NCBI RefSeq assembly: GCF_000381085.1
Contig: NZ_KB905900.1
Coordinates: 1-64,000, forward strand
Origin: Thiomicrorhabdus arctica DSM 13458
GTDB lineage: Bacteria; Pseudomonadota; Gammaproteobacteria; Thiomicrospirales; Thiomicrospiraceae
Direction: 5' to 3'
DNA length: 64,000 bases
Of this stretch, positions 1 to 64,000 are shown one piece after another. Every line of letters begins with the position of its first letter. Positions within the stretch are counted from its first letter, which is position 1. A model generated the notes under the pieces. That model was not told the origin of the DNA. It saw only the letters and a program-made list of their open reading frames with translations, and did not search any database. The position numbers and the translations under genes are program-made.

Positions 1-91
1 TTTTGGGGATTTTTACGCAGTTTAAAACAGCGATCAATCACTTTATAAATCTTAATTCAGCGACCGAAATCAAATATTTAAATACTGAAAC

Positions 92-122
92 CCAAAACAC
101 CGCAATGAATGCGGTGTTTTGG
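92..122. terminator. Hairpin downstream of tyrS
   Basis: A perfect 12 bp stem (CCAAAACACCGC, 92-103, with its complement at 111-122) closes a 7 nt loop. A- and T-rich arms on both sides would let it work as an intrinsic terminator in either direction. It lies 60-90 bp beyond the tyrS stop codon. Confidence 0.7.
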
Positions 123-126
123 CTTG

Positions 127-158
127 GTTTAAAGTAACCAGGCCTGGTTACTTTAAAC
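127..158. repeat. 32 bp perfect palindrome with ACCAGGCCTGGT core
   Basis: The sequence is perfectly self-complementary about 142/143. Its core, at 137-148, is the dodecamer that recurs throughout the window, extended here by TTTAAAGTA arms. It sits between the tyrS stop and the 92-122 hairpin. Confidence 0.9.
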
Positions 159-183
159 AGTGTACTGTCTAGAGCCAAAAAGG

Positions 184-1374
184 CTACTTAATAGTAATTC
201 TAGCAAACTTACGTTTACCTACCTGATAAACAGCTGTCGTATCAGCCGGCATTAGCTGTCGGCTATCTTCAACTTTCTCACCATTAATCTTAACGGCACC
301 TTGCTTTGTCATACGATGTGCATCAGACACTGAAACGACCAGTCCTGCTTCTTTGAGAATATTTGCTAAAGGCATTTCACCTTCAATAACGATTTCATCA
401 ATATCTTCGGGAATGGCATTCTTACTGAATCGAGTCTCAAAATCTTGCAGTGCACGGCTTGCTGATTCTTCTGAATGGAAACGGGTAATCAACTCTAACG
501 CTAACTTCACCTTAACATTACGTGGATTTTCACCGCTCGCTACCGTCTCTTTTAAACCTTGAATCGCTTCCAAGCTTTCGAAACTCAATAATTCATAATA
601 ACGCCACATCAAGTCATCAGAAACGGACATCACTTTACCAAACATATCGTTTGGCTCGTCCTTAATCCCTATATAGTTCTTTAAAGACTTAGACATCTTC
701 TGAATACCATCTAAACCTTCTAGAATGGGCATCGTCAGAGTACATTGCTGAGGTTTACCATAATGGCCTTGTAACGTACGTCCCATCAATAGATTGAACT
801 TCTGATCCGTGCCACCCAACTCAATGTCAGCATCCATCGCCACGGAATCGTAGCCCTGCACTAGAGGGTATAAAAACTCATGAATGGCAATGGGTGTGTT
901 GGCTGCATAGCGATCACCAAAATCATTACGTTCTAACATACGAGCAACGGTCATCTTACCTGCCAGCTGAATCATCTCTGCTGCAGACATTTTAGACATC
1001 CACTCTGAGTTAAACATAACCGTGGTTTTAGCTGGATCTAGAATTTTAAAGACTTGCTCTTTATAGGTCTCCGCATTGATTGCAATCTCTTCAGCCGTTA
1101 ACGCGGGTCGAGTCACACTTTTACCGGTTGGATCACCTATCATTGCGGTGAAGTCACCAATCAAGAATAGGACATCATGGCCTAGGTCTTGAAACTGCTT
1201 CAGTTTATTGATCAAAACCGTATGGCCTAGGTGCAAATCTGCTGCCGTAGGATCAAACCCCGCTTTTACACGTAATGGTTTGCCTGTCTCAAGCTTTTCA
1301 ATTAACTCTTTTTCGACTAAAAGTTCTTCAGCGCCACGTTTAATAATGGCGAGTTGTTCTGCGACTGTTTTCAT
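184..1374 (-). CDS. tyrS: Tyrosyl-tRNA synthetase
   Basis: Cytoplasmic class I aminoacyl-tRNA synthetase that activates tyrosine and loads it on tRNA-Tyr. The 396-residue product shows the HIGH-type motif HLGH at about 48-51 and a textbook KMSKS at 226-230. The C-terminal 60-70 residues resemble an S4 RNA-binding domain ([16 protein letters not shown]). Length fits the shorter-linker TyrS type of about 400 residues. The ATG start leaves about 50 bp to the pyrD stop upstream on the same strand, so co-transcription with pyrD is possible. Two hairpins lie beyond the stop codon. Confidence 0.97.
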
Positions 1375-1428
1375 ATTTAATTATCTAATCTTTTTATTGA
1401 ATTCTGTATGGAATATCTGGTTACTAGG

Positions 1429-2382
1429 TTAAAGACTGCCGCACAATACGGTGTCGGTATTTAGGATTAATTGACCGGTTAATTGCGAAACTGAGGTCAA
1501 ACCGTTCGCTTTTAAATACTGCGTTATACCGGCATTTACCTTTTTAACTAACAAAGGGTCTTTGGCAATCGCTGTTCCAATGGCCACCATGGACGCACCG
1601 GCTAAGAAAAACTCTATAGCATCTTCCGCACTCGCAATACCACCCAAACCAATAATAGGAATATTATGCAACTTAGCGACTTGATAAACTTGATGCACTT
1701 TCAACAAGGCAATCGGTTTAATCGCAGGCCCTGACAGGCCTCCTTGGTTATTGCCTAAGGTTGGCGTGCGGCTGTGGATATCAATTTGCATCCCCATCAT
1801 AGTATTAATGGCAGATAGTGCATCCGCTCCAGCTTCAATCACTCGGCGAGCGCCTTCAGCAATATCCGTTTGGTTGGGCGACAATTTAACAATCAAAGGC
1901 TTTGAGGTATTAGCACGACAGGCTTCTACCACTCTGGCCGCCATATCCGGATCATTACCAAAAGCCGCACCACCTTTTTTGACGTTAGGGCAAGAGATAT
2001 TAATCTCCATCGCTGGTAAAGCGGTCTGGTCGAACAAGCGGACGATCTCAGCATACTCTTCAATGCTTGAACCCGAGACATTGATAATAAACTGCGACTG
2101 ACTCATCTCTAACTTAGGCAAATAGTCATTAATGACCGAAAGTGCGCCGGGATTTTGCAAGCCGATTGAATTCAATAACCCTGAGGCCGTTTCCATGACT
2201 CTGTCTGGCTTATTGCCTAATTTTGGCTCTAATGTTGTGCCCTTTAAAAACACCGCACCGACATCTCTATTGGAAAAGCCTGAAACAGACTGGTATTCTA
2301 TGCCATACCCTGCATTCCCCGAGGCCATGGCCACCGGCGAATTAAAATGAATTCCACACATATTTATTGATAAATCAATCAC
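1429..2382 (-). CDS. pyrD: Dihydroorotate dehydrogenase, class 1B type
   Basis: Flavoprotein oxidising dihydroorotate to orotate in pyrimidine synthesis. The motif NISCPNVKKGG carries the catalytic cysteine of class 1 enzymes; class 2 enzymes, usual in gammaproteobacteria, have serine. The phosphate-site region GLGGIASAEDAIEFFLAGA is also present. The frame is open up to 2460, but that would overlap the divergent trmL gene. I prefer a GTG at 2380-2382 with AAGG eight bases upstream, giving about 317 residues, close to class 1 length. No pyrK partner is visible in the window. Confidence 0.92.
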   Translation of the reverse strand: MIDLSINMCGIHFNSPVAMASGNAGYGIEYQSVSGFSNRDVGAVFLKGTTLEPKLGNKPDRVMETASGLLNSIGLQNPGALSVINDYLPKLEMSQSQFIINVSGSSIEEYAEIVRLFDQTALPAMEINISCPNVKKGGAAFGNDPDMAARVVEACRANTSKPLIVKLSPNQTDIAEGARRVIEAGADALSAINTMMGMQIDIHSRTPTLGNNQGGLSGPAIKPIALLKVHQVYQVAKLHNIPIIGLGGIASAEDAIEFFLAGASMVAIGTAIAKDPLLVKKVNAGITQYLKANGLTSVSQLTGQLILNTDTVLCGSL

Positions 2383-2421
2383 AGACTTAACCTTAGGGTT
2401 ATTTTTACTGAAGGCGCGCAA

Positions 2422-2886
2422 ATGTTGCACATTATTCTTTATGAACCCGAAATCCCGCAAAATACAGGGGCTTTAATTCGTCTTAGCGCCAATATGGGCG
2501 CGCATTTACACTTGATACACCCTCTCTCTTTTGATTTAAGTGAGAAAAAAGTACGTCGTGCCGGACTCGATTACGCTGAACTCGCCAATGTGCGTGAACA
2601 CCAAAGCCTGACAGAGTGTTTGGCCAGCGTTCAGCCAAATCGTGTTTTTGCGCTAACCACCAAAACCAGACGTTATTATACCGAACCCAAATTTGAAAAC
2701 GGCGACGCTTTCTTGTTCGGCCCGGAAACTCGTGGTTTGCCAGCAGAGATTATAAACAACTTACCGGAAGAACAGCGTTTAACGATTCCGATGACTCCCG
2801 GCGGCCGTAGCTTAAATTTGGCTAATGCCGTTTCAGTCATGGCGTATGAAGCTTGGCGTCAACTTGACTTTAACATGTCGCTTTGA
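2422..2886 (+). CDS. trmL: tRNA (cytidine/uridine-34 2'-O)-methyltransferase TrmL
   Basis: SPOUT-superfamily methyltransferase that methylates the ribose of the wobble base in certain leucine tRNAs, using S-adenosylmethionine. The 154-residue protein begins MLHIILYEPEIPQNTG and ends with the knot motifs FGPETRGLP and IPMTPGGRSLNLANAVSVMAYE, typical of the TrmL/YibK group. It is transcribed divergently from pyrD with about 40 bp between my chosen starts. A 36 bp perfect palindrome separates its end from convergent gpsA. Confidence 0.95.
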   Translation: MLHIILYEPEIPQNTGALIRLSANMGAHLHLIHPLSFDLSEKKVRRAGLDYAELANVREHQSLTECLASVQPNRVFALTTKTRRYYTEPKFENGDAFLFGPETRGLPAEIINNLPEEQRLTIPMTPGGRSLNLANAVSVMAYEAWRQLDFNMSL

Positions 2887-2920
2887 GACGGCAGCTACCA
2901 AGACAATGAAGATCGACTGT

Positions 2921-2956
2921 CCATAAAAAACGACCAGGCCTGGTCGTTTTTTATGG
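2921..2956. terminator. 36 bp perfect palindrome between trmL and gpsA
   Basis: All 36 bases are self-complementary about 2938/2939. The core ACCAGGCCTGGT is at 2933-2944, extended by CG then six A/T pairs and CCAT/ATGG. As RNA from either strand it forms a GC-rich stem flanked by an A-run and a U-run, so it probably terminates the convergent trmL and gpsA transcripts. Confidence 0.75.
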
Positions 2957-2986
2957 GGGTTAAACCATCGAAATCAATTCATCAAA

Positions 2987-4021
2987 TCACGGTCCTTCCG
3001 ACTTGCCTGATCTTGCCAAAAGAACCAATGCGGCCTCTTTCGGTGACGTTTTCTCAGTTACAATTTGATAGACCTGCTCCATAATTGGCAAATCCAAAGC
3101 CAATCGTAATGCAATCTGTTTAACGGCAACCACCGCCTTAACACCTTCAACCACCTGACCAATCTCATCAATCACCGCTTGCGCAGTTTGATTACTTTTG
3201 GCCAAACGTAATCCAAAACGCCGATTTCGAGATAAATCATCAGTACACGTTAAAACCAAATCGCCCATGCCCGCTAAGCCCATTAAGGTTTCAGGCTGAC
3301 CACCTAACGCCTGGCCTAAACGCATCATCTCAACCATGCCACGTGAAATTAAAGCCGCCCGAGCATTCGCCCCCAGGCCTAAACCATCACTCAACCCCGT
3401 CGCAATCGCAATAATGTTTTTATAGGCGCCGCCGACCTCTACCCCAACCATATCCGACTGGGTATACATTCGAAAGGCGCCAAAATGAAAAACATCTGCC
3501 CAATATTGAGCCTCTGACTCCTGTGAGGAAGCACTGACCATCGCCGTGGGCAACCCCTTAGCCACTTCATCGGCAAAGGTAGGGCCTGAAAGAACACTTA
3601 CTCCCGCATCAGCGCCTAAAACATCCAGAGCCACTTGATGTAACAAACTTTGTGATTCCGGTTCAAAACCTTTGGTCGCCCATGCGATATGCACGGATTT
3701 AGAACCTATGTAACCAGAGACCTGCTTTAAAACATCCCTAAAAGCATTGCTTGGCACAACCACTAAAATGGATTCAGCGGAGTACAAAACTTGATCGATT
3801 GAAGCACTCACAGATAAAGATTTTGGAAAAGTAATGCCTGGTAAGTAGCGACTGTTTTCGTGTTGTTCATTGAGTCGCTCGGCTTGATCCACACTGTGTG
3901 ACCAAAGCCTGACTTGATGCCCCGCTCTCGCTAAATGAATCGCTAAAGCCGTTCCCCAAGCACCCGCACCCAATACCGCTATTTTTCTAGGCACTTGGGA
4001 TATTTTAGTGACTTCAGGCAT
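2987..4021 (-). CDS. gpsA: Glycerol-3-phosphate dehydrogenase [NAD(P)+]
   Basis: Reduces dihydroxyacetone phosphate to sn-glycerol 3-phosphate for phospholipid synthesis. The N-terminal Rossmann motif is GAGAWGTALA; the catalytic/substrate region GVEVGGAYKNIIAIATG and the NAD-dependent motif MGLAGMGDLVLTC are clear. A longer TTG start at 4045 is open, but the ATG at 4019-4021 gives 344 residues, nearer the family length. It follows secB closely in the same order as in E. coli (yibN-grxC-secB-gpsA), so the four genes are probably one operon. Confidence 0.95.
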   Translation of the reverse strand: MPEVTKISQVPRKIAVLGAGAWGTALAIHLARAGHQVRLWSHSVDQAERLNEQHENSRYLPGITFPKSLSVSASIDQVLYSAESILVVVPSNAFRDVLKQVSGYIGSKSVHIAWATKGFEPESQSLLHQVALDVLGADAGVSVLSGPTFADEVAKGLPTAMVSASSQESEAQYWADVFHFGAFRMYTQSDMVGVEVGGAYKNIIAIATGLSDGLGLGANARAALISRGMVEMMRLGQALGGQPETLMGLAGMGDLVLTCTDDLSRNRRFGLRLAKSNQTAQAVIDEIGQVVEGVKAVVAVKQIALRLALDLPIMEQVYQIVTEKTSPKEAALVLLARSGKSEGP

Positions 4022-4050
4022 AAGCTTATCCAATCGCTCTTTCAAGCACT

Positions 4051-4509
4051 CTATTGTTCGGTTGCTGTTTCTTTAGCCGCGTTAGCTTGCTCGACATGCT
4101 CGGTATACATGCTTTCGAAATTAACAGGCTCTAGCAACAATTGTGGAAAACCGCCACGCGTGACTAAATCAGATACCACTTCACGAGCGTAAGGGAATAA
4201 TACATTAGGACACTGTGCACCCAGCATATAACCCATTTCGACCTCATTAAATCCAGCTAGTGTAAAAATTCCCGCCTGCTCAACTTCACATAAAAATGCG
4301 GTGTGCTCTTCTACTTTAGTCGTCGCTGTCACACGAACAATGACATGGTAAACATCCTCTTCCAACTTTTTGCTTTCAACATTCAAGTCAACAGCCAACT
4401 GCGGTTGAAATTCTGAGGTAAATATACCTGGCGTATTTGGAGACTCAAAAGAAATATCCTTGGTATAAATCTTTTGAATTGAAAATATTTTTTCTGCTGC
4501 TTCAGACAT
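4051..4509 (-). CDS. secB: Protein-export chaperone SecB
   Basis: Cytosolic tetrameric chaperone that keeps precursors unfolded and hands them to SecA. The 152-residue protein shows the family blocks YTKDISFESPNTP, AFLCEVEQAGIF and CPNVLFPYAREVVSDLVTRGGFPQL. The tail after about residue 137 is acidic/Ala-rich and less conserved, as usual. It lies between grxC and gpsA in the conserved gammaproteobacterial cluster. Confidence 0.97.
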   Translation of the reverse strand: MSEAAEKIFSIQKIYTKDISFESPNTPGIFTSEFQPQLAVDLNVESKKLEEDVYHVIVRVTATTKVEEHTAFLCEVEQAGIFTLAGFNEVEMGYMLGAQCPNVLFPYAREVVSDLVTRGGFPQLLLEPVNFESMYTEHVEQANAAKETATEQ

Positions 4510-4531
4510 TGTTCTTCCTTAAAGTTTTAAA

Positions 4532-4786
4532 TTAAGCGTTTAAAAGCGTGTCGATTTCACCGCGTTTATCCGCTGCTGATAACTCGTCAAACCCACCGAC
4601 ATGGTGATCACCAATAAAAATCTGTGGAACCGTTTTACGACCACTTTTCGCCGTCAATTGGGCCCACATTGCTGAGTCATTACCGACATCAATTGATTGA
4701 TACTTAACCCCTTTAGAATCTAAAAGACGTTTCGCCATTGTGCAGTATGGACACGTTTGTGTGCAGTAAATAATTGTTTCGACCAT
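4532..4786 (-). CDS. grxC: Glutaredoxin 3
   Basis: Small glutathione-dependent disulfide reductase. The active-site CPYC lies in the first 15 residues, followed by the glutathione-binding TVPQIFIG and GGFDEL elements of the GrxC family. The frame is open to 4813, but the ATG at 4784-4786 has a strong AAAGGAG six bases upstream and gives the usual length of about 84 residues. Flanked by yibN and secB in the conserved cluster. Confidence 0.96.
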   Translation of the reverse strand: MVETIIYCTQTCPYCTMAKRLLDSKGVKYQSIDVGNDSAMWAQLTAKSGRKTVPQIFIGDHHVGGFDELSAADKRGEIDTLLNA

Positions 4787-4833
4787 CGTATTCTCCTTTG
4801 TCGGCAACGTCACTGGGATTGTGGTTGCCGATT

Positions 4834-5274
4834 TTACTTTTTTCGGTTTCGTTTCGCTTTCGTTTTAGCGATCGGTAAACCCGCAGATTTCCAAGCGTTA
4901 ATACCACCTGCCAAGTTAAAAACTTGCGTATAACCGGCCTTAGTCAAGGTGCTCGCGGCACGTCCAGAACGCGCGCCCGTCAAACAGTAAACTAACAACG
5001 GTTTTTCTTTGTCTTTTGGCAACTTATTCATGTTTGCAGACAAGTCAGTCACTGGCACATTATTCGCCTCTCCAATAAAACCATCCTTGAATTCCGCTGC
5101 CGTACGGACATCTAGCAGGTAGGCGTCATCATTGAATAAGCGTATCGCCTCATCCGTATTGACTGACTTATAACCAGACAAACGATCCCCTAAATAACTA
5201 TATGCCAGCATCGCAATGACCACGGCTAAAGCGACAAACAATAACGCTTGTTCCTGTACAAATTCACTAAACAT
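4834..5274 (-). CDS. yibN: Membrane-anchored rhodanese-domain protein (YibN-like)
   Basis: One N-terminal transmembrane helix (about residues 10-27, LLFVALAVVIAMLAYSYLG) precedes a single rhodanese domain. The catalytic loop is CLTGARSG with the candidate persulfide cysteine, and the domain includes YLLDVRTAAEF and NLAGGINAWKSAGLPI. The C-terminus is very basic (KTKAKRNRKK). This is the YibN architecture and position, first in the yibN-grxC-secB-gpsA cluster. The sulfur substrate is unknown. Confidence 0.92.
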   Translation of the reverse strand: MFSEFVQEQALLFVALAVVIAMLAYSYLGDRLSGYKSVNTDEAIRLFNDDAYLLDVRTAAEFKDGFIGEANNVPVTDLSANMNKLPKDKEKPLLVYCLTGARSGRAASTLTKAGYTQVFNLAGGINAWKSAGLPIAKTKAKRNRKK

Positions 5275-5357
5275 TTATCTTCCCTTAAGCTATTAAATCA
5301 AACCAGATGATTTTAACAGTGAAACTAGATACAATAAACGGAATTTATTAATTATTT

Positions 5358-6950
5358 ATGGTAGCCAAAAACATGAGTCAAGATATTAAGCCAAAAATCC
5401 AAATCAAAAATCGCCCAACAGGTCTGATTATTTTAGATGGTTGGGGCTACCGCAAAGAAGTTGAGCATAATGCCATTGCGCAAGCACATACTCCGAATTG
5501 GGATAACTTAATTGCCACACGTCCAAACACTTTAATCGGTACGTCTGGAATGGATGTCGGCTTACCTGCAGGACAAATGGGCAACTCTGAAGTTGGCCAC
5601 ATGAATTTAGGTGCCGGCCGAGTTGTTTATCAAGAACTATCGCGCATTCAAAAAGATATTGATGAAGGTCGCTTCGCTAATAACAATGCCTTTTTAAGTG
5701 CCATTGATGGCGCCAATGACCGTGGCCATGCCGTTCATATTATGGGCTTATTATCTGATGGTGGAGTCCACTCGCACATCAACCATATCAAAGCGTCTTT
5801 ATCGCTTGCGGTTGAACGTGGCGCAAAAACCTACCTGCACATCTTTACCGATGGTCGTGACACAGCGCCTGACAGTGCGATGGGGTACATCCAAGAGATT
5901 GAAGCACACCTTAAGGAAATTAAAGGCGGCAGCATCGCATCTGTCACAGGGCGTTTTTATGCTTTAGACCGTGACACTCGCTGGGAGCGTACAGAAGAAG
6001 CTTACAATGTGATCTGTTGCGGGCAATCGGATTACCAAGCTAAATCGGCCAAGGAAGCGGTTGAAATGGCCTATGCACGCAATGAGACGGATGAGTTCGT
6101 ACAACCAACCGCCATTCTTAGCAAGAAGGGCAAGAAGATCAAAGTTAAGGATGGTGATTCAATTATCTTTATGAACTACCGTTCTGACCGTGCACGCCAA
6201 CTTACCAGCGCATTTATTATGGAGGATTTTGGAGATTTTCACCGCTGTAAAACCCCTATTTTATCGAATTTCGTCACCCTAACTCAGTACAATAAAAACT
6301 TTGAAAACTTCGGAGCCACGGTCGCATTTCGTCCAACGATTCTCAAAAATACTTTTGGTGAGGTCATTGCAAACTATAAACTTCGCCAATTACGTATTGC
6401 TGAAACCGAGAAATACGCACACGTAACTTTCTTTTTAAACGGTGGCGTTGAAGCGCCTTACCTTGGTGAAGATCGTATTCTTGTGCCGTCTCCACAGGTA
6501 CGAACCTATGATTTACAGCCCGAAATGAGTGTCGGAGAGTTGTCTGACAAACTTGTTGAGGCCATTGATTCGGACAAATATGATACCTTTATCTGCAATA
6601 TCGCCAACCCTGACATGGTCGGCCATACTGGAAAGATGGATGCTTGCATTAAAGCCTGCGAAGCCGTTGATGAAGCGCTTGGGAAAATCTTAGCCGCCAT
6701 TGAAAAAAACAATGGCCAAGTGATTGTCACGGCGGATCATGGCAATATTGAAATGCTCGTCGATCCAAAAACCGGTAAGCCATTAACATCGCACACCACT
6801 TGCCCGGTTCCACTGGTCTATTTCGGCCCTCGAAACTGCCAACTGCGTACAGGTGGATCACTGCCTGATGTTATGCCGACGATCTTGGATTTAATGGAAA
6901 TACCCCAACCTGAAGAGATGACAGGCGTCAGCCTCTGCTCTAAGTCATAA
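5358..6950 (+). CDS. gpmI: 2,3-bisphosphoglycerate-independent phosphoglycerate mutase
   Basis: Manganese-dependent enzyme interconverting 3- and 2-phosphoglycerate in glycolysis/gluconeogenesis. Alkaline-phosphatase-superfamily signatures are visible: LDGWG metal site, GNSEVGHMNLGAGR with the phosphorylated serine, SDGGVHSH, FTDGRDT, NPDMVGHTG and TADHGNIE. The 530-residue length is normal with a short N-terminal extension. An alternative ATG lies 15 bases in, at 5373; neither has a strong ribosome site. It is transcribed away from the yibN cluster and ends at a clear terminator. Confidence 0.96.
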   Translation: MVAKNMSQDIKPKIQIKNRPTGLIILDGWGYRKEVEHNAIAQAHTPNWDNLIATRPNTLIGTSGMDVGLPAGQMGNSEVGHMNLGAGRVVYQELSRIQKDIDEGRFANNNAFLSAIDGANDRGHAVHIMGLLSDGGVHSHINHIKASLSLAVERGAKTYLHIFTDGRDTAPDSAMGYIQEIEAHLKEIKGGSIASVTGRFYALDRDTRWERTEEAYNVICCGQSDYQAKSAKEAVEMAYARNETDEFVQPTAILSKKGKKIKVKDGDSIIFMNYRSDRARQLTSAFIMEDFGDFHRCKTPILSNFVTLTQYNKNFENFGATVAFRPTILKNTFGEVIANYKLRQLRIAETEKYAHVTFFLNGGVEAPYLGEDRILVPSPQVRTYDLQPEMSVGELSDKLVEAIDSDKYDTFICNIANPDMVGHTGKMDACIKACEAVDEALGKILAAIEKNNGQVIVTADHGNIEMLVDPKTGKPLTSHTTCPVPLVYFGPRNCQLRTGGSLPDVMPTILDLMEIPQPEEMTGVSLCSKS

Positions 6951-6969
6951 CCCCTTTTCACGCCCTCTC

Positions 6970-7006
6970 AAAAAAGCCCATACGTTTTAAACGAATGGGC
7001 TTTTTT
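6970..7006 (+). terminator. Intrinsic terminator after gpmI
   Basis: Inverted repeat AAAAAAGCCCAT (6970-6981) and ATGGGCTTTTTT (6995-7006), with an inner CGTTT/AAACG pairing and a six-T tail. Confidence 0.88.
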
Positions 7007-7096
7007 AATGCATGACAAGTCACTTTCTCCACTGGACTAATTGTCTTAAGCCAACTATGCTAAGCTTTGTCTTAGAACTTATACTTAGGAAAAGAG

Positions 7097-8509
7097 ATGA
7101 CTCTGACACTTGACCACTCACTACTCTGGTTTTATCTACTGTACATATTTTTAGTCATTCCTGCTGTGATTCACATGCTCTACCAACGGCGTTCACCTCA
7201 GAACCTAATGGCATGGACATTGATGCTCATACTCTTCCCCTTTTTTGGCGCCCTGCTTTACTTCGTTTTTGGCTCTCGGAAATTTTTTAAAGAAAGTCGC
7301 AAACCCATATTAGAGATGGCAACATTTTCGACTGCAGAACCTTCCAACCGACTGGCAAAACAGCTTGACAACTTATTAGGAGCCAATCAAATTTCAGGTG
7401 CAACCTATGGAAATCATGTGCACTGGTATCATGACAGCACCACCATTTTTGATTGTTTAATGACGGAGATTCAAAATGCGAAGACCTGTATTCATATACA
7501 AACCTATACCTTTGCACCGGACCAAACAGGTTTGTCTATTCTAGATGCCCTCATTTTAAAGGCACAGCAAGGGGTTGAGGTACGGCTATTAATAGACTCT
7601 ATTGGCTCACTCCCGCTCTATTTAAACCGCTCAAGACTCAAAAAACTCCGGCAAGCGGGTGGGCAATACGCTTTTTTTAACCCAATATTCCAATCCCTGA
7701 TTAACAGTCAGATAAACTTTCGAAATCACCGAAAAATTTATCTCTTCGACCAAACCAAACTATTAACGGGTGGGATTAATCTTGCGAGCGCCTACATGGG
7801 TCATAAAAGCCATAAAAAAAGTGATGACTCGAAGGCTTGGGTGGATCTGCTTTTTAGCATTGAAGGCCCAAGCACGTTGCATTACCAGAAAGTATTTAAT
7901 GACGACTGGTTTTACATGACAGAAGAGCGCCTTACACTCCCTCCCCATTCAAGCGAATCACCCATTCATAATGACGGAGTCATCCAAGCGATTCCTTCTG
8001 GTCCCGATATCCAGGACAATGCCCTCTTTGAGGCGATGCTCCATAGCATTAACCAAGCTCAAACCCATATTCGTCTTGCCACACCTTATTTCATTCCTGA
8101 CAGTGCTATTTTGAAAGCATTAGTGATTGCGGTCAAACGCGGTGTTAAGGTGACGCTCATCACGCCTGAATCATCCGACCATATTATTTTTGATTTAGGC
8201 CGCAGCTCGTATATGCAGGAGTTTTCAGAAATTGGAGGCCAAATTTTTTGTTATCAGCCTTCAATGTTGCACGCAAAACTTACGATTATTGACCAAGAAG
8301 TCATGGTCGTCGGTTCAGCCAACTTAGACTATCGCTCCCTTTTCATTAACCATGAAATGGTAAACTTCGTTTATTCACCATCGCTCATCAAAGAACTCAG
8401 CGACTGGTTTGACGGACTTTTAACCGACTCGACTTCTTATCAGCCAAACGGTAACAAAGTACGTCGTGTTTTCGAAAACCTGATGCGACTATTTGCGCCT
8501 ATTTTATAA
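7097..8509 (+). CDS. Cardiolipin synthase, phospholipase D family
   Basis: Membrane enzyme of the PLD superfamily, most likely joining phosphatidylglycerol molecules into cardiolipin. Two N-terminal helices (about 9-27 and 38-58, PLDc_N type) precede two HKD motifs: HRKIYLFD at 211-218 and HAKLTIID at 392-399. The 470 residues match ClsA-type enzymes. The ATG has AGGAAAAGAG just upstream. The next gene, an EEP-family hydrolase, follows after 24 bp and is probably co-transcribed. ClsA-type is the best guess; the exact paralogue is not certain. Confidence 0.92.
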   Translation: MTLTLDHSLLWFYLLYIFLVIPAVIHMLYQRRSPQNLMAWTLMLILFPFFGALLYFVFGSRKFFKESRKPILEMATFSTAEPSNRLAKQLDNLLGANQISGATYGNHVHWYHDSTTIFDCLMTEIQNAKTCIHIQTYTFAPDQTGLSILDALILKAQQGVEVRLLIDSIGSLPLYLNRSRLKKLRQAGGQYAFFNPIFQSLINSQINFRNHRKIYLFDQTKLLTGGINLASAYMGHKSHKKSDDSKAWVDLLFSIEGPSTLHYQKVFNDDWFYMTEERLTLPPHSSESPIHNDGVIQAIPSGPDIQDNALFEAMLHSINQAQTHIRLATPYFIPDSAILKALVIAVKRGVKVTLITPESSDHIIFDLGRSSYMQEFSEIGGQIFCYQPSMLHAKLTIIDQEVMVVGSANLDYRSLFINHEMVNFVYSPSLIKELSDWFDGLLTDSTSYQPNGNKVRRVFENLMRLFAPIL

Positions 8510-8533
8510 CCCATTCAGGATGAATCACGCGTT

Positions 8534-9277
8534 ATGCTTCGACCCAAAACGACCCCCTTGTCACAACATGCTCACCCAAGCCTCAACTCTCAAAAACTGC
8601 CAACCCACTTCACTCTAATCACTTGGAACCTGCAAAAAATTGATTTCTCGCACTACATTAACCGTCCTATTGAGCACCTTTTAAATTTGCCCACACTGCA
8701 CATACTTTCACTACAAGAAGCGGCAACACACCATTTACAGCAAACCTTTTTTAACCTGCCCTTTGTTATGGCCTCCAACATCCAAACTCGGCGTAAACAC
8801 TATGGTGTCATGACGGCTTCCGACTATGCAATAACCCCGTATCAGCAATGCTTAACACGCAGTCGAGAGTTGGGGCTTGCCACACATAAAACGGCTTTAA
8901 TCACCCAACATCCCCTCCAAAACGGACAAATACTGACATTGGTTAATATCCATGCGATTAACTTTGTCCCCAATTATATTTTTAAAAAAGAACTTCAGAT
9001 GCTTTGGTCCCACCTCTCTCAGACACCCGGCCCATTAATTGTCAGCGGGGACTTTAATACCTGGAATGAAGCACGGAAGACCATACTTAATACGGCTGCA
9101 GAAGAATTGGATCTGACCCTCGCCCCTCTTGCGAACCCTCAGGCCATCAAAACGTTAAACCGCCAACCTTTAGACCACGTATTTTACCGAGGACTTCACT
9201 TAACGGACTCTTACGCATTATCCGTCCCTTCCATTTCAGATCACAACCCGCTGATAACCACGTTTACCTCACTCTAA
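8534..9277 (+). CDS. Endonuclease/exonuclease/phosphatase-family protein
   Basis: Metal-dependent phosphoesterase fold of the EEP superfamily. The expected motifs occur in order: TWNLQ near 29, LQEA near 60, NIHA near 140, the core GDFNTW near 176, LDHVFYRG near 218 and the terminal SDHNPL near 237. No signal peptide is evident. The substrate cannot be read from sequence; relatives act on DNA, phosphoinositides or sphingomyelin. The link to cardiolipin synthase suggests, weakly, a lipid-related role, and the YafD-like group is the nearest I recognise. Confidence 0.85.
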   Translation: MLRPKTTPLSQHAHPSLNSQKLPTHFTLITWNLQKIDFSHYINRPIEHLLNLPTLHILSLQEAATHHLQQTFFNLPFVMASNIQTRRKHYGVMTASDYAITPYQQCLTRSRELGLATHKTALITQHPLQNGQILTLVNIHAINFVPNYIFKKELQMLWSHLSQTPGPLIVSGDFNTWNEARKTILNTAAEELDLTLAPLANPQAIKTLNRQPLDHVFYRGLHLTDSYALSVPSISDHNPLITTFTSL

Positions 9278-9309
9278 ACCCATTCATCAGCCACGAAAAA
9301 TGGTAAAAT

Positions 9310-9339
9310 TTGATTACAAATGCCTATATGAAGTATAAT
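9310..9339 (+). promoter_or_regulatory. Likely sigma70 promoter for gltBD
   Basis: TTGATT (9310-9315), an 18 bp spacer and a perfect TATAAT (9334-9339). It leaves a leader of about 110 bp before the gltB start. Confidence 0.65.
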
Positions 9340-9455
9340 TCCGCGCTATTTTTATTATTTGCGTGCGTCAAAAATAAAGAATCCCCCTTGTAAAACTAAA
9401 TGTGATACAACGCCAAGCATTATTTACAAGTTAGATGACAGACAGGAAGCTGAAT

Positions 9456-15379
<5,924 letters not shown>

Positions 15380-15391
15380 GTTTTCCAACCT

Positions 15392-15403
15392 ACCAGGCCT
15401 GGT
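15392..15403. repeat. ACCAGGCCTGGT palindrome
   Basis: An exact copy of the recurrent dodecamer, 13 bp after the gltD stop and just upstream of its terminator. Confidence 0.95.
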
Positions 15404-15418
15404 CGTTTTTCAGGTTTT

Positions 15419-15456
15419 AAAAAAGCCCGCAAGGATTTTCCTTCGCGGGCTTTTTT
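15419..15456 (+). terminator. Intrinsic terminator after gltD
   Basis: A stem of AAAAAAGCCCGC with GCGGGCTTTTTT, extended inside by AAGG/CCTT-type pairing and followed by a six-T run. Confidence 0.9.
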
Positions 15457-15549
15457 ATTATAGGGTTTAAAAATAAACCTTTATCCGATAATGTTTAGGT
15501 ACAGTTTAATTGCAGTATCGTTGTTATGCTTTTGGCTAAGGGCTATATA

Positions 15550-15735
15550 TTAAAGCCCACAACAATTAGGTGCCTTTGTTACTGGTTTAAGGGTAGTTCG
15601 AAAACATTTAAATGCAGTTCTCTTTGGAAGGCCGCTATATGAATTTAAAGCACTTTTATGAATCCTAGCACGTGCCTTTTGACGTAACTCTTGTGCTTCA
15701 ATAAAAAGCTTTTTATTCTCATTCAATGTAATCAT
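15550..15735 (-). CDS. Small hypothetical protein, 61 residues
   Basis: I do not recognise this protein. Its ATG overlaps the stop codon of the upstream membrane-protein gene by four bases, and GGAG lies eight bases before it, so translational coupling is likely and the frame is probably real. The N-terminal half looks helical and charged (ENKKLFIEAQELRQKARARIHK); the C-terminal half is basic and ends in PNCCGL. No membrane segment or signal peptide. It may be a partner of the upstream gene. Confidence 0.5.
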   Translation of the reverse strand: MITLNENKKLFIEAQELRQKARARIHKSALNSYSGLPKRTAFKCFRTTLKPVTKAPNCCGL

Positions 15736-16655
15736 GAACTTACTCTCCAGTTTTCATCAATTTGTGAAAAAGAATTAAAGAATTCCTTTTTGAGGTACTG
15801 ATATTCAATGAGAAGCTTAAAAGGAAATACATTTTCTTCCATAAAATCTTGCATGGATTCTTCATCATCAAAAACCTCATAGTTATGGAATTCAATATTG
15901 AGGAATCCAAATACGTCATCATTGATCGCTAGTTTACACCCCATATACTGTTTAACCGTTTTATATCTCTTCGTATGACTTTTAGTATACAGAGCTTTAT
16001 GCGGTGCGTATATAGTGTTAGCCTTTGAATTCATGCACTTAACACATTCATAATCTTGATAGTCACTACTATCCAATGGGATTTCTTTAGTATTAATGAG
16101 ATCTCTTTTATGGTCATAATGTAGTTCATACTGAAGAATGTTTAAGTCTTTATTGAAAGTGTATAGTGAAATAAATAGATCTTTTCTTTTTATATTAATT
16201 GGTTCAATAGAATTACGAAGATGCTCCGCTAAAGCCTCAACAATAAGTCTGTTATTTACATCAAACGAGTGCTGTTCTGCTAGTTTAGTAAGCTTTGGGC
16301 TGGGATTTCGACGGCACTTGTTTATATGTGAATGTATTTCATCATTCATAACTTGTATACAGTCGGATATCTGATCTGGTTCAATAGAAGAATGACTCCG
16401 TAGAGAGAAATTTCCAAGAATCATGGAGACAACTTTTAAGAAAAAGGCGATCACAATCAATGTGGCAGATACAAGGACAATAACATCCACGGCATTTTGC
16501 TTTAAAGCGTTATTAAGAAGCCAACCAGACACTGAAAATCCAAAAGCTTTCTTTACAAGTAAATACCCTGTAGCGACCAATATAATTATCTCTGCAGATA
16601 AAATTAACTTATTCGTTTTCAAGAAAGTATGAATTTTTTGTATTTGTTTTTTCAA
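15732..16655 (-). CDS. Two-TM membrane protein with C-terminal GAF-like sensor domain
   Basis: I do not recognise a named family. Two hydrophobic helices (about 17-36 and 56-80) near the N-terminus anchor the protein. A cytoplasmic part of about 220 residues follows: first a helical stretch (HSHINKCRRNPSPKLTKL), then a region resembling a GAF domain, with a CVKCMNS segment near 203 and GCKLAINDDVFGFLNIEF near 238. The gene is AT-rich compared with gltBD and sits at the edge of the accessory island. It overlaps the 61-residue gene by four bases. A signalling or stress/defence sensor is possible but unproven. Confidence 0.55.
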   Translation of the reverse strand: MKKQIQKIHTFLKTNKLILSAEIIILVATGYLLVKKAFGFSVSGWLLNNALKQNAVDVIVLVSATLIVIAFFLKVVSMILGNFSLRSHSSIEPDQISDCIQVMNDEIHSHINKCRRNPSPKLTKLAEQHSFDVNNRLIVEALAEHLRNSIEPINIKRKDLFISLYTFNKDLNILQYELHYDHKRDLINTKEIPLDSSDYQDYECVKCMNSKANTIYAPHKALYTKSHTKRYKTVKQYMGCKLAINDDVFGFLNIEFHNYEVFDDEESMQDFMEENVFPFKLLIEYQYLKKEFFNSFSQIDENWRVSS

Positions 16656-16769
16656 GGAGTTTAAATCTATTTAAATTTGATATCTGGATTATAACGAATT
16701 ATTACCTGAAAGTTACTGATAAAAACCTGAATCAATAAGGCTAAACGCTAATGATTTTAATTAATGCTA

Positions 16770-17009
16770 TTGAGAAGCCTTTTGATATTGATAGCCCTTT
16801 GATTTCAACTATAGGCTTCCCGTTACTTTTTTGTCGTTCAACAAAAGAGTAACCAAAAAAATGAACCCTGCTGACGCCCTCTATTTCACTAAGCTTGTCC
16901 GCTGACATTCCCTAAACTCGCTTCGCTCAAACAAAGGGAGGGGGTTCTACGTTATTTCTGTATCTATCAAATGAGTAATAATGGGCTTTTAAAAACAACC
17001 ATGCCTGGT
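16770..17009 (-). repeat. Structured repeat, copy A
   Basis: Runs from TTGAGAAGCCT (16770) to a degenerate palindrome ACCATGCCTGGT (16998-17009), on the minus strand relative to copies C, D and E. It contains an AAGCCT/AGGCTT pairing near the left end. It also has the stem 16822-16834 with 16841-16853, and the conserved-loop hairpin with stem 16906-16913 / 16935-16942. Much of its left 170 bp matches copy B closely. Confidence 0.85.
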
Positions 17010-17068
17010 CACTTTACAGGCATTAAAAAAGCTATTGAACAATCAGCCTCTTTGCAAAATTAACTATG

Positions 17069-17074
17069 TATAAT
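17069..17074 (+). promoter_or_regulatory. Possible -10 box for HEPN transcript
   Basis: A perfect TATAAT preceded by TG. A start about seven bases further on would place the 5' end just ahead of the first hairpin of the structured leader. No good -35 box at 16-18 bp spacing was found. Confidence 0.4.
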
Positions 17075-17088
17075 CACCTAACTTAATG

Positions 17089-17230
17089 AATTTAGGGTTG
17101 GATTTTAGGACTTATAAATAAGTTTCAAATCCAGATTAAATAATAAACACTACCCTAATTTTTTAGATAAAACAGCATTATTAGACATGGTTTAAATACG
17201 TTTTATCTCAAATTTAGGAAGTCTAATAAT
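17089..17230 (+). ncRNA. Structured leader or ncRNA upstream of HEPN gene
   Basis: Several exact inverted repeats stack in 142 bases. TTAGGGT (92-98 of the 17,0xx block) pairs with ACCCTAA at 17152-17158. Inside it, TGGATTT (17099-17105) pairs with AAATCCA (17127-17133), and ACTTAT/ATAAGT (17110-17123) caps the helix. Next, AGATAAAAC (17165-17173) pairs with GTTTTATCT (17200-17208), and ATTATTAGAC (17177-17186) pairs with GTCTAATAAT (17221-17230). Those last two interleave as A-B-A'-B', the topology of a pseudoknot. No U-run follows, so it may be a 5' leader or a processed RNA. Confidence 0.5.
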
Positions 17231-17260
17231 AGTTAGCATTACAATTACACGAGAACTAAA

Positions 17261-18193
17261 ATGGCGATAGAGTCCCCCTTATTTCAAAGCGCAATGGAGC
17301 TTCTTGGACATTCGATTTCGCATTACAATGGAAAAAAAGAGCTTGATAGAAAGCTTTTAATATTGCATCTTGCAAATGCCGTTGAGTTAATTTTGAAAGA
17401 TTTGGTCTTAGATTCTGGTGAGTCTATATACAAAAATGCAAAAGAGACAATAACGATTCGGGGTTGCTTGAGTGCGCTTAAAGAAAAAAATGTCTCTCTT
17501 CCCTATTTGAATAAGATTGAACTTCTAATTGATGAGCGTAATGCGCTTCAGCATCGCTTTGGCTCACCCAATGAGCTAACTAGTATCTTTTACATGAATA
17601 TTTCACAAAAATTCTTTAAGTCGGTTTTAAAGCAGCATTACGGACAGGATTACGACGAAATAATTTCTCAGTTTGCAGACGAAATTGATTTAGTGACATT
17701 TAAGCTTGGTGCACCAGAAAACGATCAGGAGCTTGAAAAACTTCAAGAACTAGCAAAGATACACCCTTTGGGGGCATTACTTTCGGCTTGGTCGTATTTC
17801 GAAAAGAACACAGAAGAATTTGCTCAAGAAGTTGGCCTAGATTTTCGTCGTCGTCCATTTGTAGTGGAATTGCATTCTGGAAGGTTAGAAAGGTTTGGAA
17901 TAGATGTTCCTGATAAACTGCGAATGAAGGTCGATCAAATTCGAAAAATTAGAAATATGGCTGCGCATGGAAGGGCTGATCCAACCAAGGCTGATGTGAA
18001 AGCTACTATTAAGACAATAGAAGAATTTGAAAAATATTTAGAAGCTTTGGATAAAGATCCTATCAAAGAATGCGCCAAAATCGAAATGGAACGAGAAGAA
18101 GCTTTTAGGCGAGAAAGGATCAAAGCGAGACAAGAAGATGAAGAGACGGTAAGAAATACATTAGGTGATAGGACAACTCAGGATGAAGGTTAG
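17261..18193 (+). CDS. Protein with two HEPN-like motifs
   Basis: I know no name for this 310-residue protein. It has two regions resembling all-helical HEPN domains, each with an Rx4H-type motif: RNALQH at 93-98 and RNMAAH at 231-236, the latter followed by G as in many HEPN ribonucleases. The N-terminal half (KLLILHLANAVELILKDL) resembles HEPN-type helices; the C-terminal half resembles DUF4145-like HEPN proteins. The last 45 residues are highly charged and probably coiled. No antitoxin gene adjoins, but a structured leader lies directly upstream and an attC-like site 25 bp downstream. RNase activity is inferred only. Confidence 0.65.
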   Translation: MAIESPLFQSAMELLGHSISHYNGKKELDRKLLILHLANAVELILKDLVLDSGESIYKNAKETITIRGCLSALKEKNVSLPYLNKIELLIDERNALQHRFGSPNELTSIFYMNISQKFFKSVLKQHYGQDYDEIISQFADEIDLVTFKLGAPENDQELEKLQELAKIHPLGALLSAWSYFEKNTEEFAQEVGLDFRRRPFVVELHSGRLERFGIDVPDKLRMKVDQIRKIRNMAAHGRADPTKADVKATIKTIEEFEKYLEALDKDPIKECAKIEMEREEAFRRERIKARQEDEETVRNTLGDRTTQDEG

Positions 18194-18217
18194 CTTGTAT
18201 ATTGATGTCGCCACCAT

Positions 18218-18277
18218 GCTAACAAGCGCGTCAATCAGGACGCTCGCAAGCTCGCACCTATTACGCGGGCGTCAGGG
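18218..18277. other. attC-like recombination site
   Basis: A 60 bp segment starting 25 bp after the HEPN gene stop. It opens with GCTAAC (R''-like, RYYYAAC) and closes with GTCAGGG, one base from the GTTRRRY R' consensus. Inside, GCGCGT (18226-18231) faces ACGCGG (18263-18268), and AGG faces CCT. Length, ends and position after a gene fit an integron cassette site. The R' mutation and lack of a nearby integrase make it uncertain. Confidence 0.45.
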
Positions 18278-18338
18278 GTAAGAAACATGGCGTTTTTAAA
18301 AATAAATAGTACGGCATAGTAAGGACAAAGAATTAACC

Positions 18339-19208
18339 ATGGCAATACAATGTTTTCCGGTGGATCGGGTCGCGTCGATCAGTAAAGACGATTTCCTGCG
18401 TCAGTATAAGAAGTCGGCGAAGCCGCTCGTGATCGAGGACCTGACGCAGAACTGGCCGGCGAGGGAGAAGTGGTCGGTAGATTATTTCAAGTCCACAGTC
18501 GGTGATACTATGGTACCGTTGTATGATAGCGAGCGTTCTACCGACAAAAAGCACCAGCATGCGGCGGCCGTGACCATGCCCTTTAAGGAGTACATCAGTT
18601 TATTGCAGGCAGGTGAGAAGAACCTGCGAATGTTCTTTTTTAACCTGCTTGCTGCGACCCCGGTGCTACGCAAGGATTTTGAGTTTCCGGACATTGGCCT
18701 GAAACTGTTTAAGAAATTGCCCGTGTTATTCATGGCGGGTAAAGGCGCCAGGGTGCAGATGCACTTCGATATTGATATGGCGGATATTCTCCTCTGTCAT
18801 TTCGGCGGTAAAAAACGTGTCACGCTCGTCTCGCCCGAACAGACGCGCTACCTCTATCGTGTTCCCTTCTCCTTCAGCAGTCTGTTTGATATTGACTACG
18901 ACAAACCTAACTTTGAGAAATATCCTGCATTGAAAAATATCAGGGCTGAGGTGGTCGAACTTAATCACGGTGATGTCCTGTATATTCCTCCCGGTTACTG
19001 GCATTACGTCCAGTACGATGAGATCAGTTTCTCGATGTCGTTGCGCGCCTTCCCCAGACAACCACGCACCCTTGCCAGGATGTTATACAACTTGCTGATG
19101 ATCCGTCCTATCGAGGGCCTCATGCGCAGACTGGTTGGCCAGCCATGGAATGATCGCAATGAACGCCGGGCGATCAGCAAAACCCATCGGCGACTTGGCA
19201 TTACCTGA
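18339..19208 (+). CDS. Cupin-like (JmjC-type) Fe/2OG oxygenase family protein
   Basis: A 289-residue protein of the Cupin_8/JmjC-like type. The N-terminus has KPLVIEDLTQNWPA, common at the start of this family. The iron site HxD is HFD at 142-144, and the distal histidine is in IPPGYWHYV at about 222; GGKKRVTLVSPEQ lies between. The substrate is unknown; relatives hydroxylate proteins or tRNA or modify small molecules. The gene is much richer in G+C than its neighbours, with codons such as CTG, GCC and CGC favoured, so recent transfer is likely. It follows the attC-like site by about 60 bp. Confidence 0.82.
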   Translation: MAIQCFPVDRVASISKDDFLRQYKKSAKPLVIEDLTQNWPAREKWSVDYFKSTVGDTMVPLYDSERSTDKKHQHAAAVTMPFKEYISLLQAGEKNLRMFFFNLLAATPVLRKDFEFPDIGLKLFKKLPVLFMAGKGARVQMHFDIDMADILLCHFGGKKRVTLVSPEQTRYLYRVPFSFSSLFDIDYDKPNFEKYPALKNIRAEVVELNHGDVLYIPPGYWHYVQYDEISFSMSLRAFPRQPRTLARMLYNLLMIRPIEGLMRRLVGQPWNDRNERRAISKTHRRLGIT

Positions 19209-19212
19209 ATGA

Positions 19213-19262
19213 AAATAAGGAGACGCTACCCTTTTATTCTGCTCAACCTAGTTGAGAAGCCT
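19213..19262. repeat. Left member of a 50 bp direct repeat
   Basis: GACGCTACCCTTTTA and AACCTAGTTGAGAA recur in the same order and spacing at 23303-23352. The two copies bracket the C-D-F repeats, SDR, oxidoreductase and LysR genes. Confidence 0.75.
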
Positions 19263-19545
19263 TTTTGATATTGTTAGACCTTTAATTTCAACTATAGGCT
19301 TCCCGTCACTTTATTTGCTTGTCCAAATAAAGTAACCAAACAAAAGACACCCTGCTGACGCCCTCTATTTCACTAAGCTTGTCCGCTGACATTCCCTAAA
19401 CTCGCTTCGCTCAAACACAGGGAGTGTTTAAACGCGTCCTTCACTAACTGAAATGACGATTGCTTACAAAAGGGGAGGTCTCCACGTGAGTTTGTCTATT
19501 CTGATTTAGGTCGTTGTAGTGCTTTTGGATTTGACCAGGCCTGGT
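19252..19545 (-). repeat. Structured repeat, copy B
   Basis: Begins TTGAGAAGCCT and ends at the exact palindrome 19534-19545. The stem ACTTTATTTG (19308-19317) / CAAATAAAGT (19324-19333) and the conserved-loop hairpin (stem 19390-19397 / 19419-19426) are present. Much of it is the reverse complement of copy E, 4 kb away. Confidence 0.9.
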
Positions 19546-19818
19546 CATTTTAAATTTAGAGTTTATCTGAAAACTTAAACTTCACACCGAAGCCCCCTTT
19601 GAAAGCAATTGTGGAAAGCTCTTAACGAAATGAACGTTGAAAATTCCCAGGTGTTTGAGCGCCAGCGAGTTCTGGGATTTCAGTGAATGAGTTTAGGGAA
19701 TGCCAATTGATTGAGCGGGGTGCCCTTTTGTGGTGACTATTTTGGGCACGCAAAATAGTCACGTGAAGCTAAATAATAAAATAGATTATGAATTACGGAA
19801 ATCAGTAAGGCTTCTCAA
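19534..19818 (+). repeat. Structured repeat, copy C
   Basis: Starts at the palindrome shared with copy B and ends AGGCTTCTCAA. Hairpins: AAATTCCCAG (19641-19650) with CTGGGATTT (19672-19680) around the conserved loop, and a perfect 12 bp stem GTGACTATTTTG (19733-19744) / CAAAATAGTCAC (19751-19762). Confidence 0.92.
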
Positions 19819-19845
19819 CTTATCGAGAAGCCTATTTTAGAACCT

Positions 19846-20128
19846 ACCAGGCCTGATAAGTTTGAATTTTGAGTTTATCTGAACAATAAAACCCCACGCC
19901 GAAGTCCCCTTTGAAAGCAATTGTGCAAAGCTCTTAACGAAGCGAACGATTAAAAATTCCAGGTGTTTGAGCGGAGCGAGTTCTGGAATTTCAGTGAACG
20001 AGTTTAGAGATTGCCAATTGATTGAGCGGGGTGCCCTTTTGTGGTGACTATTTTGGGCACACAAAATAGTCACGGGAAGCCTTTAAGAAAATAACTCAAG
20101 AAATATCGAATTTAGAAAGGCTTCTCAA
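19846..20128 (+). repeat. Structured repeat, copy D
   Basis: A tandem direct repeat of copy C with many substitutions. It starts at a degenerate palindrome (ACCAGGCCTGAT) and ends AGGCTTCTCAA. The conserved-loop hairpin has the perfect stem AAATTCCAG (19954-19962) / CTGGAATTT (19983-19991); the 12 bp stem is at 20044-20055 / 20062-20073. Confidence 0.92.
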
Positions 20129-20170
20129 TAGTCATCAATAACTCTTTCAAGCAATCTCAAAGTACAATCC

Positions 20171-20222
20171 ACCAGGCCTGGTCAGTTAGAATTTAGAGTT
20201 TATCTGAACAATAAAACCCAAT
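20171..20222 (+). repeat. Structured repeat, truncated copy F
   Basis: An exact palindrome (20171-20182) followed by about 40 bp matching the start of copies C and D (TTTAGAGTTTATCTGAACAA), then stopping. The 3' end of the SDR gene lies inside it. Confidence 0.85.
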
Positions 20223-21104
20223 GGGGTCTTCGTTACGCGTATATCTCGGATTACATGTCTCGAAAGTACTGGCAAGCCCTGTCAGTTCCAAACTTTTTTG
20301 CCATAGCATGTCCGCTAATTCCTCGTCATAAGACAATGTGGATGACCTCTCCATCTGCATTTGATTGAAGTATTTACCCGATACACCTTGAACTTCTGGC
20401 GAAGTACCCAAGAATATCTGTGCTTTCGCTCCTTGCTCAGGGGGGAGTCGGCCCATCGGGAAAGTCCTATTTGAATTCCTATCTTCAACACTAAATTTAG
20501 TCTCAACCACACCGGGGTGTACTGCATTGATGGTGGTGCTTGTCCCCTGTAAATATTTGGCCAATTTGTAGGTGAAAAGCAGGTTGGCGAGCTTAGAATC
20601 ACAGTAAGCGGAGAAGCCGTTATAATCGTGTGTATGCATAAGATTATTTACGTCTACTTTGCCGCTGAAATGAAGATCCGATGCAACGTTTATTATTCTT
20701 GATGAAGGCGTATTTGTTAACATATCCAGCAATAAGTGAGTCGCTAAAAAGTAGCCCAAGTGATTCACAGCAAATGTAAGTTCAATGCCTGCGTCTGTCT
20801 CAATTCTATTGTGACTCATCATTCCAGCATTATTAACAAGAATATCTAAACGACTGTATTTTCGTTTAATTTCGTCCGTAAACGCCACTATAGAAGACTG
20901 CGAAGAAAAGTCACATAGCAGCAGGTCGACGTTCATATTCTTTGAATAATGAATCACCTCTTGCAATGCAGCTTTGCCTCGTGCCTCATCCCTTGCAACC
21001 AAAATAGTGGTTGCCCCCATTTTCGCCAGCTCTTTCGCCGTCACTAATCCAATTCCGGATGTGCTTCCGGTGACTATGCATATTTTGTTATCTAGAGTGT
21101 TCAT
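20193..21104 (-). CDS. Short-chain dehydrogenase/reductase
   Basis: NAD(P)-dependent oxidoreductase of the SDR superfamily, closest in style to retinol-dehydrogenase-like enzymes. TGSTSGIG at 12-19 binds the cofactor, NNAG is near 91, and the catalytic YCDSK (YxxxK) is near 168. GGAGG lies seven bases before the ATG. The last 10 or so residues (PIGFYCSDKL) are encoded inside repeat copy F, so the native C-terminus may have been replaced when the repeat joined. It is in line with the oxidoreductase gene upstream on the same strand. Substrate unknown. Confidence 0.88.
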   Translation of the reverse strand: MNTLDNKICIVTGSTSGIGLVTAKELAKMGATTILVARDEARGKAALQEVIHYSKNMNVDLLLCDFSSQSSIVAFTDEIKRKYSRLDILVNNAGMMSHNRIETDAGIELTFAVNHLGYFLATHLLLDMLTNTPSSRIINVASDLHFSGKVDVNNLMHTHDYNGFSAYCDSKLANLLFTYKLAKYLQGTSTTINAVHPGVVETKFSVEDRNSNRTFPMGRLPPEQGAKAQIFLGTSPEVQGVSGKYFNQMQMERSSTLSYDEELADMLWQKSLELTGLASTFETCNPRYTRNEDPIGFYCSDKL

Positions 21105-21277
21105 TTTCGCCTCCGTTTGAGCGGGGTATTTACTGAAAAAGAGAATAACTAAAAGAGAAATGAATCGCTTTTACACGTATAGCTCTCAAAGGATTCACCC
21201 ATTCTCCAAGACTGTATTCCCCGCACCCACAGCGGTACTGAGACCGAGCCCCCCTTAAAAAGGAGTATTTAATGCTC

Positions 21278-22228
21278 TTATCGTATCTGGAGAACTATTT
21301 TGCCCCGAGTGTGGCTAGACTCGCTTTTTTTGTGTGCTTTAACGACGTCATCTAGCTGATAAACACTGTCTATTTCAACCTTTAGACTCCCTGAATCAAT
21401 CAAGCTGGCGATTTCCGATAGATGACCTGAATTCGGTTGAACAAAACAAAAATTGGCCTTGACGTCATGCTTGATCGCAAGCTCGTCGTTTGGGATCTCC
21501 GCAATTGAAACAAGGTTGCCACCTTTCTTTAAAGTCGACCAGGATTTTTCTAAAACGTCACCTCCCATCGTATCGAATATAAGATCCAAACCGTTCAATT
21601 TAGAAAAATCTTCCTGCATGTAGTCGATCACTTCATCTGCACCAAGGCTCTTCAAAAAATCAATATTTTTAGATGATGAGGTTGTGTAAACGGTTGCGCC
21701 TGCCTGTTTAGCAAGTTGAATAGCAGCATTTCCAACACCCCCTGCTCCAGCATGAATCAGTACTCGGTCGCCTGTTTTAATTTTGCCAATCTCGTTCAAG
21801 GCTTGCCATGCCGTCAGGGTGACTAATGGTACCGCTGCAGATTCCTGCCAGTTCAGCGTTTTAGGCTTGGCAGCAATTTCATCTGCTGACACTGTAATAT
21901 ACTCAGCGTATGTGCCATTTTTTGAAAGGTTTGGGTGAGAATAGACGGCATCGCCAACAGACCATTGCTTAACATTTTTTCCAACAGAGACAACTTGTCC
22001 CGCGAAATCCCAACCTAACGTTAAAGGCAGTCTGTGGGGTAAGAGTTCTGCCAAATATCCTTCGCGAACTTTCCAGTCAATGGGATTGACTCCAGCCGCA
22101 TGAATTTTTACCAAAACCTCATCTTCAGCAGGCACCGGTACTTTAGTATTTGTCAGTTGCAGTTGTTCTGCGCCTCCGTAGCTGTGAATTTGTACGGCTC
22201 TCATCTGCTCTTGATTGACATGATTCAT
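21278..22228 (-). CDS. NADP-dependent quinone oxidoreductase-like protein (MDR superfamily)
   Basis: Zinc-free medium-chain dehydrogenase/reductase of 316 residues. It has the N-terminal GVNPIDWKVREG block, LGWDFAGQVVSVG near 75, the cofactor motif HAGAGGVGNAAIQLAKQAGA near 156 and the family C-terminus HTRGKIVLQI. AGGAG precedes the ATG. A LysR-family gene starts 140 bp away on the opposite strand, the usual layout for a regulator controlling its neighbour. Together with the SDR gene it may form a small redox or detoxification unit. Confidence 0.9.
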   Translation of the reverse strand: MNHVNQEQMRAVQIHSYGGAEQLQLTNTKVPVPAEDEVLVKIHAAGVNPIDWKVREGYLAELLPHRLPLTLGWDFAGQVVSVGKNVKQWSVGDAVYSHPNLSKNGTYAEYITVSADEIAAKPKTLNWQESAAVPLVTLTAWQALNEIGKIKTGDRVLIHAGAGGVGNAAIQLAKQAGATVYTTSSSKNIDFLKSLGADEVIDYMQEDFSKLNGLDLIFDTMGGDVLEKSWSTLKKGGNLVSIAEIPNDELAIKHDVKANFCFVQPNSGHLSEIASLIDSGSLKVEIDSVYQLDDVVKAHKKSESSHTRGKIVLQIR

Positions 22229-22368
22229 ATCGTTCTCCTATTAGCGCCTTAAGTAGCGATTTGATTGATTTACCTTATGGGCTATAAGATTAACGAAGGA
22301 AGTCCCCCTTGACTAGATAGGGCAAACGCACTACATTGTTTCCATTCTCTCAACAATAGGCCTCTAGA

Positions 22369-23280
22369 ATGAACAACCAACGATTGGATATCTTGCCTGC
22401 TCTGGTTCTTTTTGCGCGAATTGTTCAATATGGAAGTTTGACTGCCGCTGCTCAAAATTCTGGTTTGAGTCGTTCTGCCGTGAGTAAACAGCTGAGTGCA
22501 TTGGAAGAAAAACTTGGCGCTCGACTTCTTCAACGCAGTACTCGAAGTTTCAAACTAACGGCCGCTGGCAAACAAATATTAGGCGAGGCCAGGCGCGCAC
22601 AGGAGGCTCTAGAGAATGTCGAAATGTTGTCTGAAGAGTTGGAAGGCCATGTACGTGGGAATCTAACGGTTTCTTGCTCTGCGGGTATTGGACGTGTTCA
22701 TTTGGTTCCTTTACTAAAGCAATTTCAAGAACTCTACCCGCAAGTACATGTACAGCTCTTACTTGAAGATAGAATGGTCAATTTAATTGATGAGCAAATT
22801 GATGTCGCAATTCGTGTAGGCCATCTTCCTGATTCCTCATTAATCGGATTGCGTCTTGGGGAGATGAGTTGGGTTGTGTGCGCAAGCCCTGAATACTTGA
22901 AAAAAAATGGGACACCTAAAACCCCTACTGATTTACTTCAACACGATTGCCTTTATTATCAAAATAGTCAAAGTTCGTTCAATATTTGGTCGTTTCAGGG
23001 ACCTAAAGGAGATGAGAGGGTTTCAATAAATGGTTCTCTCTCTATCAATGATTCTACGGTATTGGTCCAAGTCGCTGAAGAGGGTCGTGGCATTGTGTGG
23101 ATAGACAAACATTCACTCGGTGACGCGCTCGAAAAAGGGCGACTTGTTTCGATACTGGAAGAATATAACCTTGGACTCGGTTACCCAATTTATTTGCTCT
23201 ATCCCGCCCGACAACACTTAGCTGCAAAAACAAGAGCATTTGTTGATTTTTTAAGCGTTCAATTTTCACCTAGGGTCTGA
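22369..23280 (+). CDS. LysR-family transcriptional regulator
   Basis: 303-residue DNA-binding regulator. The N-terminal winged helix-turn-helix is typical (AAQNSGLSRSAVSKQLSALEEKLGARLLQRSTRSF, about residues 27-61). A substrate-binding domain follows, with GHLPDSSLIGLRLGEMSWVVCASPEYL in the style of the CrgA-like subgroup. It is divergent from the quinone oxidoreductase gene and probably controls it; the inducer is unknown. A strong hairpin follows the stop codon by 27 bp. Confidence 0.92.
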   Translation: MNNQRLDILPALVLFARIVQYGSLTAAAQNSGLSRSAVSKQLSALEEKLGARLLQRSTRSFKLTAAGKQILGEARRAQEALENVEMLSEELEGHVRGNLTVSCSAGIGRVHLVPLLKQFQELYPQVHVQLLLEDRMVNLIDEQIDVAIRVGHLPDSSLIGLRLGEMSWVVCASPEYLKKNGTPKTPTDLLQHDCLYYQNSQSSFNIWSFQGPKGDERVSINGSLSINDSTVLVQVAEEGRGIVWIDKHSLGDALEKGRLVSILEEYNLGLGYPIYLLYPARQHLAAKTRAFVDFLSVQFSPRV

Positions 23281-23302
23281 CACCACTAAATTTAATGTAA
23301 AA

Positions 23303-23352
23303 CACTGTAAAAGGGTGACGCTACCCTTTTACACTACATTAACCTAGTTGAG
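23303..23352. repeat. Right member of 50 bp direct repeat
   Basis: Matches 19213-19262. It includes GACGCTACCCTTTTA and AACCTAGTTGAGAA, then passes into a short stretch ending at the degenerate palindrome at 23381. Confidence 0.75.
23307..23332 (+). terminator. Hairpin after the LysR gene
   Basis: Perfect stem GTAAAAGGGT (23307-23316) / ACCCTTTTAC (23323-23332) with loop GACGCT. The trailing U-run is only partial. The loop and right arm recur after the cupin gene. Confidence 0.5.
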
Positions 23353-23380
23353 AATCCTATCTCCTTGGACTTTTAAAGCG

Positions 23381-23711
23381 ACCAGGCCTGCTATGTCCTG
23401 CGGCTTTAAAATATTATGTGAGCGCAAGGTCAAATCCAAAAGCACTACATAAACCGAATCAAGAATAGACAAACTAACGTGGAGACCACCCCTTTTGTAA
23501 GCAATCGTCATTTCAGTTAGCGTAGGTGGCGTTAAAAGATTTCATTGTCTGAGTGAAGCGAGTTATGAAATCTTAGCCAACAAGCTTAGTGAAATAGAGG
23601 GCGTCAGCAGGGTGTCTTTTGTTTGGTTACTTTATTTGGACAAGCAAATAAAGTGACGAGAAGCCTATATGCAATCAATTTAGAAATACAAAGTGAAGAA
23701 AGGCTTCTCAA
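23381..23711 (+). repeat. Structured repeat, copy E
   Basis: Starts at a degenerate palindrome (ACCAGGCCTGCT) and ends AGGCTTCTCAA. Conserved-loop hairpin: perfect stem AAGATTTCAT (23536-23545) / ATGAAATCTT (23565-23574). Second stem: ACTTTATTTG (23629-23638) / CAAATAAAGT (23645-23654). Its head carries an extra segment of about 35 bp, also found near 48.2 kb. Confidence 0.9.
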
Positions 23712-23753
23712 GAGTCATCAGAATCAACTTAAACCCCATCAAAATTCAAACCT

Positions 23754-23765
23754 ACCAGGCCTGGT
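23754..23765. repeat. ACCAGGCCTGGT palindrome
   Basis: An exact copy 43 bp beyond the end of repeat copy E, so that copy E is bounded by this motif on both sides. Confidence 0.95.
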
Positions 23766-23835
23766 AAAACCATTTATTTACACCATATTACTTCCAAGTA
23801 ATAATAGTTAGAAACAACCCTTGGAAGAGCAGATA

Positions 23836-24171
23836 ATGAGTGAATTCGTAGACAACCTAGAAACCGTATTCTCAGAATTTGGTTCAGTGTCTGCCAAACG
23901 TATGTTTGGTGGTTATGGCATTTATCATGACGGCTTAATGTTTGGACTGGTCGCGGATGATGAGTTATATTTAAAAGCCGACAGCCAATCCACCTCTCAC
24001 TTTACCGATAAAGGCCTTGCGCCTTTTGAATATAACAAGAACGGTAAAAGCGTCAAAATGAGTTACTATCAAGCACCCGAAGAAATCTATGATGATAGCG
24101 AAGTTGCCCGACAGTGGGCAATCATCGCTTTTGATGCGGCTTTACGCGGACGGAGCCAACGTAAGAAATAA
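23836..24171 (+). CDS. TfoX N-terminal domain protein
   Basis: Small protein of about 111 residues matching the TfoX/Sxy N-terminal domain: AKRMFGGYGIYHDGLMFGLVADDELYLKAD is characteristic. It lacks the C-terminal TfoX domain, so it is not a full competence regulator; stand-alone domains of this kind are common and their role is unclear. The ATG at 23836 is preceded by GGAAGAG at 23823; the upstream TTG is less likely. Repeat copy E and a palindrome lie just upstream. Confidence 0.88.
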   Translation: MSEFVDNLETVFSEFGSVSAKRMFGGYGIYHDGLMFGLVADDELYLKADSQSTSHFTDKGLAPFEYNKNGKSVKMSYYQAPEEIYDDSEVARQWAIIAFDAALRGRSQRKK

Positions 24172-24217
24172 CCGCCAATGGCGGTTAGAGTACCCCTTAG
24201 GAAAAACAGAGTTTGAC

Positions 24218-25216
24218 TTATCGATGCTGTTTTTTAAGGGATGCTTGGCGCTGTTCTGCACGATGCTGCTTCTTTTTATCTTTATTTTCGGCAATCTTTG
24301 CGGCCATATCAGCCCCCATATGGTTTTCACCACGTTTTTCAGCCAGCGTCATTTGTCTTTGACGCTCTTCAAATCGCGCTTTTTGCTCAGGCGTGGTGCT
24401 ATCAAAACAGTGCGGGCAACTCACACCATGTTGATATTGATCGCTTAATTTATCTTGTTCGGTAATCGGCATACGGCAGCCATTGCACAGATCATAATTG
24501 CCCCTTTCTAGAGAATGATTGACGGTTACACGCTCATCAAACACAAAACATTCACCTTCCCACAAGGTTTCCTGCTCTGGAACATCCTCTAGGTATTTTA
24601 AAATACCCCCTTCTAGATGGTAGACCTCATCAAAACCTTGCTCTTTTAAATACGCGGTAGATTTTTCACAACGAATCCCCCCTGTACAGAACATAGCGAT
24701 TTTTTTATGTTTGCTCGGATCAAGGTTATTTTTCACGTATTGCGGGAAGTTGCGAAAACTTTCGGTATTAGGATTCAAGGCATTTTTAAATGTCCCCACC
24801 TGCACTTCATACTCATTACGAGTATCCACCAGGGTCACGCCTGGATCGCTGATTAAGGCGTTCCAATCTTTGGGTTTCACATAGGTGCCGACTACTCGTT
24901 TAGGGTCTATGCCCTCCACGCCCATGGTGACAATCTCTTTTTTCAGCTTCACTCGAGTGCGTAAAAACGGCATCTCATCAACAAATGACTCTTTAAAACT
25001 CACACCTGCAAGACGTTGATCATTTTGCAGAAAAGCCAACAACGCATTAATGGCATCACGAGACCCGGCAACCGTGCCATTAATCCCCTCATGCGCAAGT
25101 AATAATGTGCCGCGAACATGGTTATCCAGCATAAAATTAAGCAAAGGCGCCTTTATTTCTGGGAAATCCTCCAGTGTGACGAATTTGTACAAGGCACACA
25201 CAACCACATTAGACAT
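24218..25216 (-). CDS. trhO: tRNA uridine(34) hydroxylase TrhO (rhodanese family)
   Basis: Makes 5-hydroxyuridine at the wobble position of some tRNAs. The 332-residue protein has an N-terminal ferredoxin-like part ([12 protein letters not shown]), a central rhodanese domain with active-site [10 protein letters not shown], and a C-terminal [12 protein letters not shown]...CPHC zinc-ribbon-like segment with a charged tail. The frame is open to 25342, but AGGAAGAG directly precedes the ATG at 25214-25216, which starts [13 protein letters not shown] as in relatives. Confidence 0.93.
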
Positions 25217-25624
25217 AACTCTTCCTGCTCTTTGACGTAAGTACCTGTATTTTACGTTGGTTTGATGCATTTGTCCTGAGTAGTTGGGTGAAGAGTGGAT
25301 TGAGTCTGTGCGTGACCAGAGAAAAGCAAAATAGAGACTCATCTTTTATTCTAATGATTCCCATGAAAACGTTTTTGAATTTAAACCCACCAGCCCTGGT
25401 CATATCCTGAATCACGCAAATAAAACGCACTTCTGCATTTTTCATTCAAAGCATGCCTAATATTCATTATAAAACACTAACTTTTGCTAAAATGGACGGC
25501 TAAATGAAGATGTTTGCTAAGAACACTCCTAACCCCTAATTAAGTGATGATTGATGTTATTTGCACACGTTAATAATATAGAACGCTTTGTGGCCAATCA
25601 CTCCCATTATCTCAGCGTTAATCT

Positions 25625-27439
25625 ATGAAATGGTTACAAGGCTTAGTCTTATTTTTTACACTCTTATCATTCAGCTCATTTGCCGAAGTAGCCCCTACAT
25701 CTGCAACAAATCCAGAACCGACCAAAAATGACTCTCAACTGAACACTCAACCGCCAGCAAAACTAGAAGTCTCGGTTGAACTTGATAAAGAGGCAGACAG
25801 TGATCTGACGAAACAATTAGTCCAGGAACTCCCCCTGAGTTACTTAAAAAATGATGCCTTCCCTGCACAGACTGATTTTTTATACCAAAGAGCCGAAAGT
25901 GAACTGCTGAATGTCCTCAAAGCCTTAGGTTATTATTCGCCTAAAATCACAAGCCAACTAACACGCCAACCCAATTTAACCCGTGTTACCTTTAAGATTG
26001 ACTTAGGTGATCCGGTACGCATTCGAAAAATAGATTTAGAGATTATAGGCGATGGTAAAAACCTGTCCGCCTGGCGACAATTTCAAAAGTTTCAGCTTAC
26101 GTTAAAACCTAAAGCGATCTTTACACACCAAGACTACACCGATACGGTGAGTGCTCTGACAAATATTGCGGTGAATGAGGGGTATATGGACTATGAATTT
26201 ACGCAACGTGAATTTAAGGTCTATCCGCATCTAAAGGCGGTTGATATCTATCTTCACCTCGATACCCATGCCCCCTACCGGTTTGGTAAAGTGACCTTTC
26301 AGGGCAGCAAACAGATTAATGATGCATTTTTACACCGCTATGTTGAATTCACCCCTGGCGACATTTATCGTCAAGAAGGCATTCTGACCCTGCAAAAAGG
26401 TCTGATAGACAGCAATTACTTCGGATTGATCCGAGTCGCACCCCAATATTCCAACCAACAGGATAGACATATTCCAATTCATGTTGAATTAGAGGACAGT
26501 CTTAAGCACCGTTTTGAAATGGGTGGCGGATATGGCACTGACACAGGTGCCCGAGTCCTCTTTGGTTTTGAAAATCGGTTAGTCAATCAGCAGGGACATA
26601 ATTATCAAATTGATAGTTTGTTCGGTGAAAATGCACAAAACCTTAGTTTTAACTATCGTATACCAGGAAAACACCCAGCAACTCAACATTGGAATATGGG
26701 ATTAAAATTTGATGCCACGCAGTCAGACACATTAAATCGATCTTTGAAGGCATTGTCTGCGGGCTACAGCTACCAAATTAACCCCGAATGGTTAATTCAT
26801 CCCTTTATTTCATTCGAGTCAGAGGACTTTCGCTATACCAAAGATCCCTCTAACACAACCCAAACACTGCTTTTCGGTTCGAGTGTTAAAAACCGTTGGG
26901 TAAATAACGAGACCTATCCAACAGCGGGTTATCAACACAATGCGACTTTAAGAGTCAGTATTGACAATATCGTGTCAGATTCGCAATTCGCCCAACTCGA
27001 ATTAAGCACACGTAAAGTGTTCTCCCTCGCGGAGTTTTGGCGTTTGCATCTCCGTGCAAAAACCATGCTGACTTTAGCGGATAAAAACCAATCCATTCCA
27101 GCAAGTTACTTAACACTTTTGGGGGGAGAAAATCTACGGGGTTATAAATTTGAGTCGATTGGTATTGAAAGCGATACAAACTCGATTATTGGTGCGCGGA
27201 ATAGTCTTTCAGGTTCGGTTGAAACCGATTACCGACTCACCCAATATTTTGGTTTAGGACTCTTTGTCGATGCAGGACAACTTTTTGATAATAGACAGAC
27301 TGGCGACATAAAGGTTGGTGCTGGATTTGGTTTACGCGGTTATACACCTGTAGGCATGGCAAAGTTAGATATTGCCTGGCCGGTGTCCGAAAAGGCACAA
27401 CCTTGGCGTATACACTTTTCTTTAGGGTTTGATTTATGA
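25625..27439 (+). CDS. tamA: Translocation and assembly module subunit TamA
   Basis: Outer-membrane Omp85-family protein that works with TamB in moving lipids and/or assembling outer-membrane proteins. A signal peptide (residues 1-20, ending SFA) leads into POTRA repeats, such as the segment around GDPVRIRKIDLEIIGDG, and then a C-terminal beta-barrel with the Omp85 motif region GGENLRGYKFESIG and a final phenylalanine-rich strand. The 604 residues match TamA rather than BamA. tamB overlaps by four bases, so the two are translationally coupled. Confidence 0.93.
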   Translation: MKWLQGLVLFFTLLSFSSFAEVAPTSATNPEPTKNDSQLNTQPPAKLEVSVELDKEADSDLTKQLVQELPLSYLKNDAFPAQTDFLYQRAESELLNVLKALGYYSPKITSQLTRQPNLTRVTFKIDLGDPVRIRKIDLEIIGDGKNLSAWRQFQKFQLTLKPKAIFTHQDYTDTVSALTNIAVNEGYMDYEFTQREFKVYPHLKAVDIYLHLDTHAPYRFGKVTFQGSKQINDAFLHRYVEFTPGDIYRQEGILTLQKGLIDSNYFGLIRVAPQYSNQQDRHIPIHVELEDSLKHRFEMGGGYGTDTGARVLFGFENRLVNQQGHNYQIDSLFGENAQNLSFNYRIPGKHPATQHWNMGLKFDATQSDTLNRSLKALSAGYSYQINPEWLIHPFISFESEDFRYTKDPSNTTQTLLFGSSVKNRWVNNETYPTAGYQHNATLRVSIDNIVSDSQFAQLELSTRKVFSLAEFWRLHLRAKTMLTLADKNQSIPASYLTLLGGENLRGYKFESIGIESDTNSIIGARNSLSGSVETDYRLTQYFGLGLFVDAGQLFDNRQTGDIKVGAGFGLRGYTPVGMAKLDIAWPVSEKAQPWRIHFSLGFDL

Positions 27440-30400
27440 AACGACCTAACCTTAAACATGCAGCGGCCTTTTTTAAAGGGTTTTGGGTGATTACGCTGAG
27501 TATTAGCGCACTGATTTTAATTCTGTTCCTTATCGTCGTATCCTTACTTTTATGGCATCCACAAAGCGCAAAAACAGCCCTGCCCTATTTAGAAAAATTC
27601 ACCGGTGGTCAGTTGCAGATTGAATCGGCGGAAGGCCAATTAGTTGATGGCTTAACGCTCACAAATATCCGTTTCAATAGCCCTACCATCCATCTACATA
27701 TTGACCAAATGAAGTGGCAGTGGCGCCTATCAGCCTTAATCAATCGTCATATTGATTTTCAAGAAATTGACATCACCAAACCGACGATTAAGCTCATCGG
27801 CAGTCGCCCTAAAACGGATGCAAGCACTACCGAACCATTTGCATTTTTCAGCCAGTTAGAAAGCTATCATGTTTTATTTGATGTCGATCATATCAGTATC
27901 ACGCAAGCCAGCCTACAGCTTGAGAACAAGCCGGCCATTGAGATCGCACAATTGGATACAGGCATTCACTGGCAAGACAAGACGCTTACTCTGGAAAACC
28001 TTAAAACAGAGTATCAAACTTATCGACTGCATGCTAACAGTCGCTTTGAAGTGTTAAGCGCAACAAAGTTTAAAGCCGATTTAGACCTTAATCTATTGGG
28101 TTTAGAAGGAATAAAGTCACTAAAATTGGTGACTCAAGCCTCGGGTGGTTTACAACAGGTTCACTTAAATGTGGAGATGATTGAACCCTATACTATGCAC
28201 TCTGAGCATGTGCTTAAAATGGATCAATCCACAATTCAGCTTGACTCACAATTTAAGCAGCTGAAAGCAAAGTTGAACGAACAATGGCAAATTAATCAGT
28301 TACAAGGCCAAAATAGCTTACGTTTTAACCTAAATAACAAAGTCCTTGTCAGCCAAGGCAAACTAAACATTAACCTAAAGGATAAGCCTTTAACAGAGCT
28401 TGAATATTCTACTGAATACGACCCGTCTGGCATGACCAAATTTGAACTTAAAACAGACTTTAAGAAGATGGGTGGTTTGAAAGTTCAGGGTCAGGCAAAC
28501 CTTCAAAACTTGCCAAGCTTAGAGATGCTTACGGCCAAAGCAACCGTACAGACTGAACAGTTAAATTTGCAATGGCTAGACCCAAAACTGAACTATCAAA
28601 TAAATAGCTTGTTTGACTTCACCCTCAGCGACTATCACACCCTGACAAGCCAACTCAGCATTAAACAACTTGATGTCACGGGTTTACCCGAAGCGATGGC
28701 ATTTAAAGGCATTGTCAAAACTCAGCGTCATAAAGTAGCTAAAACTAAAGGGGCATCTTCGACCCAATCCAATGTAACCGACTCCGACTATGCGATAAAT
28801 ATTCAATCGGCTCAGTTAACGTATGCAGCCTATTCAGGCAAGGTTCAGGCGAAACTTTTTATAAAACCTGATTTCAGCCGAATCGAGATTCCTTCAGCCA
28901 AGCTATCTTTGGGGGATAACTCGATCGATTTCAACGGCCAATGGGCTGAAACATTTAAGCTCTCTTTAAATGCAAAACTCAATCAACTACACCAGTTGTA
29001 TGCCCCTTTGTCAGGTAAAGTCACCGCCAAGGTCAATGCTAACGGTCGTTTGCTGAAAGACTTTTCTGGATTTGAGCAGGCCTGGTCAACTCTAAAAATC
29101 GATGCTGAAAATCTACGGTATCCACTGCCGAATTCACCCAACCAAGAGGCACTGACGCTCAAAAAAGTCACATTGAATGCAAAAGTTCCCTTACACAAAT
29201 TGGCGTTGAGTACTTTTGCAATAACCGCTGACACGGTCTTACAGACCTCTAACATCGCCGAAAACCGTGTACTATTTTCTAAGATCAGTGCCATCCGTCA
29301 AGCGTCTAAAACAGGCATAAGCAGTGACGTGAAGGTACAGCACCCAGAGCTGAGTTTCCATGCCCAGCTCTATGAAGCAAAACCCAATTTAAAGCAACAA
29401 AGTATCATCTTAAGACGGTTTGATATTAAGCAACCTCAAACAGGAAGTTGGCAGTTAGCCCAACCCCGTCAAATTGAATGGAAAGCGCCTAGGCAGATTA
29501 AGACTGAAGAAATTTGCCTTCAATCCGTTGACAATGCTGAGGCTAAACTCTGTCTGCAAGCCCAAAATGATTATGCAAAATGGTCAATGAATGCATTTCC
29601 CATTTTCGACTGGATAAAACCTTGGTTAAGTGACACCCTATCGCTCAAAGGCCGCTTAAATGGTGAAGGCTCTTTAACCTGGAAAAATGAGCTCACAATG
29701 CAACAAACGCTCTTAATTCCGCAACTAGATGTGATGGTCACTGAGCAGGGTTACAAAGTACCGTTTGTCATTAGAAACTGGCAAACTGACATACAGTTAG
29801 ACTCTAAAAAAGCCAGTCTTAAAAGCCTAGCCAACATCAATGAAACCGGTCGTTTAAACGCTGAAATTCATGCCGAAAACAAGAACAACCAGGCCTGGTC
29901 GGATGCTAAATTAAACGGAAAAATACATCTTAATCTGACCCAGTGGCCACTCAAAGGGAGAATTTTAGAACTCGTCGAGCTCAATAAAACAGAGTTGAAT
30001 ATTGAGAGTCTACTGTCAGGCAACCTCAAGACTCTGCACCACGATACGCAAGCCAATATTGACCTCGATCTAAATTTGCCTTTACTCGGTTTGAAGAATC
30101 AAGCGATTCAGTTACAAGCACAACTGACCCCTCAAGCCATTGAAGCAAAAGGGGTTTGGAAGCAACAAGAGAATCAAACTGAGAAACGTCGAGCAGATTT
30201 AACACTCAAATTAACCCAACTCGACACTCAACCTAAATTATTGGCCCACTTTGATACACAATCGATTGAGTTGCTTAAAACCCCTTTTGCACACCTGATA
30301 ACCTCTGCAAACATGGAAGTGACGTTGGCCAAAGGGGCCACTCATATCCTAGGTCAAGTACAATTACAAGACAGTGAGTTAAACCTGGATGAGATGCCTT

Positions 30401-31197
30401 TGCACCAACGCACATCCACCAGCGATGATGAGATCATCATAAATGCACAAGGCCAAGTGGTTCCCAAAGAAGATAGCACTTCTAATCTCAGTTACGATAT
30501 AAAAATTGGTTTTGGTCAAAATGTAAAAGTGAACGTACAGAATTCTCAACTGTTTTTAGGCGGTGAACTGCAACTGGTTAAAACGCTAAACTCACCGGAA
30601 ATGAAAGCATTTGGCGAGGTTAAGTTGCGCGAAGGTTATATCAATTTGGATGCACGAAATCGGATTCAAGTAGATGGTTCCAGTTTTATCTTTAACGGTA
30701 TGATTGGCAACCCAACACTCAATGTGAACCTCTATAGAGTCGTGGATCAAACCACAGCTCGACTCAATATCACAGGTAATGCGAGCCAACCACAGTTTGT
30801 GTTCTACTCCACTCCCGCTTTATCACAAGGGCGTATTATTAATTTAATGGTCTTTGGACGTGCGGGTGATATGTCAAAGGAGCCCAATTATGAGTCTCAA
30901 GTGTTGAGTGCCTTTTACAAACTCGGCATTCAAAACAATACCCCTGTGCTCAACACTTTAACCAGTACGTTGGGCATTCAGGATGTCTACTTTGATGTGC
31001 AAGGACAGAAAGTGAGTAGTCTTTTGGTAGGGCGTAGCCTAACTGATAAGCTTTATGTCCGTTATGCCAAGGACTTAACTGGGCAACAAAACAATGCTGT
31101 GCAGTTCTTTTATCAATTGACCAATAAATGGCTTCTAAAAACCAATAGCGGCGACAACAACAGTTCGGTTGATCTCATTTATCGACTTGAACGCTAA
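27436..31197 (+). CDS. tamB: Translocation and assembly module subunit TamB
   Basis: Inner-membrane-anchored periplasmic protein of 1253 residues that bridges to TamA in the outer membrane. One N-terminal transmembrane helix (about 15-39) is followed by a very long beta-rich repetitive region and the conserved C-terminal TamB/DUF490 domain, with GEVKLREGYINLDARNRI and NITGNASQPQFVFYSTPALSQ. The start overlaps the tamA stop. An exact palindrome copy (29888-29899, read as NQAWS) and a near-copy at 29077 lie inside the gene. Confidence 0.93.
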   Translation: MKRPNLKHAAAFFKGFWVITLSISALILILFLIVVSLLLWHPQSAKTALPYLEKFTGGQLQIESAEGQLVDGLTLTNIRFNSPTIHLHIDQMKWQWRLSALINRHIDFQEIDITKPTIKLIGSRPKTDASTTEPFAFFSQLESYHVLFDVDHISITQASLQLENKPAIEIAQLDTGIHWQDKTLTLENLKTEYQTYRLHANSRFEVLSATKFKADLDLNLLGLEGIKSLKLVTQASGGLQQVHLNVEMIEPYTMHSEHVLKMDQSTIQLDSQFKQLKAKLNEQWQINQLQGQNSLRFNLNNKVLVSQGKLNINLKDKPLTELEYSTEYDPSGMTKFELKTDFKKMGGLKVQGQANLQNLPSLEMLTAKATVQTEQLNLQWLDPKLNYQINSLFDFTLSDYHTLTSQLSIKQLDVTGLPEAMAFKGIVKTQRHKVAKTKGASSTQSNVTDSDYAINIQSAQLTYAAYSGKVQAKLFIKPDFSRIEIPSAKLSLGDNSIDFNGQWAETFKLSLNAKLNQLHQLYAPLSGKVTAKVNANGRLLKDFSGFEQAWSTLKIDAENLRYPLPNSPNQEALTLKKVTLNAKVPLHKLALSTFAITADTVLQTSNIAENRVLFSKISAIRQASKTGISSDVKVQHPELSFHAQLYEAKPNLKQQSIILRRFDIKQPQTGSWQLAQPRQIEWKAPRQIKTEEICLQSVDNAEAKLCLQAQNDYAKWSMNAFPIFDWIKPWLSDTLSLKGRLNGEGSLTWKNELTMQQTLLIPQLDVMVTEQGYKVPFVIRNWQTDIQLDSKKASLKSLANINETGRLNAEIHAENKNNQAWSDAKLNGKIHLNLTQWPLKGRILELVELNKTELNIESLLSGNLKTLHHDTQANIDLDLNLPLLGLKNQAIQLQAQLTPQAIEAKGVWKQQENQTEKRRADLTLKLTQLDTQPKLLAHFDTQSIELLKTPFAHLITSANMEVTLAKGATHILGQVQLQDSELNLDEMPLHQRTSTSDDEIIINAQGQVVPKEDSTSNLSYDIKIGFGQNVKVNVQNSQLFLGGELQLVKTLNSPEMKAFGEVKLREGYINLDARNRIQVDGSSFIFNGMIGNPTLNVNLYRVVDQTTARLNITGNASQPQFVFYSTPALSQGRIINLMVFGRAGDMSKEPNYESQVLSAFYKLGIQNNTPVLNTLTSTLGIQDVYFDVQGQKVSSLLVGRSLTDKLYVRYAKDLTGQQNNAVQFFYQLTNKWLLKTNSGDNNSSVDLIYRLER
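29888..29899. repeat. ACCAGGCCTGGT palindrome within tamB
   Basis: An exact in-frame copy, translated as part of NNQAWS. Confidence 0.95.
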
Positions 31198-31317
31198 GTA
31201 TTAGGCCTGCAGAATGTCATTATCGGTTAACGAAAATAGCCAACATAACTCCTTGCAACCCTGAATAAACAACGTATTATTTAGGCTATTCAGTTTAGAC
31301 AAAAAAAGTAACAACTC

Positions 31318-32028
31318 ATGAGACATATAGTCATTACAGGCGGCAATAAAGGCATTGGTTTAGCATTAACACAAAAGTTTGTTGAAGCCGGTGATCACGT
31401 ACAGATTATCGCAAGAGACTTTAGTCATCCATCCCATTTTGATTACCAAAACCACCCATTAGTGACGTGCACCGCTTTTGATTTGACTGACTTGGAGGAG
31501 TTACCAGCCCTGGTTGATTCAATCGATTCAATTGACGTGCTGATTAATAATGCAGGCCTCTTACAACAACAGACCTATGACTCCTATACAGATCCACAAC
31601 GAGACTACTCCCTTGCCTTAAATATTATGGCACCTGTGAAGTTAATTGAATTGTTAGCAGACAAGCTCAAAGTGACTTCAGAATATACGCCTAGAGTGGT
31701 GAATAACGCCTCTATCGCGGGACAGATTGGCCATCCTGACATTTGGTACGGCATTAGCAAGGCAGGACTGATTAATGCCACCAAGTCCTTCTCTAAAGCG
31801 TTTGAGGGCACCATTATCGTCAATGCCGTCGCCCCCAGTCCAACCGAAACAGATATGCTGGACAATATCCCGCAACACCGACAACAGGCTTTCTTGAAAA
31901 ACACGATAGCAGGTCGATTTGCGACGGCTGATGAGGTCGCTGAGTCAATCTATTGGCTGGCAACTGAGTCGCCTGAATATATTAATGGGATCTGTTTGGA
32001 TATTAATAATGGTTCTTTTCCAAGATAA
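31318..32028 (+). CDS. Short-chain dehydrogenase/reductase
   Basis: A 236-residue classical SDR. The cofactor motif is TGGNKGIG at 7-14, NNAG is near 80 and the active site is YGISK near 143, with a catalytic serine region NNASIAGQIG upstream. It starts about 120 bp after tamB. Such proteins range from fatty-acid to sugar reductases, and nothing here fixes the substrate. Confidence 0.88.
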   Translation: MRHIVITGGNKGIGLALTQKFVEAGDHVQIIARDFSHPSHFDYQNHPLVTCTAFDLTDLEELPALVDSIDSIDVLINNAGLLQQQTYDSYTDPQRDYSLALNIMAPVKLIELLADKLKVTSEYTPRVVNNASIAGQIGHPDIWYGISKAGLINATKSFSKAFEGTIIVNAVAPSPTETDMLDNIPQHRQQAFLKNTIAGRFATADEVAESIYWLATESPEYINGICLDINNGSFPR

Positions 32029-32142
32029 TCTACGGTCTCTCAAACAAAAGCTAGGCATCGATCAGAAAAAAACAGTGTGCACAATAGGCTCATCACACTG
32101 AAGAACTGCAAATGATTATAGCCAAATAAGTGAGTTGATCTT

Positions 32143-33333
32143 TTAAGCCTTAGCCAGACAATTCACCTCTTTGAGCGCGTTAAAGTAAAACAGAGCATAT
32201 TCTTGAAACTCATCCGCTTTCTTTTTCTCGAAACTTTCAGCAATGGTTAGCAAACGAGCATATTCTCCCGTGCCATTCAGTAAACCCTCTTTAATCCCAT
32301 CACTGATGGGAATATGGCTTAAAGCCTGCTCCAAGGTTTGTCCAACAATGACGTCTAACATTGAGAAAAGACCCGCCAAATAGAAGCTGTCGACATTCGT
32401 TAAGTTTTCATGCTGTGCGACATTACGCATAAAGATCGCTCTTAAACGCGCTAAATTAAAGACTTCGGGAATGACATCGTCTAACGCCGTCAGGGAAATC
32501 ATGGTCGCCCAAGCCTGCACACGTTTCATCCCGAATAAACTCAGCACTTCTTTTAATGTTGAAAAATTGGGCATTTTAGCCGTTCGGTATTGGCCAGCCA
32601 TTTTTAAAATCTTAAGACTTAGACCTACATCTCTTTCGATCACCTTTTCTAAATCATCCAAATGCAACGAAGAATCAACGATTTTTTCCAACAGCTGCAT
32701 TAAATTAACCTTACCCACGCCCAGCTGTTTTCCCGTCACAATTTCAGGCTTTGCAAAGTAATAGCCCTGAAACAAGTCTGCTCCAGCCGCTTTGCAATGT
32801 TCAAACATCTCTTTGGTTTCCACGCGTTCGGCCAGAATAATGACTTTAGCGATATTTTTAACTTTATCAAATAAAGGTTTTAATTTTTCTGGACTGACAT
32901 GTTCAACATCAAATTTAATGATATCGGCCATCTGTATAAAAGGCAGGAACCTATTTTTAAAAATAAAATCATCTAAGGCAATGGTATACCCCTGCTCTTT
33001 TAAGTATTGAATACTTGTAATCACGGCTTCCGTTGGTCGAACGTCTTCTAACACTTCAATCACGGTTTGGGCGTGATGGAAAATCGGTTCTTGTGCCTCT
33101 AAAAAAAACGCTTCCGGGAAGTTAATAAAGGCCTTTGCATTTCCTACCAACTCGTTCAACCCAACATTCATCATCGCATTACGAATCACAACCGCCGTCG
33201 CGGTACTGGCAGAATCAAATTCAGCTGTTGTCGTCAAACCGCCACGGAACAATAATTCATAGCCATAAATGTGATTATTGCCGTCTAAAATAGGCTGCCT
33301 GCCAACAAAATAGTCATCTTGTGCTGCTTCCAT
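32143..33333 (-). CDS. EAL-HDOD (YuxH-type) signalling protein
   Basis: Soluble signalling protein of 396 residues. The N-terminal half resembles an EAL phosphodiesterase domain, but the signature is YELLFRG instead of EALLR; the later motifs ALDDF and QGYYFAKPE are partly kept. Cyclic-di-GMP hydrolysis is therefore doubtful and binding or protein interaction is likelier. The C-terminal half is an HDOD domain (RDVGLSLKILKMA, LFGMKRVQAWATM). It lies beside two PEP-CTERM genes with c-di-GMP-type riboswitches, which may be meaningful. Confidence 0.88.
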   Translation of the reverse strand: MEAAQDDYFVGRQPILDGNNHIYGYELLFRGGLTTTAEFDSASTATAVVIRNAMMNVGLNELVGNAKAFINFPEAFFLEAQEPIFHHAQTVIEVLEDVRPTEAVITSIQYLKEQGYTIALDDFIFKNRFLPFIQMADIIKFDVEHVSPEKLKPLFDKVKNIAKVIILAERVETKEMFEHCKAAGADLFQGYYFAKPEIVTGKQLGVGKVNLMQLLEKIVDSSLHLDDLEKVIERDVGLSLKILKMAGQYRTAKMPNFSTLKEVLSLFGMKRVQAWATMISLTALDDVIPEVFNLARLRAIFMRNVAQHENLTNVDSFYLAGLFSMLDVIVGQTLEQALSHIPISDGIKEGLLNGTGEYARLLTIAESFEKKKADEFQEYALFYFNALKEVNCLAKA

Positions 33334-33827
33334 AACGAATCACTTTATTTGATTTTAAGTCTCATTGTATCGTCCTGTTAGCAGCGAAAGTAAATAATTA
33401 TTTTTGGGCTTGAACAAACTTCATGAGTAGCCCAATGACAGCGTTCTCCGTCTTAACAAAACGAGTGTACAAGAAACTGTATCTGCAAAACCTTAAAAAA
33501 CGGATGGTATGAAAGACGTTTGCGGTCTCTATTGAATGCATAAGGATGAATATAAGATTAAAAGGCTAAATTTAGAATGGTAAAACAGACAAGTGGAGAT
33601 AATAGTAACACTTAGGAACAAGACCCAGATAGACCTAGCGTTTAGAAGAAAGTGATATATAGATAGAAATAGGAATAGAGAGGTGTAGAACAGAGTAAGT
33701 TAATACAAACCGCTTACTCTGCCCTATTTTATACTCAAACTCGACTTAGGAATTTAACGGGTTAGCCATGGAGAAATAAACGATTCCGTTACAGTAGCCT
33801 TCCCAAGCTCATTGAGCATAAACGTTT
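33334..33827. other. Intergenic gap between EAL-HDOD and first PEP-CTERM gene
   Basis: 494 bp without a credible gene. The inverted repeat CAGAGTAAG (33691-33699) / CTTACTCTG (33713-33721) is the only marked feature, and is shared with the region after the second PEP-CTERM gene. The flanking TTAACGG...TAGCCATGG segment is also shared. Confidence 0.6.
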
Positions 33828-34424
33828 TTAGCTGACAACAGATTGGTTTGTCTTACGACGACGTGCCATAAAACCAACTAAACCTAAGCCACCTAACATT
33901 AAAGCATAAGTGCTTGGTTCTGGAACGGCTGAAACAGTTGCAGCTTTAACAGTACCATCAATTACATAAGTACTACCCACTGTACCAGATACATCACCAG
34001 CGACCGCAACACGGTAACTACCCGCACCTAAATCGGAGTTGTAATCTACCTGAGTACCAGAAGCGACACCCCAGCTTTGAATGTTATCCCACATTGATGT
34101 GCCAGAGTTCCATTGGGCAAAATCAACCGTCATGTTGTCACTGCGGACTTTATCAATGCCATCATTGTCAGTCACTAACCAGTTAGCCAACAAACCATCA
34201 AGGTTTAATGTATTCCCTAATTGAAACATGTAGTCATCGGCATAAGAAGATGGAGCCAAACCAACATTATATTCTTGAACGCGGTGAAAGTTTTCAGTTC
34301 CACCTAGGCTAAGCATTCCGAAATCAGTGGACGCTGCGTTTGCCATTCCAGTTGCAAAAACAAATGGAGCGATTAACCCAAGTTTAATGATATTTTTATT
34401 TAAAGCTTTATTTAAAGTTTTCAT
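33828..34424 (-). CDS. PEP-CTERM sorting-signal protein, copy 1
   Basis: Probable exported protein of 198 residues. It has an N-terminal signal peptide (KLGLIAPFVFATGMANAA) and a central domain of about 140 residues with FHRVQEYNVGL and GDVSGTVGSTYVIDGTV. It ends in a textbook PEP-CTERM tail: VPEPST, a hydrophobic helix and MARRRK. Such tails are processed by exosortase in exopolysaccharide-producing bacteria. GGAA precedes the ATG. A GEMM-like riboswitch covers the leader. It is a clear paralogue of the gene at 35.0-35.6 kb. No exosortase is in the window. Confidence 0.93.
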   Translation of the reverse strand: MKTLNKALNKNIIKLGLIAPFVFATGMANAASTDFGMLSLGGTENFHRVQEYNVGLAPSSYADDYMFQLGNTLNLDGLLANWLVTDNDGIDKVRSDNMTVDFAQWNSGTSMWDNIQSWGVASGTQVDYNSDLGAGSYRVAVAGDVSGTVGSTYVIDGTVKAATVSAVPEPSTYALMLGGLGLVGFMARRRKTNQSVVS

Positions 34425-35046
34425 AATATAATTCCAATGTTAAGAGTAAAATTTTACTTACTTAAGCATTGCAGCTCAGCCATCTTTGCGAACCTGTGCC
34501 TCAAAGACCTGTAGCTTTCCGTTGCTTTACTCACGTAAAGATTGGCCTATACTTATAAAGTTCAAGCACTATGTTATAGATTAGTATTTAAACGTACAAA
34601 CAAAAATAACTTATAGTGCATTCAATAAGTTAATGACCCTCTTAAATAGAGGATGATTTGTAAAAGGTGCACATAATCTTTTTTAGTTTTGATCGGATTC
34701 AAAGACAATTTCATTCACCACACGTTTTAACGATAAAAGCCGTTTGACGAATATCCTGGGAAAAATCTATGTATTGAGCCGAACTTTCGAAAGAGAGGTT
34801 ATGTAAATTTTACCCCTGAGATTCACCTTAAAATGAATAGAGTGTTTCAATGGGTAATTTAGGAAAACAAAAAAAGAATGTATACACATTTTACGAAAGA
34901 GGGGGTTAGAACAGAGTAAGCCAAAAAATATTTTACTCTGTCCTTTTTTTGAATCAATTGAGACTTAGCCATTTAACGAATGGGTCATGGCGACATAATC
35001 CATCCGATTAACGTCTTCTTTCTAAGCCATTTCAAATGAAACGATT
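34425..35046. other. Intergenic gap between the two PEP-CTERM genes
   Basis: 622 bp. The first 125 bp are the leader and riboswitch of copy 1. The last 140 bp repeat the downstream layout of copy 1, including the CAGAGTAA / TTACTCTG hairpin (34912-34919 / 34933-34940). The middle is AT-rich with no recognisable feature. Confidence 0.6.
34465..34550 (-). promoter_or_regulatory. c-di-GMP-I (GEMM)-like riboswitch, copy 1
   Basis: On the minus strand, GGC-CAA is followed by a hairpin TCTTTAC with a GTGA (GNRA) tetraloop and GTAAAG. Then come AACGGAAAGC, ACAGGTC, a CTTTG/CAAAG hairpin and GATGGCTGAGCTGC. Order, tetraloop and the ACGxAAAGC element match the known Vibrio Vc2 aptamer. It lies 40-125 bases before the PEP-CTERM start codon. 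Ligand identity is inferred. Confidence 0.75.
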
Positions 35047-35631
35047 TTAAGCTGCCATTAAGTTTGAACTTACAGCTACATTTGTTTTACGACGTCTTGC
35101 CATAAAACCAACTAGCCCTAAGCCGCCTAACATTAAGGCAACAGTACTTGGCTCAGGAACGGCTGAAACAGTACCATCAAGCACGTAAGTGCTACCAGTA
35201 GAACCACTCACGTCACCGGCAATATCAATACGATAGTTACCTGCGACTAAATTGTTGTTGTATACCACTTCATCCCCTGAAGCGACATCCCAATGTCTAC
35301 GTAGATTCCAGTTAGGAGTACCGTTATCCTCATAGAAATCAACCGTCATATTATCACTTGCTACTCTACGAGCCGACCCTGTAGAAGTACGAGGTGCTAA
35401 CCAGTTTGACAAGAAACCATCAATGTTTAGCGGATCATTTAATTGAAACGAGTATTGATCAGCATAGGAGGAGACCAAGTCTACGTCATAGCTAATAACA
35501 CGGTGAAATTTAGATTTTCCATCGACACTAAGCAGTCCAAAATCAACCGCTGCCGCGTTCGCCATGCCAGTAGCCAGAACGAACGGAGCTACCATTCCAA
35601 CTTTTATTAAATTTTTATTTAACGTTTTCAT
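35047..35631 (-). CDS. PEP-CTERM sorting-signal protein, copy 2
   Basis: Paralogue of the 33.8-34.4 kb gene, sharing the signal peptide, the central domain (FHRVISYDVDL, GDVSGSTGSTYVLDGTV) and the tail VPEPST-helix-MARRRK. It is about 194 residues from the ATG at 35629-35631, which has GGAAG nine bases upstream; the frame is open 16 codons further but without a ribosome site. A second GEMM-like riboswitch covers the leader. The tail carries extra residues after the arginine cluster (TNVAVSSNLMAA). Confidence 0.93.
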   Translation of the reverse strand: MKTLNKNLIKVGMVAPFVLATGMANAAAVDFGLLSVDGKSKFHRVISYDVDLVSSYADQYSFQLNDPLNIDGFLSNWLAPRTSTGSARRVASDNMTVDFYEDNGTPNWNLRRHWDVASGDEVVYNNNLVAGNYRIDIAGDVSGSTGSTYVLDGTVSAVPEPSTVALMLGGLGLVGFMARRRKTNVAVSSNLMAA

Positions 35632-36073
35632 AATATATTCTTCCAATGTTAAGAGTAAAAAGTTTACAAACTTAAGCATTGCAACCCAGCCATCTTAGTG
35701 GAACATCCCTCAAAGATCTGCAGCTTTCCGTACTTAACTCACGTCAAGTTTGGCTTTATCTATAAATTCAGTATTTATACTACCCTAGTACACTAAAATA
35801 CACTAATAAAAAATTACTCAGAGTTATTTAAAAATTTAATGACGTTGTTAGATCTTTTTTATTGATCCTAATGAACGAATGAGAAGATGACAGTAGAATA
35901 ACGTGCAGTACACGCATACCCTTGTCATGCTTTTATTTCAGATATATTAAGCTAAAATTCATGATCTGATCACTCACAATTTTCATCTTTTTTAAATCAT
36001 AAAATTCACGGCTAAAAGCTTTTAATTGTTTTACAATCTTAGCTTAACATTCACGCTAACGATCGAGAACACA
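35632..36073. other. Intergenic gap before malic enzyme
   Basis: 442 bp. The first 125 bp are the leader and riboswitch of PEP-CTERM copy 2. The remainder is AT-rich and presumably holds the promoters of both divergent genes; no clear -35/-10 pair stands out. Confidence 0.5.
35675..35756 (-). promoter_or_regulatory. c-di-GMP-I (GEMM)-like riboswitch, copy 2
   Basis: Same element order as copy 1. The hairpin arms are ACTTGAC/GTTAAGT around the same GTGA tetraloop, then TACGGAAAGC, CAGATC, an ATCTT/AAGAT hairpin and GATGGCTGGGTTGC. The stems differ from copy 1 but still pair, while loops and junctions are kept, which supports a selected RNA fold. Confidence 0.78.
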
Positions 36074-37300
36074 ATGAGTGATTTACGCCAAGCGGCTTTG
36101 AACTACCACGCCCTTCCAAAACCCGGAAAGCTCGAAACGGCACTTATTAAACCCTGTGAGTCCCAACGGGATTTAAGCTTGGCGTACAGCCCTGGCGTGG
36201 CCGAACCGGTGCGTGAAATTGTCATAGAGCCTACGAATGTTTATAAATATACCGGAAAGGCTAATTTGGTTGCCGTGATTACAAATGGCACCGCAGTCTT
36301 GGGCTTAGGTAATACAGGAGCCTTGGCCAGCAAGCCCGTCATGGAGGGCAAAGCCATGTTGTTTAAGCGCTTTGCCAATATTGATGTGTTTGATATCGAA
36401 ATTGATTGCAGTGACACGGCTGAGTTAATTCGCACCATTGTCAATATCGCGCCAACATTTGGTGGCATTAACTTAGAAGACATTGCAGCTCCACAATGTT
36501 TTGAAGTTGAAAAAGCCGTACAAGCGCAACTCAATATTCCCGTGTTTCATGATGATCAACATGGCACAGCCATTGTCTCATCGGCAGGTTTATTGAATGC
36601 GCTTGAAATTCAAAACAAACAGCTAGAACATGTGCGTATTGTCTGTGTGGGAGCGGGGGCTGCTGGGATTGCTTGCTTGAACTTGCTCGTAGAGCTTGGT
36701 GCTTTGAAAAAGCATATCACGCTAGTGGATAGCCAAGGCATTGTATCCAAAAACCGCAATGACTTAAATCGCTATAAACAGTCGTTTGCTATAGATACCG
36801 ATAAAACTTGTTTAGCGGAAGCGATGGAAAACGCTGATGTATTTTTGGGTCTGTCAGGAAAAGACATTCTCACCGAGGAGATGTTATGTACGATGGCCGT
36901 TAACCCTATTGTCTTTGCCATGGCCAATCCTGACCCTGAAATGGATCCAAAACTGGCTCATAAAACTCGAAGTGATCTTATTATGGCCACTGGACGGAGC
37001 GACTATCCGAATCAAGTGAATAATGTTTTAGGCTTTCCCTATATCTTCCGTGGTGCTTTAGATGTCTTTGCCACTAAGATTACGTTACGCATGCAAATCG
37101 CCGCCGTTCACGCCTTACGAAAATTAGCACACAGCCCTGTGCCAGCGGAAGTCATTGCGGCTTATGGCGGTGATGCTTTGGTGTTTGGACGTGAGTATAT
37201 CTTGCCCAAACCAAATGATCCTAGATTGATTCATGTCATCCCTAAAGCGGTTAGCCAAGCCGCCATTGCTTCTGGCGTTGCACAATTGGACTTGATTTAA
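36074..37300 (+). CDS. NADP-dependent malic enzyme
   Basis: Decarboxylates malate to pyruvate. The product is about 408 residues from the ATG at 36074 (weak GAGAAC upstream); an upstream start at 36026 would add 16 unlikely residues. Motifs: SLAYSPGVAEPV near 35, NGTAVLGLGNTGALASKPVMEGKA near 76, the metal/substrate site HDDQHGTAIV near 157 and GAGAAGIA near 193. It is the short bacterial type without the C-terminal phosphotransacetylase domain of MaeB. Confidence 0.92.
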   Translation: MSDLRQAALNYHALPKPGKLETALIKPCESQRDLSLAYSPGVAEPVREIVIEPTNVYKYTGKANLVAVITNGTAVLGLGNTGALASKPVMEGKAMLFKRFANIDVFDIEIDCSDTAELIRTIVNIAPTFGGINLEDIAAPQCFEVEKAVQAQLNIPVFHDDQHGTAIVSSAGLLNALEIQNKQLEHVRIVCVGAGAAGIACLNLLVELGALKKHITLVDSQGIVSKNRNDLNRYKQSFAIDTDKTCLAEAMENADVFLGLSGKDILTEEMLCTMAVNPIVFAMANPDPEMDPKLAHKTRSDLIMATGRSDYPNQVNNVLGFPYIFRGALDVFATKITLRMQIAAVHALRKLAHSPVPAEVIAAYGGDALVFGREYILPKPNDPRLIHVIPKAVSQAAIASGVAQLDLI

Positions 37301-37383
37301 ACATGATCGGCCTCCAAGCAGAGTCGTCAGAGGTAAATCCGCAGATTGCTTTGCCTGACGTAACGAGTTTACGGCCTAAACCG

Positions 37384-37395
37384 ACCAGGCCTGGT
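37384..37395. repeat. ACCAGGCCTGGT palindrome
   Basis: An exact copy in the intergenic region, ending nine bases before the lipoprotein gene start and so within its expected leader. Confidence 0.95.
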
Positions 37396-37403
37396 CATTA
37401 CTT

Positions 37404-38441
37404 ATGATGCCATTTTTTTCTTTGCTTGGAATATGTTCGATATTGGTCAGTTCAATACTGACTGGGTGCAGCAGCCTCCCCAATCATTTGACCAATAGAC
37501 CAGTGAATTTGGTAGCCGCTGACCGACCCCTAACCGTTGAACCTCTGCAGAACGCTTATGACTACCGACTGATTAATAGCCAAACGCAACAGCCCTTAAC
37601 GGTTAAACAGCTGGCTATCCAACTTCAAGACCAGGATATTGTCTTTGTCGGCGAGCTGCATGGCAACCATGCTTCTCACCTTTTAGAGATGCAATTAATG
37701 ACAGAGATGCATATTTTGCATCCGCGGCAAATTCTTTCTATGGAGATGTTTAATCGCGATCAACAATCGATTTTAAATCGCTATTTAGACAGTGAAATTG
37801 GCGAAGCATTTTTAATCAACGAAGCGCCCACTTGGTCGAATTATACGGGCTCTTATCGCCCATTGATTGAATTTGCCAAACAGAATTTTATCCCCGTCAT
37901 TGCCGCCAATGCACCGGCAGACATTGTTCGTTGCATTGGTCGTCAAGGTTCTGCTTACTTAAACAAGCTGTTGCCCAGAGAACGGCTCTTGATTGCAAGC
38001 AAACCCTTGACTGATCAGCCCGAATATCGTCTACGTTATATGGATTTTTTGGCCGATGCGAGAAAATTGACGGCCGAACATAAAGAGAACAGTTACTTAG
38101 CACAGCTTACGCGGGACAATACCATGGCAGAATCAATCTACCAGGCCTGGTTAGACAATCCACACGCTCAAATCCTGCACCTCAATGGCCAATTTCATAG
38201 CGAGTATTCTTTGGGAACGGTTTCGGCTCTGAAAAGCCTAAACTCCAAATTAAAGGTGGCCGTCATTAGTCCTGTACTGGTTGAAAATGCTGTTCAACCA
38301 AGCTATTCAGTTGAAGATTTAAAAAAGGGAGATGTGATTTATCTCCTCCAAAACCAACCGGAACAATATTTAGATTCTCGTTATAAACAACAAGCCAGAA
38401 AAAAACTCTTTAGCCAAGCCGAAAAAGCACTCTGTCGCTAA
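37404..38441 (+). CDS. ChaN-family lipoprotein
   Basis: Probable outer-membrane or periplasmic lipoprotein of 345 residues. The signal peptide ends in the lipobox LTGC (Cys22). The body matches the ChaN/haem-binding-uptake family: VFVGELHGNHASHLLEMQLM near 80, MEMFNRDQQ near 112 and HLNGQFHSEY near 250, with the paired GE-H and H-H motifs of the Tiki/TraB-like fold. A role in haem or iron handling is known for some relatives and only presumed here. An exact palindrome copy at 38140 is translated as YQAWL. Confidence 0.85.
   Translation: MMPFFSLLGICSILVSSILTGCSSLPNHLTNRPVNLVAADRPLTVEPLQNAYDYRLINSQTQQPLTVKQLAIQLQDQDIVFVGELHGNHASHLLEMQLMTEMHILHPRQILSMEMFNRDQQSILNRYLDSEIGEAFLINEAPTWSNYTGSYRPLIEFAKQNFIPVIAANAPADIVRCIGRQGSAYLNKLLPRERLLIASKPLTDQPEYRLRYMDFLADARKLTAEHKENSYLAQLTRDNTMAESIYQAWLDNPHAQILHLNGQFHSEYSLGTVSALKSLNSKLKVAVISPVLVENAVQPSYSVEDLKKGDVIYLLQNQPEQYLDSRYKQQARKKLFSQAEKALCR
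38140..38151. repeat. ACCAGGCCTGGT palindrome within chaN-like gene
   Basis: An exact in-frame copy, translated as part of YQAWL. Confidence 0.95.
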
Positions 38442-38513
38442 AAGACCTCTTTGTAATCTGGAGAGGTAGGGTATATTAAGACAAGAAAGGACAACCTGCC
38501 ATTAAAGTCACTA

Positions 38514-39506
38514 TCATTCGACTTTAACGGCATTGATTAAAGGTTGTTTCGTTTGAAAGGCTTTTATATTTTCTGCCGTGGTTTTGGCAATATGCGATAG
38601 CGCTTCTTGGGTAAAATAGGCCTGATGCCCTGTGATCAGTACGTTTGGGAACGTTAGCAAACGTTCAAACATATCATCCTGAATGATTTCAGTGGAATGA
38701 TCTTCAAAAAACAAAGCCCCCTCTTTTTCATAAACATCTAAACCCAAATAACCTATTTTCTGGGATTTAAGGCCTTCTATGACAGCCTGCGTCGCCATTA
38801 AAGCGCCACGTCCGGTATTAATCAACATCACCCCGGTTTTCATTTTGGCAATGGAATCAGTATCAATAATATGCGTGCTCTCGGGCGTTAAAGGACAGTG
38901 TAATGAAATAATATCTGACTGGGCCCAAATGCTTTCTAGATCAACCTGTTCTAACTCAAGCTCTTGACAGGCATGACATTCAAATGGGTCATAAACCAAG
39001 ACCTGACAGCCAAATGCCTTCAGCATTTTACCCACCAAACGGCCGATTCTTCCCGCGCCAATAATGCCTACCGTCTTGCCATGCATATCAAAACCTAACA
39101 TGCCATTTAGAGAAAAGTTTCCTTCTCTCACGCGATTATACGCACGGTAAAGTTTACGGTTTAACGCTAACATCAAACCTACCGTGTGTTCCGCCACGGC
39201 ATAAGGTGAATAGGCCGGCACACGAACAACTGAAATCCCCACATCACTTGCAGCCTGCAAATCGACTTGATTAAAACCGGCACAACGTAATGCAATCAAG
39301 CGCGTACCGCCTTCGGCCAAAATTTTGAGCACCTTTGCATCTAAACGATCATTCACAAAAGCGCTGACCACTTCTGCCCCGTGCGCATATGCCAGAGTAT
39401 CTAGATCTAATAACACGTCCAGATATAAACTGTCCCAGGATGCATCAAAGACCTGGATCAGTGCTTTTTTATCATAAGGTTTGCAACTATAGGAAACGAT
39501 TTTCAT
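38514..39506 (-). CDS. ldhA: D-lactate dehydrogenase (2-hydroxyacid dehydrogenase family)
   Basis: NAD-dependent reduction of pyruvate to D-lactate is the likely reaction. The 330 residues show the catalytic arginine region IALRCAGFNQVD near 76, the Rossmann motif GIIGAGRIGRLVGKMLKAFG near 152 and the LINTGRGALM block. LDVYEKE holds the glutamate and the final GHQAYFTQEAL the histidine. This pattern is the LdhA subgroup. The ATG at 39504-39506 follows GAGAG. Confidence 0.9.
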   Translation of the reverse strand: MKIVSYSCKPYDKKALIQVFDASWDSLYLDVLLDLDTLAYAHGAEVVSAFVNDRLDAKVLKILAEGGTRLIALRCAGFNQVDLQAASDVGISVVRVPAYSPYAVAEHTVGLMLALNRKLYRAYNRVREGNFSLNGMLGFDMHGKTVGIIGAGRIGRLVGKMLKAFGCQVLVYDPFECHACQELELEQVDLESIWAQSDIISLHCPLTPESTHIIDTDSIAKMKTGVMLINTGRGALMATQAVIEGLKSQKIGYLGLDVYEKEGALFFEDHSTEIIQDDMFERLLTFPNVLITGHQAYFTQEALSHIAKTTAENIKAFQTKQPLINAVKVE

Positions 39507-39714
39507 GGGATTTTCTCTCACGGTTAATCTATCTGGTTAGATACGTTTATTTTGCTCAAAACGCCTATTTACTCCATTATAAACCTACTTTAGGACGCCA
39601 AAAAAGTTTGGATACATTCATTTCTGCGAGGCCTAGCCTCTAAGAGCTTCTCGCAAAACCAGGCATGTTTCGTAAAGGTTGAATACACCATTTTAATAAT
39701 CGTTGCCGACAAAT

Positions 39715-40818
39715 TTATAATGCACGTGCTTTTAAATAAGCCAACTCTGAAATCTCTGTCCACTGCATGACTTGCTCTTTAAAGCTTTTCTGTGATGCCC
39801 ACACTTTAGTCGAAAGCGCATCTTTTTTGGCTTCCTCTTCTACAACTTGCTCCGAAATGGTTTTAAGCTTTTTAAGTACGGCGTCGGGGAAGTGACGTAA
39901 TTGGACATTATGTTTGGTGATTAAGGTCTGCAATGCTTGCTGATTACGTGCTGTATATTCTGCTAACATATCAGCGTTCGCGACCTTAATGGCATTACGC
40001 ACAATGCTTTGTAAATCCGCTGGCAACTCATTAAATGCGGCTTCATTAATCATACATTCCATTGTCGTGCCAGGCTCATGCCAACCAGGCGTATAGTAAT
40101 ATTTAGCGGACTTGTAAAAACCGAATGCCAAATCATTATAAGGTCCCACCCATTCGGTCGCATCCAAGGCTCCAGACTGCATCGCTGGAAACAGCTCTCC
40201 ACCTGGTAAGGTCACCGGAATACCCCCGACACGTCGAAGGACTTCGCCCCCTAAGCCAGGCATACGCATTTTCAACCCTTTGAGGTCTTCTAGGCTATTA
40301 ATCTCTTTATTAAACCAACCACCCATTTGCGTGCCCGTATTTCCACCCGGATTTGGAATCAAGCCAAATGGCTTATAAGCCTCTTCCCATAAGGCCAAAC
40401 CTCCGCCGTAATACATCCAGGCATTCATCTCTTGAGCTGTTAAACCAAAAGGTACCGATGAAAAAAAGGCCGCGCTTGGAATTTTACCTTTCCAATAATA
40501 AGCACCGGCATGGCCTAATTGAGCATTGCCGCTAGAAACCGCATCAAACACCTCAAATGCGCCAACCAACTCGCCTGCCCCATATACTTTCACATTGATT
40601 CGACCACCAGACATATCACCAATCAACTTAGCGATATTATTGGCACCCGTCCCTAAACCTGGAAAGTTCTTCGGCCATGTGGTGACCATCTTCCAGTCAT
40701 AGGTTTTTTGCGCTTCACAGGAAGCCGATTGTGCAGATGCTTCTTCTTTACCACAAGCGGTTAAGGCTGTGGCCGCAGTTGCACCTGCAATGACGCCTAT
40801 AAAATCTCTACGTTTCAT
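39715..40818 (-). CDS. TRAP transporter solute-binding protein (DctP family)
   Basis: Binds an organic acid outside the cytoplasmic membrane for a TRAP transporter. The 367-residue precursor has a twin-arginine signal (KRRDFIG) whose end carries a lipobox-like LTAC (Cys22). The mature part shows the DctP motifs MVTTWPKNFPGLGTG, GLKMRMPGLGGEVLRRVGG and the ATEWVGPYNDLAFGFYKSAKYYY region of the alpha-keto-acid binding group. No DctQ/DctM permease genes are adjacent, so it is an orphan here. Confidence 0.88.
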   Translation of the reverse strand: MKRRDFIGVIAGATAATALTACGKEEASAQSASCEAQKTYDWKMVTTWPKNFPGLGTGANNIAKLIGDMSGGRINVKVYGAGELVGAFEVFDAVSSGNAQLGHAGAYYWKGKIPSAAFFSSVPFGLTAQEMNAWMYYGGGLALWEEAYKPFGLIPNPGGNTGTQMGGWFNKEINSLEDLKGLKMRMPGLGGEVLRRVGGIPVTLPGGELFPAMQSGALDATEWVGPYNDLAFGFYKSAKYYYTPGWHEPGTTMECMINEAAFNELPADLQSIVRNAIKVANADMLAEYTARNQQALQTLITKHNVQLRHFPDAVLKKLKTISEQVVEEEAKKDALSTKVWASQKSFKEQVMQWTEISELAYLKARAL

Positions 40819-40945
40819 GTCTTTGTTATCCTACTTTCTAATTGATTAAGAACATTCTATGCAAAACAGGGCTTTAAATCAGTTTTTATTAGCTTACAAA
40901 GTCTTTATATCTGAGTTCCAAATTTCAAAGCACCCATTTAGACAT

Positions 40946-40970
40946 AAAAAAAGGGAAGCATTAGCTCCCC
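40946..40970 (-). terminator. Intrinsic terminator after cbpA
   Basis: On the minus strand, GGGGAGC, loop TAAT, GCTTCCC (one G-U pair), then seven U. Confidence 0.75.
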
Positions 40971-41004
40971 CGTTTTTACAAACCGATTATGTTAAGAACG
41001 TATC

Positions 41005-41901
41005 TTAAAAGTCATCACGTGGATTAAATGGCATGGTTTCAGCCATTTTTTCATAGAGTGCTTTTTGCTCATCGGTGACCGGCTCAGGCGCATGGATTTG
41101 AATCATCACATACTGATTACCCGGATCTTTCCCCAAACCTCGGCCTTTGATTCTAAGTTTTGCACCAGACTGTGTGCCTGCCGCAATGCCCATTTTAATC
41201 TTACCTTTAAGCGTGGGGATTTCAACCTTAGCCCCTAAAGCAGCCTCCCACGGTGTCAGCGGCAAATCTAAATAAACGTCTTTCCCATCCACTTCATAGT
41301 GCGGATGTTTCTGCAGATTTATTTCAATCAGAACGTCACCATCAGGCCCACCACTTACGCCACTAAACCCTTTCTCTTTGACACGAATTTTTTGGTCTTT
41401 AAGAACCCCTGCCGGGATTTTGATCTTAATAGGATGGGTATCATACGAATACGATTGGCTACGTGAATCACCTGTTTGTACATTGATGGTACGTTCAGTG
41501 CCTTCAATCGCTTCTTCTAACGTCAACATGATTTTAACGATTTGGTCGGCGCCTTTCTGAGGTCGGGCTTGTTGTTGTCCAAAACCGCCTTGCGCACCGC
41601 CGAAGCCTCCACCGCCAAACATATCGCCAAAGATGTCGCCGTAATCCTGACCGCCGCCAAAACCACCATGACCACCACCTGTGCCACGTTGCTGATAATC
41701 TGCGCCATACTGATCATACATATTGCGTTTTTCAGCATCACTTAAGGTTTCATAAGCTTCGCTCAGTTCTTTAAATTTGGCCTCATCACCCGTCGGTTTG
41801 TCTGGGTGAACTTTAGCCGCCATTTTACGGTAGGCTTTTTTAATTTCAGCATCACTCGCACTGCGAGAAACGCCCAAAATCGCATAATAATCTTTGCTCA
41901 T
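41005..41901 (-). CDS. cbpA: DnaJ-like curved-DNA-binding/co-chaperone protein
   Basis: A J-domain co-chaperone of 298 residues. The J domain at 1-68 has the HPD triad at 32-34; a Gly/Phe-rich linker covers about 72-118 and a DnaJ C-terminal peptide-binding domain fills the rest. The cysteine-rich zinc finger of DnaJ is absent, which makes it CbpA-type. It would stimulate DnaK and may bind DNA. It stands alone with its own terminator. Confidence 0.93.
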
Positions 41902-42005
41902 TGCTTAACTTCTCTTTTAAAGATTTTAACTTTAGTAAATAATGACATATTAATAGAGGTAAAGTAGAGTATTTCAAGCCACCGTGCTTAAATAAACAAA
42001 ATATG

Positions 42006-42039
42006 ATGCGCCACACATCCATTCTGATGAGTGGCGCAT
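42006..42039 (-). terminator. Hairpin after the TonB receptor gene
   Basis: Nine-base-pair stem ATGCGCCAC (42006-42014) / GTGGCGCAT (42031-42039). The minus-strand tail is T-rich but interrupted. Confidence 0.5.
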
Positions 42040-42043
42040 TGGC

Positions 42044-44191
42044 TTAAAAGCCTAATCGGATGGAGAGTTTAAAGTTTCGTCCCTGGCCTAATGTGTAACC
42101 TTTGTACGTATCCAGGAAATCAACATACGCCGTGTCAAATAGGTTCTCTACAGATGCACTCAACTGCAGTTTTTGTTTATCAAGCCTAAACTCTGATTGG
42201 TAGCGTAAATCCCATAAAGCGTAAGCTTGGGTAGAGGCTCTACCGAATGGCATATTATCATATTGTGAAAAGGGTTCATATGAGCCAACCGCATCCTTGC
42301 TGGCCGCAAGTTTTAAACCTAAACTCACTTTTTGCTTTTGCAGACCTACAAAATCCACGGGCTGATAGTGTACATTCACCCGCAGGTTATTCGCGGGCAT
42401 TAAAGGCAAATATTGATGATTTTGAGTGTCGACACCCTCTATTAATTCTAATGCAAAATCAGTTGACCAGGCCTGGTCAATTTGCTGCTTTAAACTGAAT
42501 TCAAAACCACGAATCATTGCATCGGTTTGTTGTGTTTTCATTTCAGGGATCAGGTTACCTGATTCTGAAACTCGTTCACGACCTGTATTGGCCAAGTAGA
42601 TGTAGTGATCAATCCAGTTCTGGTAAACCGTGGCCGCCATTTGCGTTTTAGACGTTTGCCACCTTAATGAAAGGTCGGTATTCAATGCCGTTTCCGCTTT
42701 CAGATCAGGATTACCGATTTGATAGGCTTGCACTCCGCTATGTTCACCGCCTGCATATAACTCAAAAATCGTCGGCGCTCTAAAACCACGTGCGACATTG
42801 GCCGCTAGACTCCATTGGGGATCTAAACGGTAGGTTGCTCCCAGCGAGCCGGTCATAACTTCAAATTCACGCTGGTTATTACGCTCGTTAAACAGACCTA
42901 AATCGACAAAGTGCTGATTGTTTCCCCCCAAAGGGACTTGTGTCGTATGCCAATCGTAACGCGTGCCAAACTGTACAAGCCACTTGCCATAATCCGCCTC
43001 TTCAAACAGATAGAGGGCACGTTTAGACACGTCAGCCGTAGGCGTTAAGTGTCCTGAACGCAATACTTGCGTTTTTTCAGTGGTTTCAAGGCCTATTTCT
43101 CCCTGAAAACCGCCAATTTCAGGATGCTCTAAAGCCAGTTTAATATCATCGCGATTGACCAATAAATCTAAATAGCCTTCGGTGCCTTTGTCCTGAGCCA
43201 TGGTTTCATAAGGCAAATCATGCGAGGCTTCACGCGCGTTACGCGTATGTGTCCAAGTCGGTTTTAAAACCCAGTCATTGCCTAACTCAAACTCTGTTTT
43301 TAGCTGAGTCTCGTCATTTTGCAATTTTTGTCCAGAGGCTAAAGCTTCAAATTGTCCATTCACCTCTTCGACACCCAAATAGTTTTGCTTAGATCGCCAT
43401 TGCGTATGACGCAACTCAACCATCCCCCAATCTGTTTGATAACCGACTCCAATATTGGCCGATTGATTATCAAAATTAGTAAACGGCACTTTACCCACAA
43501 ATAACGGTTGGTCATTAGGCGCCCCTCCTAGCGACGCAGGGTTGGCTATCGAAACATTCGGTACCGTAAAATCACTGCCCGTGCGTTTTACCACTCCAGC
43601 CGTCAAGCCAAACTGTTCGGAGCCAACACCCACCTTCGCGCCCAACATAGTCTCTTGGTTGTTGCTCTTATATTCGGTGGCGATCTCCCCTTGCACCGAT
43701 TGATTATAGGGAATGGGAGCTTGAATGAGATTGACCACGCCACCGAGCGCCTCTGAACCATAGAGCACGCTTTGTGGACCACGAATCACCTCTATCGACT
43801 CGGCCAAGTAACTGTCCGTATTCGGTAAATGTCTCGTGCCATAAGCTTGATAATCTGTACTTTGACCATTCGAAAGAACTTTGACCCGATTGCCTGTTAA
43901 GCCGCGAATCACAGGTTTACCCGATTGCGCTCCCGCAGACATATTATTCACGCCTGGAATGGCTTCAAGGACTTGTCCTAAAGAGCCGCTATCACGAACT
44001 AATTTATCGCTCGCGGTTAAACGGTCAATCTGTGAAGGCACTTCAAATGCTTGATGGTCATGAACGGGAGAAGCTGAAATGGTCACTTCAGATAGAGTTG
44101 TTATTGTGTCTGTCTCTGCATTGGCTTTTGAAAAGCCAGAGAGTGACACACTGACGAAAAAAATCGTCAGCACTGCTTTATTTAATCGCAT
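42044..44191 (-). CDS. TonB-dependent outer-membrane receptor
   Basis: A 715-residue outer-membrane receptor. A signal peptide (about 1-25) precedes a TonB-box-like TLSEVTISA, the plug domain (SLGQVLEAIPGVNNMSAGAQSGKPVIRG and SIEVIRGPQSVLYGSEALGGVVN) and a 22-strand-type barrel ending in phenylalanine (SIRLGF). The small His-rich gene upstream and the plug sequence recall zinc receptors of the ZnuD type, but siderophore or cobalamin uptake cannot be excluded. An exact palindrome copy at 42466 is translated as DQAWS. Confidence 0.9.
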   Translation of the reverse strand: MRLNKAVLTIFFVSVSLSGFSKANAETDTITTLSEVTISASPVHDHQAFEVPSQIDRLTASDKLVRDSGSLGQVLEAIPGVNNMSAGAQSGKPVIRGLTGNRVKVLSNGQSTDYQAYGTRHLPNTDSYLAESIEVIRGPQSVLYGSEALGGVVNLIQAPIPYNQSVQGEIATEYKSNNQETMLGAKVGVGSEQFGLTAGVVKRTGSDFTVPNVSIANPASLGGAPNDQPLFVGKVPFTNFDNQSANIGVGYQTDWGMVELRHTQWRSKQNYLGVEEVNGQFEALASGQKLQNDETQLKTEFELGNDWVLKPTWTHTRNAREASHDLPYETMAQDKGTEGYLDLLVNRDDIKLALEHPEIGGFQGEIGLETTEKTQVLRSGHLTPTADVSKRALYLFEEADYGKWLVQFGTRYDWHTTQVPLGGNNQHFVDLGLFNERNNQREFEVMTGSLGATYRLDPQWSLAANVARGFRAPTIFELYAGGEHSGVQAYQIGNPDLKAETALNTDLSLRWQTSKTQMAATVYQNWIDHYIYLANTGRERVSESGNLIPEMKTQQTDAMIRGFEFSLKQQIDQAWSTDFALELIEGVDTQNHQYLPLMPANNLRVNVHYQPVDFVGLQKQKVSLGLKLAASKDAVGSYEPFSQYDNMPFGRASTQAYALWDLRYQSEFRLDKQKLQLSASVENLFDTAYVDFLDTYKGYTLGQGRNFKLSIRLGF
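42466..42477. repeat. ACCAGGCCTGGT palindrome within TonB receptor gene
   Basis: An exact copy, read on the minus strand as DQAWS. Confidence 0.95.
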
Positions 44192-44238
44192 GCTAAATCC
44201 TAATTATTATAATTTGTAAGGTAAAAAACAACTAATAA

Positions 44239-44547
44239 TTAGGCTAAAGGTGGGGCTCTGCTGTAGGTGTAAGGTTGATAGACGGAATTATAAACTGAAA
44301 CCAGCGTACTATTGGGTGACAGAAGAGGTGGCGGCACGTTGAGTTGGGCCGAATAAGGCTCAATATCATCAATGGGTTGCGCTAAGTGGTCAAACAGGTC
44401 ACAACTGACCGTGTGTTCATGGAAAGGGTGAGTTTCAGCATGCCATAGTCCAACCGTTTGAGCTAAAACAAACAGTAAAATAAAAGGTGCTGTCCACTTA
44501 AGATTTAAGTGCGACACATCAAATAGTGACATAGAGCGAAGATTCAT
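44239..44547 (-). CDS. Small membrane protein with His-rich loop
   Basis: I do not recognise a named family, though it resembles the small DUF2946-like proteins often found before metal-linked TonB receptors. One hydrophobic helix (about 17-35) is followed by HAETHPFHEHTVSCDLFDHL, with five histidines and a cysteine that could bind metal outside the membrane. The tail ends YSRAPPLA. I chose the ATG at 44545-44547; a GTG at 44595 would add 16 residues. Neither start has a clear ribosome site. It ends 48 bp before the receptor gene and is probably co-transcribed. Confidence 0.65.
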   Translation of the reverse strand: MNLRSMSLFDVSHLNLKWTAPFILLFVLAQTVGLWHAETHPFHEHTVSCDLFDHLAQPIDDIEPYSAQLNVPPPLLSPNSTLVSVYNSVYQPYTYSRAPPLA

Positions 44548-44746
44548 GGACGGAATTATAAACCAACTTTCGCGTAAAATGAGGCTATTTCGCACCCTTA
44601 CTAAGCACGCGTCCTTCCAATCAGACCCATCAAACTTAAGTCTATTTTAGGCTGTTTTTATTAAGTATTAATCCTCTACCTGTATATAATCATTCCAACA
44701 GACTTAAAAAATACTTTTCACTGAATTTTATAGGGCGATCTCATCC

Positions 44747-46387
44747 ATGGCAAATTCTCCACTCGCGGGCAAAAAAGCCCCTTACTCCCTGTTAGAAAAT
44801 ATTCCTCTTTTAATGACAGACTATTACACTCACAAACCCGATGTCAGCAACCCTGATCAAGCGGTCAGTTTTGGAACCTCTGGACATCGTGGTTGTTCGA
44901 GTAAAACCACCTTTAATGAAAACCATATTTCAGGGATTTGCCAGGCGATTGTTGAGTACCGTGATTTACAGAACACCAATGGTCCGTTGTATATCGGCAT
45001 GGATACCCATGCACTGTCTGAAGCAGCGCATGCCACGGCGATTGAAGTCTTTGCCGCCAATAAGGTTCATGTCATTATTCAGTCGAATGGTCGCTACACA
45101 CCTACCCCTGTGATTTCGCATGCCATCCTTACTTACAATAAAGGGCGCCAAACTGGTTTCGCCGATGGTGTGATTATTACTCCTTCGCACAACCCCCCAC
45201 AGGACGGTGGCTTTAAATACAACTTACCCACGGGTGGCCCCGCGGATACCGATGCCACGTCATGGATTCAAGATCGTGCCAATGAGATTATTTTGGAAGG
45301 CTTGACTAAAGTAAAACGGTTATTGTTAACGCAAGCAATGGCTTCGGATTATGTCACCCCTACGGATTTAATCATGCCTTATGTTGAAAACCTGGATAAG
45401 GTCGTCAATATGCAAGCCATTAAAGACGCTGGCTTAACATTGGCGATCGATCCAATGGGCGGCGCAGCGGTTGATTATTGGCAACCTATTGCCGAGCTTT
45501 ACGGTTTAAATTTAACGATTATCAACCCACGAGTTGACCCGACCTTTTCGTTTATGCATGTTGATAAAGATGGTAAAATTCGCATGGATTGTTCATCCTC
45601 TTACGCCATGGCAGGCCTGATTAAACTGAAAGACAACTATGACTTGGCGTTTGGTAATGATCCAGATGTCGATCGTCACGGCATCGTCACCAAATCGGTT
45701 GGCCTGATGAACCCTAACCACTATTTAGCCGTGGTTATCCAATATCTATTTACACATCGTCCGGACTGGCCGAACAAGGCCGCCGTTGGCAAAACAGTCG
45801 TGTCTAGCTCTATGATTGACCGTGTTGCGAAAGCCAATCATCTAAATTTGTCAGAAGTACCAGTGGGTTTTAAATGGTTTGTCGATGGTTTGCAAAACGG
45901 GACACTTGGATTTGGCGGTGAGGAGTCTGCAGGCGCGTCTTTCTTACGCTTTGATGGTAGCCCCTGGAGTACCGATAAAGACGGCATTATCCTTAATTTA
46001 CTCGCCGCAGAAATGATGGCCGTCACCGGCAAAGATCCTGGCGTGTTGTATCAAGAACTCACAGCACAGTTTGGCGATCCTATTTACAGTCGCATTGATG
46101 CGCCAGCCAACCGTGCGGAGAAAGCCATTTTAAGCACGCTTTCGTCCGAGATGGTCAAAGCGAATAGCTTAGCGGGCGAACCCATTACGGCTAAATTGAC
46201 ACATGCCCCCGGTAATGGCGCGTCGATTGGCGGTCTCAAAATCACGACCGAAAACGGTTGGTTTGCGGCCCGTCCTTCGGGCACTGAAGAGATTTATAAA
46301 ATCTATGCTGAAAGCTTTAAAGGCCAGGCACATTTGGATCAAATTCTTGAAGAAGCCAAAGCCATTGTCGCAGATGCTCTCCAGTAA
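44747..46387 (+). CDS. pgm: Phosphoglucomutase (alpha-D-glucose phosphate-specific)
   Basis: Interconverts glucose 1-phosphate and glucose 6-phosphate. The 546 residues show SFGTSGHRG at 41-49 and the active loop [12 protein letters not shown] with the phosphoserine at about 147. The magnesium loop [10 protein letters not shown], the sugar loop [14 protein letters not shown] and the C-terminal phosphate-binding [13 protein letters not shown] are also present. Full length for the E. coli Pgm type. A near-palindrome (ACCAGACCTGGT, 46387-46398) lies between it and the next gene, 23 bp downstream. Confidence 0.96.
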
Positions 46388-46410
46388 CCAGACCTGGTAG
46401 GAACAGTTCA

Positions 46411-47325
46411 ATGACCTTGACAAAACACCCCTCTCAAACCAAGCAAAAAGTTACTACTGTCTCTTTAGTGTTAGGCAGTGGCGGTGCACGTGGTATGGCG
46501 CACATTGGCATTATTCGTTGGTTGGAAGCACACAACTACCAGATAAAATCAATCTCTGGCAGCTCCATAGGTGCGTTGATTGGCGGCATTTATGCCGCCG
46601 GCAAACTTGATGAATGTGAAACCTGGTTTAAAGAGTTGAGCAATACCGATATCATTGCACTCAGTGACATTGCATGGAACCGCAGTGGTCTCATTAAAGG
46701 CGACAAACTCGTCAACGCCTTTAGAAATCTAATAGGCAATCCTAACATTGAAGACCTGAACATTCCCTTTACCGCCGTCGCGACTGATATTGAAAATGAG
46801 AAGGAGATCTGGCTACAAAAAGGTTCACTACTCGATGCTATGCGTGCCTCGACAGCCCTGCCGATGGTATTCACTCCCGTCTACACAGATGGCTTAACAC
46901 TGGTAGATGGTGGGGTACTCAACCCTGTGCCCATAGCGCCCACCTTCGGGCAAACCAACGATTTAATCATAGCGGTCAATCTTGGTGGCAAACCTAAAGT
47001 AGCTGAACTGCCAGTCGTCCCCATAGAAACAGACCTCAATGAGGATTCTTGGTTAAATCATGTTACCGCTTTATTCGATTCTCTGTTCGCTCGATTCAGC
47101 GATGAAACATCTGAGACTGAACCCACCTTAAATTGGGATATGATTGATATCAGCAACAAAGCTTTTGATAGTATGCAAAGCAGTATCGCGCGCCAACAAC
47201 TTGCCGCTTATCCACCCGACATCATCATTGAAATCCCCCGCGATGCTTGTGGCATGCTGGAGTTCAACAAAATCAATGAGATGATTGAGCTTGGCTATCG
47301 AACGGCCGAAAACACCCTCGGCTAA
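46411..47325 (+). CDS. Patatin-like phospholipase (RssA type)
   Basis: Serine hydrolase of 304 residues with a Ser-Asp dyad. The oxyanion loop is GSGGARGMAHIG near 23-34, the nucleophile lies in GSSIGALIGG near 50, and the catalytic aspartate in the DGG of TLVDGGVLNPVP near 168. This pattern fits the RssA/YchK group of patatin-like proteins. No signal peptide, so cytoplasmic or peripheral. It probably acts on lipid esters; substrate unknown. It follows pgm closely. Confidence 0.9.
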   Translation: MTLTKHPSQTKQKVTTVSLVLGSGGARGMAHIGIIRWLEAHNYQIKSISGSSIGALIGGIYAAGKLDECETWFKELSNTDIIALSDIAWNRSGLIKGDKLVNAFRNLIGNPNIEDLNIPFTAVATDIENEKEIWLQKGSLLDAMRASTALPMVFTPVYTDGLTLVDGGVLNPVPIAPTFGQTNDLIIAVNLGGKPKVAELPVVPIETDLNEDSWLNHVTALFDSLFARFSDETSETEPTLNWDMIDISNKAFDSMQSSIARQQLAAYPPDIIIEIPRDACGMLEFNKINEMIELGYRTAENTLG

Positions 47326-47518
47326 TGATGCCAACATCTAAAAGAACGACACGGTGTGACACGCCCTATTAACGTTACACCTTTGCCACGAAAAGATCGC
47401 TTGCATTCCTGACACAAACTCTCGAAAATAACCCACAAAATTGGCCACATAGACTATCGCCTCACAGAGGTTATTTATAGATATTCTGCCGCTATTAATC
47501 ATAAAAGGATTTCCCTCC

Positions 47519-48082
47519 ATGCCTAAAGTCAGTGAACTTAAAAAAGGCGACGTTGTTGATATCAATGGCGTTCCCCACATTCTTAAAACCTACGATGTTC
47601 GCAACCCCTCTTCACGTGGCGCATCAACCCTTTATAAAATGCGTTTTAACAATCTGAAAACTGGACAAAAAGTCGATGAAACGTTTAAAAGTGACGACAT
47701 GATAAAAGAGATCGACTGCCCTAAAGTACAGGTCATGTTCTCCTATATCGATGGTGAAGATTATGTTTTCATGAACAATGAAGACTACAGCCAATATCTA
47801 TTAAATACTGATGAATTAGAAGATGAGAAAAAATACCTTACCGAAGGACTCGGCGGTATTACTGCAATTTTATGGGATGACCAAATATTAGCCATCGAAA
47901 TGCCAACGAACGTTGAATTAGAAATTGTTGAAACCAACCCTGGATCAAAGTCTTCTGGTGCAGGCCGAACCAAACCTGCCAAGCTATCAACGGGTTATGA
48001 GATTCAGGTACCTGAATTTATTGAACCGAATGAGATTGTGAAGGTTAGTACTTTGACCGGTAAGTTTTTATCTCGCGCTTAA
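47519..48082 (+). CDS. efpL: Elongation factor P-like protein EfpL (YeiP)
   Basis: Ribosome-binding factor of the EF-P family that relieves stalling at certain peptide motifs. The 187 residues fold as three beta-barrels (KOW-like, OB, C-terminal). The loop near 31-40 reads PSSRGASTLYKMRF, with arginine at the tip where classical EF-P has a modified lysine; this is the YeiP/EfpL hallmark. VMFSYIDGEDYVFMNNEDY and LSTGYEIQVPEFI are also typical. A hairpin and a repeat fragment follow. Confidence 0.93.
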   Translation: MPKVSELKKGDVVDINGVPHILKTYDVRNPSSRGASTLYKMRFNNLKTGQKVDETFKSDDMIKEIDCPKVQVMFSYIDGEDYVFMNNEDYSQYLLNTDELEDEKKYLTEGLGGITAILWDDQILAIEMPTNVELEIVETNPGSKSSGAGRTKPAKLSTGYEIQVPEFIEPNEIVKVSTLTGKFLSRA

Positions 48083-48149
48083 CACGCGTCCCGCGAAATT
48101 TTAATCACCAGAAGGCCAAATCACGATTTTTTAGAATGAATACTTGGCT

Positions 48150-48210
48150 CTTAGGGTTTGACCCTGCGCTCACATAACATTTTAAAGCCGCAGTACGTGC
48201 CAGGCCTGGT
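48150..48210 (-). repeat. Fragment of the structured repeat, copy G
   Basis: Read on the minus strand it runs from a near-palindrome (ACCAGGCCTGGC) through GCGGCTTTAAAAT, TTATGTGAGCGCA and GGTCAAA, matching the head of copy E 25 kb away. Nothing of the downstream hairpins remains. Confidence 0.8.
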
Positions 48211-48217
48211 CATCTTT

Positions 48218-48246
48218 AAAAGCGTGGATTAATCCGCGCTTTTTTC
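48218..48246 (+). terminator. Intrinsic terminator after efpL
   Basis: Stem AAAAGCG / CGCTTTT around GGATTAATCC, with a T-run. It overlaps the last codons of the convergent gene. Confidence 0.7.
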
Positions 48247-49710
48247 GTTTAACAATGTCTCTATTTTCTGTAAATGCTGTTTGGCATCCCATTCGGTTGC
48301 ACCAAACAACGCCAGGCGTACTTGCCCTTTTTTATCGATGAGATAACTGCTTGGATAAGCAAAGACTTTCCAATCTTTAACGGCAATAGCTGCTTCATCT
48401 AACAATACTGGAAAGTTGACAGGATGAGCTTTTAGAAAGGCCTCCACTTCGGTGGAATCTTCCCCCAAGTTCACAGCGAGTATTTCAAAATCTTGCTGTG
48501 CGTTTTTGTTTGCATAATGACTTTTTAAACGCGCCATTGAGGGCATCTCATGAACGCAAGGCGGACACCAACTTGCCCAGAAATTCAGTAACACTACTTT
48601 GCCTTTATAGTTCTCCAGACTGACCTTTTGACCCGTGGTACTCATGAGATTAAGCGGTCTGTTTTGTTCGCCTTTAAACGCCTGAAGTTCGACTGAGCGA
48701 GTATCTTCAACCGGCATAGAATCAGTTTGTTTGAGCGCTAAAGAGTGACGTTCAGTTGACAGATAGGGTAACTGCAAAGAGAGCATTCGACGTATTTTAT
48801 CGGCTAATTGACTTGCTTGTTGCTGCTCAACCGGCAGCGCATCTGGACGAAAATAGAAGCGATCGCGGGTTTGGAGTTGCAGATGAATAAATACGTCACT
48901 GCCTGCCTTTTCTAAGGAATCTGCTAAAGTCATTACCCGCCAACGCCATGGCGACAGCTCGGCTTGCAGAATACTCACGGGTAAATTTAATGCGGCAACC
49001 TGCGGCCAATATTGAGCCTCTTCACCGGGCTGTGGGGTATTTAGGTACAGATTAGGATTAAGTAAAATCAATCCTAAATGGTTTTGGGGCGTTTTCTGGT
49101 AATCTTGCAAGCCACGCACAGCGAGTTGCCCTGCTTTATTGGCAGCCACAACCCATAAGGCGGTTATGCTTGCCTTGGGTTGGTTTATTTTGGTTTGCTC
49201 GGAGTCGATATTTATTGAGGTAACCTGTTCTTGTATCGCGCTTGTCTGAGCTAACCCAATTAGCTGTGAAAGCCACTCTGTCGGTATTTCGTCGACCGCA
49301 CTGGGTGTCGGCGATAAAAACAGCGGTTCATAGAGATCGACAAACCAACTCTCGATGCCATAACGTGCCAATTGCTCAGCCAGTTTCTTTTCGGCAGATA
49401 AGACACCGTATTCGGAAGGCAACCACAGCAAACGGGCTTGTATTACTGGTACCGATTTAAGCTCTCGAACGGGAATCAGTTTTTGTAAATTGAGTCTCGT
49501 ATCATTTAACTCAATGGAGGCCTCATGCCAACTCCAAAGCACCTTCTCTTGCTGAACAGCATCCGGTTGAATAATTGGTTTTTCTTGTGCATGCAATACA
49601 TTAGAAACACATACCAATGATAGCGCCCACAACGTTACCAGGCCTGGTTTAATCCAAATTTTACCGAAAAAAACAACCACGTTTAGCATTCTTCTAAAAT
49701 CCTCAACCAT
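48229..49710 (-). CDS. Fusion of alpha/beta-hydrolase-like and TlpA thioredoxin domains
   Basis: An exported protein of 493 residues with a signal sequence (about 23-41). Residues 45-320 resemble the poorly known DUF3530-type alpha/beta-hydrolase fold (QARLLWLPSEYG, GLILLNPNLYL), though a clear catalytic serine motif is not evident. Residues 345-493 form a TlpA/ResA-type periplasmic thioredoxin with WCPPC at 381-385 and the cis-proline region FAYPSSYLID. Probably a periplasmic thiol oxidoreductase. A second ATG seven codons in is an alternative start. A palindrome copy lies in the signal-peptide region. Confidence 0.8.
   Translation of the reverse strand: MVEDFRRMLNVVVFFGKIWIKPGLVTLWALSLVCVSNVLHAQEKPIIQPDAVQQEKVLWSWHEASIELNDTRLNLQKLIPVRELKSVPVIQARLLWLPSEYGVLSAEKKLAEQLARYGIESWFVDLYEPLFLSPTPSAVDEIPTEWLSQLIGLAQTSAIQEQVTSINIDSEQTKINQPKASITALWVVAANKAGQLAVRGLQDYQKTPQNHLGLILLNPNLYLNTPQPGEEAQYWPQVAALNLPVSILQAELSPWRWRVMTLADSLEKAGSDVFIHLQLQTRDRFYFRPDALPVEQQQASQLADKIRRMLSLQLPYLSTERHSLALKQTDSMPVEDTRSVELQAFKGEQNRPLNLMSTTGQKVSLENYKGKVVLLNFWASWCPPCVHEMPSMARLKSHYANKNAQQDFEILAVNLGEDSTEVEAFLKAHPVNFPVLLDEAAIAVKDWKVFAYPSSYLIDKKGQVRLALFGATEWDAKQHLQKIETLLNEKSAD
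49637..49648. repeat. ACCAGGCCTGGT palindrome within the TlpA-fusion gene
   Basis: An exact copy in the signal-peptide region, here read as KPGLVT rather than QAW. Confidence 0.95.
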
Positions 49711-50204
49711 TTGATTCTAAAAAGTTTAATAAACTTTGTAAAACGTTAAACAGAATTGCGTATTTAAATACCGACTAAGTCTAAGAGTAGACCACAAACC
49801 TATACCGCTGTATACGAAAATTAAGCATGGGAATGTATGTTAAGCACGCATTTGAGCAGTAAAAAATTTAAAGGCCGACTCAGCATCTATTTTAAACCCT
49901 GCATCACCGTGATCATTGGATTGCTTTACCTTGCCTAATCTTAGGCAATACAGGCTAAAAGTTCGTTTACGGCATAAAATAACACTCACTTTATAAACGA
50001 TAAAAACAAAGGTCTTAACCTGCTAAGCATAGTAGAGCCTTAGACCTGCCAGGTTTTAATTAAAATAAAAACATCCACCGCTCAAAACATTCATTAAATT
50101 CTCTTATAAAACAACATTATTATTAACCTAGTGGGTTTAATCTCTTTTAGATTAAAATAAAGGTTCAAATCATTCTTGTCCATAATTATCAAGGGAGAAT
50201 AAAC
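49711..50204. other. Intergenic gap between TlpA fusion and rhodanese gene
   Basis: 494 bp of AT-rich sequence without a convincing gene. Small hairpins such as TTGCCTAA/TTAGGCAA near 49929 and AGGTCT/AGACCT near 50012-50047 are visible. A possible partial palindrome (GACCTGCCAGGT) is at about 50044. Confidence 0.5.
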
Positions 50205-50867
50205 ATGAACCACCATAAGTTTCTGCCCATCTGCATTATTGCCTTCATGGTGAGCGGTACGGCTTTCGCCCAAACAGCTGAACCCAAGTTTAAGGTCAAT
50301 ATCACTCAAGACATTGGCTCCATAACCGTACAACACCAAGGCAAACCCGTCACTATCCAGCGTAATCAAAATACCCAGAACAAAATCATTGATGACTATG
50401 CGTTGACTTCAAGAGAGTGCCCGCCCTTTTGCGTACAACCTATACAGCTATTACCTGGGGTACATACCATTGGTGAGATTGAGATGATTGGCTTTTTACA
50501 ACGTGTTGCAAAGGGTGACAAGGGTCTATTGATTATTGATTCTAGAACGCCTGATTGGGTGGCTAAAGGCACCATCCCCAGTGCGGTCAATATTCCCTGG
50601 ACACAACTTTACCGTAAAGCCTCAAACTACGAACCGATTGTGGTTGAAAGCATTTTAACGGATCGTTTTGGGGCAACGATTGAAGATAATATCTGGGATT
50701 TTTCTAAAGCCAAAGAGTTGGTATTGTTCTGCAATGGCCCTTGGTGTGGCCAATCGCCGACTAATATCAAAGCGCTGGTGAGCATGGGTTATCCTGCCCA
50801 TAAAACCCATTGGTATCGGGGCGGTATGCAGGCATGGAATTCATTAGGCTTGACGACAGTCAAGTGA
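50205..50867 (+). CDS. Periplasmic rhodanese-domain protein
   Basis: 220 residues with a signal peptide ending AFA (about residue 22). After a linker, a rhodanese domain spans about 95-218: LLIIDSRTPDWVAKGTIPSAVNIPW, then the active loop CNGPWCGQSP, whose first cysteine would carry the persulfide, and WYRGGMQAWNSLGL. A second cysteine pair (ECPPFC near 66-71) may form a disulfide. GGGAG lies nine bases before the ATG. Its sulfur donor is unknown. Confidence 0.87.
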   Translation: MNHHKFLPICIIAFMVSGTAFAQTAEPKFKVNITQDIGSITVQHQGKPVTIQRNQNTQNKIIDDYALTSRECPPFCVQPIQLLPGVHTIGEIEMIGFLQRVAKGDKGLLIIDSRTPDWVAKGTIPSAVNIPWTQLYRKASNYEPIVVESILTDRFGATIEDNIWDFSKAKELVLFCNGPWCGQSPTNIKALVSMGYPAHKTHWYRGGMQAWNSLGLTTVK

Positions 50868-50904
50868 TCAAGCACTACCGAGATTAAACGCTTATAACGA
50901 CAAC

Positions 50905-51696
50905 TTATGCTTTACTGAGAACATCAAGTTGTAAGCGTTGACGATCATCAAACAATCGGCGACTGGCAATCTCGATCGCGATGAGAGTCCCTAACCCGGT
51001 AGACGTGGCAATCAACAACATAATCATAATTTGATACTTTACCGCCTCGGCCGGATCTGCTCCGGCTAAGATCTGCCCCGTCATCATCCCAGGTAGAGAA
51101 ATAATGCCTGCGGCGACCAACATATTAATCACAGGAATCATAGCGGCATGCAAACTTTGCTCTTTAATGAACTGCATAGATTGTTTAGCTGTTTTCCCCA
51201 GGGCGAGTTGTGCTTCAATTTTAGCCTTCAGTTGCACCGCGCTGCGTGTCAGCGTATCTAATCCGACCCCGATCGATGTCATACTGTTCCCCAATAACAT
51301 GCCTAGCAAAGGGATAAGATATTGCGGCTGATACCAAGGCTCTGGCTGAATCACAAAGACCAATACACCAATCAACAGCATTAACGAGGTAAACGACAAG
51401 GCAAGCAATCCTATCCACACACCATGGAACTTATTCAAGCGGTACTGCTGTCGTTTTGAGATTTCATAGCCCGCAGCGCTGAGCATCACGAGGCCAACTA
51501 GGACTACCCATAACACATTCTCTGCATAGAAAACCCAACTCAGCCAAACACCCATAAAGAGCAATTGAGCTGCCATTCTAAGGGTCGCCCACCACAACTG
51601 TTTGACCTGACTAAAGCCATTTAACCAAAGCACTCCACCGAGCAGAAACACCAAAAAAGAGAGGGTCAATAGATCCCAATAACTGATTAAAATCAT
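50905..51696 (-). CDS. fetB: ABC transporter permease, FetB/YbbM family
   Basis: Integral membrane protein of 263 residues with about six or seven hydrophobic helices. The block LIPLLGMLLGNSMTSIGVGLDTL and ISLPGMMTGQILAGADPAEAVKYQIMIM are characteristic of the UPF0014/FetB family, linked to iron export and oxidative-stress resistance in E. coli. The ATPase gene fetA lies 64 bp upstream on the same strand, with an exact palindrome (51733-51744) between them. Confidence 0.9.
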   Translation of the reverse strand: MILISYWDLLTLSFLVFLLGGVLWLNGFSQVKQLWWATLRMAAQLLFMGVWLSWVFYAENVLWVVLVGLVMLSAAGYEISKRQQYRLNKFHGVWIGLLALSFTSLMLLIGVLVFVIQPEPWYQPQYLIPLLGMLLGNSMTSIGVGLDTLTRSAVQLKAKIEAQLALGKTAKQSMQFIKEQSLHAAMIPVINMLVAAGIISLPGMMTGQILAGADPAEAVKYQIMIMLLIATSTGLGTLIAIEIASRRLFDDRQRLQLDVLSKA

Positions 51697-51732
51697 ACTA
51701 AATATCCTAACGTTTGCCAGCTGTTTAAAACG

Positions 51733-51744
51733 ACCAGGCCTGGT
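51733..51744. repeat. ACCAGGCCTGGT palindrome between fetA and fetB
   Basis: An exact copy between two genes that look co-transcribed, so it would be in the middle of the mRNA. Confidence 0.95.
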
Positions 51745-51760
51745 CTTAATTTCGGTAAGT

Positions 51761-52450
51761 TCACTTATTTAAGACCAACTGTAATTCAGGATGGGCCAAA
51801 CGTTGATGTTGCTGGACGTCATGCGAAATCCATAAAATAGCTCGAGCAGCGCCCTTATTTTGCAGTGCGGATGAAGTTTGCTCTGATTGCGAAAGAGGTG
51901 TTTGAATATAGTGCTGTAAAAAGATCTCTACTTTCAGGGTGCTTTCAGGGTCGAGGTTGGCCGTAATCTCATCCAACAATAGGACTTTGGGATTAAACGC
52001 TAAACCTCTTAACAGAGCCAAACGTTGCTTCTCACCACTGGAACAACTGTCTGGATGTTTCTGCAAGATACTTTGCTCTAAACCCAAGGCCTCTAACTGC
52101 TGAGAACTCGGATTCTCTACAAAATGTTCCATAATCGTGTCTAACCACCAAGCCGTTTCAGCGGCAAAATACATCACCTGTTGGCGCCACTGCTCCGCAC
52201 AAACATCCGCTTGCGCTTGACCATTCAACCAGGCCTGGCCAGTATGTGGAATAAGGTCAGCGATGGCTTTCAGCAGTTGTGACTTGCCGGTACCCGAGAT
52301 TCCTGACAATATCCACAGTTGACCTGCCTGAATCGTTAAGTCAACGGGTTTCAACACGCCTGTCGTTAATAACTTGCTCACCTTTAGCAATTCAACCGTA
52401 GTATTAGCAGAGTCGATAGTGGCACTTGCTGTCATGCATTTCGTTTTCAT
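51761..52450 (-). CDS. fetA: ABC transporter ATP-binding protein, FetA/YbbL family
   Basis: Cytoplasmic ATPase partner of FetB, 229 residues. Walker A GISGTGKSQ near 55, the signature CSSGEKQRLALLRG near 136 and Walker B VLLLDEITANLD near 158 are present, with a final switch histidine in ILWISHD. The signature begins CSSGE rather than LSGGQ but the serine and glycine are kept. The ATG lies eight bases after the uvrD stop, so uvrD-fetA-fetB may share a transcript. A near-palindrome at about 52228 is read as GQAWL. Confidence 0.9.
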   Translation of the reverse strand: MKTKCMTASATIDSANTTVELLKVSKLLTTGVLKPVDLTIQAGQLWILSGISGTGKSQLLKAIADLIPHTGQAWLNGQAQADVCAEQWRQQVMYFAAETAWWLDTIMEHFVENPSSQQLEALGLEQSILQKHPDSCSSGEKQRLALLRGLAFNPKVLLLDEITANLDPESTLKVEIFLQHYIQTPLSQSEQTSSALQNKGAARAILWISHDVQQHQRLAHPELQLVLNK

Positions 52451-52458
52451 ATCCGCGC

Positions 52459-54735
52459 TTACTTCTTTTGCAAATTAGCATAGGCGGTCACCAACCATTT
52501 AGAACCGGCATTTTTAAAATTAACATTGATACGAGCATGATCACCACTGCCTTCCGTGTCGACCACAGTCCCATCCCCAAACTTCTGGTGAAAAACGGCT
52601 TCGCCAGCACTGAAACCGGTTTCATTTTCTGCATCCAATGCCGCTTGCAAACTGGCATTCATTCCGGTGTTGTAACCCCCTGCTACCGTCGGTCTAACCG
52701 AACCCGATAGACGAACAAGATCCACACAATCGCTTGGAATTTCTTTAATAAACCGTGAAGGTTGTGGGTAGATTTCAGTGCCGTGTAAGCGGCGATGATT
52801 GGCAAAAGTAATCATCAACTGTTTTTCAGCTCGCGTTACACCTACATAAGCCAAGCGACGTTCTTCTTCTAAACTGGCGGGATCATCATGGGAACGTTGC
52901 GAAGGGAATAAACCCTCTTCAACGCCAATCATAAACACCAATGGAAACTCCAACCCTTTAGCAGCATGAATCGTCATTAATTGCACCGCTGACTCCCACT
53001 CATCGGCTTGCTTCTCACCCGCTTCTAGCGCGGCTTGTGCCAAAAAGTCAGCCAATGGATTGTCATATTGCGGAGTGTGTAACAAAGTACCATCTTGTTG
53101 CGCGATGGCATCGACACCATCGGTTATCACTTGGCTTTCTGTGGGTAGGCCTTCTGCGGTGGTTTGTGATTGCATTTGTTTAAACTGACCTGCCGCATTA
53201 ATCAACTCATCAATGTTTTCTAGACGGCCTTTACCTTGCTCTGAACTGTCTTTTTCAAAATGGGCTTGCAGACCCGAGCGCGAGACGACCTTTAACATCT
53301 GATCTTCTAAAGCGAGACCTAAAGTGGCTTCCGTTAAACTTTCAATGAGCCCCAAAAAATTGGCAATTGATGTTTTAGCGCGTGCCGTTAAACCCTGCTC
53401 AACCAATTGCTCAGCGGCTTGCCATAATGGAATTTGATTATGTTTGGCAACTTCTCGAATACTCTCCGCTGTTTTTTGACCAATACCACGTGGCGGATGG
53501 TTATAGGCACGTTCAAAAGCAGCATCATCATCACGGTTAATCAACAGACGCAGGTAACTCAATATATCTTTGATTTCCGCGCGGTCATAAAATCGTAAGC
53601 CGCCATAAACGCGATAAGGAATTTGTGCCTGCATCAGGGCTTGCTCCATGACACGAGACTGGGCATTGGAGCGATATAAAACGGCCGCTTCATTGCGTGA
53701 ACCACCCTGTTCACACCAAGCCTCAACCTGTCCACAAACATAACGTGCTTCATCGTATTCATTAAAGGCTTCATAGACTTTAATCAACTCGCCATCTTCA
53801 CCATCAGACCATAACTGTTTACCCATACGAGTGGTATTATGGGCAATCAAGGCATTGGCGGCTTTTAAAATGGTGCCCGTCGAACGATAGTTTTGCTCGA
53901 GACGCACCAGTTTGACATTCGCAAAGTCCTCTTCAAACTGACGGATATTTTCAACCTTAGCACCGCGCCAGCCATAGATAGATTGATCATCATCACCGAC
54001 CACAAACAATTTACCTGAACCTCCAGCTAACACACGTAACCAGGCATATTGCAAGCTATTGGTATCTTGAAACTCGTCGACCAATATATGTTTATAACGC
54101 GCTTGATAATGCGCTAATACTTGCGGGTTTTTCAGCCATAACTCATGAGCTCTTAATAATAACTCGGCAAAATCCACCAGGCCTGAGCGCTGACATTGCT
54201 CTTCATAGGCTTGGTAAACTTGCACCATCTTACCGACAAAAGGGTTATGCCCTATGTCAATATGATGCGGACGTCGGCCTTCTTCTTTCTCGCCATTAAT
54301 AAAGGCTTGAATTTGCTTGTGTGGCCACTGATTCTCATCCAACTCCATCGCTTTCAACAGACGTTTAATGACCCGTTTTTGATCATCCGAATCTAAAATC
54401 TGGAAACTTTGTGGTAAACCCACTTCTTGGTGATGCTGGCGTAATAGTCGATAAGCAATGCCATGGAAGGTCCCCATGGTTAAGCCACCAGCCTGTTGGC
54501 CTATCAATGATTCAATACGGCCGCGCATTTCACTCGACGCCTTATTCGTAAAGGTGACGGCGAGTACATTATAAGGTGAGAATCCCATGACCTGGGTTAA
54601 CCAGGCAATACGATGCACCAAGACCCGAGTTTTACCACTGCCTGCCCCGGCTAAAATCAGGGCGTGCGTATTCTCGGCGGTAATTGCCTCACGTTGCGCG
54701 TCGTTTAAATCATTTAATATATAAGAAATATCCAT
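52459..54735 (-). CDS. uvrD: DNA helicase II
   Basis: 3'-5' superfamily 1 helicase of mismatch and nucleotide-excision repair. The 758 residues show motif I AGAGSGKT near 30-37, motif Ia AVTFTNKASSEM, motif II VDEFQDTN, motif III VVGDDDQSIYGWRGA, motif IV LEQNYRS, motif V TIHAAKGLEF and motif VI VGVTRAEKQL. The C-terminus has the UvrD/PcrA tail (GDGTVVDTEGSGDHARINVNF), which binds RNA polymerase in relatives. Full length. Confidence 0.96.
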   Translation of the reverse strand: MDISYILNDLNDAQREAITAENTHALILAGAGSGKTRVLVHRIAWLTQVMGFSPYNVLAVTFTNKASSEMRGRIESLIGQQAGGLTMGTFHGIAYRLLRQHHQEVGLPQSFQILDSDDQKRVIKRLLKAMELDENQWPHKQIQAFINGEKEEGRRPHHIDIGHNPFVGKMVQVYQAYEEQCQRSGLVDFAELLLRAHELWLKNPQVLAHYQARYKHILVDEFQDTNSLQYAWLRVLAGGSGKLFVVGDDDQSIYGWRGAKVENIRQFEEDFANVKLVRLEQNYRSTGTILKAANALIAHNTTRMGKQLWSDGEDGELIKVYEAFNEYDEARYVCGQVEAWCEQGGSRNEAAVLYRSNAQSRVMEQALMQAQIPYRVYGGLRFYDRAEIKDILSYLRLLINRDDDAAFERAYNHPPRGIGQKTAESIREVAKHNQIPLWQAAEQLVEQGLTARAKTSIANFLGLIESLTEATLGLALEDQMLKVVSRSGLQAHFEKDSSEQGKGRLENIDELINAAGQFKQMQSQTTAEGLPTESQVITDGVDAIAQQDGTLLHTPQYDNPLADFLAQAALEAGEKQADEWESAVQLMTIHAAKGLEFPLVFMIGVEEGLFPSQRSHDDPASLEEERRLAYVGVTRAEKQLMITFANHRRLHGTEIYPQPSRFIKEIPSDCVDLVRLSGSVRPTVAGGYNTGMNASLQAALDAENETGFSAGEAVFHQKFGDGTVVDTEGSGDHARINVNFKNAGSKWLVTAYANLQKK

Positions 54736-55250
54736 GGGGTTCCAAAACGGTTCAATGTATTCAGTGCTATTATTAGCACAATGAAAAGTCGGTAAACTTA
54801 AGTTAAGTTTAATGAGATGCAGATTTTATCGCAATTTAAGGTCACTCACTTGACCATTGTTGAATGGGTTCTGTAATTCAAGTAATTTTTACCGCTTCTC
54901 AGCACGGCAAGAGCCCGATAGCAGGTCATAAAATCGATAACAAAATTTAAAAAATGGATTATCTTAACGGTTTCTTCACACACTAGGGCCAAACCACCCC
55001 CCCTTTTTTATATAAAAAACCTTGCATTACTCTATTTGTTCATGTAATAATTGCAAATAATCAAAATTCATTGATTCAATTGAATGGCTTTAAAATCTAA
55101 AAATTACCAGCCTATTCATCATCAGAAACATCCCTAAACGAATCTAAACCGGCCTCTTTTCACGCTTTGAAACAGAACGTGTAAATTGAGCATGAGTGCA
55201 TTCTTTAGAAGTATAAACAACTAGAAACACAGAAAATTTCAGGAGAAATT
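54736..55250. other. Intergenic gap between uvrD and trxA
   Basis: 515 bp. It contains a likely trxA promoter at 55022-55050 and a leader of about 195 bp. The TTAAACTTAA-like inverted stretch near 54796 may belong to uvrD control. No gene seen. Confidence 0.55.
55022..55050 (+). promoter_or_regulatory. Likely sigma70 promoter for trxA
   Basis: TTGCAT (55022-55027), 17 bp spacer, TAATAA (55045-55050). Confidence 0.55.
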
Positions 55251-55565
55251 ATGATTTCAACAAGCGATGCTAATTTTGAAACAGAAGTTCTACAATCAGA
55301 TATTCCAGTCCTAGTCGACTTTTGGGCTGAATGGTGTGGACCTTGTAAAATGATAGCCCAAATTTTAGATGATGCAGCAACCGAATACGAAGGTAAAGTG
55401 AAAGTTGCCAAACTCAATATTGATGAAAACCCAGCAACGCCGCCTAAATATGGTGTTCGTGGCATTCCAACATTAATGTTATTCAAAAATGGTGAAGTTG
55501 ATGCAACCCATGTAGGTGCACTGTCTAAATCGCAATTGAATACATTTTTAGACGGCAACCTTTAG
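55251..55565 (+). CDS. trxA: Thioredoxin 1
   Basis: Small cytoplasmic disulfide reductase of 104 residues. The active site WCGPC lies near 30-34 in [15 protein letters not shown], with the cis-proline in GIPTLMLF near 73. AGGAG precedes the ATG. The rho gene follows on the same strand, as in many gammaproteobacteria. A stem CCCCTAAGC/GCTTAGGGG just after the stop lacks a U-run. Confidence 0.96.
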
Positions 55566-55721
55566 GTTGCTCCCCCTAAGCCAGCAATAAACGCTTAGGG
55601 GAATGACCGTCCATCCTTTCGAAATTCTTACGAATCCAAAATTATTTAGACTCTCTCTTTTTAAAGAGACTGACCCTAAACCAAAGATCCTTAATACAAT
55701 CCTACAGATACCCAAAAAACT

Positions 55722-56978
55722 ATGCATTTATTAGACTTAAAAAAACAATCCGCTGCTTCTCTACTTGATTTAGCAGCGACCATGGGGCTGGATCATCTAG
55801 CTCGCTTACGTAAACAAGATATTATTTTTGCTATTTTAAAAGCGCACTCGAAAAAGGGTGAGGACATCTTTGGTGAAGGTGCATTAGAAATTCTGCCAGA
55901 TGGCTTTGGATTTTTACGCTCTGCCGATGGCTCCTATTTGGCTGGCCCGGATGACCTCTATGTCTCTCCTAGCCAAATTCGTCGTTTTGGATTACGTAAA
56001 GGTGACACAATTCAAGGCAAGATTCGCCCACCAAAAGAAGGCGAGCGTTATTTTGCACTGTTAAAAGTTGAAACCATCAACTATGAAGACCCTGCCATTG
56101 CAAGTAAGAAAATTGCTTTTGAAAACTTAACGCCCCTGCATCCTACTGAACGCTTAACCATGGAAATTGGTAATGGTAGTACCGAAGATATCGCACCGCG
56201 TATCATCGATATTGCGGCACCGTTTGGTAAAGGTCAGCGTGGATTGATTGTGGCGCCGCCAAAATCAGGTAAAACGGTTATTTTGCAGCAGATGGCACAG
56301 TCTATCGCTGAGAATCACCCTGATGCTTATTTGATTGTATTATTGATTGATGAGCGCCCAGAAGAAGTGACCGAAATGCAGCGCACGGTTAAAGGTGAAG
56401 TTATTTCTTCTACCTTTGATGAGCCAGCGACCCGCCATGTACAGGTTGCCGAGATGGTGATTGAGAAAGCTAAGCGTTTAGTGGAACATAAGACGGATGT
56501 CATCATTCTGCTCGATTCAATTACTCGTTTAGCGCGTGCTTACAACACGGTTGTCCCTTCTTCCGGGAAGATCTTAACGGGTGGTGTGGATGCCAATGCA
56601 TTACACCGTCCGAAGCGTTTCTTTGGTGCGGCACGTAACATCGAAGAAGGCGGCTCTTTAACCATTATTGCTACGGCCTTGGTTGAAACCGGCTCTAAGA
56701 TGGATGAAGTCATCTTTGAAGAGTTCAAAGGGACCGGTAATATGGAACTTCACCTTTCTCGTAGTATTGCAGAAAAACGAGTCTTCCCTGCGATCAACAT
56801 CACTAAGTCAGGTACTCGTAAAGAGGAATTACTGACGACATCCGATGAGCTCCAAAATATTTGGATTCTACGCCGTTTCTTACAAACGTTAAATGAAGTC
56901 GATGCAATCGAAACGTTAATTGATCAAATGAAAGTGTCTAAAACAAATGCCGTTTTATTTGAGTCCATGAAACGCTAA
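55722..56978 (+). CDS. rho: Transcription termination factor Rho
   Basis: Hexameric RNA-dependent ATPase ending transcription. The 418 residues show the N-terminal SAP-like helix bundle, the RNA-binding cold-shock-like domain ([23 protein letters not shown] near 60-85), Walker [10 protein letters not shown] near 180, Walker [17 protein letters not shown] near 262 and the Q-loop/R-loop region near 280-330. Length and motifs match E. coli Rho without insertions. Confidence 0.97.
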
Positions 56979-57081
56979 AAAACAACCATTTAAAGCCCAC
57001 CTAGGTCTTTAAACCTAAAACTAGGCAGGAGATTATTTCAGTAAACTCCTGCATTTAGAATCACCTTAATTACAAAAGAAC

Positions 57082-57109
57082 TTGCATTTACTATTTATGT
57101 GAATATAAT
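57082..57109 (+). promoter_or_regulatory. Likely sigma70 promoter for rpmE2
   Basis: TTGCAT (57082-57087), 16 bp spacer, perfect TATAAT (57104-57109), about 40 bp before the start codon. Confidence 0.65.
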
Positions 57110-57151
57110 GCTTTTCTTTTACAGAATTAACTAATTAATTGGACCGTCATT

Positions 57152-57400
57152 ATGCAAGCAGACATTCATCCAGAGTATAAAGATGTAGTTTTCCAGGATA
57201 TTTCAACTGGCGAAACTTTCATTACTCGTTCTACCATTGAAAAAACTTCAGGCGAAACTATCACTCTAGACGGTAACGATTACCCACTAGTACGTGTGGA
57301 AGTTTCTAGCGCATCTCACCCTTTCTATACTGGTAAGCAAACGCTTGTCGATACTGAAGGTCGTGTTGAGAAGTTCAAGCAGAAATACGCTCGTCGTTAA
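57152..57400 (+). CDS. rpmE2: Ribosomal protein bL31, type B
   Basis: Large-subunit ribosomal protein of 82 residues. It has the type B pattern: [24 protein letters not shown], a central insertion, then [12 protein letters not shown] and a basic end. The zinc-binding cysteines of type A L31 are missing, so this form does not hold zinc. It has its own promoter and strong terminator. In other bacteria the type B form is often induced by zinc shortage; no Zur-like palindrome was found here. Confidence 0.95.
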
Positions 57401-57434
57401 TAGTTTATTTAGGAAATTTCCTAAAATTCTATTC

Positions 57435-57472
57435 AAAAGCGCTACCGACAGTTTGTCGTTAGCGCTTTTTTT
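57435..57472 (+). terminator. Intrinsic terminator after rpmE2
   Basis: A 15 bp stem beginning AAAAGCGCTA, loop AGTTT (57450-57454), and an eight-T run. Confidence 0.9.
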
Positions 57473-57627
57473 ATGCCCGTCATTTAGATAAACTAAACTT
57501 ACCCTGCGAAAATAATACCTTAGAACTCGACCTCTGCCTGGCGCAACACTTGCTTTAATCATGGCGACTTTGTGCAGAACGGAACAAACACATTGTAATC
57601 CTCTCAAAAGCCATTAGAATCGGAACT

Positions 57628-58437
57628 ATGTTTAAAACAACGCTCTCACTGCTTCTCTTAATCAGCGCAAGCTTACTCTCCTGGTCCACCTTAGCCGCCG
57701 AGGACTCCTGCGCGGCCGACAAAATCGACCTATGGACCAAAGCCACCTACGCAACCAACGGTAGCAACCTGATCATTCAGGGCAAACGCGTCCGTTTAAA
57801 CGGTCTGTATGCACCACAAATTGAACGTAAGCAAAAATTCCACACCCCAGGCGAGCCACTGGCGAAAGAATCGCAAACCTTTTTCAATAAGCTCCTCGCA
57901 AATAATGACCTAGAGGTCGGCGTGGAATATGATAAGACTAAAGTCGATGAATTTGGTCGTCAACTGGTTCATCTCTTTCTGAGAGACGGCACCAATGTTC
58001 AACAAAAAATTCTGGAAAGTGGTTTTGCCGTCACCCGCATCGAAAATGGCAATATCAAGCATATGAAATGTTACTTTGATGCTGAGAAAAAAGCGCGTAA
58101 AGGCGGTTTTCAGTTATGGGATTACCTTGCCAAGCATCCGGAGTCACATTTCCCACTTGCCAAAAGCAGTGAGCTTACCTCGCAAGATGAAGGCTTTCGT
58201 ATTATTCAGGGGAAGGTTTTAAAGGTTGAAAAAAGTTCAACTAACTACATCATTAATATGGATACCACTGGCATTCGCGTTCCAAAAAGATATTGGGACT
58301 TTTTTGATTACAGTCAAATTAAAAAGCTCAAAGGTCAAACCATTGAGGTACGTGGCCAGGCTTACCTCTATCAAGGCGTGATGTTTATGATTATCGACCA
58401 CCCTTACTCAATCGATAAATTGAATCCGGCCACATAA
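57628..58437 (+). CDS. Exported SNase-like thermonuclease-domain protein
   Basis: A 269-residue protein with a signal peptide (about 1-24, ending LAA) and a staphylococcal-nuclease-like OB fold over about 35-170: VRLNGLYAPQIERK, then EYDKTKVDEFGRQLVHLFLRDGTNVQQKILESGFA. The C-terminal 90 residues (IIQGKVLKVEKSSTNYIINMD) look like a second OB-type region. Periplasmic nuclease activity is plausible, but the catalytic Arg/Glu set is not clearly complete. Confidence 0.85.
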   Translation: MFKTTLSLLLLISASLLSWSTLAAEDSCAADKIDLWTKATYATNGSNLIIQGKRVRLNGLYAPQIERKQKFHTPGEPLAKESQTFFNKLLANNDLEVGVEYDKTKVDEFGRQLVHLFLRDGTNVQQKILESGFAVTRIENGNIKHMKCYFDAEKKARKGGFQLWDYLAKHPESHFPLAKSSELTSQDEGFRIIQGKVLKVEKSSTNYIINMDTTGIRVPKRYWDFFDYSQIKKLKGQTIEVRGQAYLYQGVMFMIIDHPYSIDKLNPAT

Positions 58438-58486
58438 TAGTCGTCTTAAACCACTCTAACTCTCGTCATAACCATTGAGACTTACT

Positions 58487-58514
58487 TAAAAATGACCAGG
58501 CCTGGTCATTTTTA
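58487..58514. terminator. Palindrome-based terminator between SNase gene and hemE
   Basis: A perfect 28 bp palindrome whose core ACCAGGCCTGGT is at 58495-58506, flanked by A5/T5 runs. It should act as an intrinsic terminator for the nuclease gene, like the palindrome after trmL. Confidence 0.75.
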
Positions 58515-58579
58515 GTTTTCGCACGGCCTACTTTCCGCTAGAATAGTCTCTTTCTTTTATTCAGATAAAGGGCCCTCCG

Positions 58580-59644
58580 ATGGCAGAGCTACAAAACGAC
58601 CGTTTCTTACGTGCACTTCTTAGACAAGAAGTTGACCGCACGCCTGTTTGGATGATGCGACAAGCAGGACGTTATCTTCCGGAGTACCGTGCAACCCGTC
58701 AAGTAGCTGGCTCCTTTATGGATTTATGTCGAAATAAAGAACTTGCTTGTGAAGTAACCCTTCAACCGTTAGAGCGTTTCCCATTAGATGCAGCGATTTT
58801 ATTCTCTGATATCTTAACGATTCCAGATGCCATGGGGTTAAATTTAAGATTTGAAACAGGCGAAGGCCCAATCATTGGTAAGCCTGTTCGCACCATGGCA
58901 GATGCGAAAAAACTATTTGTCCCAGACATGGCTTCTGACTTAGGTTACGTGATGGATGCTGTTAGCACTATCCGTAAAGAGCTAAACGGTAGCGTCCCTT
59001 TAATCGGTTTTTCAGGAAGTCCTTGGACACTCGCAACTTACATGGTTGAAGGTGGATCAAGTAAGACTTACGCTAAAATAAAAGCGATGATGTTTGACCA
59101 ACCGGCAACACTACACCACATTTTGGATGTGTTAGCCGACTCAGTTATCGCTTACTTAAATGCGCAGATTCAATCTGGTGCACAAGCTGTACAAATCTTT
59201 GACACTTGGGGGGGAGTCTTAACCCCACGCGACTATAACGAATTCTCTTTACGTTATATGCATAAAATTGTGGATGGTCTGATACGTGACTATGATGGTC
59301 GCAAAGTGCCGGTTATCTTATTCACTAAAGGTGGCGGACAATGGTTAGAAGCCATGGCGGACACGGGGGCTGATGCGCTCGGACTCGACTGGACAATCAA
59401 TATAGATGAAGCTCGTGCGCGTGTGGGAGACAGAGTTGCGCTTCAGGGCAATATGGACCCTTGTATCCTATACGCTTCTCCAGAACGCATTCGCCAAGAA
59501 GTAGCTACTATCCTAGAGCAGTATGGGCATGGTACAGGGCACATCTTTAATCTGGGACACGGTATTCACCCAGAGATCAATCCAGAGCATGCAGGTGCCT
59601 TTATTACAGCGGTAACCGAATTAAGTGGTCAGTATCACAAGTAG
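58580..59644 (+). CDS. hemE: Uroporphyrinogen decarboxylase
   Basis: Haem pathway enzyme that turns uroporphyrinogen III into coproporphyrinogen III. The 354 residues show the family signatures [16 protein letters not shown] near 21-36 and [20 protein letters not shown] near 144, and the catalytic aspartate in [13 protein letters not shown] near 74-86. [19 protein letters not shown] ends the protein. Full length, with its own terminator. Confidence 0.97.
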
Positions 59645-59673
59645 CATTTAAGGCATTCTTAAAACCAACTGAC

Positions 59674-59700
59674 AAAAAAGCCCGCGATGCGGGCTTTTTT
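59674..59700 (+). terminator. Intrinsic terminator after hemE
   Basis: AAAAAAGCCCGC, loop GAT, GCGGGCTTTTTT. Confidence 0.92.
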
Positions 59701-59800
59701 ACGCTAGAACCCCCAAGTCATTAAGCAGACCTTTAGGGTTGTTGGCATTTATGACAAAGGCATTAACCATCCTTTGCACAAACTATGCACATTTATTTAT

Positions 59801-60070
59801 CTATAACGCTTTAAATTCTTCAGGCATATCAACGTCTTCATCGTTAAATAAATATTTCTGCATCTCTTCTGCTAAAAAACTACGCGCCTTTGGGTCTAAA
59901 CTTGAAAGGCGGTATTCATTAATCAAAATCGTTTGTTGGGCTAACCACTGTTTCCATGCTTCTTTAGAGACATTGTCATAAATTTTCTGACCGAGCTCTC
60001 CTGGAAAAGGTAAAAAATCTAAACCTTCCAACTCTTCACCCATCTTGACGCACTTTACTTTTCTAGACAT
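59801..60070 (-). CDS. yggX: Probable Fe(2+)-trafficking protein YggX
   Basis: Small cytoplasmic protein of 89 residues linked to protection of iron-sulfur clusters. The N-terminal cysteine is in MSRKVKCVKMGEELEGLDF, with PFPGELGQKIYDNVSKEAWKQWLAQQTILINEYRL following, as in the family. The start codon is directly after the mutY stop on the same strand, a gammaproteobacterial arrangement in which both products guard against oxidative damage. Confidence 0.96.
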   Translation of the reverse strand: MSRKVKCVKMGEELEGLDFLPFPGELGQKIYDNVSKEAWKQWLAQQTILINEYRLSSLDPKARSFLAEEMQKYLFNDEDVDMPEEFKAL

Positions 60071-60071
60071 T

Positions 60072-61148
60072 TTATTTCTCCATAAGAGTCATTATTTTAC
60101 TAATTGGAGCAGGCACTCCGAAACTCACCTCAGCTTGACACAACTGTTGTTTGTTAACCCACTCACCTTCCAATTGCATACTATTTTCGCGAACACCTTG
60201 AAACATCACTGGATGAATATCCAAATGATAATGGCTAAATGTATGACGGAATACTTCCCATTCTACCAAACTCTGAGCAGACCCGGTTCCTGTTTGCGCC
60301 CTTTTCACCTCCGTCTGACAACTTTGCAGACAGGGATACTCAGGGAAACTCCATAAACCACCCCAAATGCCCTTCTGCGGCCGTTGTTGCAACAGCACTT
60401 GACCTTGCTGATTCTCTAGAATTAAAAAATAGGCTGTTTTAATGGGTTTGATTTTTTTAGGCTTAGAAAAAGGAAACTCTGACACTCTATCCTGCTGTCG
60501 CGCCTCACAATATTCCGCAACGGGGCATTTTCCACATTGCGGTTTTGAACGCGTACACAGAGTCGCCCCCAAATCCATAATCGCTTGAGTGTAATCATTA
60601 AATCGCACATCAGGAGTTAACAACTCTGCAACAGACCACAGCATTTTCTCGTTACTCTTCTCACCCGGCCAGCCTTCTAGCGCTAGATAGCGACTTAATA
60701 CACGCTTCACATTGCCATCTAAAATGGCTTGGCGCTGTCCAAGCGATATCGATAAGATAGCTCCGGCCGTAGAACGCCCGATACCAGGCAAGGATAGAAT
60801 TTCGTCAAAAGTAGTTGGGAATTCTCCCTCAAATTCATCCCGAATCATCACCGCAGCCTTGTGTAGGTTTCGTCCCCTGGCGTAATAACCCAAACCTGCC
60901 CAATGCCCCAACACTTCATCCTGAGAAGCACTTGCCAAGACCTGCATATTTGGAAAACTCTGCATAAAGCGTTCAAAGTAGGGTATTACCGTTTTGACTT
61001 GAGTTTGTTGTAACATAATCTCAGAAACCCAAACGCGATAAGGTGTTATATCCAGTTGCCAAGGTAGGTCATGGCGACCACTTTGGTCAAACCAAGCGAG
61101 CAATTTGGCGGAAAAATGGGATTCCTTTAAAGTAGAGCTATCAGACAT
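60072..61148 (-). CDS. mutY: A/G-specific adenine glycosylase
   Basis: Removes adenine opposite 8-oxoguanine. The 358 residues contain the helix-hairpin-helix LPGIGRSTAGAIL near 124, the catalytic aspartate in AILDGNVKRVLSR near 143, and the 4Fe-4S loop CTRSKPQCGKCPVAEYC near 200 (C-x6-C-x2-C-x5-C). The C-terminal NUDIX-like domain (QRPQKGIWGGLWSFPEYP) recognises the oxidised base. Operon with yggX. Confidence 0.96.
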   Translation of the reverse strand: MSDSSTLKESHFSAKLLAWFDQSGRHDLPWQLDITPYRVWVSEIMLQQTQVKTVIPYFERFMQSFPNMQVLASASQDEVLGHWAGLGYYARGRNLHKAAVMIRDEFEGEFPTTFDEILSLPGIGRSTAGAILSISLGQRQAILDGNVKRVLSRYLALEGWPGEKSNEKMLWSVAELLTPDVRFNDYTQAIMDLGATLCTRSKPQCGKCPVAEYCEARQQDRVSEFPFSKPKKIKPIKTAYFLILENQQGQVLLQQRPQKGIWGGLWSFPEYPCLQSCQTEVKRAQTGTGSAQSLVEWEVFRHTFSHYHLDIHPVMFQGVRENSMQLEGEWVNKQQLCQAEVSFGVPAPISKIMTLMEK

Positions 61149-61231
61149 ATGGACGTTTCTTCGGGTAAATAGACTGTGAATTACGGTATACTATACCGAT
61201 TATTTTTAACGTAACCCATTCAGATTTCATT

Positions 61232-61990
61232 ATGACTCAAATACCTTCAGACACACCTGCAATCGGCTCATCAGAATCCACTCTTGACCCGAACATTGCG
61301 AATGAAAATACAGCACCTAAAGACTTTAGAATTAGGAGCTTTGCGCTGCGTCAAGGCCGCTTATCTCAAGCCCAACAGAATGCGATTGATGCACTTTGGC
61401 CGACCTTCGGCTTAGAGTTACAAGATGAACTCATCGATATTAAAGAAGTCTTTGACCGTGCTGCACCGACAATTGTTGAAATAGGTTTTGGTATGGGTAC
61501 CAGCCTAGCTGCTATGGCTGAAGCCAACCCCGATAAAAACTATATCGGTATTGAAGTACATCGTCCTGGCATTGGCGCTTTGTTGAAACTGATAGGAGAG
61601 AAAGGTTTAACCAATGTGCGTGTTTTTAACGATGATGCCATTGAAATTTTAGCCCGATGCATTCCAAAAGCCAGCTTAGCCGGACTTTATCTGTTCTTTC
61701 CAGATCCTTGGCATAAAAAGCGACACAATAAACGCCGCATTCTACAAGCCGAATTTGCACAAACCGTTGCTAGCCACCTTAAATTAGGTGGACATTTTCA
61801 CATGGCAACGGACTGGGAACATTATGCCGAGCAGATGATGGACGTGATGAGTGAAGCATCCAATTATCGCAATACGGCAGGAGATCAAGCGTATACGCCT
61901 CGCCCAGATTACCGTCCACTGACAAAATTTGAGCAACGCGGTCATCGTTTAGGCCATGGTGTTTGGGATTTAATCTTCGAACGAATTTAA
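61232..61990 (+). CDS. trmB: tRNA (guanine-N7)-methyltransferase
   Basis: Methylates G46 in the tRNA variable loop with S-adenosylmethionine. The 252 residues have the SAM motif EIGFGMGTSLAAMAEANP near 77 and the signature YLFFPDPWHKKRHNKRR near 151. The first 35 residues are low-complexity and poorly conserved. Divergent from mutY with about 80 bp between starts. Confidence 0.95.
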   Translation: MTQIPSDTPAIGSSESTLDPNIANENTAPKDFRIRSFALRQGRLSQAQQNAIDALWPTFGLELQDELIDIKEVFDRAAPTIVEIGFGMGTSLAAMAEANPDKNYIGIEVHRPGIGALLKLIGEKGLTNVRVFNDDAIEILARCIPKASLAGLYLFFPDPWHKKRHNKRRILQAEFAQTVASHLKLGGHFHMATDWEHYAEQMMDVMSEASNYRNTAGDQAYTPRPDYRPLTKFEQRGHRLGHGVWDLIFERI

Positions 61991-62008
61991 GATCCTGTGA
62001 AAACTGAC

Positions 62009-64000
62009 CTATTGCAATAGGCTGCTTAACTGCGTGATCAGTTGTTTCTGCTGTTGGTGATATGCTGGCGAGGCCATAAGTTTACTCATATCGACTTTCC
62101 AACGGGCTTTTTCATAAAGACCATCCTTTCCAGCCCGCTTCTCAACACCATTCTCAGAAGCAATTTCACCTTTCGTTTGTAAAAACCCTTGATAGTTCAA
62201 AGGTACCGTGACCCCTTTTAACACGGATAAGGCCTGTGTTGGTTTTTCTATCGCCAATAAAAACTGACTATCGATTTCAGCCGTATTCAGGTCATAGGTC
62301 CCCGAACCACTGCCCGAAAAACGTTCACTATTGGCATGAAGGCGTTTTGCAGAATAAACCCCTTGATGCCATTTTCCAGCCAGATAGACATCCTCCAGCA
62401 AGGTACTGGCATTCTGCATTTCCAACGTCCCATTTAATAGCTGGTTTACATCTAAGCCCTGAAGTTTTACGTGTTTCATTTCAGATGAAAAGAGACCCTC
62501 AAGATTTTTCTTAAGTGTCTTATTGCTGACACCTTTAGTCTGCAAATCGAAGCGACTGCTCATCACACCATCTAATATAGGCTGGTCGGCATTAGAAGCA
62601 AAAGCCATCTGTAAATCCATTTGATTTAAACGACCTCTCCAATGATAGCTTGGAGTTTCCTGAGTGACATCCAAGATGAGCTTAGAACGTAACTGACCTT
62701 GATAGAGCTCTGCATCCAGAGGGGCAAATGACAATACACCTTGCTTTGCTTGTAGCGTGACTTGCAGGGACGACATGCTTAGCCCTCTGCCATTTAACTG
62801 ATTAATCCTCAACTGACCACTGGCCGTTAAATTTCGCAATTTTTCAATCGGCAAACCCACTGGCAAATAACTTTCCCGGGGGACTTGAGGCATGACATCA
62901 GGTGATTTTTGGGCATGGTGTAAACTGACCTTACCAGGCCTGGTCTTTTTTGTAGGCGACGGATCTTTGGCGCTGTATTTGGAGTTATATTCAGCAAGAT
63001 ATGTCTTTAAGTTCAGCTGGTCAAGACTCAAATCGAATGTTAAAGTCGGCTCATCTCCTACTCGGTAGGAGATAGATCCCTTTAACTGAGTTTGATCAAC
63101 TTGTAACTTAATCTCTTTCAATAAAAGTGCTTGACCATCCCACTGCCATGCAAACTGACCATTGCCTTCTGTGAGTGCTTTTTGCTCAATAAAAACCGGC
63201 AACGGTAAGCCCAGATGATAGGCCCAGTCTTTAAAGTTTAAACCCTTCAAATCAACCGAACCACTCAGAGCCGAGTGTCGTCCAAAAAGACCTGAAAAAC
63301 TGGTGGTCAATTCAGCATCTAACCCGGCTAATTTGGCGTTAACAACATGAATATTTTGTGTTTGCAAATCCACAACAAAACGCTGTCCAGACGTGGTCAA
63401 ACGGACGGAAGGGACATTCTCTTTGGCCGGTAAATTAAATGTAAACAGGCCATCCCAATTCGTTAAAGTCCACTGTTGGAAGTGATTAGACATTTCCAAA
63501 GTGGTGTTCAGATGAAAATCATAGGTTCTTAAAGAAGGACTCTGTTGGTAAGTAAACTCACTGCTCACGTCAAAAGGCTTTCCCTTGATGACATCAAAGG
63601 TCAGAATATTGATGGCTGAAAGTTTCGTCAACTCTCCTGAAACCTGGTTCTCTAACTGAAATTCACCCTGACGTATAACGAGACTGTCAAATGCCCAATC
63701 AAAACTCGGCTGTAACGCTTTCGGCTGCGGAGTATTCACGTCAACCCGCTTTAAGGTATCAAACCACTCTGATGCAGTCGGGGGATGATCATCTCGAGTT
63801 AAAGGGTGCGTTAAATGTGCTAATGAGGGAGAGATCGAGGCACCAGGTAATGTTGAGAACCATTGTGAAATAAGTTGAATATCGGACCAGTTATCACCTG
63901 TTTTGGTTTTGATTAAGTGTAATTTTGGTTCAATCAACTCCAAACTAATGACCGAAATTTCTTTATCCATAAACAGTGAAGCCAATGAAAGCTCTACTTG
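62009..64000 (-). CDS. AsmA-family protein, 5' end beyond the window
   Basis: The frame stays open through 64000, so the N-terminus is outside the window. At least 658 residues are visible. The segment ISVISLELIEPKLHLIKTKTGDNWSDIQ is the usual early AsmA block, and the C-terminal GLFSSEMKHVKLQGLDVNQLLNG followed by the DLNTAEIDSQFLLAI region matches the AsmA C-terminal domain. These inner-membrane-anchored periplasmic proteins are thought to move phospholipids to the outer membrane, as TamB does. An exact palindrome (62933-62944) is inside, read as TRPGK. Confidence 0.88.
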   Translation of the reverse strand, partial: QVELSLASLFMDKEISVISLELIEPKLHLIKTKTGDNWSDIQLISQWFSTLPGASISPSLAHLTHPLTRDDHPPTASEWFDTLKRVDVNTPQPKALQPSFDWAFDSLVIRQGEFQLENQVSGELTKLSAINILTFDVIKGKPFDVSSEFTYQQSPSLRTYDFHLNTTLEMSNHFQQWTLTNWDGLFTFNLPAKENVPSVRLTTSGQRFVVDLQTQNIHVVNAKLAGLDAELTTSFSGLFGRHSALSGSVDLKGLNFKDWAYHLGLPLPVFIEQKALTEGNGQFAWQWDGQALLLKEIKLQVDQTQLKGSISYRVGDEPTLTFDLSLDQLNLKTYLAEYNSKYSAKDPSPTKKTRPGKVSLHHAQKSPDVMPQVPRESYLPVGLPIEKLRNLTASGQLRINQLNGRGLSMSSLQVTLQAKQGVLSFAPLDAELYQGQLRSKLILDVTQETPSYHWRGRLNQMDLQMAFASNADQPILDGVMSSRFDLQTKGVSNKTLKKNLEGLFSSEMKHVKLQGLDVNQLLNGTLEMQNASTLLEDVYLAGKWHQGVYSAKRLHANSERFSGSGSGTYDLNTAEIDSQFLLAIEKPTQALSVLKGVTVPLNYQGFLQTKGEIASENGVEKRAGKDGLYEKARWKVDMSKLMASPAYHQQQKQLITQLSSLLQ
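62933..62944. repeat. ACCAGGCCTGGT palindrome within asmA-like gene
   Basis: An exact copy in coding sequence, read on the minus strand as TRPGK. Confidence 0.95.

Follow-up and report, generated by a model that had tools for sequence, protein, structure and literature searches.

Our analysis indicates that the repeats at 16,770-23,711 of the window (the whole 64,000-nucleotide stretch of Thiomicrorhabdus arctica DSM 13458 analysed here) represent a worn non-autonomous DNA transposon of MITE-like type. Its sole cargo would be a conserved folded DNA module with a predicted triplex at hairpin P2, and it would depend on a trans-acting transposase; we assign this reading a probability of roughly 0.7. 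In the proposed arrangement, each arm would run from a terminal repeat through the head hairpin P1 (GAAGCC...GGCTTC) and the hairpin P2, with the loop CTTGYC, to a mirror-image purine segment, a CACCC segment, a branched stem P3/P4 ending in AAGGGG, and a tail. The purine segment would fold back onto P2 as a third strand, forming an intrastrand triplex in the order 5'-pyrimidine/purine/purine-3'. Such arms would occur singly or as two inverted arms joined tail to tail. A transposase supplied in trans would cut at the terminal repeats, and the element would insert into AT-rich sites with a 7-bp duplication, often a few bases beyond a stop codon.

The covariance model R1, which was built on the hairpin of the family and used to place the copies, matched the window at 16821-16870 (+), 19304-19354 (+), 19716-19763 (-), 20027-20074 (-) and 23608-23658 (-) only. 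These are the five copies A to E at the places given in the initial annotation, and 16 copies were found in the genome. BLAST search revealed 23 matches in the genome with E-values down to 1e-119, the self-match of copy B aside. Copies B and E share ~85% identity, as do C and D, whereas C and D share only ~69% with B, in agreement with the annotated divergence of C and D from A, B and E under a retained layout. This common layout is far above chance, given the 23 BLAST matches and the fact that 19 of the 29 pairs show compensatory changes. As A and B lie on the plus strand and C, D and E on the minus strand, the 12-bp palindrome ACCAGGCCTGGT sits at the tail (3' of AAGGGG), and the head of each arm is TTGAGAAGCC. 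The palindrome, annotated as the start of the repeats, is indeed present at the tails of B/C, D and E, but it marks the tail end and is not peculiar to the repeats. The copies in the window are degraded relics, in part arranged in tandem, and show no clean terminal inverted repeats (TIRs) or target site duplications (TSDs); E, for instance, is the remnant of a pair. The tail fragment beyond copy D provides the final codons of an ORF ending at 20193.

Table 1. Repeat arms, fragments and palindromes in the window.
Feature	Position	Strand	Details
Copy A, decayed single B-type arm	16770-17009	+	head TTGAGAAGCC at 16770; hairpin P2 16821-16870; degenerate palindrome 16998
Copy B, B-type arm	19252-19545	+	head TTGAGAAGCC through palindrome; tail to tail with C
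B, predicted intrastrand triplex, whole	19305-19346	+	
B, predicted triplex stem A and loop	19309-19317; 19318-19323	+	stem CTTTATTTG; loop CTTGTC
B, predicted triplex stems B and C	19324-19332; 19337-19346	+	CAAATAAAG; linker TAAC; CAAACAAAAG
B, CACCC segment and branched stem P3/P4	19348-19476	+	AAGGGG at end
12-bp palindrome ACCAGGCCTGGT	19534-19545	none	genome-wide motif in its own right; does not define the element
Copy C, D-type arm	19534-19818	-	palindrome in common with B
B+C, one paired-arm element, tail to tail	19252-19818		inverted ends AGTTGAGAAGCC/GGCTTCTCAACT
Stray head fragment TCGAGAAGCC	19823-19832	+	between C and D
Copy D, D-type arm	19846-20128	-	fold z-score -3.88
D-type arm tail fragment	20171-20219	-	92% over 49 bp
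Copy E, B-type arm with partner-end relic	23348-23711	-	arm 23428-23711; relic TTGAGAATCC 23348-23357; palindrome at 23381
Further ACCAGGCCTGGT	137, 2933, 15392, 20171, 23754, 29888, 37384, 38140, 42466, 49637, 51733, 58495, 62933		

Signs of mobility come from the sibling species, which possess 24 copies with both 32-bp TIRs, in G016 and G010 composed of TGTAAAAGCTTAGATTTAATCAGACAGTACAG and its inverse. A 7-bp TSD agreeing in at least six positions flanks 16 of these 24 copies (shuffled control: mean 1.9, maximum 8); ten of the duplications are exact, and nearly all differ from each other in sequence. The element has thus moved recently enough in close relatives for exact TSDs to remain. A joined-flank search for empty sites covered six loci. 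Filled and empty orthologous sites occur: at a small-gene locus the element follows the same gene in G009, G010, G015 and G016 and is absent in G014, G022 and G024, and an ABC-gene locus is filled in the same four genomes and empty in G022, G024 and G042. The units measure 387-468 bp, within the size range of MITEs, and contain no ORF, consistent with the annotated lack of any protein. The core was also considered as coding sequence, and this was rejected as the peptides read through it in GC-rich relatives match no Pfam family. In the sibling species, therefore, the element is a MITE. Among the options left open by the initial annotation, the non-autonomous mobile element is borne out by the TIRs, TSDs and filled and empty sites, and the recombination substrate is not established.

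Outside the sibling species, the same core is bounded by different terminal repeats and frequently consists of two arms in inverted orientation. The complete genome of a distant bacterium (G373) has at least 23 copies, which are paired-arm elements with ends that, where read, form TIRs, at best without a mismatch over 26 bp (TTGATACCGGACTGGCAAGTTTGTGT). When distant named loci were searched automatically for TIRs and TSDs, only two cases were convincing and little else emerged, with a 10-bp duplication at L110 and one matching at 11 of 12 bp at L143. As different taxa have different TIRs, the identity of transposase and TIR is not what unites the family, which suggests that the core of a MITE can outlive its terminal repeats. 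We infer that a trans-acting transposase mobilises the element; neither the TIR sites of G000, G010 and G016 nor viral contigs yielded an autonomous partner bearing these TIRs. The end sequence that a partner transposase gene in the genus would be expected to match begins with TGTAAAAGCTTAGATTTAATC.

Further analysis of the folded core revealed that 95.7% of its cells are paired, with 178 compensatory (double-changed) cells compared to 53 in shuffled and 3-35 in slid controls. For P2 alone, 73 double-changed cells were counted family-wide, against 18.4. Under a strict parse, the segment 3' of P2 mirrors the purine arm of this hairpin in 28 of 28 asymmetric cases and is never its direct repeat; as the copies share ancestry, these cases correspond to perhaps nine independent changes by our estimate. 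A looser scan over all loci gave 60 mirror, 6 direct and 34 tied cases. Judged from sequence, this mirror pattern is the one that an intrastrand DNA triplex of class II (purine motif) would leave, although the motif is not clearly visible in copy A, and a predicted third-strand C opposite T-A pairs forms no classical triad. G-U pairs make up only 0.8% of the fold (8/1008) and 0.09% of P2 (1/1157), compared to 6.4% (23/360) in tRNAs from the same data. From the mirror-image third segment and the near-absence of G-U, selection probably acts on a DNA structure rather than an RNA. The triplex may form in cells, and the structure may benefit the element itself, for example in single-stranded or supercoiled DNA, instead of encoding an RNA.

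An alternative is that the repeats are a structured non-coding RNA or a processed 3' UTR element, spread incidentally by transposition, whose fold acts as RNA. The strongly conserved fold, on which the annotated option of a structured RNA family partly holds up, is in keeping with this, as are compensatory changes in all main helices except P1, the conserved P2 loop CTTGYC and the several loci that sit directly after stop codons. Moreover, P2 has 25 C-A mismatches, more than its G-U pairs, as expected if the RNA were the opposite strand; since these mismatches would be G-U there, they leave room for an antisense RNA. Yet the listed strand is almost devoid of G-U pairs, the third segment is mirrored and not complementary, the arms occur in both orientations and also as fragments, and their presence is patchy. 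Besides, Rfam 15 returned no match for the window at gathering and permissive thresholds, nor for six loci with distant relatives at gathering threshold. Altogether, we regard an RNA function as unlikely.

Two other explanations, both centred on recombination or transposition of a different kind, appear less probable still. The repeats might be cassettes recombining at the 12-bp palindrome, similar to neisserial dRS3/RS mosaics, with dRS3/NIME repeats as the comparison system for palindrome-bounded cassettes, or to integron cassettes with a symmetric site. Palindromes do mark the tails of B/C, D and E and, in several species, are also found 24-40 bp beyond the heads, and the difference between G015 and G022 is a stretch with palindromes at its bounds. 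However, one genome of the genus (G019) lacks the element despite 718 palindromes, and five (G003, G005, G020, G021 and G044) carry elements although they contain only 0-25 palindromes; palindromes also occur within genes and terminators, and the G016 copies carry TIRs and TSDs at palindrome-free ends. These observations make the cassette system very improbable. Recombination at the palindrome, considered as half-elements end at palindromes, was rejected as a general rule on the same dissociation across the genus. REPIN/BIME-like repeats moved by a RAYT (Y1 tyrosine transposase) that recognises single-strand hairpins are scarcely credible, despite the hairpin-rich, extragenic repeats in inverted pairs, the REP-like hairpins AAAAGGGTGACGCTACCCTTTT close to the repeats at 19214 and 23309, and one Y1_Tnp match in the genome. 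Single-strand Y1 transposition makes no target duplications or long TIRs of the kind seen here, and eight element-bearing genomes of the genus (G002, G003, G005, G018, G020, G021, G024 and G041) lack any Y1_Tnp, so that the annotated suggestion of a REP-associated tyrosine transposase is not supported.

The palindrome ACCAGGCCTGGT is a motif independent of the element. It is clade-specific and has 333 exact copies genome-wide; in a 464-kb sample, 65 exact copies outnumber 34 with one mismatch, and the next palindrome of the same composition has one copy. Its over-representation, the dominance of intact copies and its presence in genes and terminators resemble a DNA-uptake sequence, and the motif, now separated from the element, might be a palindromic one. 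We know of no uptake sequence of this kind, those known to us not being perfect palindromes. Similar to the neisserial uptake sequences, which are short, number in the hundreds and often lie in terminator stems (PMC2397512), ACCAGGCCTGGT is short, abundant and often found in terminator stems, but it differs from them and from dRS3/NIME in being a perfect palindrome independent of elements.

Several known systems are close to the MITE-like element. Coxiella QMITE2 is a bacterial MITE of 150-190 bp with a GTAG REP core and direct repeats of 7-9 bp, given as 7-11 bp in the abstract (PMC5896051). They both have TIRs, direct repeats and no protein, insert at gene 3' ends, occur in full-size and truncated versions and are orphans with no named autonomous partner; compared to QMITE2, the present element has a branched core of ~230 nt with the P2 triplex motif, often two inverted arms, and a range over Gamma- and Betaproteobacteria. 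TMECO (Box C) forms a triplex in vitro and has many intergenic copies in Proteobacteria; it is G/C-rich, and a link to mobile elements was not found in E. coli (PMC4666352). P2 shares its order of 5'-pyrimidine stem, loop, purine stem, short linker and second purine stem-3', but it is A/T-rich, its third strand covaries in mirror fashion, and it forms the core of elements that carry TIRs and TSDs. TMECO-like motifs adjoin P2 in several taxa, with 13 in 102 kb close to the core versus 2 in 456 kb. REPs of 20-40 bp are tied to Y1 transposases (PMC2817692, PMC3116915); REP/BIME/REPIN repeats are likewise extragenic, palindromic and in inverted pairs, but the present element shows TIR/TSD transposition and no Y1_Tnp link.

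A role for triple helices in cells has so far been argued mostly from oligonucleotides and motif counts, whereas here many natural variants obey the mirror rule predicted by a third strand. The repeats thus offer a natural test of whether DNA triple helices matter in living bacteria. We tentatively suggest, at somewhat less than even odds, a proteobacteria-wide class of mobile elements around a conserved intrastrand triplex that persisted through several exchanges of the terminal repeats and hence of the transposase; mirror covariation would then be comparative evidence of a triplex under selection in living bacteria.

Known repeats were searched for through Rfam and through text searches with the palindrome and with strings from the core, that of P2 among them, which gave nothing relevant, and a broad literature search on structured repeats found no earlier description. 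Viral contigs matched neither P2 nor the TIRs, and plasmids gave two partial matches, both weak. The core was found in 23 of 32 genomes of the genus, clearly at odds with an absence from related genomes, which the initial annotation had named as a refuting result. It is spread patchily over Gamma- and Betaproteobacteria, occurring in 42 of 184 sampled gammaproteobacterial genomes. A copy of the type of this genus in L174, labelled as a Kiritimatiellae MAG, was treated as probable contamination.

The five copies A to E, which the initial annotation had placed in the window as one repeat family, were confirmed at their positions; R1, a covariance model of the central hairpin P2, gave convincing window matches at these copies only and 16 matches in the whole T. 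arctica genome. Used as BLAST queries, copies B and D found 23 and 20 matches, respectively, in the 2.55-Mb genome. The copies form two sub-types sharing ~69% identity, which bears out the earlier remark that C and D diverge in sequence from A, B and E yet keep the layout. Each arm, the element unit from head to tail, starts with TTGAGAAGCC; the copies had been described as palindrome-started, and this layout holds except that the palindrome sits at the arm tail. Copies B and C constitute one tail-to-tail pair with a common palindrome, and copy E is a pair minus most of one arm. No clean terminal inverted repeat (TIR) or target site duplication (TSD) was found around the window copies, which are older than those of sibling species; the neighbouring fragments suggest decay and tandem rearrangement. 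One such fragment supplies the last codons and stop of a short-chain dehydrogenase-like ORF, and at another locus of the same genome (L047) an entire paired-arm element and its flank are duplicated in tandem.

Coordinates of repeat copies and neighbouring features (window positions, except for L047)
Feature	Position	Strand	Remark
Copy A	16770-17009	+	B-type
Copy B	19252-19545	+	B-type
Copy C	19534-19818	-	D-type
Copy D	19846-20128	-	D-type
Copy E	23348-23711	-	B-type
Common palindrome	19534-19545		B and C
Fragments	19823-19832, 20171-20219
Dehydrogenase-like ORF	20193-21104		end supplied by element, 20193-20219
Hairpin AAAAGGGTGACGCTACCCTTTTA	19214-19236		REP-like, adjoins B
Hairpin AAAAGGGTGACGCTACCCTTTTA	23308-23331		REP-like, adjoins E
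Palindrome ACCAGGCCTGGT	137, 2933, 15392, 19534, 20171, 23754, 29888, 37384, 38140, 42466, 49637, 51733, 58495, 62933
c-di-GMP-I riboswitch aptamer RF01051	34467-34556	-	44.7 bits
c-di-GMP-I riboswitch aptamer RF01051	35677-35764	-	55.6 bits
Duplicated element, L047	1326-1975, 1976-2625

In sibling species, the family is a mobile unit that duplicates its target. Genome G016 holds it largely as single D-type units, and 24 copies from G016 and G010 possess both TIRs (left TGTAAAAGCTTAGATTTAATCAGACAGTACAG, right its imperfect inverse) over 387-468 bp. TSDs matching at ≥6/7 bp flank 16 of these 24 copies, ten of them exactly (5000 shuffles averaged 1.9 and never exceeded 8); the exact TSDs are nearly all distinct (e.g., GTTAAAA, CTTTATA, TCTAAGC and GGTTAAG). 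The terminal repeat begins within ~15 bp of a stop codon at loci L278, L279, L282, L283, L284, L288 and L292. Orthologous sites are filled in some genomes and empty in others: a small-gene locus carries the element downstream in G009, G010, G015 and G016 and lacks it in G014, G022 and G024; an ABC-gene locus is filled in the same four genomes and empty in G022, G024 and G042. Independent insertions at a favoured site may account for some of the filled loci. The element works like a MITE, a non-autonomous DNA transposon, and the MITE features tested in the sibling species were found. Among described elements, QMITE2 of Coxiella comes closest, with direct repeats of 7-9 bp, a location at gene 3′ ends and a REP core (PMC5896051). 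No known Rfam family matched, and no prior description was found in the open-access literature; the family may already bear a different name.

The covariance-model search of the genome and its relatives, proposed in the initial annotation, recovered further copies in the genus, class and phylum. R1-positive genomes number 23 of 32 in the genus, 42 of 184 in a sample whose class, from the named hits, would be Gammaproteobacteria, and 33 of 249 drawn over the phylum, ten of which belong to one family of another class; each carries from 1 to 30 or more matches. A degenerate hairpin pattern matched at least 118 stretches in GTDB genomes, the matches listed including Methylomonas, Dyella, Rhodanobacter, Salinisphaera, Thioalkalivibrio, Sulfuricella, Methylophilus and Methylotenera, among others. 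The core is near-absent in plasmids and viral contigs. In other taxa, the same core lies between different terminal repeats: CAATGTCATTAAGTTAAGG (locus L110, 10-bp duplication), AGGGAAAACGCATTAAAA (L143, duplication of 11/12 bp), CATATAAGCGACGTGA..GGGATTTCGCGCACC (genome G162) and TTGATACCGGACTGGCAAGTTTGTGT, which encloses paired arms (G373). Arms paired in inverted orientation turn up repeatedly, in Sulfuricella, Salinisphaera, G104, G174 and G373. A contig labelled Kiritimatiellae MAG GH20 (L174) bears a copy of this genus' type and is probably misbinned.

The fold is conserved, with five helices in the consensus of 37 arms from the genus. In these arms, 95.7% of cells are paired, and double-changed cells number 178, compared to 53 after shuffling and 3-35 with slid partners; helix P1 is near-invariant, and pairing there is neither supported nor refuted. 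Across taxa, P2 has 73 double-changed cells versus 18.4, in an alignment with some left arms misplaced. Folded as single sequences, B is modestly stable (z -1.98) and D clearly so (z -3.88).

Two features suggest that this fold probably acts as DNA and not as RNA. G-U pairs are scarce, at 8/1008 in the genus helices and 1/1157 in P2 across taxa, compared to 23/360 in tRNAs of the same loci; C-A mismatches are more frequent (25 in P2) and correspond to G-U on the opposite strand, so that the scarcity by itself does not decide the matter. The mirror rule is the stronger argument for DNA. A purine segment directly after P2 echoes the purine arm of the hairpin (e.g., CAAAGAAAAGTAAC followed by CAAAAGAAA), and under a strict parse of asymmetric arms it is the mirror image in 28 cases and a direct copy in 0. 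A looser scan including non-element contexts gave 60 mirror, 6 direct and 34 ties, and the search pattern behind the distant copies is neutral between the two orders. Examples from unrelated lineages are AAAAAGA/AGAAAAA, AATAGAAA/AAAGACAA, AAAAGAGAA/AAGAGAAAA, AAAAGAAG/GAAGAAAA and AAAGAAAAA/AAAAAGAAA. The window pairs of B and E (CAAATAAAG/CAAACAAAAG) and of C and D (CAAAATAG/CACAAAAG) are mirror-like, with C facing T, and copy A is too degenerate for this reading. Mirror-symmetric purine tracts in the order pyrimidine-purine-purine are the requirement of a purine-motif intrastrand triplex. The published motif TMECO, which forms a triplex in vitro, has the same layout as P2 plus the third segment (PMC4666352), and in other taxa TMECO-like motifs are enriched beside the core, with 13 in 102 kb compared to 2 in 456 kb from the same loci.

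We infer that a trans-acting transposase, differing by host, would recognise the element ends, and that the folded DNA module would be retained for a benefit to the element. It might, for example, extrude during replication or under supercoiling, or make insertions just behind genes tolerable. The genomes examined yielded no autonomous partner. Mobilisation by REP-associated tyrosine transposases (RAYTs) is not supported: across the genus, these do not track the element.

The 12-bp palindrome ACCAGGCCTGGT is a different thing from the element, and the two are dissociated across the genus: R1 matches and palindromes number 16 and 1 in G003 and 5 and 0 in G044, and G019, with 718 palindromes, lacks the element. 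The T. arctica genome contains 333 exact copies, or 499 allowing ≤1 mismatch (control motif, 0). In a 464-kb sample, ACCAGGCCTGGT occurs 65 times exactly, with 34 one-mismatch copies in all, compared to ≤1 copy for each other palindrome of the same composition; its density is 0.75/kb outside versus 0.05/kb inside predicted genes, and its consensus ACCAGGCCTGGTCRNTTT often lies within the stem of a terminator-like hairpin. Exact copies number 84-718 in 10 genomes of the genus and 0-38 in the remaining 22, and in the palindrome-rich clade many, not all, pairs have it between the arms. DNA-uptake sequences, established for Neisseria and Haemophilus, are distributed in a similar way, and ACCAGGCCTGGT is a candidate palindromic uptake sequence; we know of no palindromic one. 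Hairpins like AAAAGGGTGACGCTACCCTTTTA also flank elements in sibling genomes, and another hairpin, CCTATGCTCACAA...GGGCATRCC, recurs near elements and palindromes in the genus (L060, L062, L064 and L083).

Follow-up and report, generated by a model that had tools for sequence, protein, structure and literature searches.

Repeated hairpins in Thiomicrorhabdus arctica make up the halves of an intergenic multi-copy element with a conserved fold and a probably three-stranded pseudoknot

In the pseudoknot of telomerase RNA, loop 1 serves as a third strand in stem 2, and among bacterial repeats, REP/BIME sequences and MITEs are known as intergenic palindromic units of alternating orientation. The same role of loop 1 in stem 2 is described for SAM-V in the abstract of PMC6061858. 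Two Rfam families are also close: TwoAYGGAY (RF01731), an outer stem around two hairpins, is of unknown function, with CsrA binding proposed in PMC4333381, while Bp1_684 (RF02421), a 113-nt model, is reported as detected by RT-PCR in Burkholderia pseudomallei (PMC3521395). The element described here has the pseudoknot topology of SAM-V and telomerase RNA; it differs from them in being multi-copy, intergenic, arranged in inverted pairs and not placed before one gene class, in having G in loop 1 at inverted pairs, and in lacking a known ligand or reverse transcriptase. The upstream location of SAM-II and SAM-V, before methionine or SAM metabolism genes, does not apply to the element, the identified neighbors being unrelated. 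From REP/BIME the element differs in its conserved pseudoknot and in being much longer than a REP unit, and its transposase link is limited to a weak association, treated below.

The window, a 64,000-nucleotide stretch of Thiomicrorhabdus arctica DSM 13458 (NZ_KB905900.1, positions 1 to 64,000), carries five copies (A–E) of a structured half-element of about 230 bp. The repeated hairpins within them make up the halves of an element present in many intergenic copies, and its fold has been kept in evolution. Each half is laid out as an outer stem, a hairpin with a near-fixed loop, an H-type pseudoknot and a 3' hairpin, with the following coordinates:

16771–16943, minus strand: copy A, truncated type-1 half-element, with its pseudoknot at 16821–16867 (minus strand)
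19253–19488, minus strand: copy B, type-1 half-element, sharing 85–91% identity with other copies of the same genome
19304–19351, minus strand: copy B pseudoknot, probably triple-helical
19390–19426, minus strand: copy B hairpin 1 (P3), with one C-A mismatch in the stem
19583–19817, plus strand: copy C, type-2 half-element, in head-to-head arrangement with copy B
19641–19680, plus strand: copy C hairpin 1 (P3), AAATTCCCAG/CTGGGATTT
19720–19762, plus strand: copy C pseudoknot, GTGCCC + TTTTGTG + GTGACTATTTTG + GGCAC + G + CAAAATAGTCAC
19895–20127, plus strand: copy D, second type-2 half-element
19954–19991, plus strand: copy D hairpin 1 (P3), AAATTCCAG/CTGGAATTT
20031–20073, plus strand: copy D pseudoknot
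23477–23710, plus strand: copy E, type-1 half-element
23510–23595, plus strand: copy E outer stem P1 (ATTTCAGTTAG ... CTTAGTGAAAT), enclosing P2 and P3
23536–23574, plus strand: copy E hairpin 1 (P3), AAGATTTCAT/ATGAAATCTT
23611–23658, plus strand: copy E pseudoknot, TGTC + TTTTGTTTG + GTTACTTTATTTG + GACA + AG + CAAATAAAGTGAC
23700–23711, plus strand: copy E 3' end motif AAGGCTTCTCAA, the 3' side of a GAAGCC/GGCTTC hairpin

With up to 3 mismatches allowed, the window contains the loop GTTTGAGCGAAGCGAGTT four times, where 0.6 occurrences would be expected. The stems and loops that a preliminary description had listed for copies B–E, with a similar one in A, are present in the sequence as given there, although its range of 19641–23574 takes in hairpin 1 of copies C, D and E only and leaves B and A outside. 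Its wording that pairing holds each time needs correcting: there is one C-A mismatch in the first stem of copy B (CACTCCCT against AGGGAATG) and another in the second stem of copy A, where stem 1 is present only in part. A gene-cassette reading of the SDR, alcohol dehydrogenase and LysR genes that separate copies D and E was also considered and set aside, the same arrangement not having been seen a second time.

Among relatives of these copies, the two half-element types are mostly joined as a head-to-head pair that reads outward. We surveyed 52 clusters from 47 of 48 fetched loci, excluding L098 and the window's own clusters. Separately, 16 short matches of halves were set aside. All 34 clusters with halves on opposite strands contain a minus-left/plus-right pair, and single halves make up the other 18 of the 52. 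At the threshold used, a second pseudoknot was not detected within the locus at 16 of 29 class loci (L124 and L126–L153). The plasmids of Caballeronia sp. NK8 carry a near-palindromic unit of about 610 bp in 13 full or nearly full copies, with like ends reading outward, so that the terminal inverted repeats of a MITE are present. The preliminary description had covered neither this head-to-head pairing nor the presence of the pseudoknot module in several phyla, nor the covarying third strand treated below.

The stems covary well beyond the window. From 39 type-1 and 29 type-2 references kept, 32 and 24 halves, respectively, were aligned. Cells changed on both sides and still paired number 109 in type 1 (30.7 ± 5.2 in shuffles) and 87 in type 2 (28.0 ± 4.3), counts matched by none of 500 shuffles; double changes lie far above shuffle level in all stems, and the signal is lost when the 3' partner is shifted by 1 to 3 columns. 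These controls do not correct for the relatedness of the sequences. The earlier inference that a preserved fold matters is supported by these counts, and the outcome that would have refuted it, a lack of significant covariation in a wider alignment, clearly did not materialize, as judged by shuffles and slides rather than R-scape.

For the second hairpin, the compensatory pairing noted previously stands, while its reading as a simple hairpin does not, and an interpretation of the element as simple hairpins only was rejected on this point. It forms an H-type pseudoknot of two conserved interleaved stems, with double changes at 11 pairs. In the pseudoknot alignment, 99.7% of cells are paired, with 60 double changes against 13.8 ± 2.9 in shuffles; for the covariance model we used the 23 of 43 distinct pseudoknots in which stem 2 has 13 pairs. 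Parsing failed in 36 of 163 regions, several of them through an insertion breaking the pseudoknot or a stem-1 mismatch, and the statistics exclude L104, a contig labeled Kiritimatiellae that resembles the window's genus. Stem 1, in 15 distinct sequences, is perfect in 63 of 98 unique pseudoknots, whereas shuffling the loops leaves 13.3 ± 3.0 perfect (maximum 24 among 2000 shuffles).

The second hairpin is thus a pseudoknot and probably three-stranded. Loop 1 has the same direction as the purine strand of stem 2, in parallel with it, and the two covary by the code T.A, C.G and G.T, as expected of a major-groove triple helix; the third strand is supported here by sequence covariation only, and its placement in the groove of stem 2 is inferred. 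In one fixed parallel register, 478 of 553 positions from 79 unique pseudoknots obey this code, compared with 379 ± 7 under permutation (maximum 404 in 5000). When only non-A sites are counted, 31 of 58 obey it across 42 distinct loop/strand combinations, compared with 8.05 ± 2.4 (maximum 18). C.G triples require protonation. An antiparallel loop 1 was tried as the alternative and rejected: where the two predictions differ, the parallel arrangement accounts for 52 sites and the antiparallel for 8, with 12 fitting neither, although lenient rules bring the two close together, at 83.7% for the best antiparallel register and 86.4% for the parallel one.

The outward strand is marked as the one that folds by 26 G.T wobbles against 3 A.C (domains of either type exceeding 125 nt were excluded from this count). 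It also folds better than its complement in 45 of 47 type-1 and 39 of 41 type-2 halves. A fold in single-stranded DNA would leave this strand preference as well. Transcription of this strand is inferred, without expression data for this organism, although the reported RT-PCR detection of Bp1_684 speaks for transcription of a relative; a search of the window cluster for sigma-70-like promoters found none, against 2.0 expected in shuffles.

Comparison with Rfam places the two families at either side of the pseudoknot. Of 30 loci matched by TwoAYGGAY, 17, from 10 of 17 genomes, have this motif as the domain that directly precedes it on the 5' side, whereas the remaining 7 genomes have TwoAYGGAY without a pseudoknot match at the fetched loci. 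The Rfam model itself includes no pseudoknot, third strand or inverted pair. Neither the window at gathering score, nor 19180–20260 at E <= 5, nor the window's own genome yielded a match to RF01731, and its hallmark of two AYGGAY-loop hairpins within an outer stem is not fulfilled there, both window types showing one main hairpin with the loop TGTTTGAGCGNAGCGAGTT. The Bp1_684 consensus, which begins within the 3' strand of stem 2 before running through the 3' hairpin, covers the 3' end only, without the pseudoknot. It matches Caballeronia locus L121, with 51.3 bits in Caballeronia, but not the window; a search of 274 class genomes with RF02421 returned no match, though its controls were also silent.

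The pseudoknot was recovered from 64 of 274 sampled genomes of the window's class, about a quarter, so annotation resting on current Rfam models misses many copies. It occurs in 78 of 398 genomes of the phylum and also in Bacteroidota, Negativicutes and Fusobacteria, with up to 149 matches in one Selenomonadaceae genome. A phage origin was considered and rejected, with two weak partial matches in phage records and none in viral contigs or E. coli genomes. No description of the pseudoknot was found in the literature, within the limits of open-licence PubMed Central papers; of five pseudoknot strings sought in such papers, only the 12-mer TTTGGTTACTTT occurs, in 7 papers that deal with unrelated topics, judging by titles and abstract openings. 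The module thus seems to be a widespread structural RNA-like one, apparently known only in fragments.

Several other readings of the element deserve consideration. It could be a MITE-like non-autonomous DNA transposon whose termini fold as single-stranded DNA for a Y1/RAYT-type transposase, with the fold mattering for transposition only. The terminal inverted layout, the multi-copy intergenic occurrence and the solo ends and half copies fit this, as does the hairpin-1 loop, often GCGNAGC, a very stable DNA mini-hairpin. Among class genomes, Y1_Tnp (PF01797) is found in 52 of the 64 with the pseudoknot and in 134 of the 210 without it (Fisher p = 0.009), yet this association is weak and uncorrected for phylogeny, and 12 positive genomes lack a match. 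The ends of IS200/IS605 elements lie on the same strand, whereas the halves here fold on opposite strands, and no target-site duplication was seen by eye at the 13 Caballeronia copies. On balance, we regard this account as rather unlikely. Flanking genes vary within the genus (a cupin gene in 1 of 32 genomes and a TfoX gene in 5 of 32), and an empty-site comparison therefore yielded nothing.

The 5' domain raises the further prospect of a Csr/Rsm-type regulatory RNA, in which GGA-loop hairpins sequester CsrA and the pseudoknot stabilizes the 3' end. Besides the TwoAYGGAY matches directly 5' of the pseudoknot, a GGA-loop hairpin lies within 260 nt on that side at 26 of 40 loci (two such in 20), compared with 10 of 40 on the 3' side; for the opposite strand the counts are 4 and 6 of 40 (2 of 42 loci were too short and skipped). 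We nevertheless find it improbable, given that the window's genome lacks an RF01731 match, that a sponge RNA would not usually exceed 100 copies per genome, and that the window's genus has no GGA-loop hairpin pair in its 5' domain, type 1 showing an unpaired AGGA in many copies and type 2 none. Most doubtful is a bidirectional terminator or mRNA 3'-end stabilizer between convergent genes. In 68 of 104 cases the gene end facing a cluster is the 3' one, and 20 of 52 clusters lie between convergent genes against 4 between divergent ones, but selection against harmful insertions would produce the same placement, the outward folding strand is antisense to read-through from the adjacent gene, and a terminator-like scan of the window cluster gave 3 sites against 1.4 expected.

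The account we prefer, though it may as easily prove wrong as right, is a mobile-like non-coding repeat holding two outward structured RNAs. It builds on what we observed, namely the base pairing and the pseudoknot, covariation of the third strand, the choice of strand, the layout in inverted pairs, copy number and occurrence across phyla, and it infers transcription, mobilizer and function. Against it count the missing promoter signal, the lack of target-site duplications, of an encoded mobilizer and of a demonstrated empty site, the many single halves and the loci without a second pseudoknot. The usual unit would be an inverted pair of outward-reading halves, each most likely a single-stranded RNA of about 230 nt, with a 5' domain of an outer stem and one or two hairpins, followed by the pseudoknot, loop 1 being predicted to lie in the major groove of stem 2, and lastly by the 3' hairpin. 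The triple helix may cap the 3' end rigidly or offer a grip to a protein, for RNA protection or recognition by a spreading enzyme, and the pair may move, or once have moved, as a single unit. Across many lineages, a TwoAYGGAY-like pair of GGA-loop hairpins forms the 5' domain, which makes binding of a Csr/Rsm-type protein there plausible; in the window's genus, this domain has a different fold.

A broader proposal, which we put forward only tentatively and would not expect to hold in full, is a single widespread class of selfish or domesticated structured RNAs, in at least four phyla and with copy numbers per genome that reach beyond 100. Its hallmark would be a telomerase-like triple-helix pseudoknot at the 3' end; two RNA genes in inverted orientation would form its unit, and the triple helix would be a handle for an unidentified enzyme. 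If true, TwoAYGGAY and Bp1_684 would be until now unconnected fragments of one class, and the enzyme that moves or copies it might be a reverse transcriptase or a single-strand transposase. A covarying third strand is rarely visible in sequence data, and here it accompanies the joining of two orphan Rfam families into one architecture, through which the function of TwoAYGGAY-type RNAs becomes testable.

A search with one repeat copy matched 20 places in the 2.55-Mb Thiomicrorhabdus arctica genome, whose contig 2 begins with the window, and gave matches in 25 of the 58 genomes searched; a hand count from the table of that search placed the repeat in 21 of 32 genomes of the genus. Profile searches with one copy of each type, run on 48 stretches fetched from this genome and its relatives, recovered two half types, each about 230 bp, usually lying head to head about 95–110 bp apart with their tails outward. 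Among 52 clusters from 47 of the 48 stretches (not counting locus L098 or the clusters in the window itself), 34 contained opposite-strand halves, every one of them including a pair with minus on the left and plus on the right, and 18 were single halves. Within the window, copies B and C form a head-to-head pair, with D, E and A as extra halves.

The preliminary description held that all five copies (A–E) carry two hairpins whose stems change yet still pair, around one fixed loop. Sequence reading bore this out except that two copies are imperfect: stem 1 of B contains a C-A mismatch; A is truncated, and its second stem carries a single mismatch. Covariation in wider alignments confirmed the paired-yet-changed stems and supported the interpretation that the folded form matters. 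In type 1, which also has a stem P2, 93.8% of cells are paired in the outer stem P1 and 98.9% in P3 (the first hairpin as originally described), with double changes at 8 of 9 P3 pairs; the type 2 values are 95.6% for P1 and 97.9% for P3. The P3 loop keeps TGTTTGA-GCGNAGC-GAGTT, the internal mini-hairpin itself being variable, and a Variovorax (betaproteobacterium) element has the same loop within an outer stem. Small hairpins, e.g. TTTCTCG..CTC..CGAGTTCTTCGTTT and TACCCCAAGGGCACTTCC..GGGC, are inserted in half-element loops and stems at loci L061, L063, L065, L069, L074, L077, L081, L086, L092, L095 and L097, as if the larger hairpins had been invaded by jumping smaller ones.

The second hairpin likewise keeps its pairing, but its structure is that of a pseudoknot, in which stem 1 forms between the four bases preceding loop 1 and the first four of a six-base hairpin loop. 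These pairs vary (TGCC/GGCA, TGTC/GACA, TTCG/CGAA, GCTG/CAGC, TCGC/GCGA and others), and 96 of the 98 unique copies have a 6-nt hairpin loop. A perfect stem 1 is seen in 63 of the 98, against 13.3 ± 3.0 with loops shuffled among copies. A gapless alignment of 23 sequences has 99.7% of pseudoknot cells paired and 60 double changes, compared with 13.8 ± 2.9 in shuffles, which take no account of relatedness. A control that preserves relatedness, in which the 3′ partner is slid along, leaves at most 9 double-change cells.

Loop 1 runs parallel to, and mirrors, the 3′ strand of stem 2.

Loop 1 and the 3′ strand of stem 2 in individual pseudoknots
TTTCTTTG with AAAGAAAG
TTCTTTTG with AAGAAAAG
TTCTCTTG with AAGAGAAG
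TTTCTGTTG with AAAGATAAG
TTGTCTTTG with AATAGAAAG
TTTTTGTG with AAAAATAG

The correspondence follows T.A, C.G and G.T, which is the code of a parallel pyrimidine-motif triplex, and its register matches telomerase RNA topology. In one register, 478 of 553 positions fit (79 unique pseudoknots), against 379 ± 7 when permuted; at non-A sites 31 of 58 fit (42 distinct combinations), against 8.05 ± 2.4. A further locus set, scanned without selecting on loop 1, yielded 50 distinct candidates, 24 of which fit at 7/7 positions, most being combinations already found; the others fit more poorly, lay one register off or were chance hairpins.

Stem 2 pairs 7–12, read without scoring, contain 26 G.T against 3 A.C in 89 unique copies, and the outward strand is the more stable when folded in 45 of 47 type 1 and 39 of 41 type 2 halves; the fold of each half thus belongs to the outward-reading strand of that half. 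This favours a pair of divergent single strands (RNA or ssDNA) over a cruciform.

An exact 46-base pattern, searched in one-genome-per-species contigs, returned 18 stretches: nine from Thioalkalivibrio, one from Halothiobacillaceae, three from Xanthocytophaga, one from a Bacteroidetes MAG, three from Selenomonadaceae MAGs and one labelled Kiritimatiellae. In the last (JAQICX010000126.1) the copies resemble those found in the window's genus, ACCAGGCCTGGT included, and the MAG is probably contaminated from that genus. Covariance-model matches occurred in 64 of 274 class (Gammaproteobacteria) and 78 of 398 phylum genomes. In single genomes the model matched 149 and 67 times in two Selenomonadaceae, 54 times in Xanthocytophaga, 20 times in Thioalkalivibrio sulfidiphilus and 11 times in the Bacteroidetes MAG. 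Plasmid records with the pseudoknot came from Caballeronia (4), Pseudoalteromonas (2), Ilyobacter (1) and Variovorax (1). It was intergenic in all three finds with full gene tables, the tables of others being nearly empty. At 29 class loci (L124, L126–L153), a head-to-head partner was present in 12 (one weak) and a tail-to-tail one in 1. One locus (G620:C8:268958-270043) is a nested symmetric array of two minus then two plus pseudoknots, about 250 bp apart per half.

Two Caballeronia sp. NK8 plasmids carry the element as a near-palindromic unit of ~610 bp, with termini alike at both ends and unrelated flanks; 13 copies are full or nearly so, one is a half, and there are some solo ends. Y1 transposases occur in 52 of 64 pseudoknot-positive versus 134 of 210 negative class genomes (p = 0.009), a modest enrichment with 12 exceptions and uncorrected for phylogeny.

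The 12-bp palindrome ACCAGGCCTGGT, a highly iterated palindrome with no known role, occurs 333 times in the 2.55-Mb genome versus 0 for a backwards-read control, within and between genes and often adjoining half-elements.

Other features of the window
137, 2933, 15392, 19534, 20171, 23754 and others: ACCAGGCCTGGT
23300-23332: hairpin-like motif outside the half-elements, GGGTGACGCTACCC then TTTT at 23309
19214-19240: similar motif at 19214, found also beside other copies
34467-34556, minus strand: c-di-GMP-I riboswitch
35677-35764, minus strand: c-di-GMP-I riboswitch

Two known families adjoin the pseudoknot. TwoAYGGAY (RF01731) matched 17 of 274 class genomes, and the pseudoknot lies 3′ of it on the same strand at 17 of 30 fetched loci (one partial match), from 10 of the 17 genomes; GGA-loop hairpins lie 5′ of the pseudoknot at 26 of 40 loci versus 10 of 40 on the 3′ side. 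The start of Bp1_684 (RF02421) falls in the pseudoknot's 3′ strand. According to the accessible text of each source, Bp1_684 was detected by RT-PCR in Burkholderia pseudomallei, in an oligo(dT)-primed assay that does not show the strand (PMC3521395); TwoAYGGAY is listed as a likely RNA that is unlikely to be cis-regulatory (Weinberg et al., PMC2864571); and its binding by CsrA has been proposed (PMC4333381). That text, in all three, makes no mention of a downstream pseudoknot.

Covariation demonstrates the structure and strand of the elements; that they are transcribed, have a binding partner and are moved by a mobiliser is inference. Parts of the reading as mobile-like structured RNAs are weakened because no sigma-70-like promoter was found in the window cluster and no target-site duplication was seen at the Caballeronia sp. 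NK8 copies. The elements are most likely mobile-like repeats comprising two outward structured RNAs with a triple-helix pseudoknot cap.
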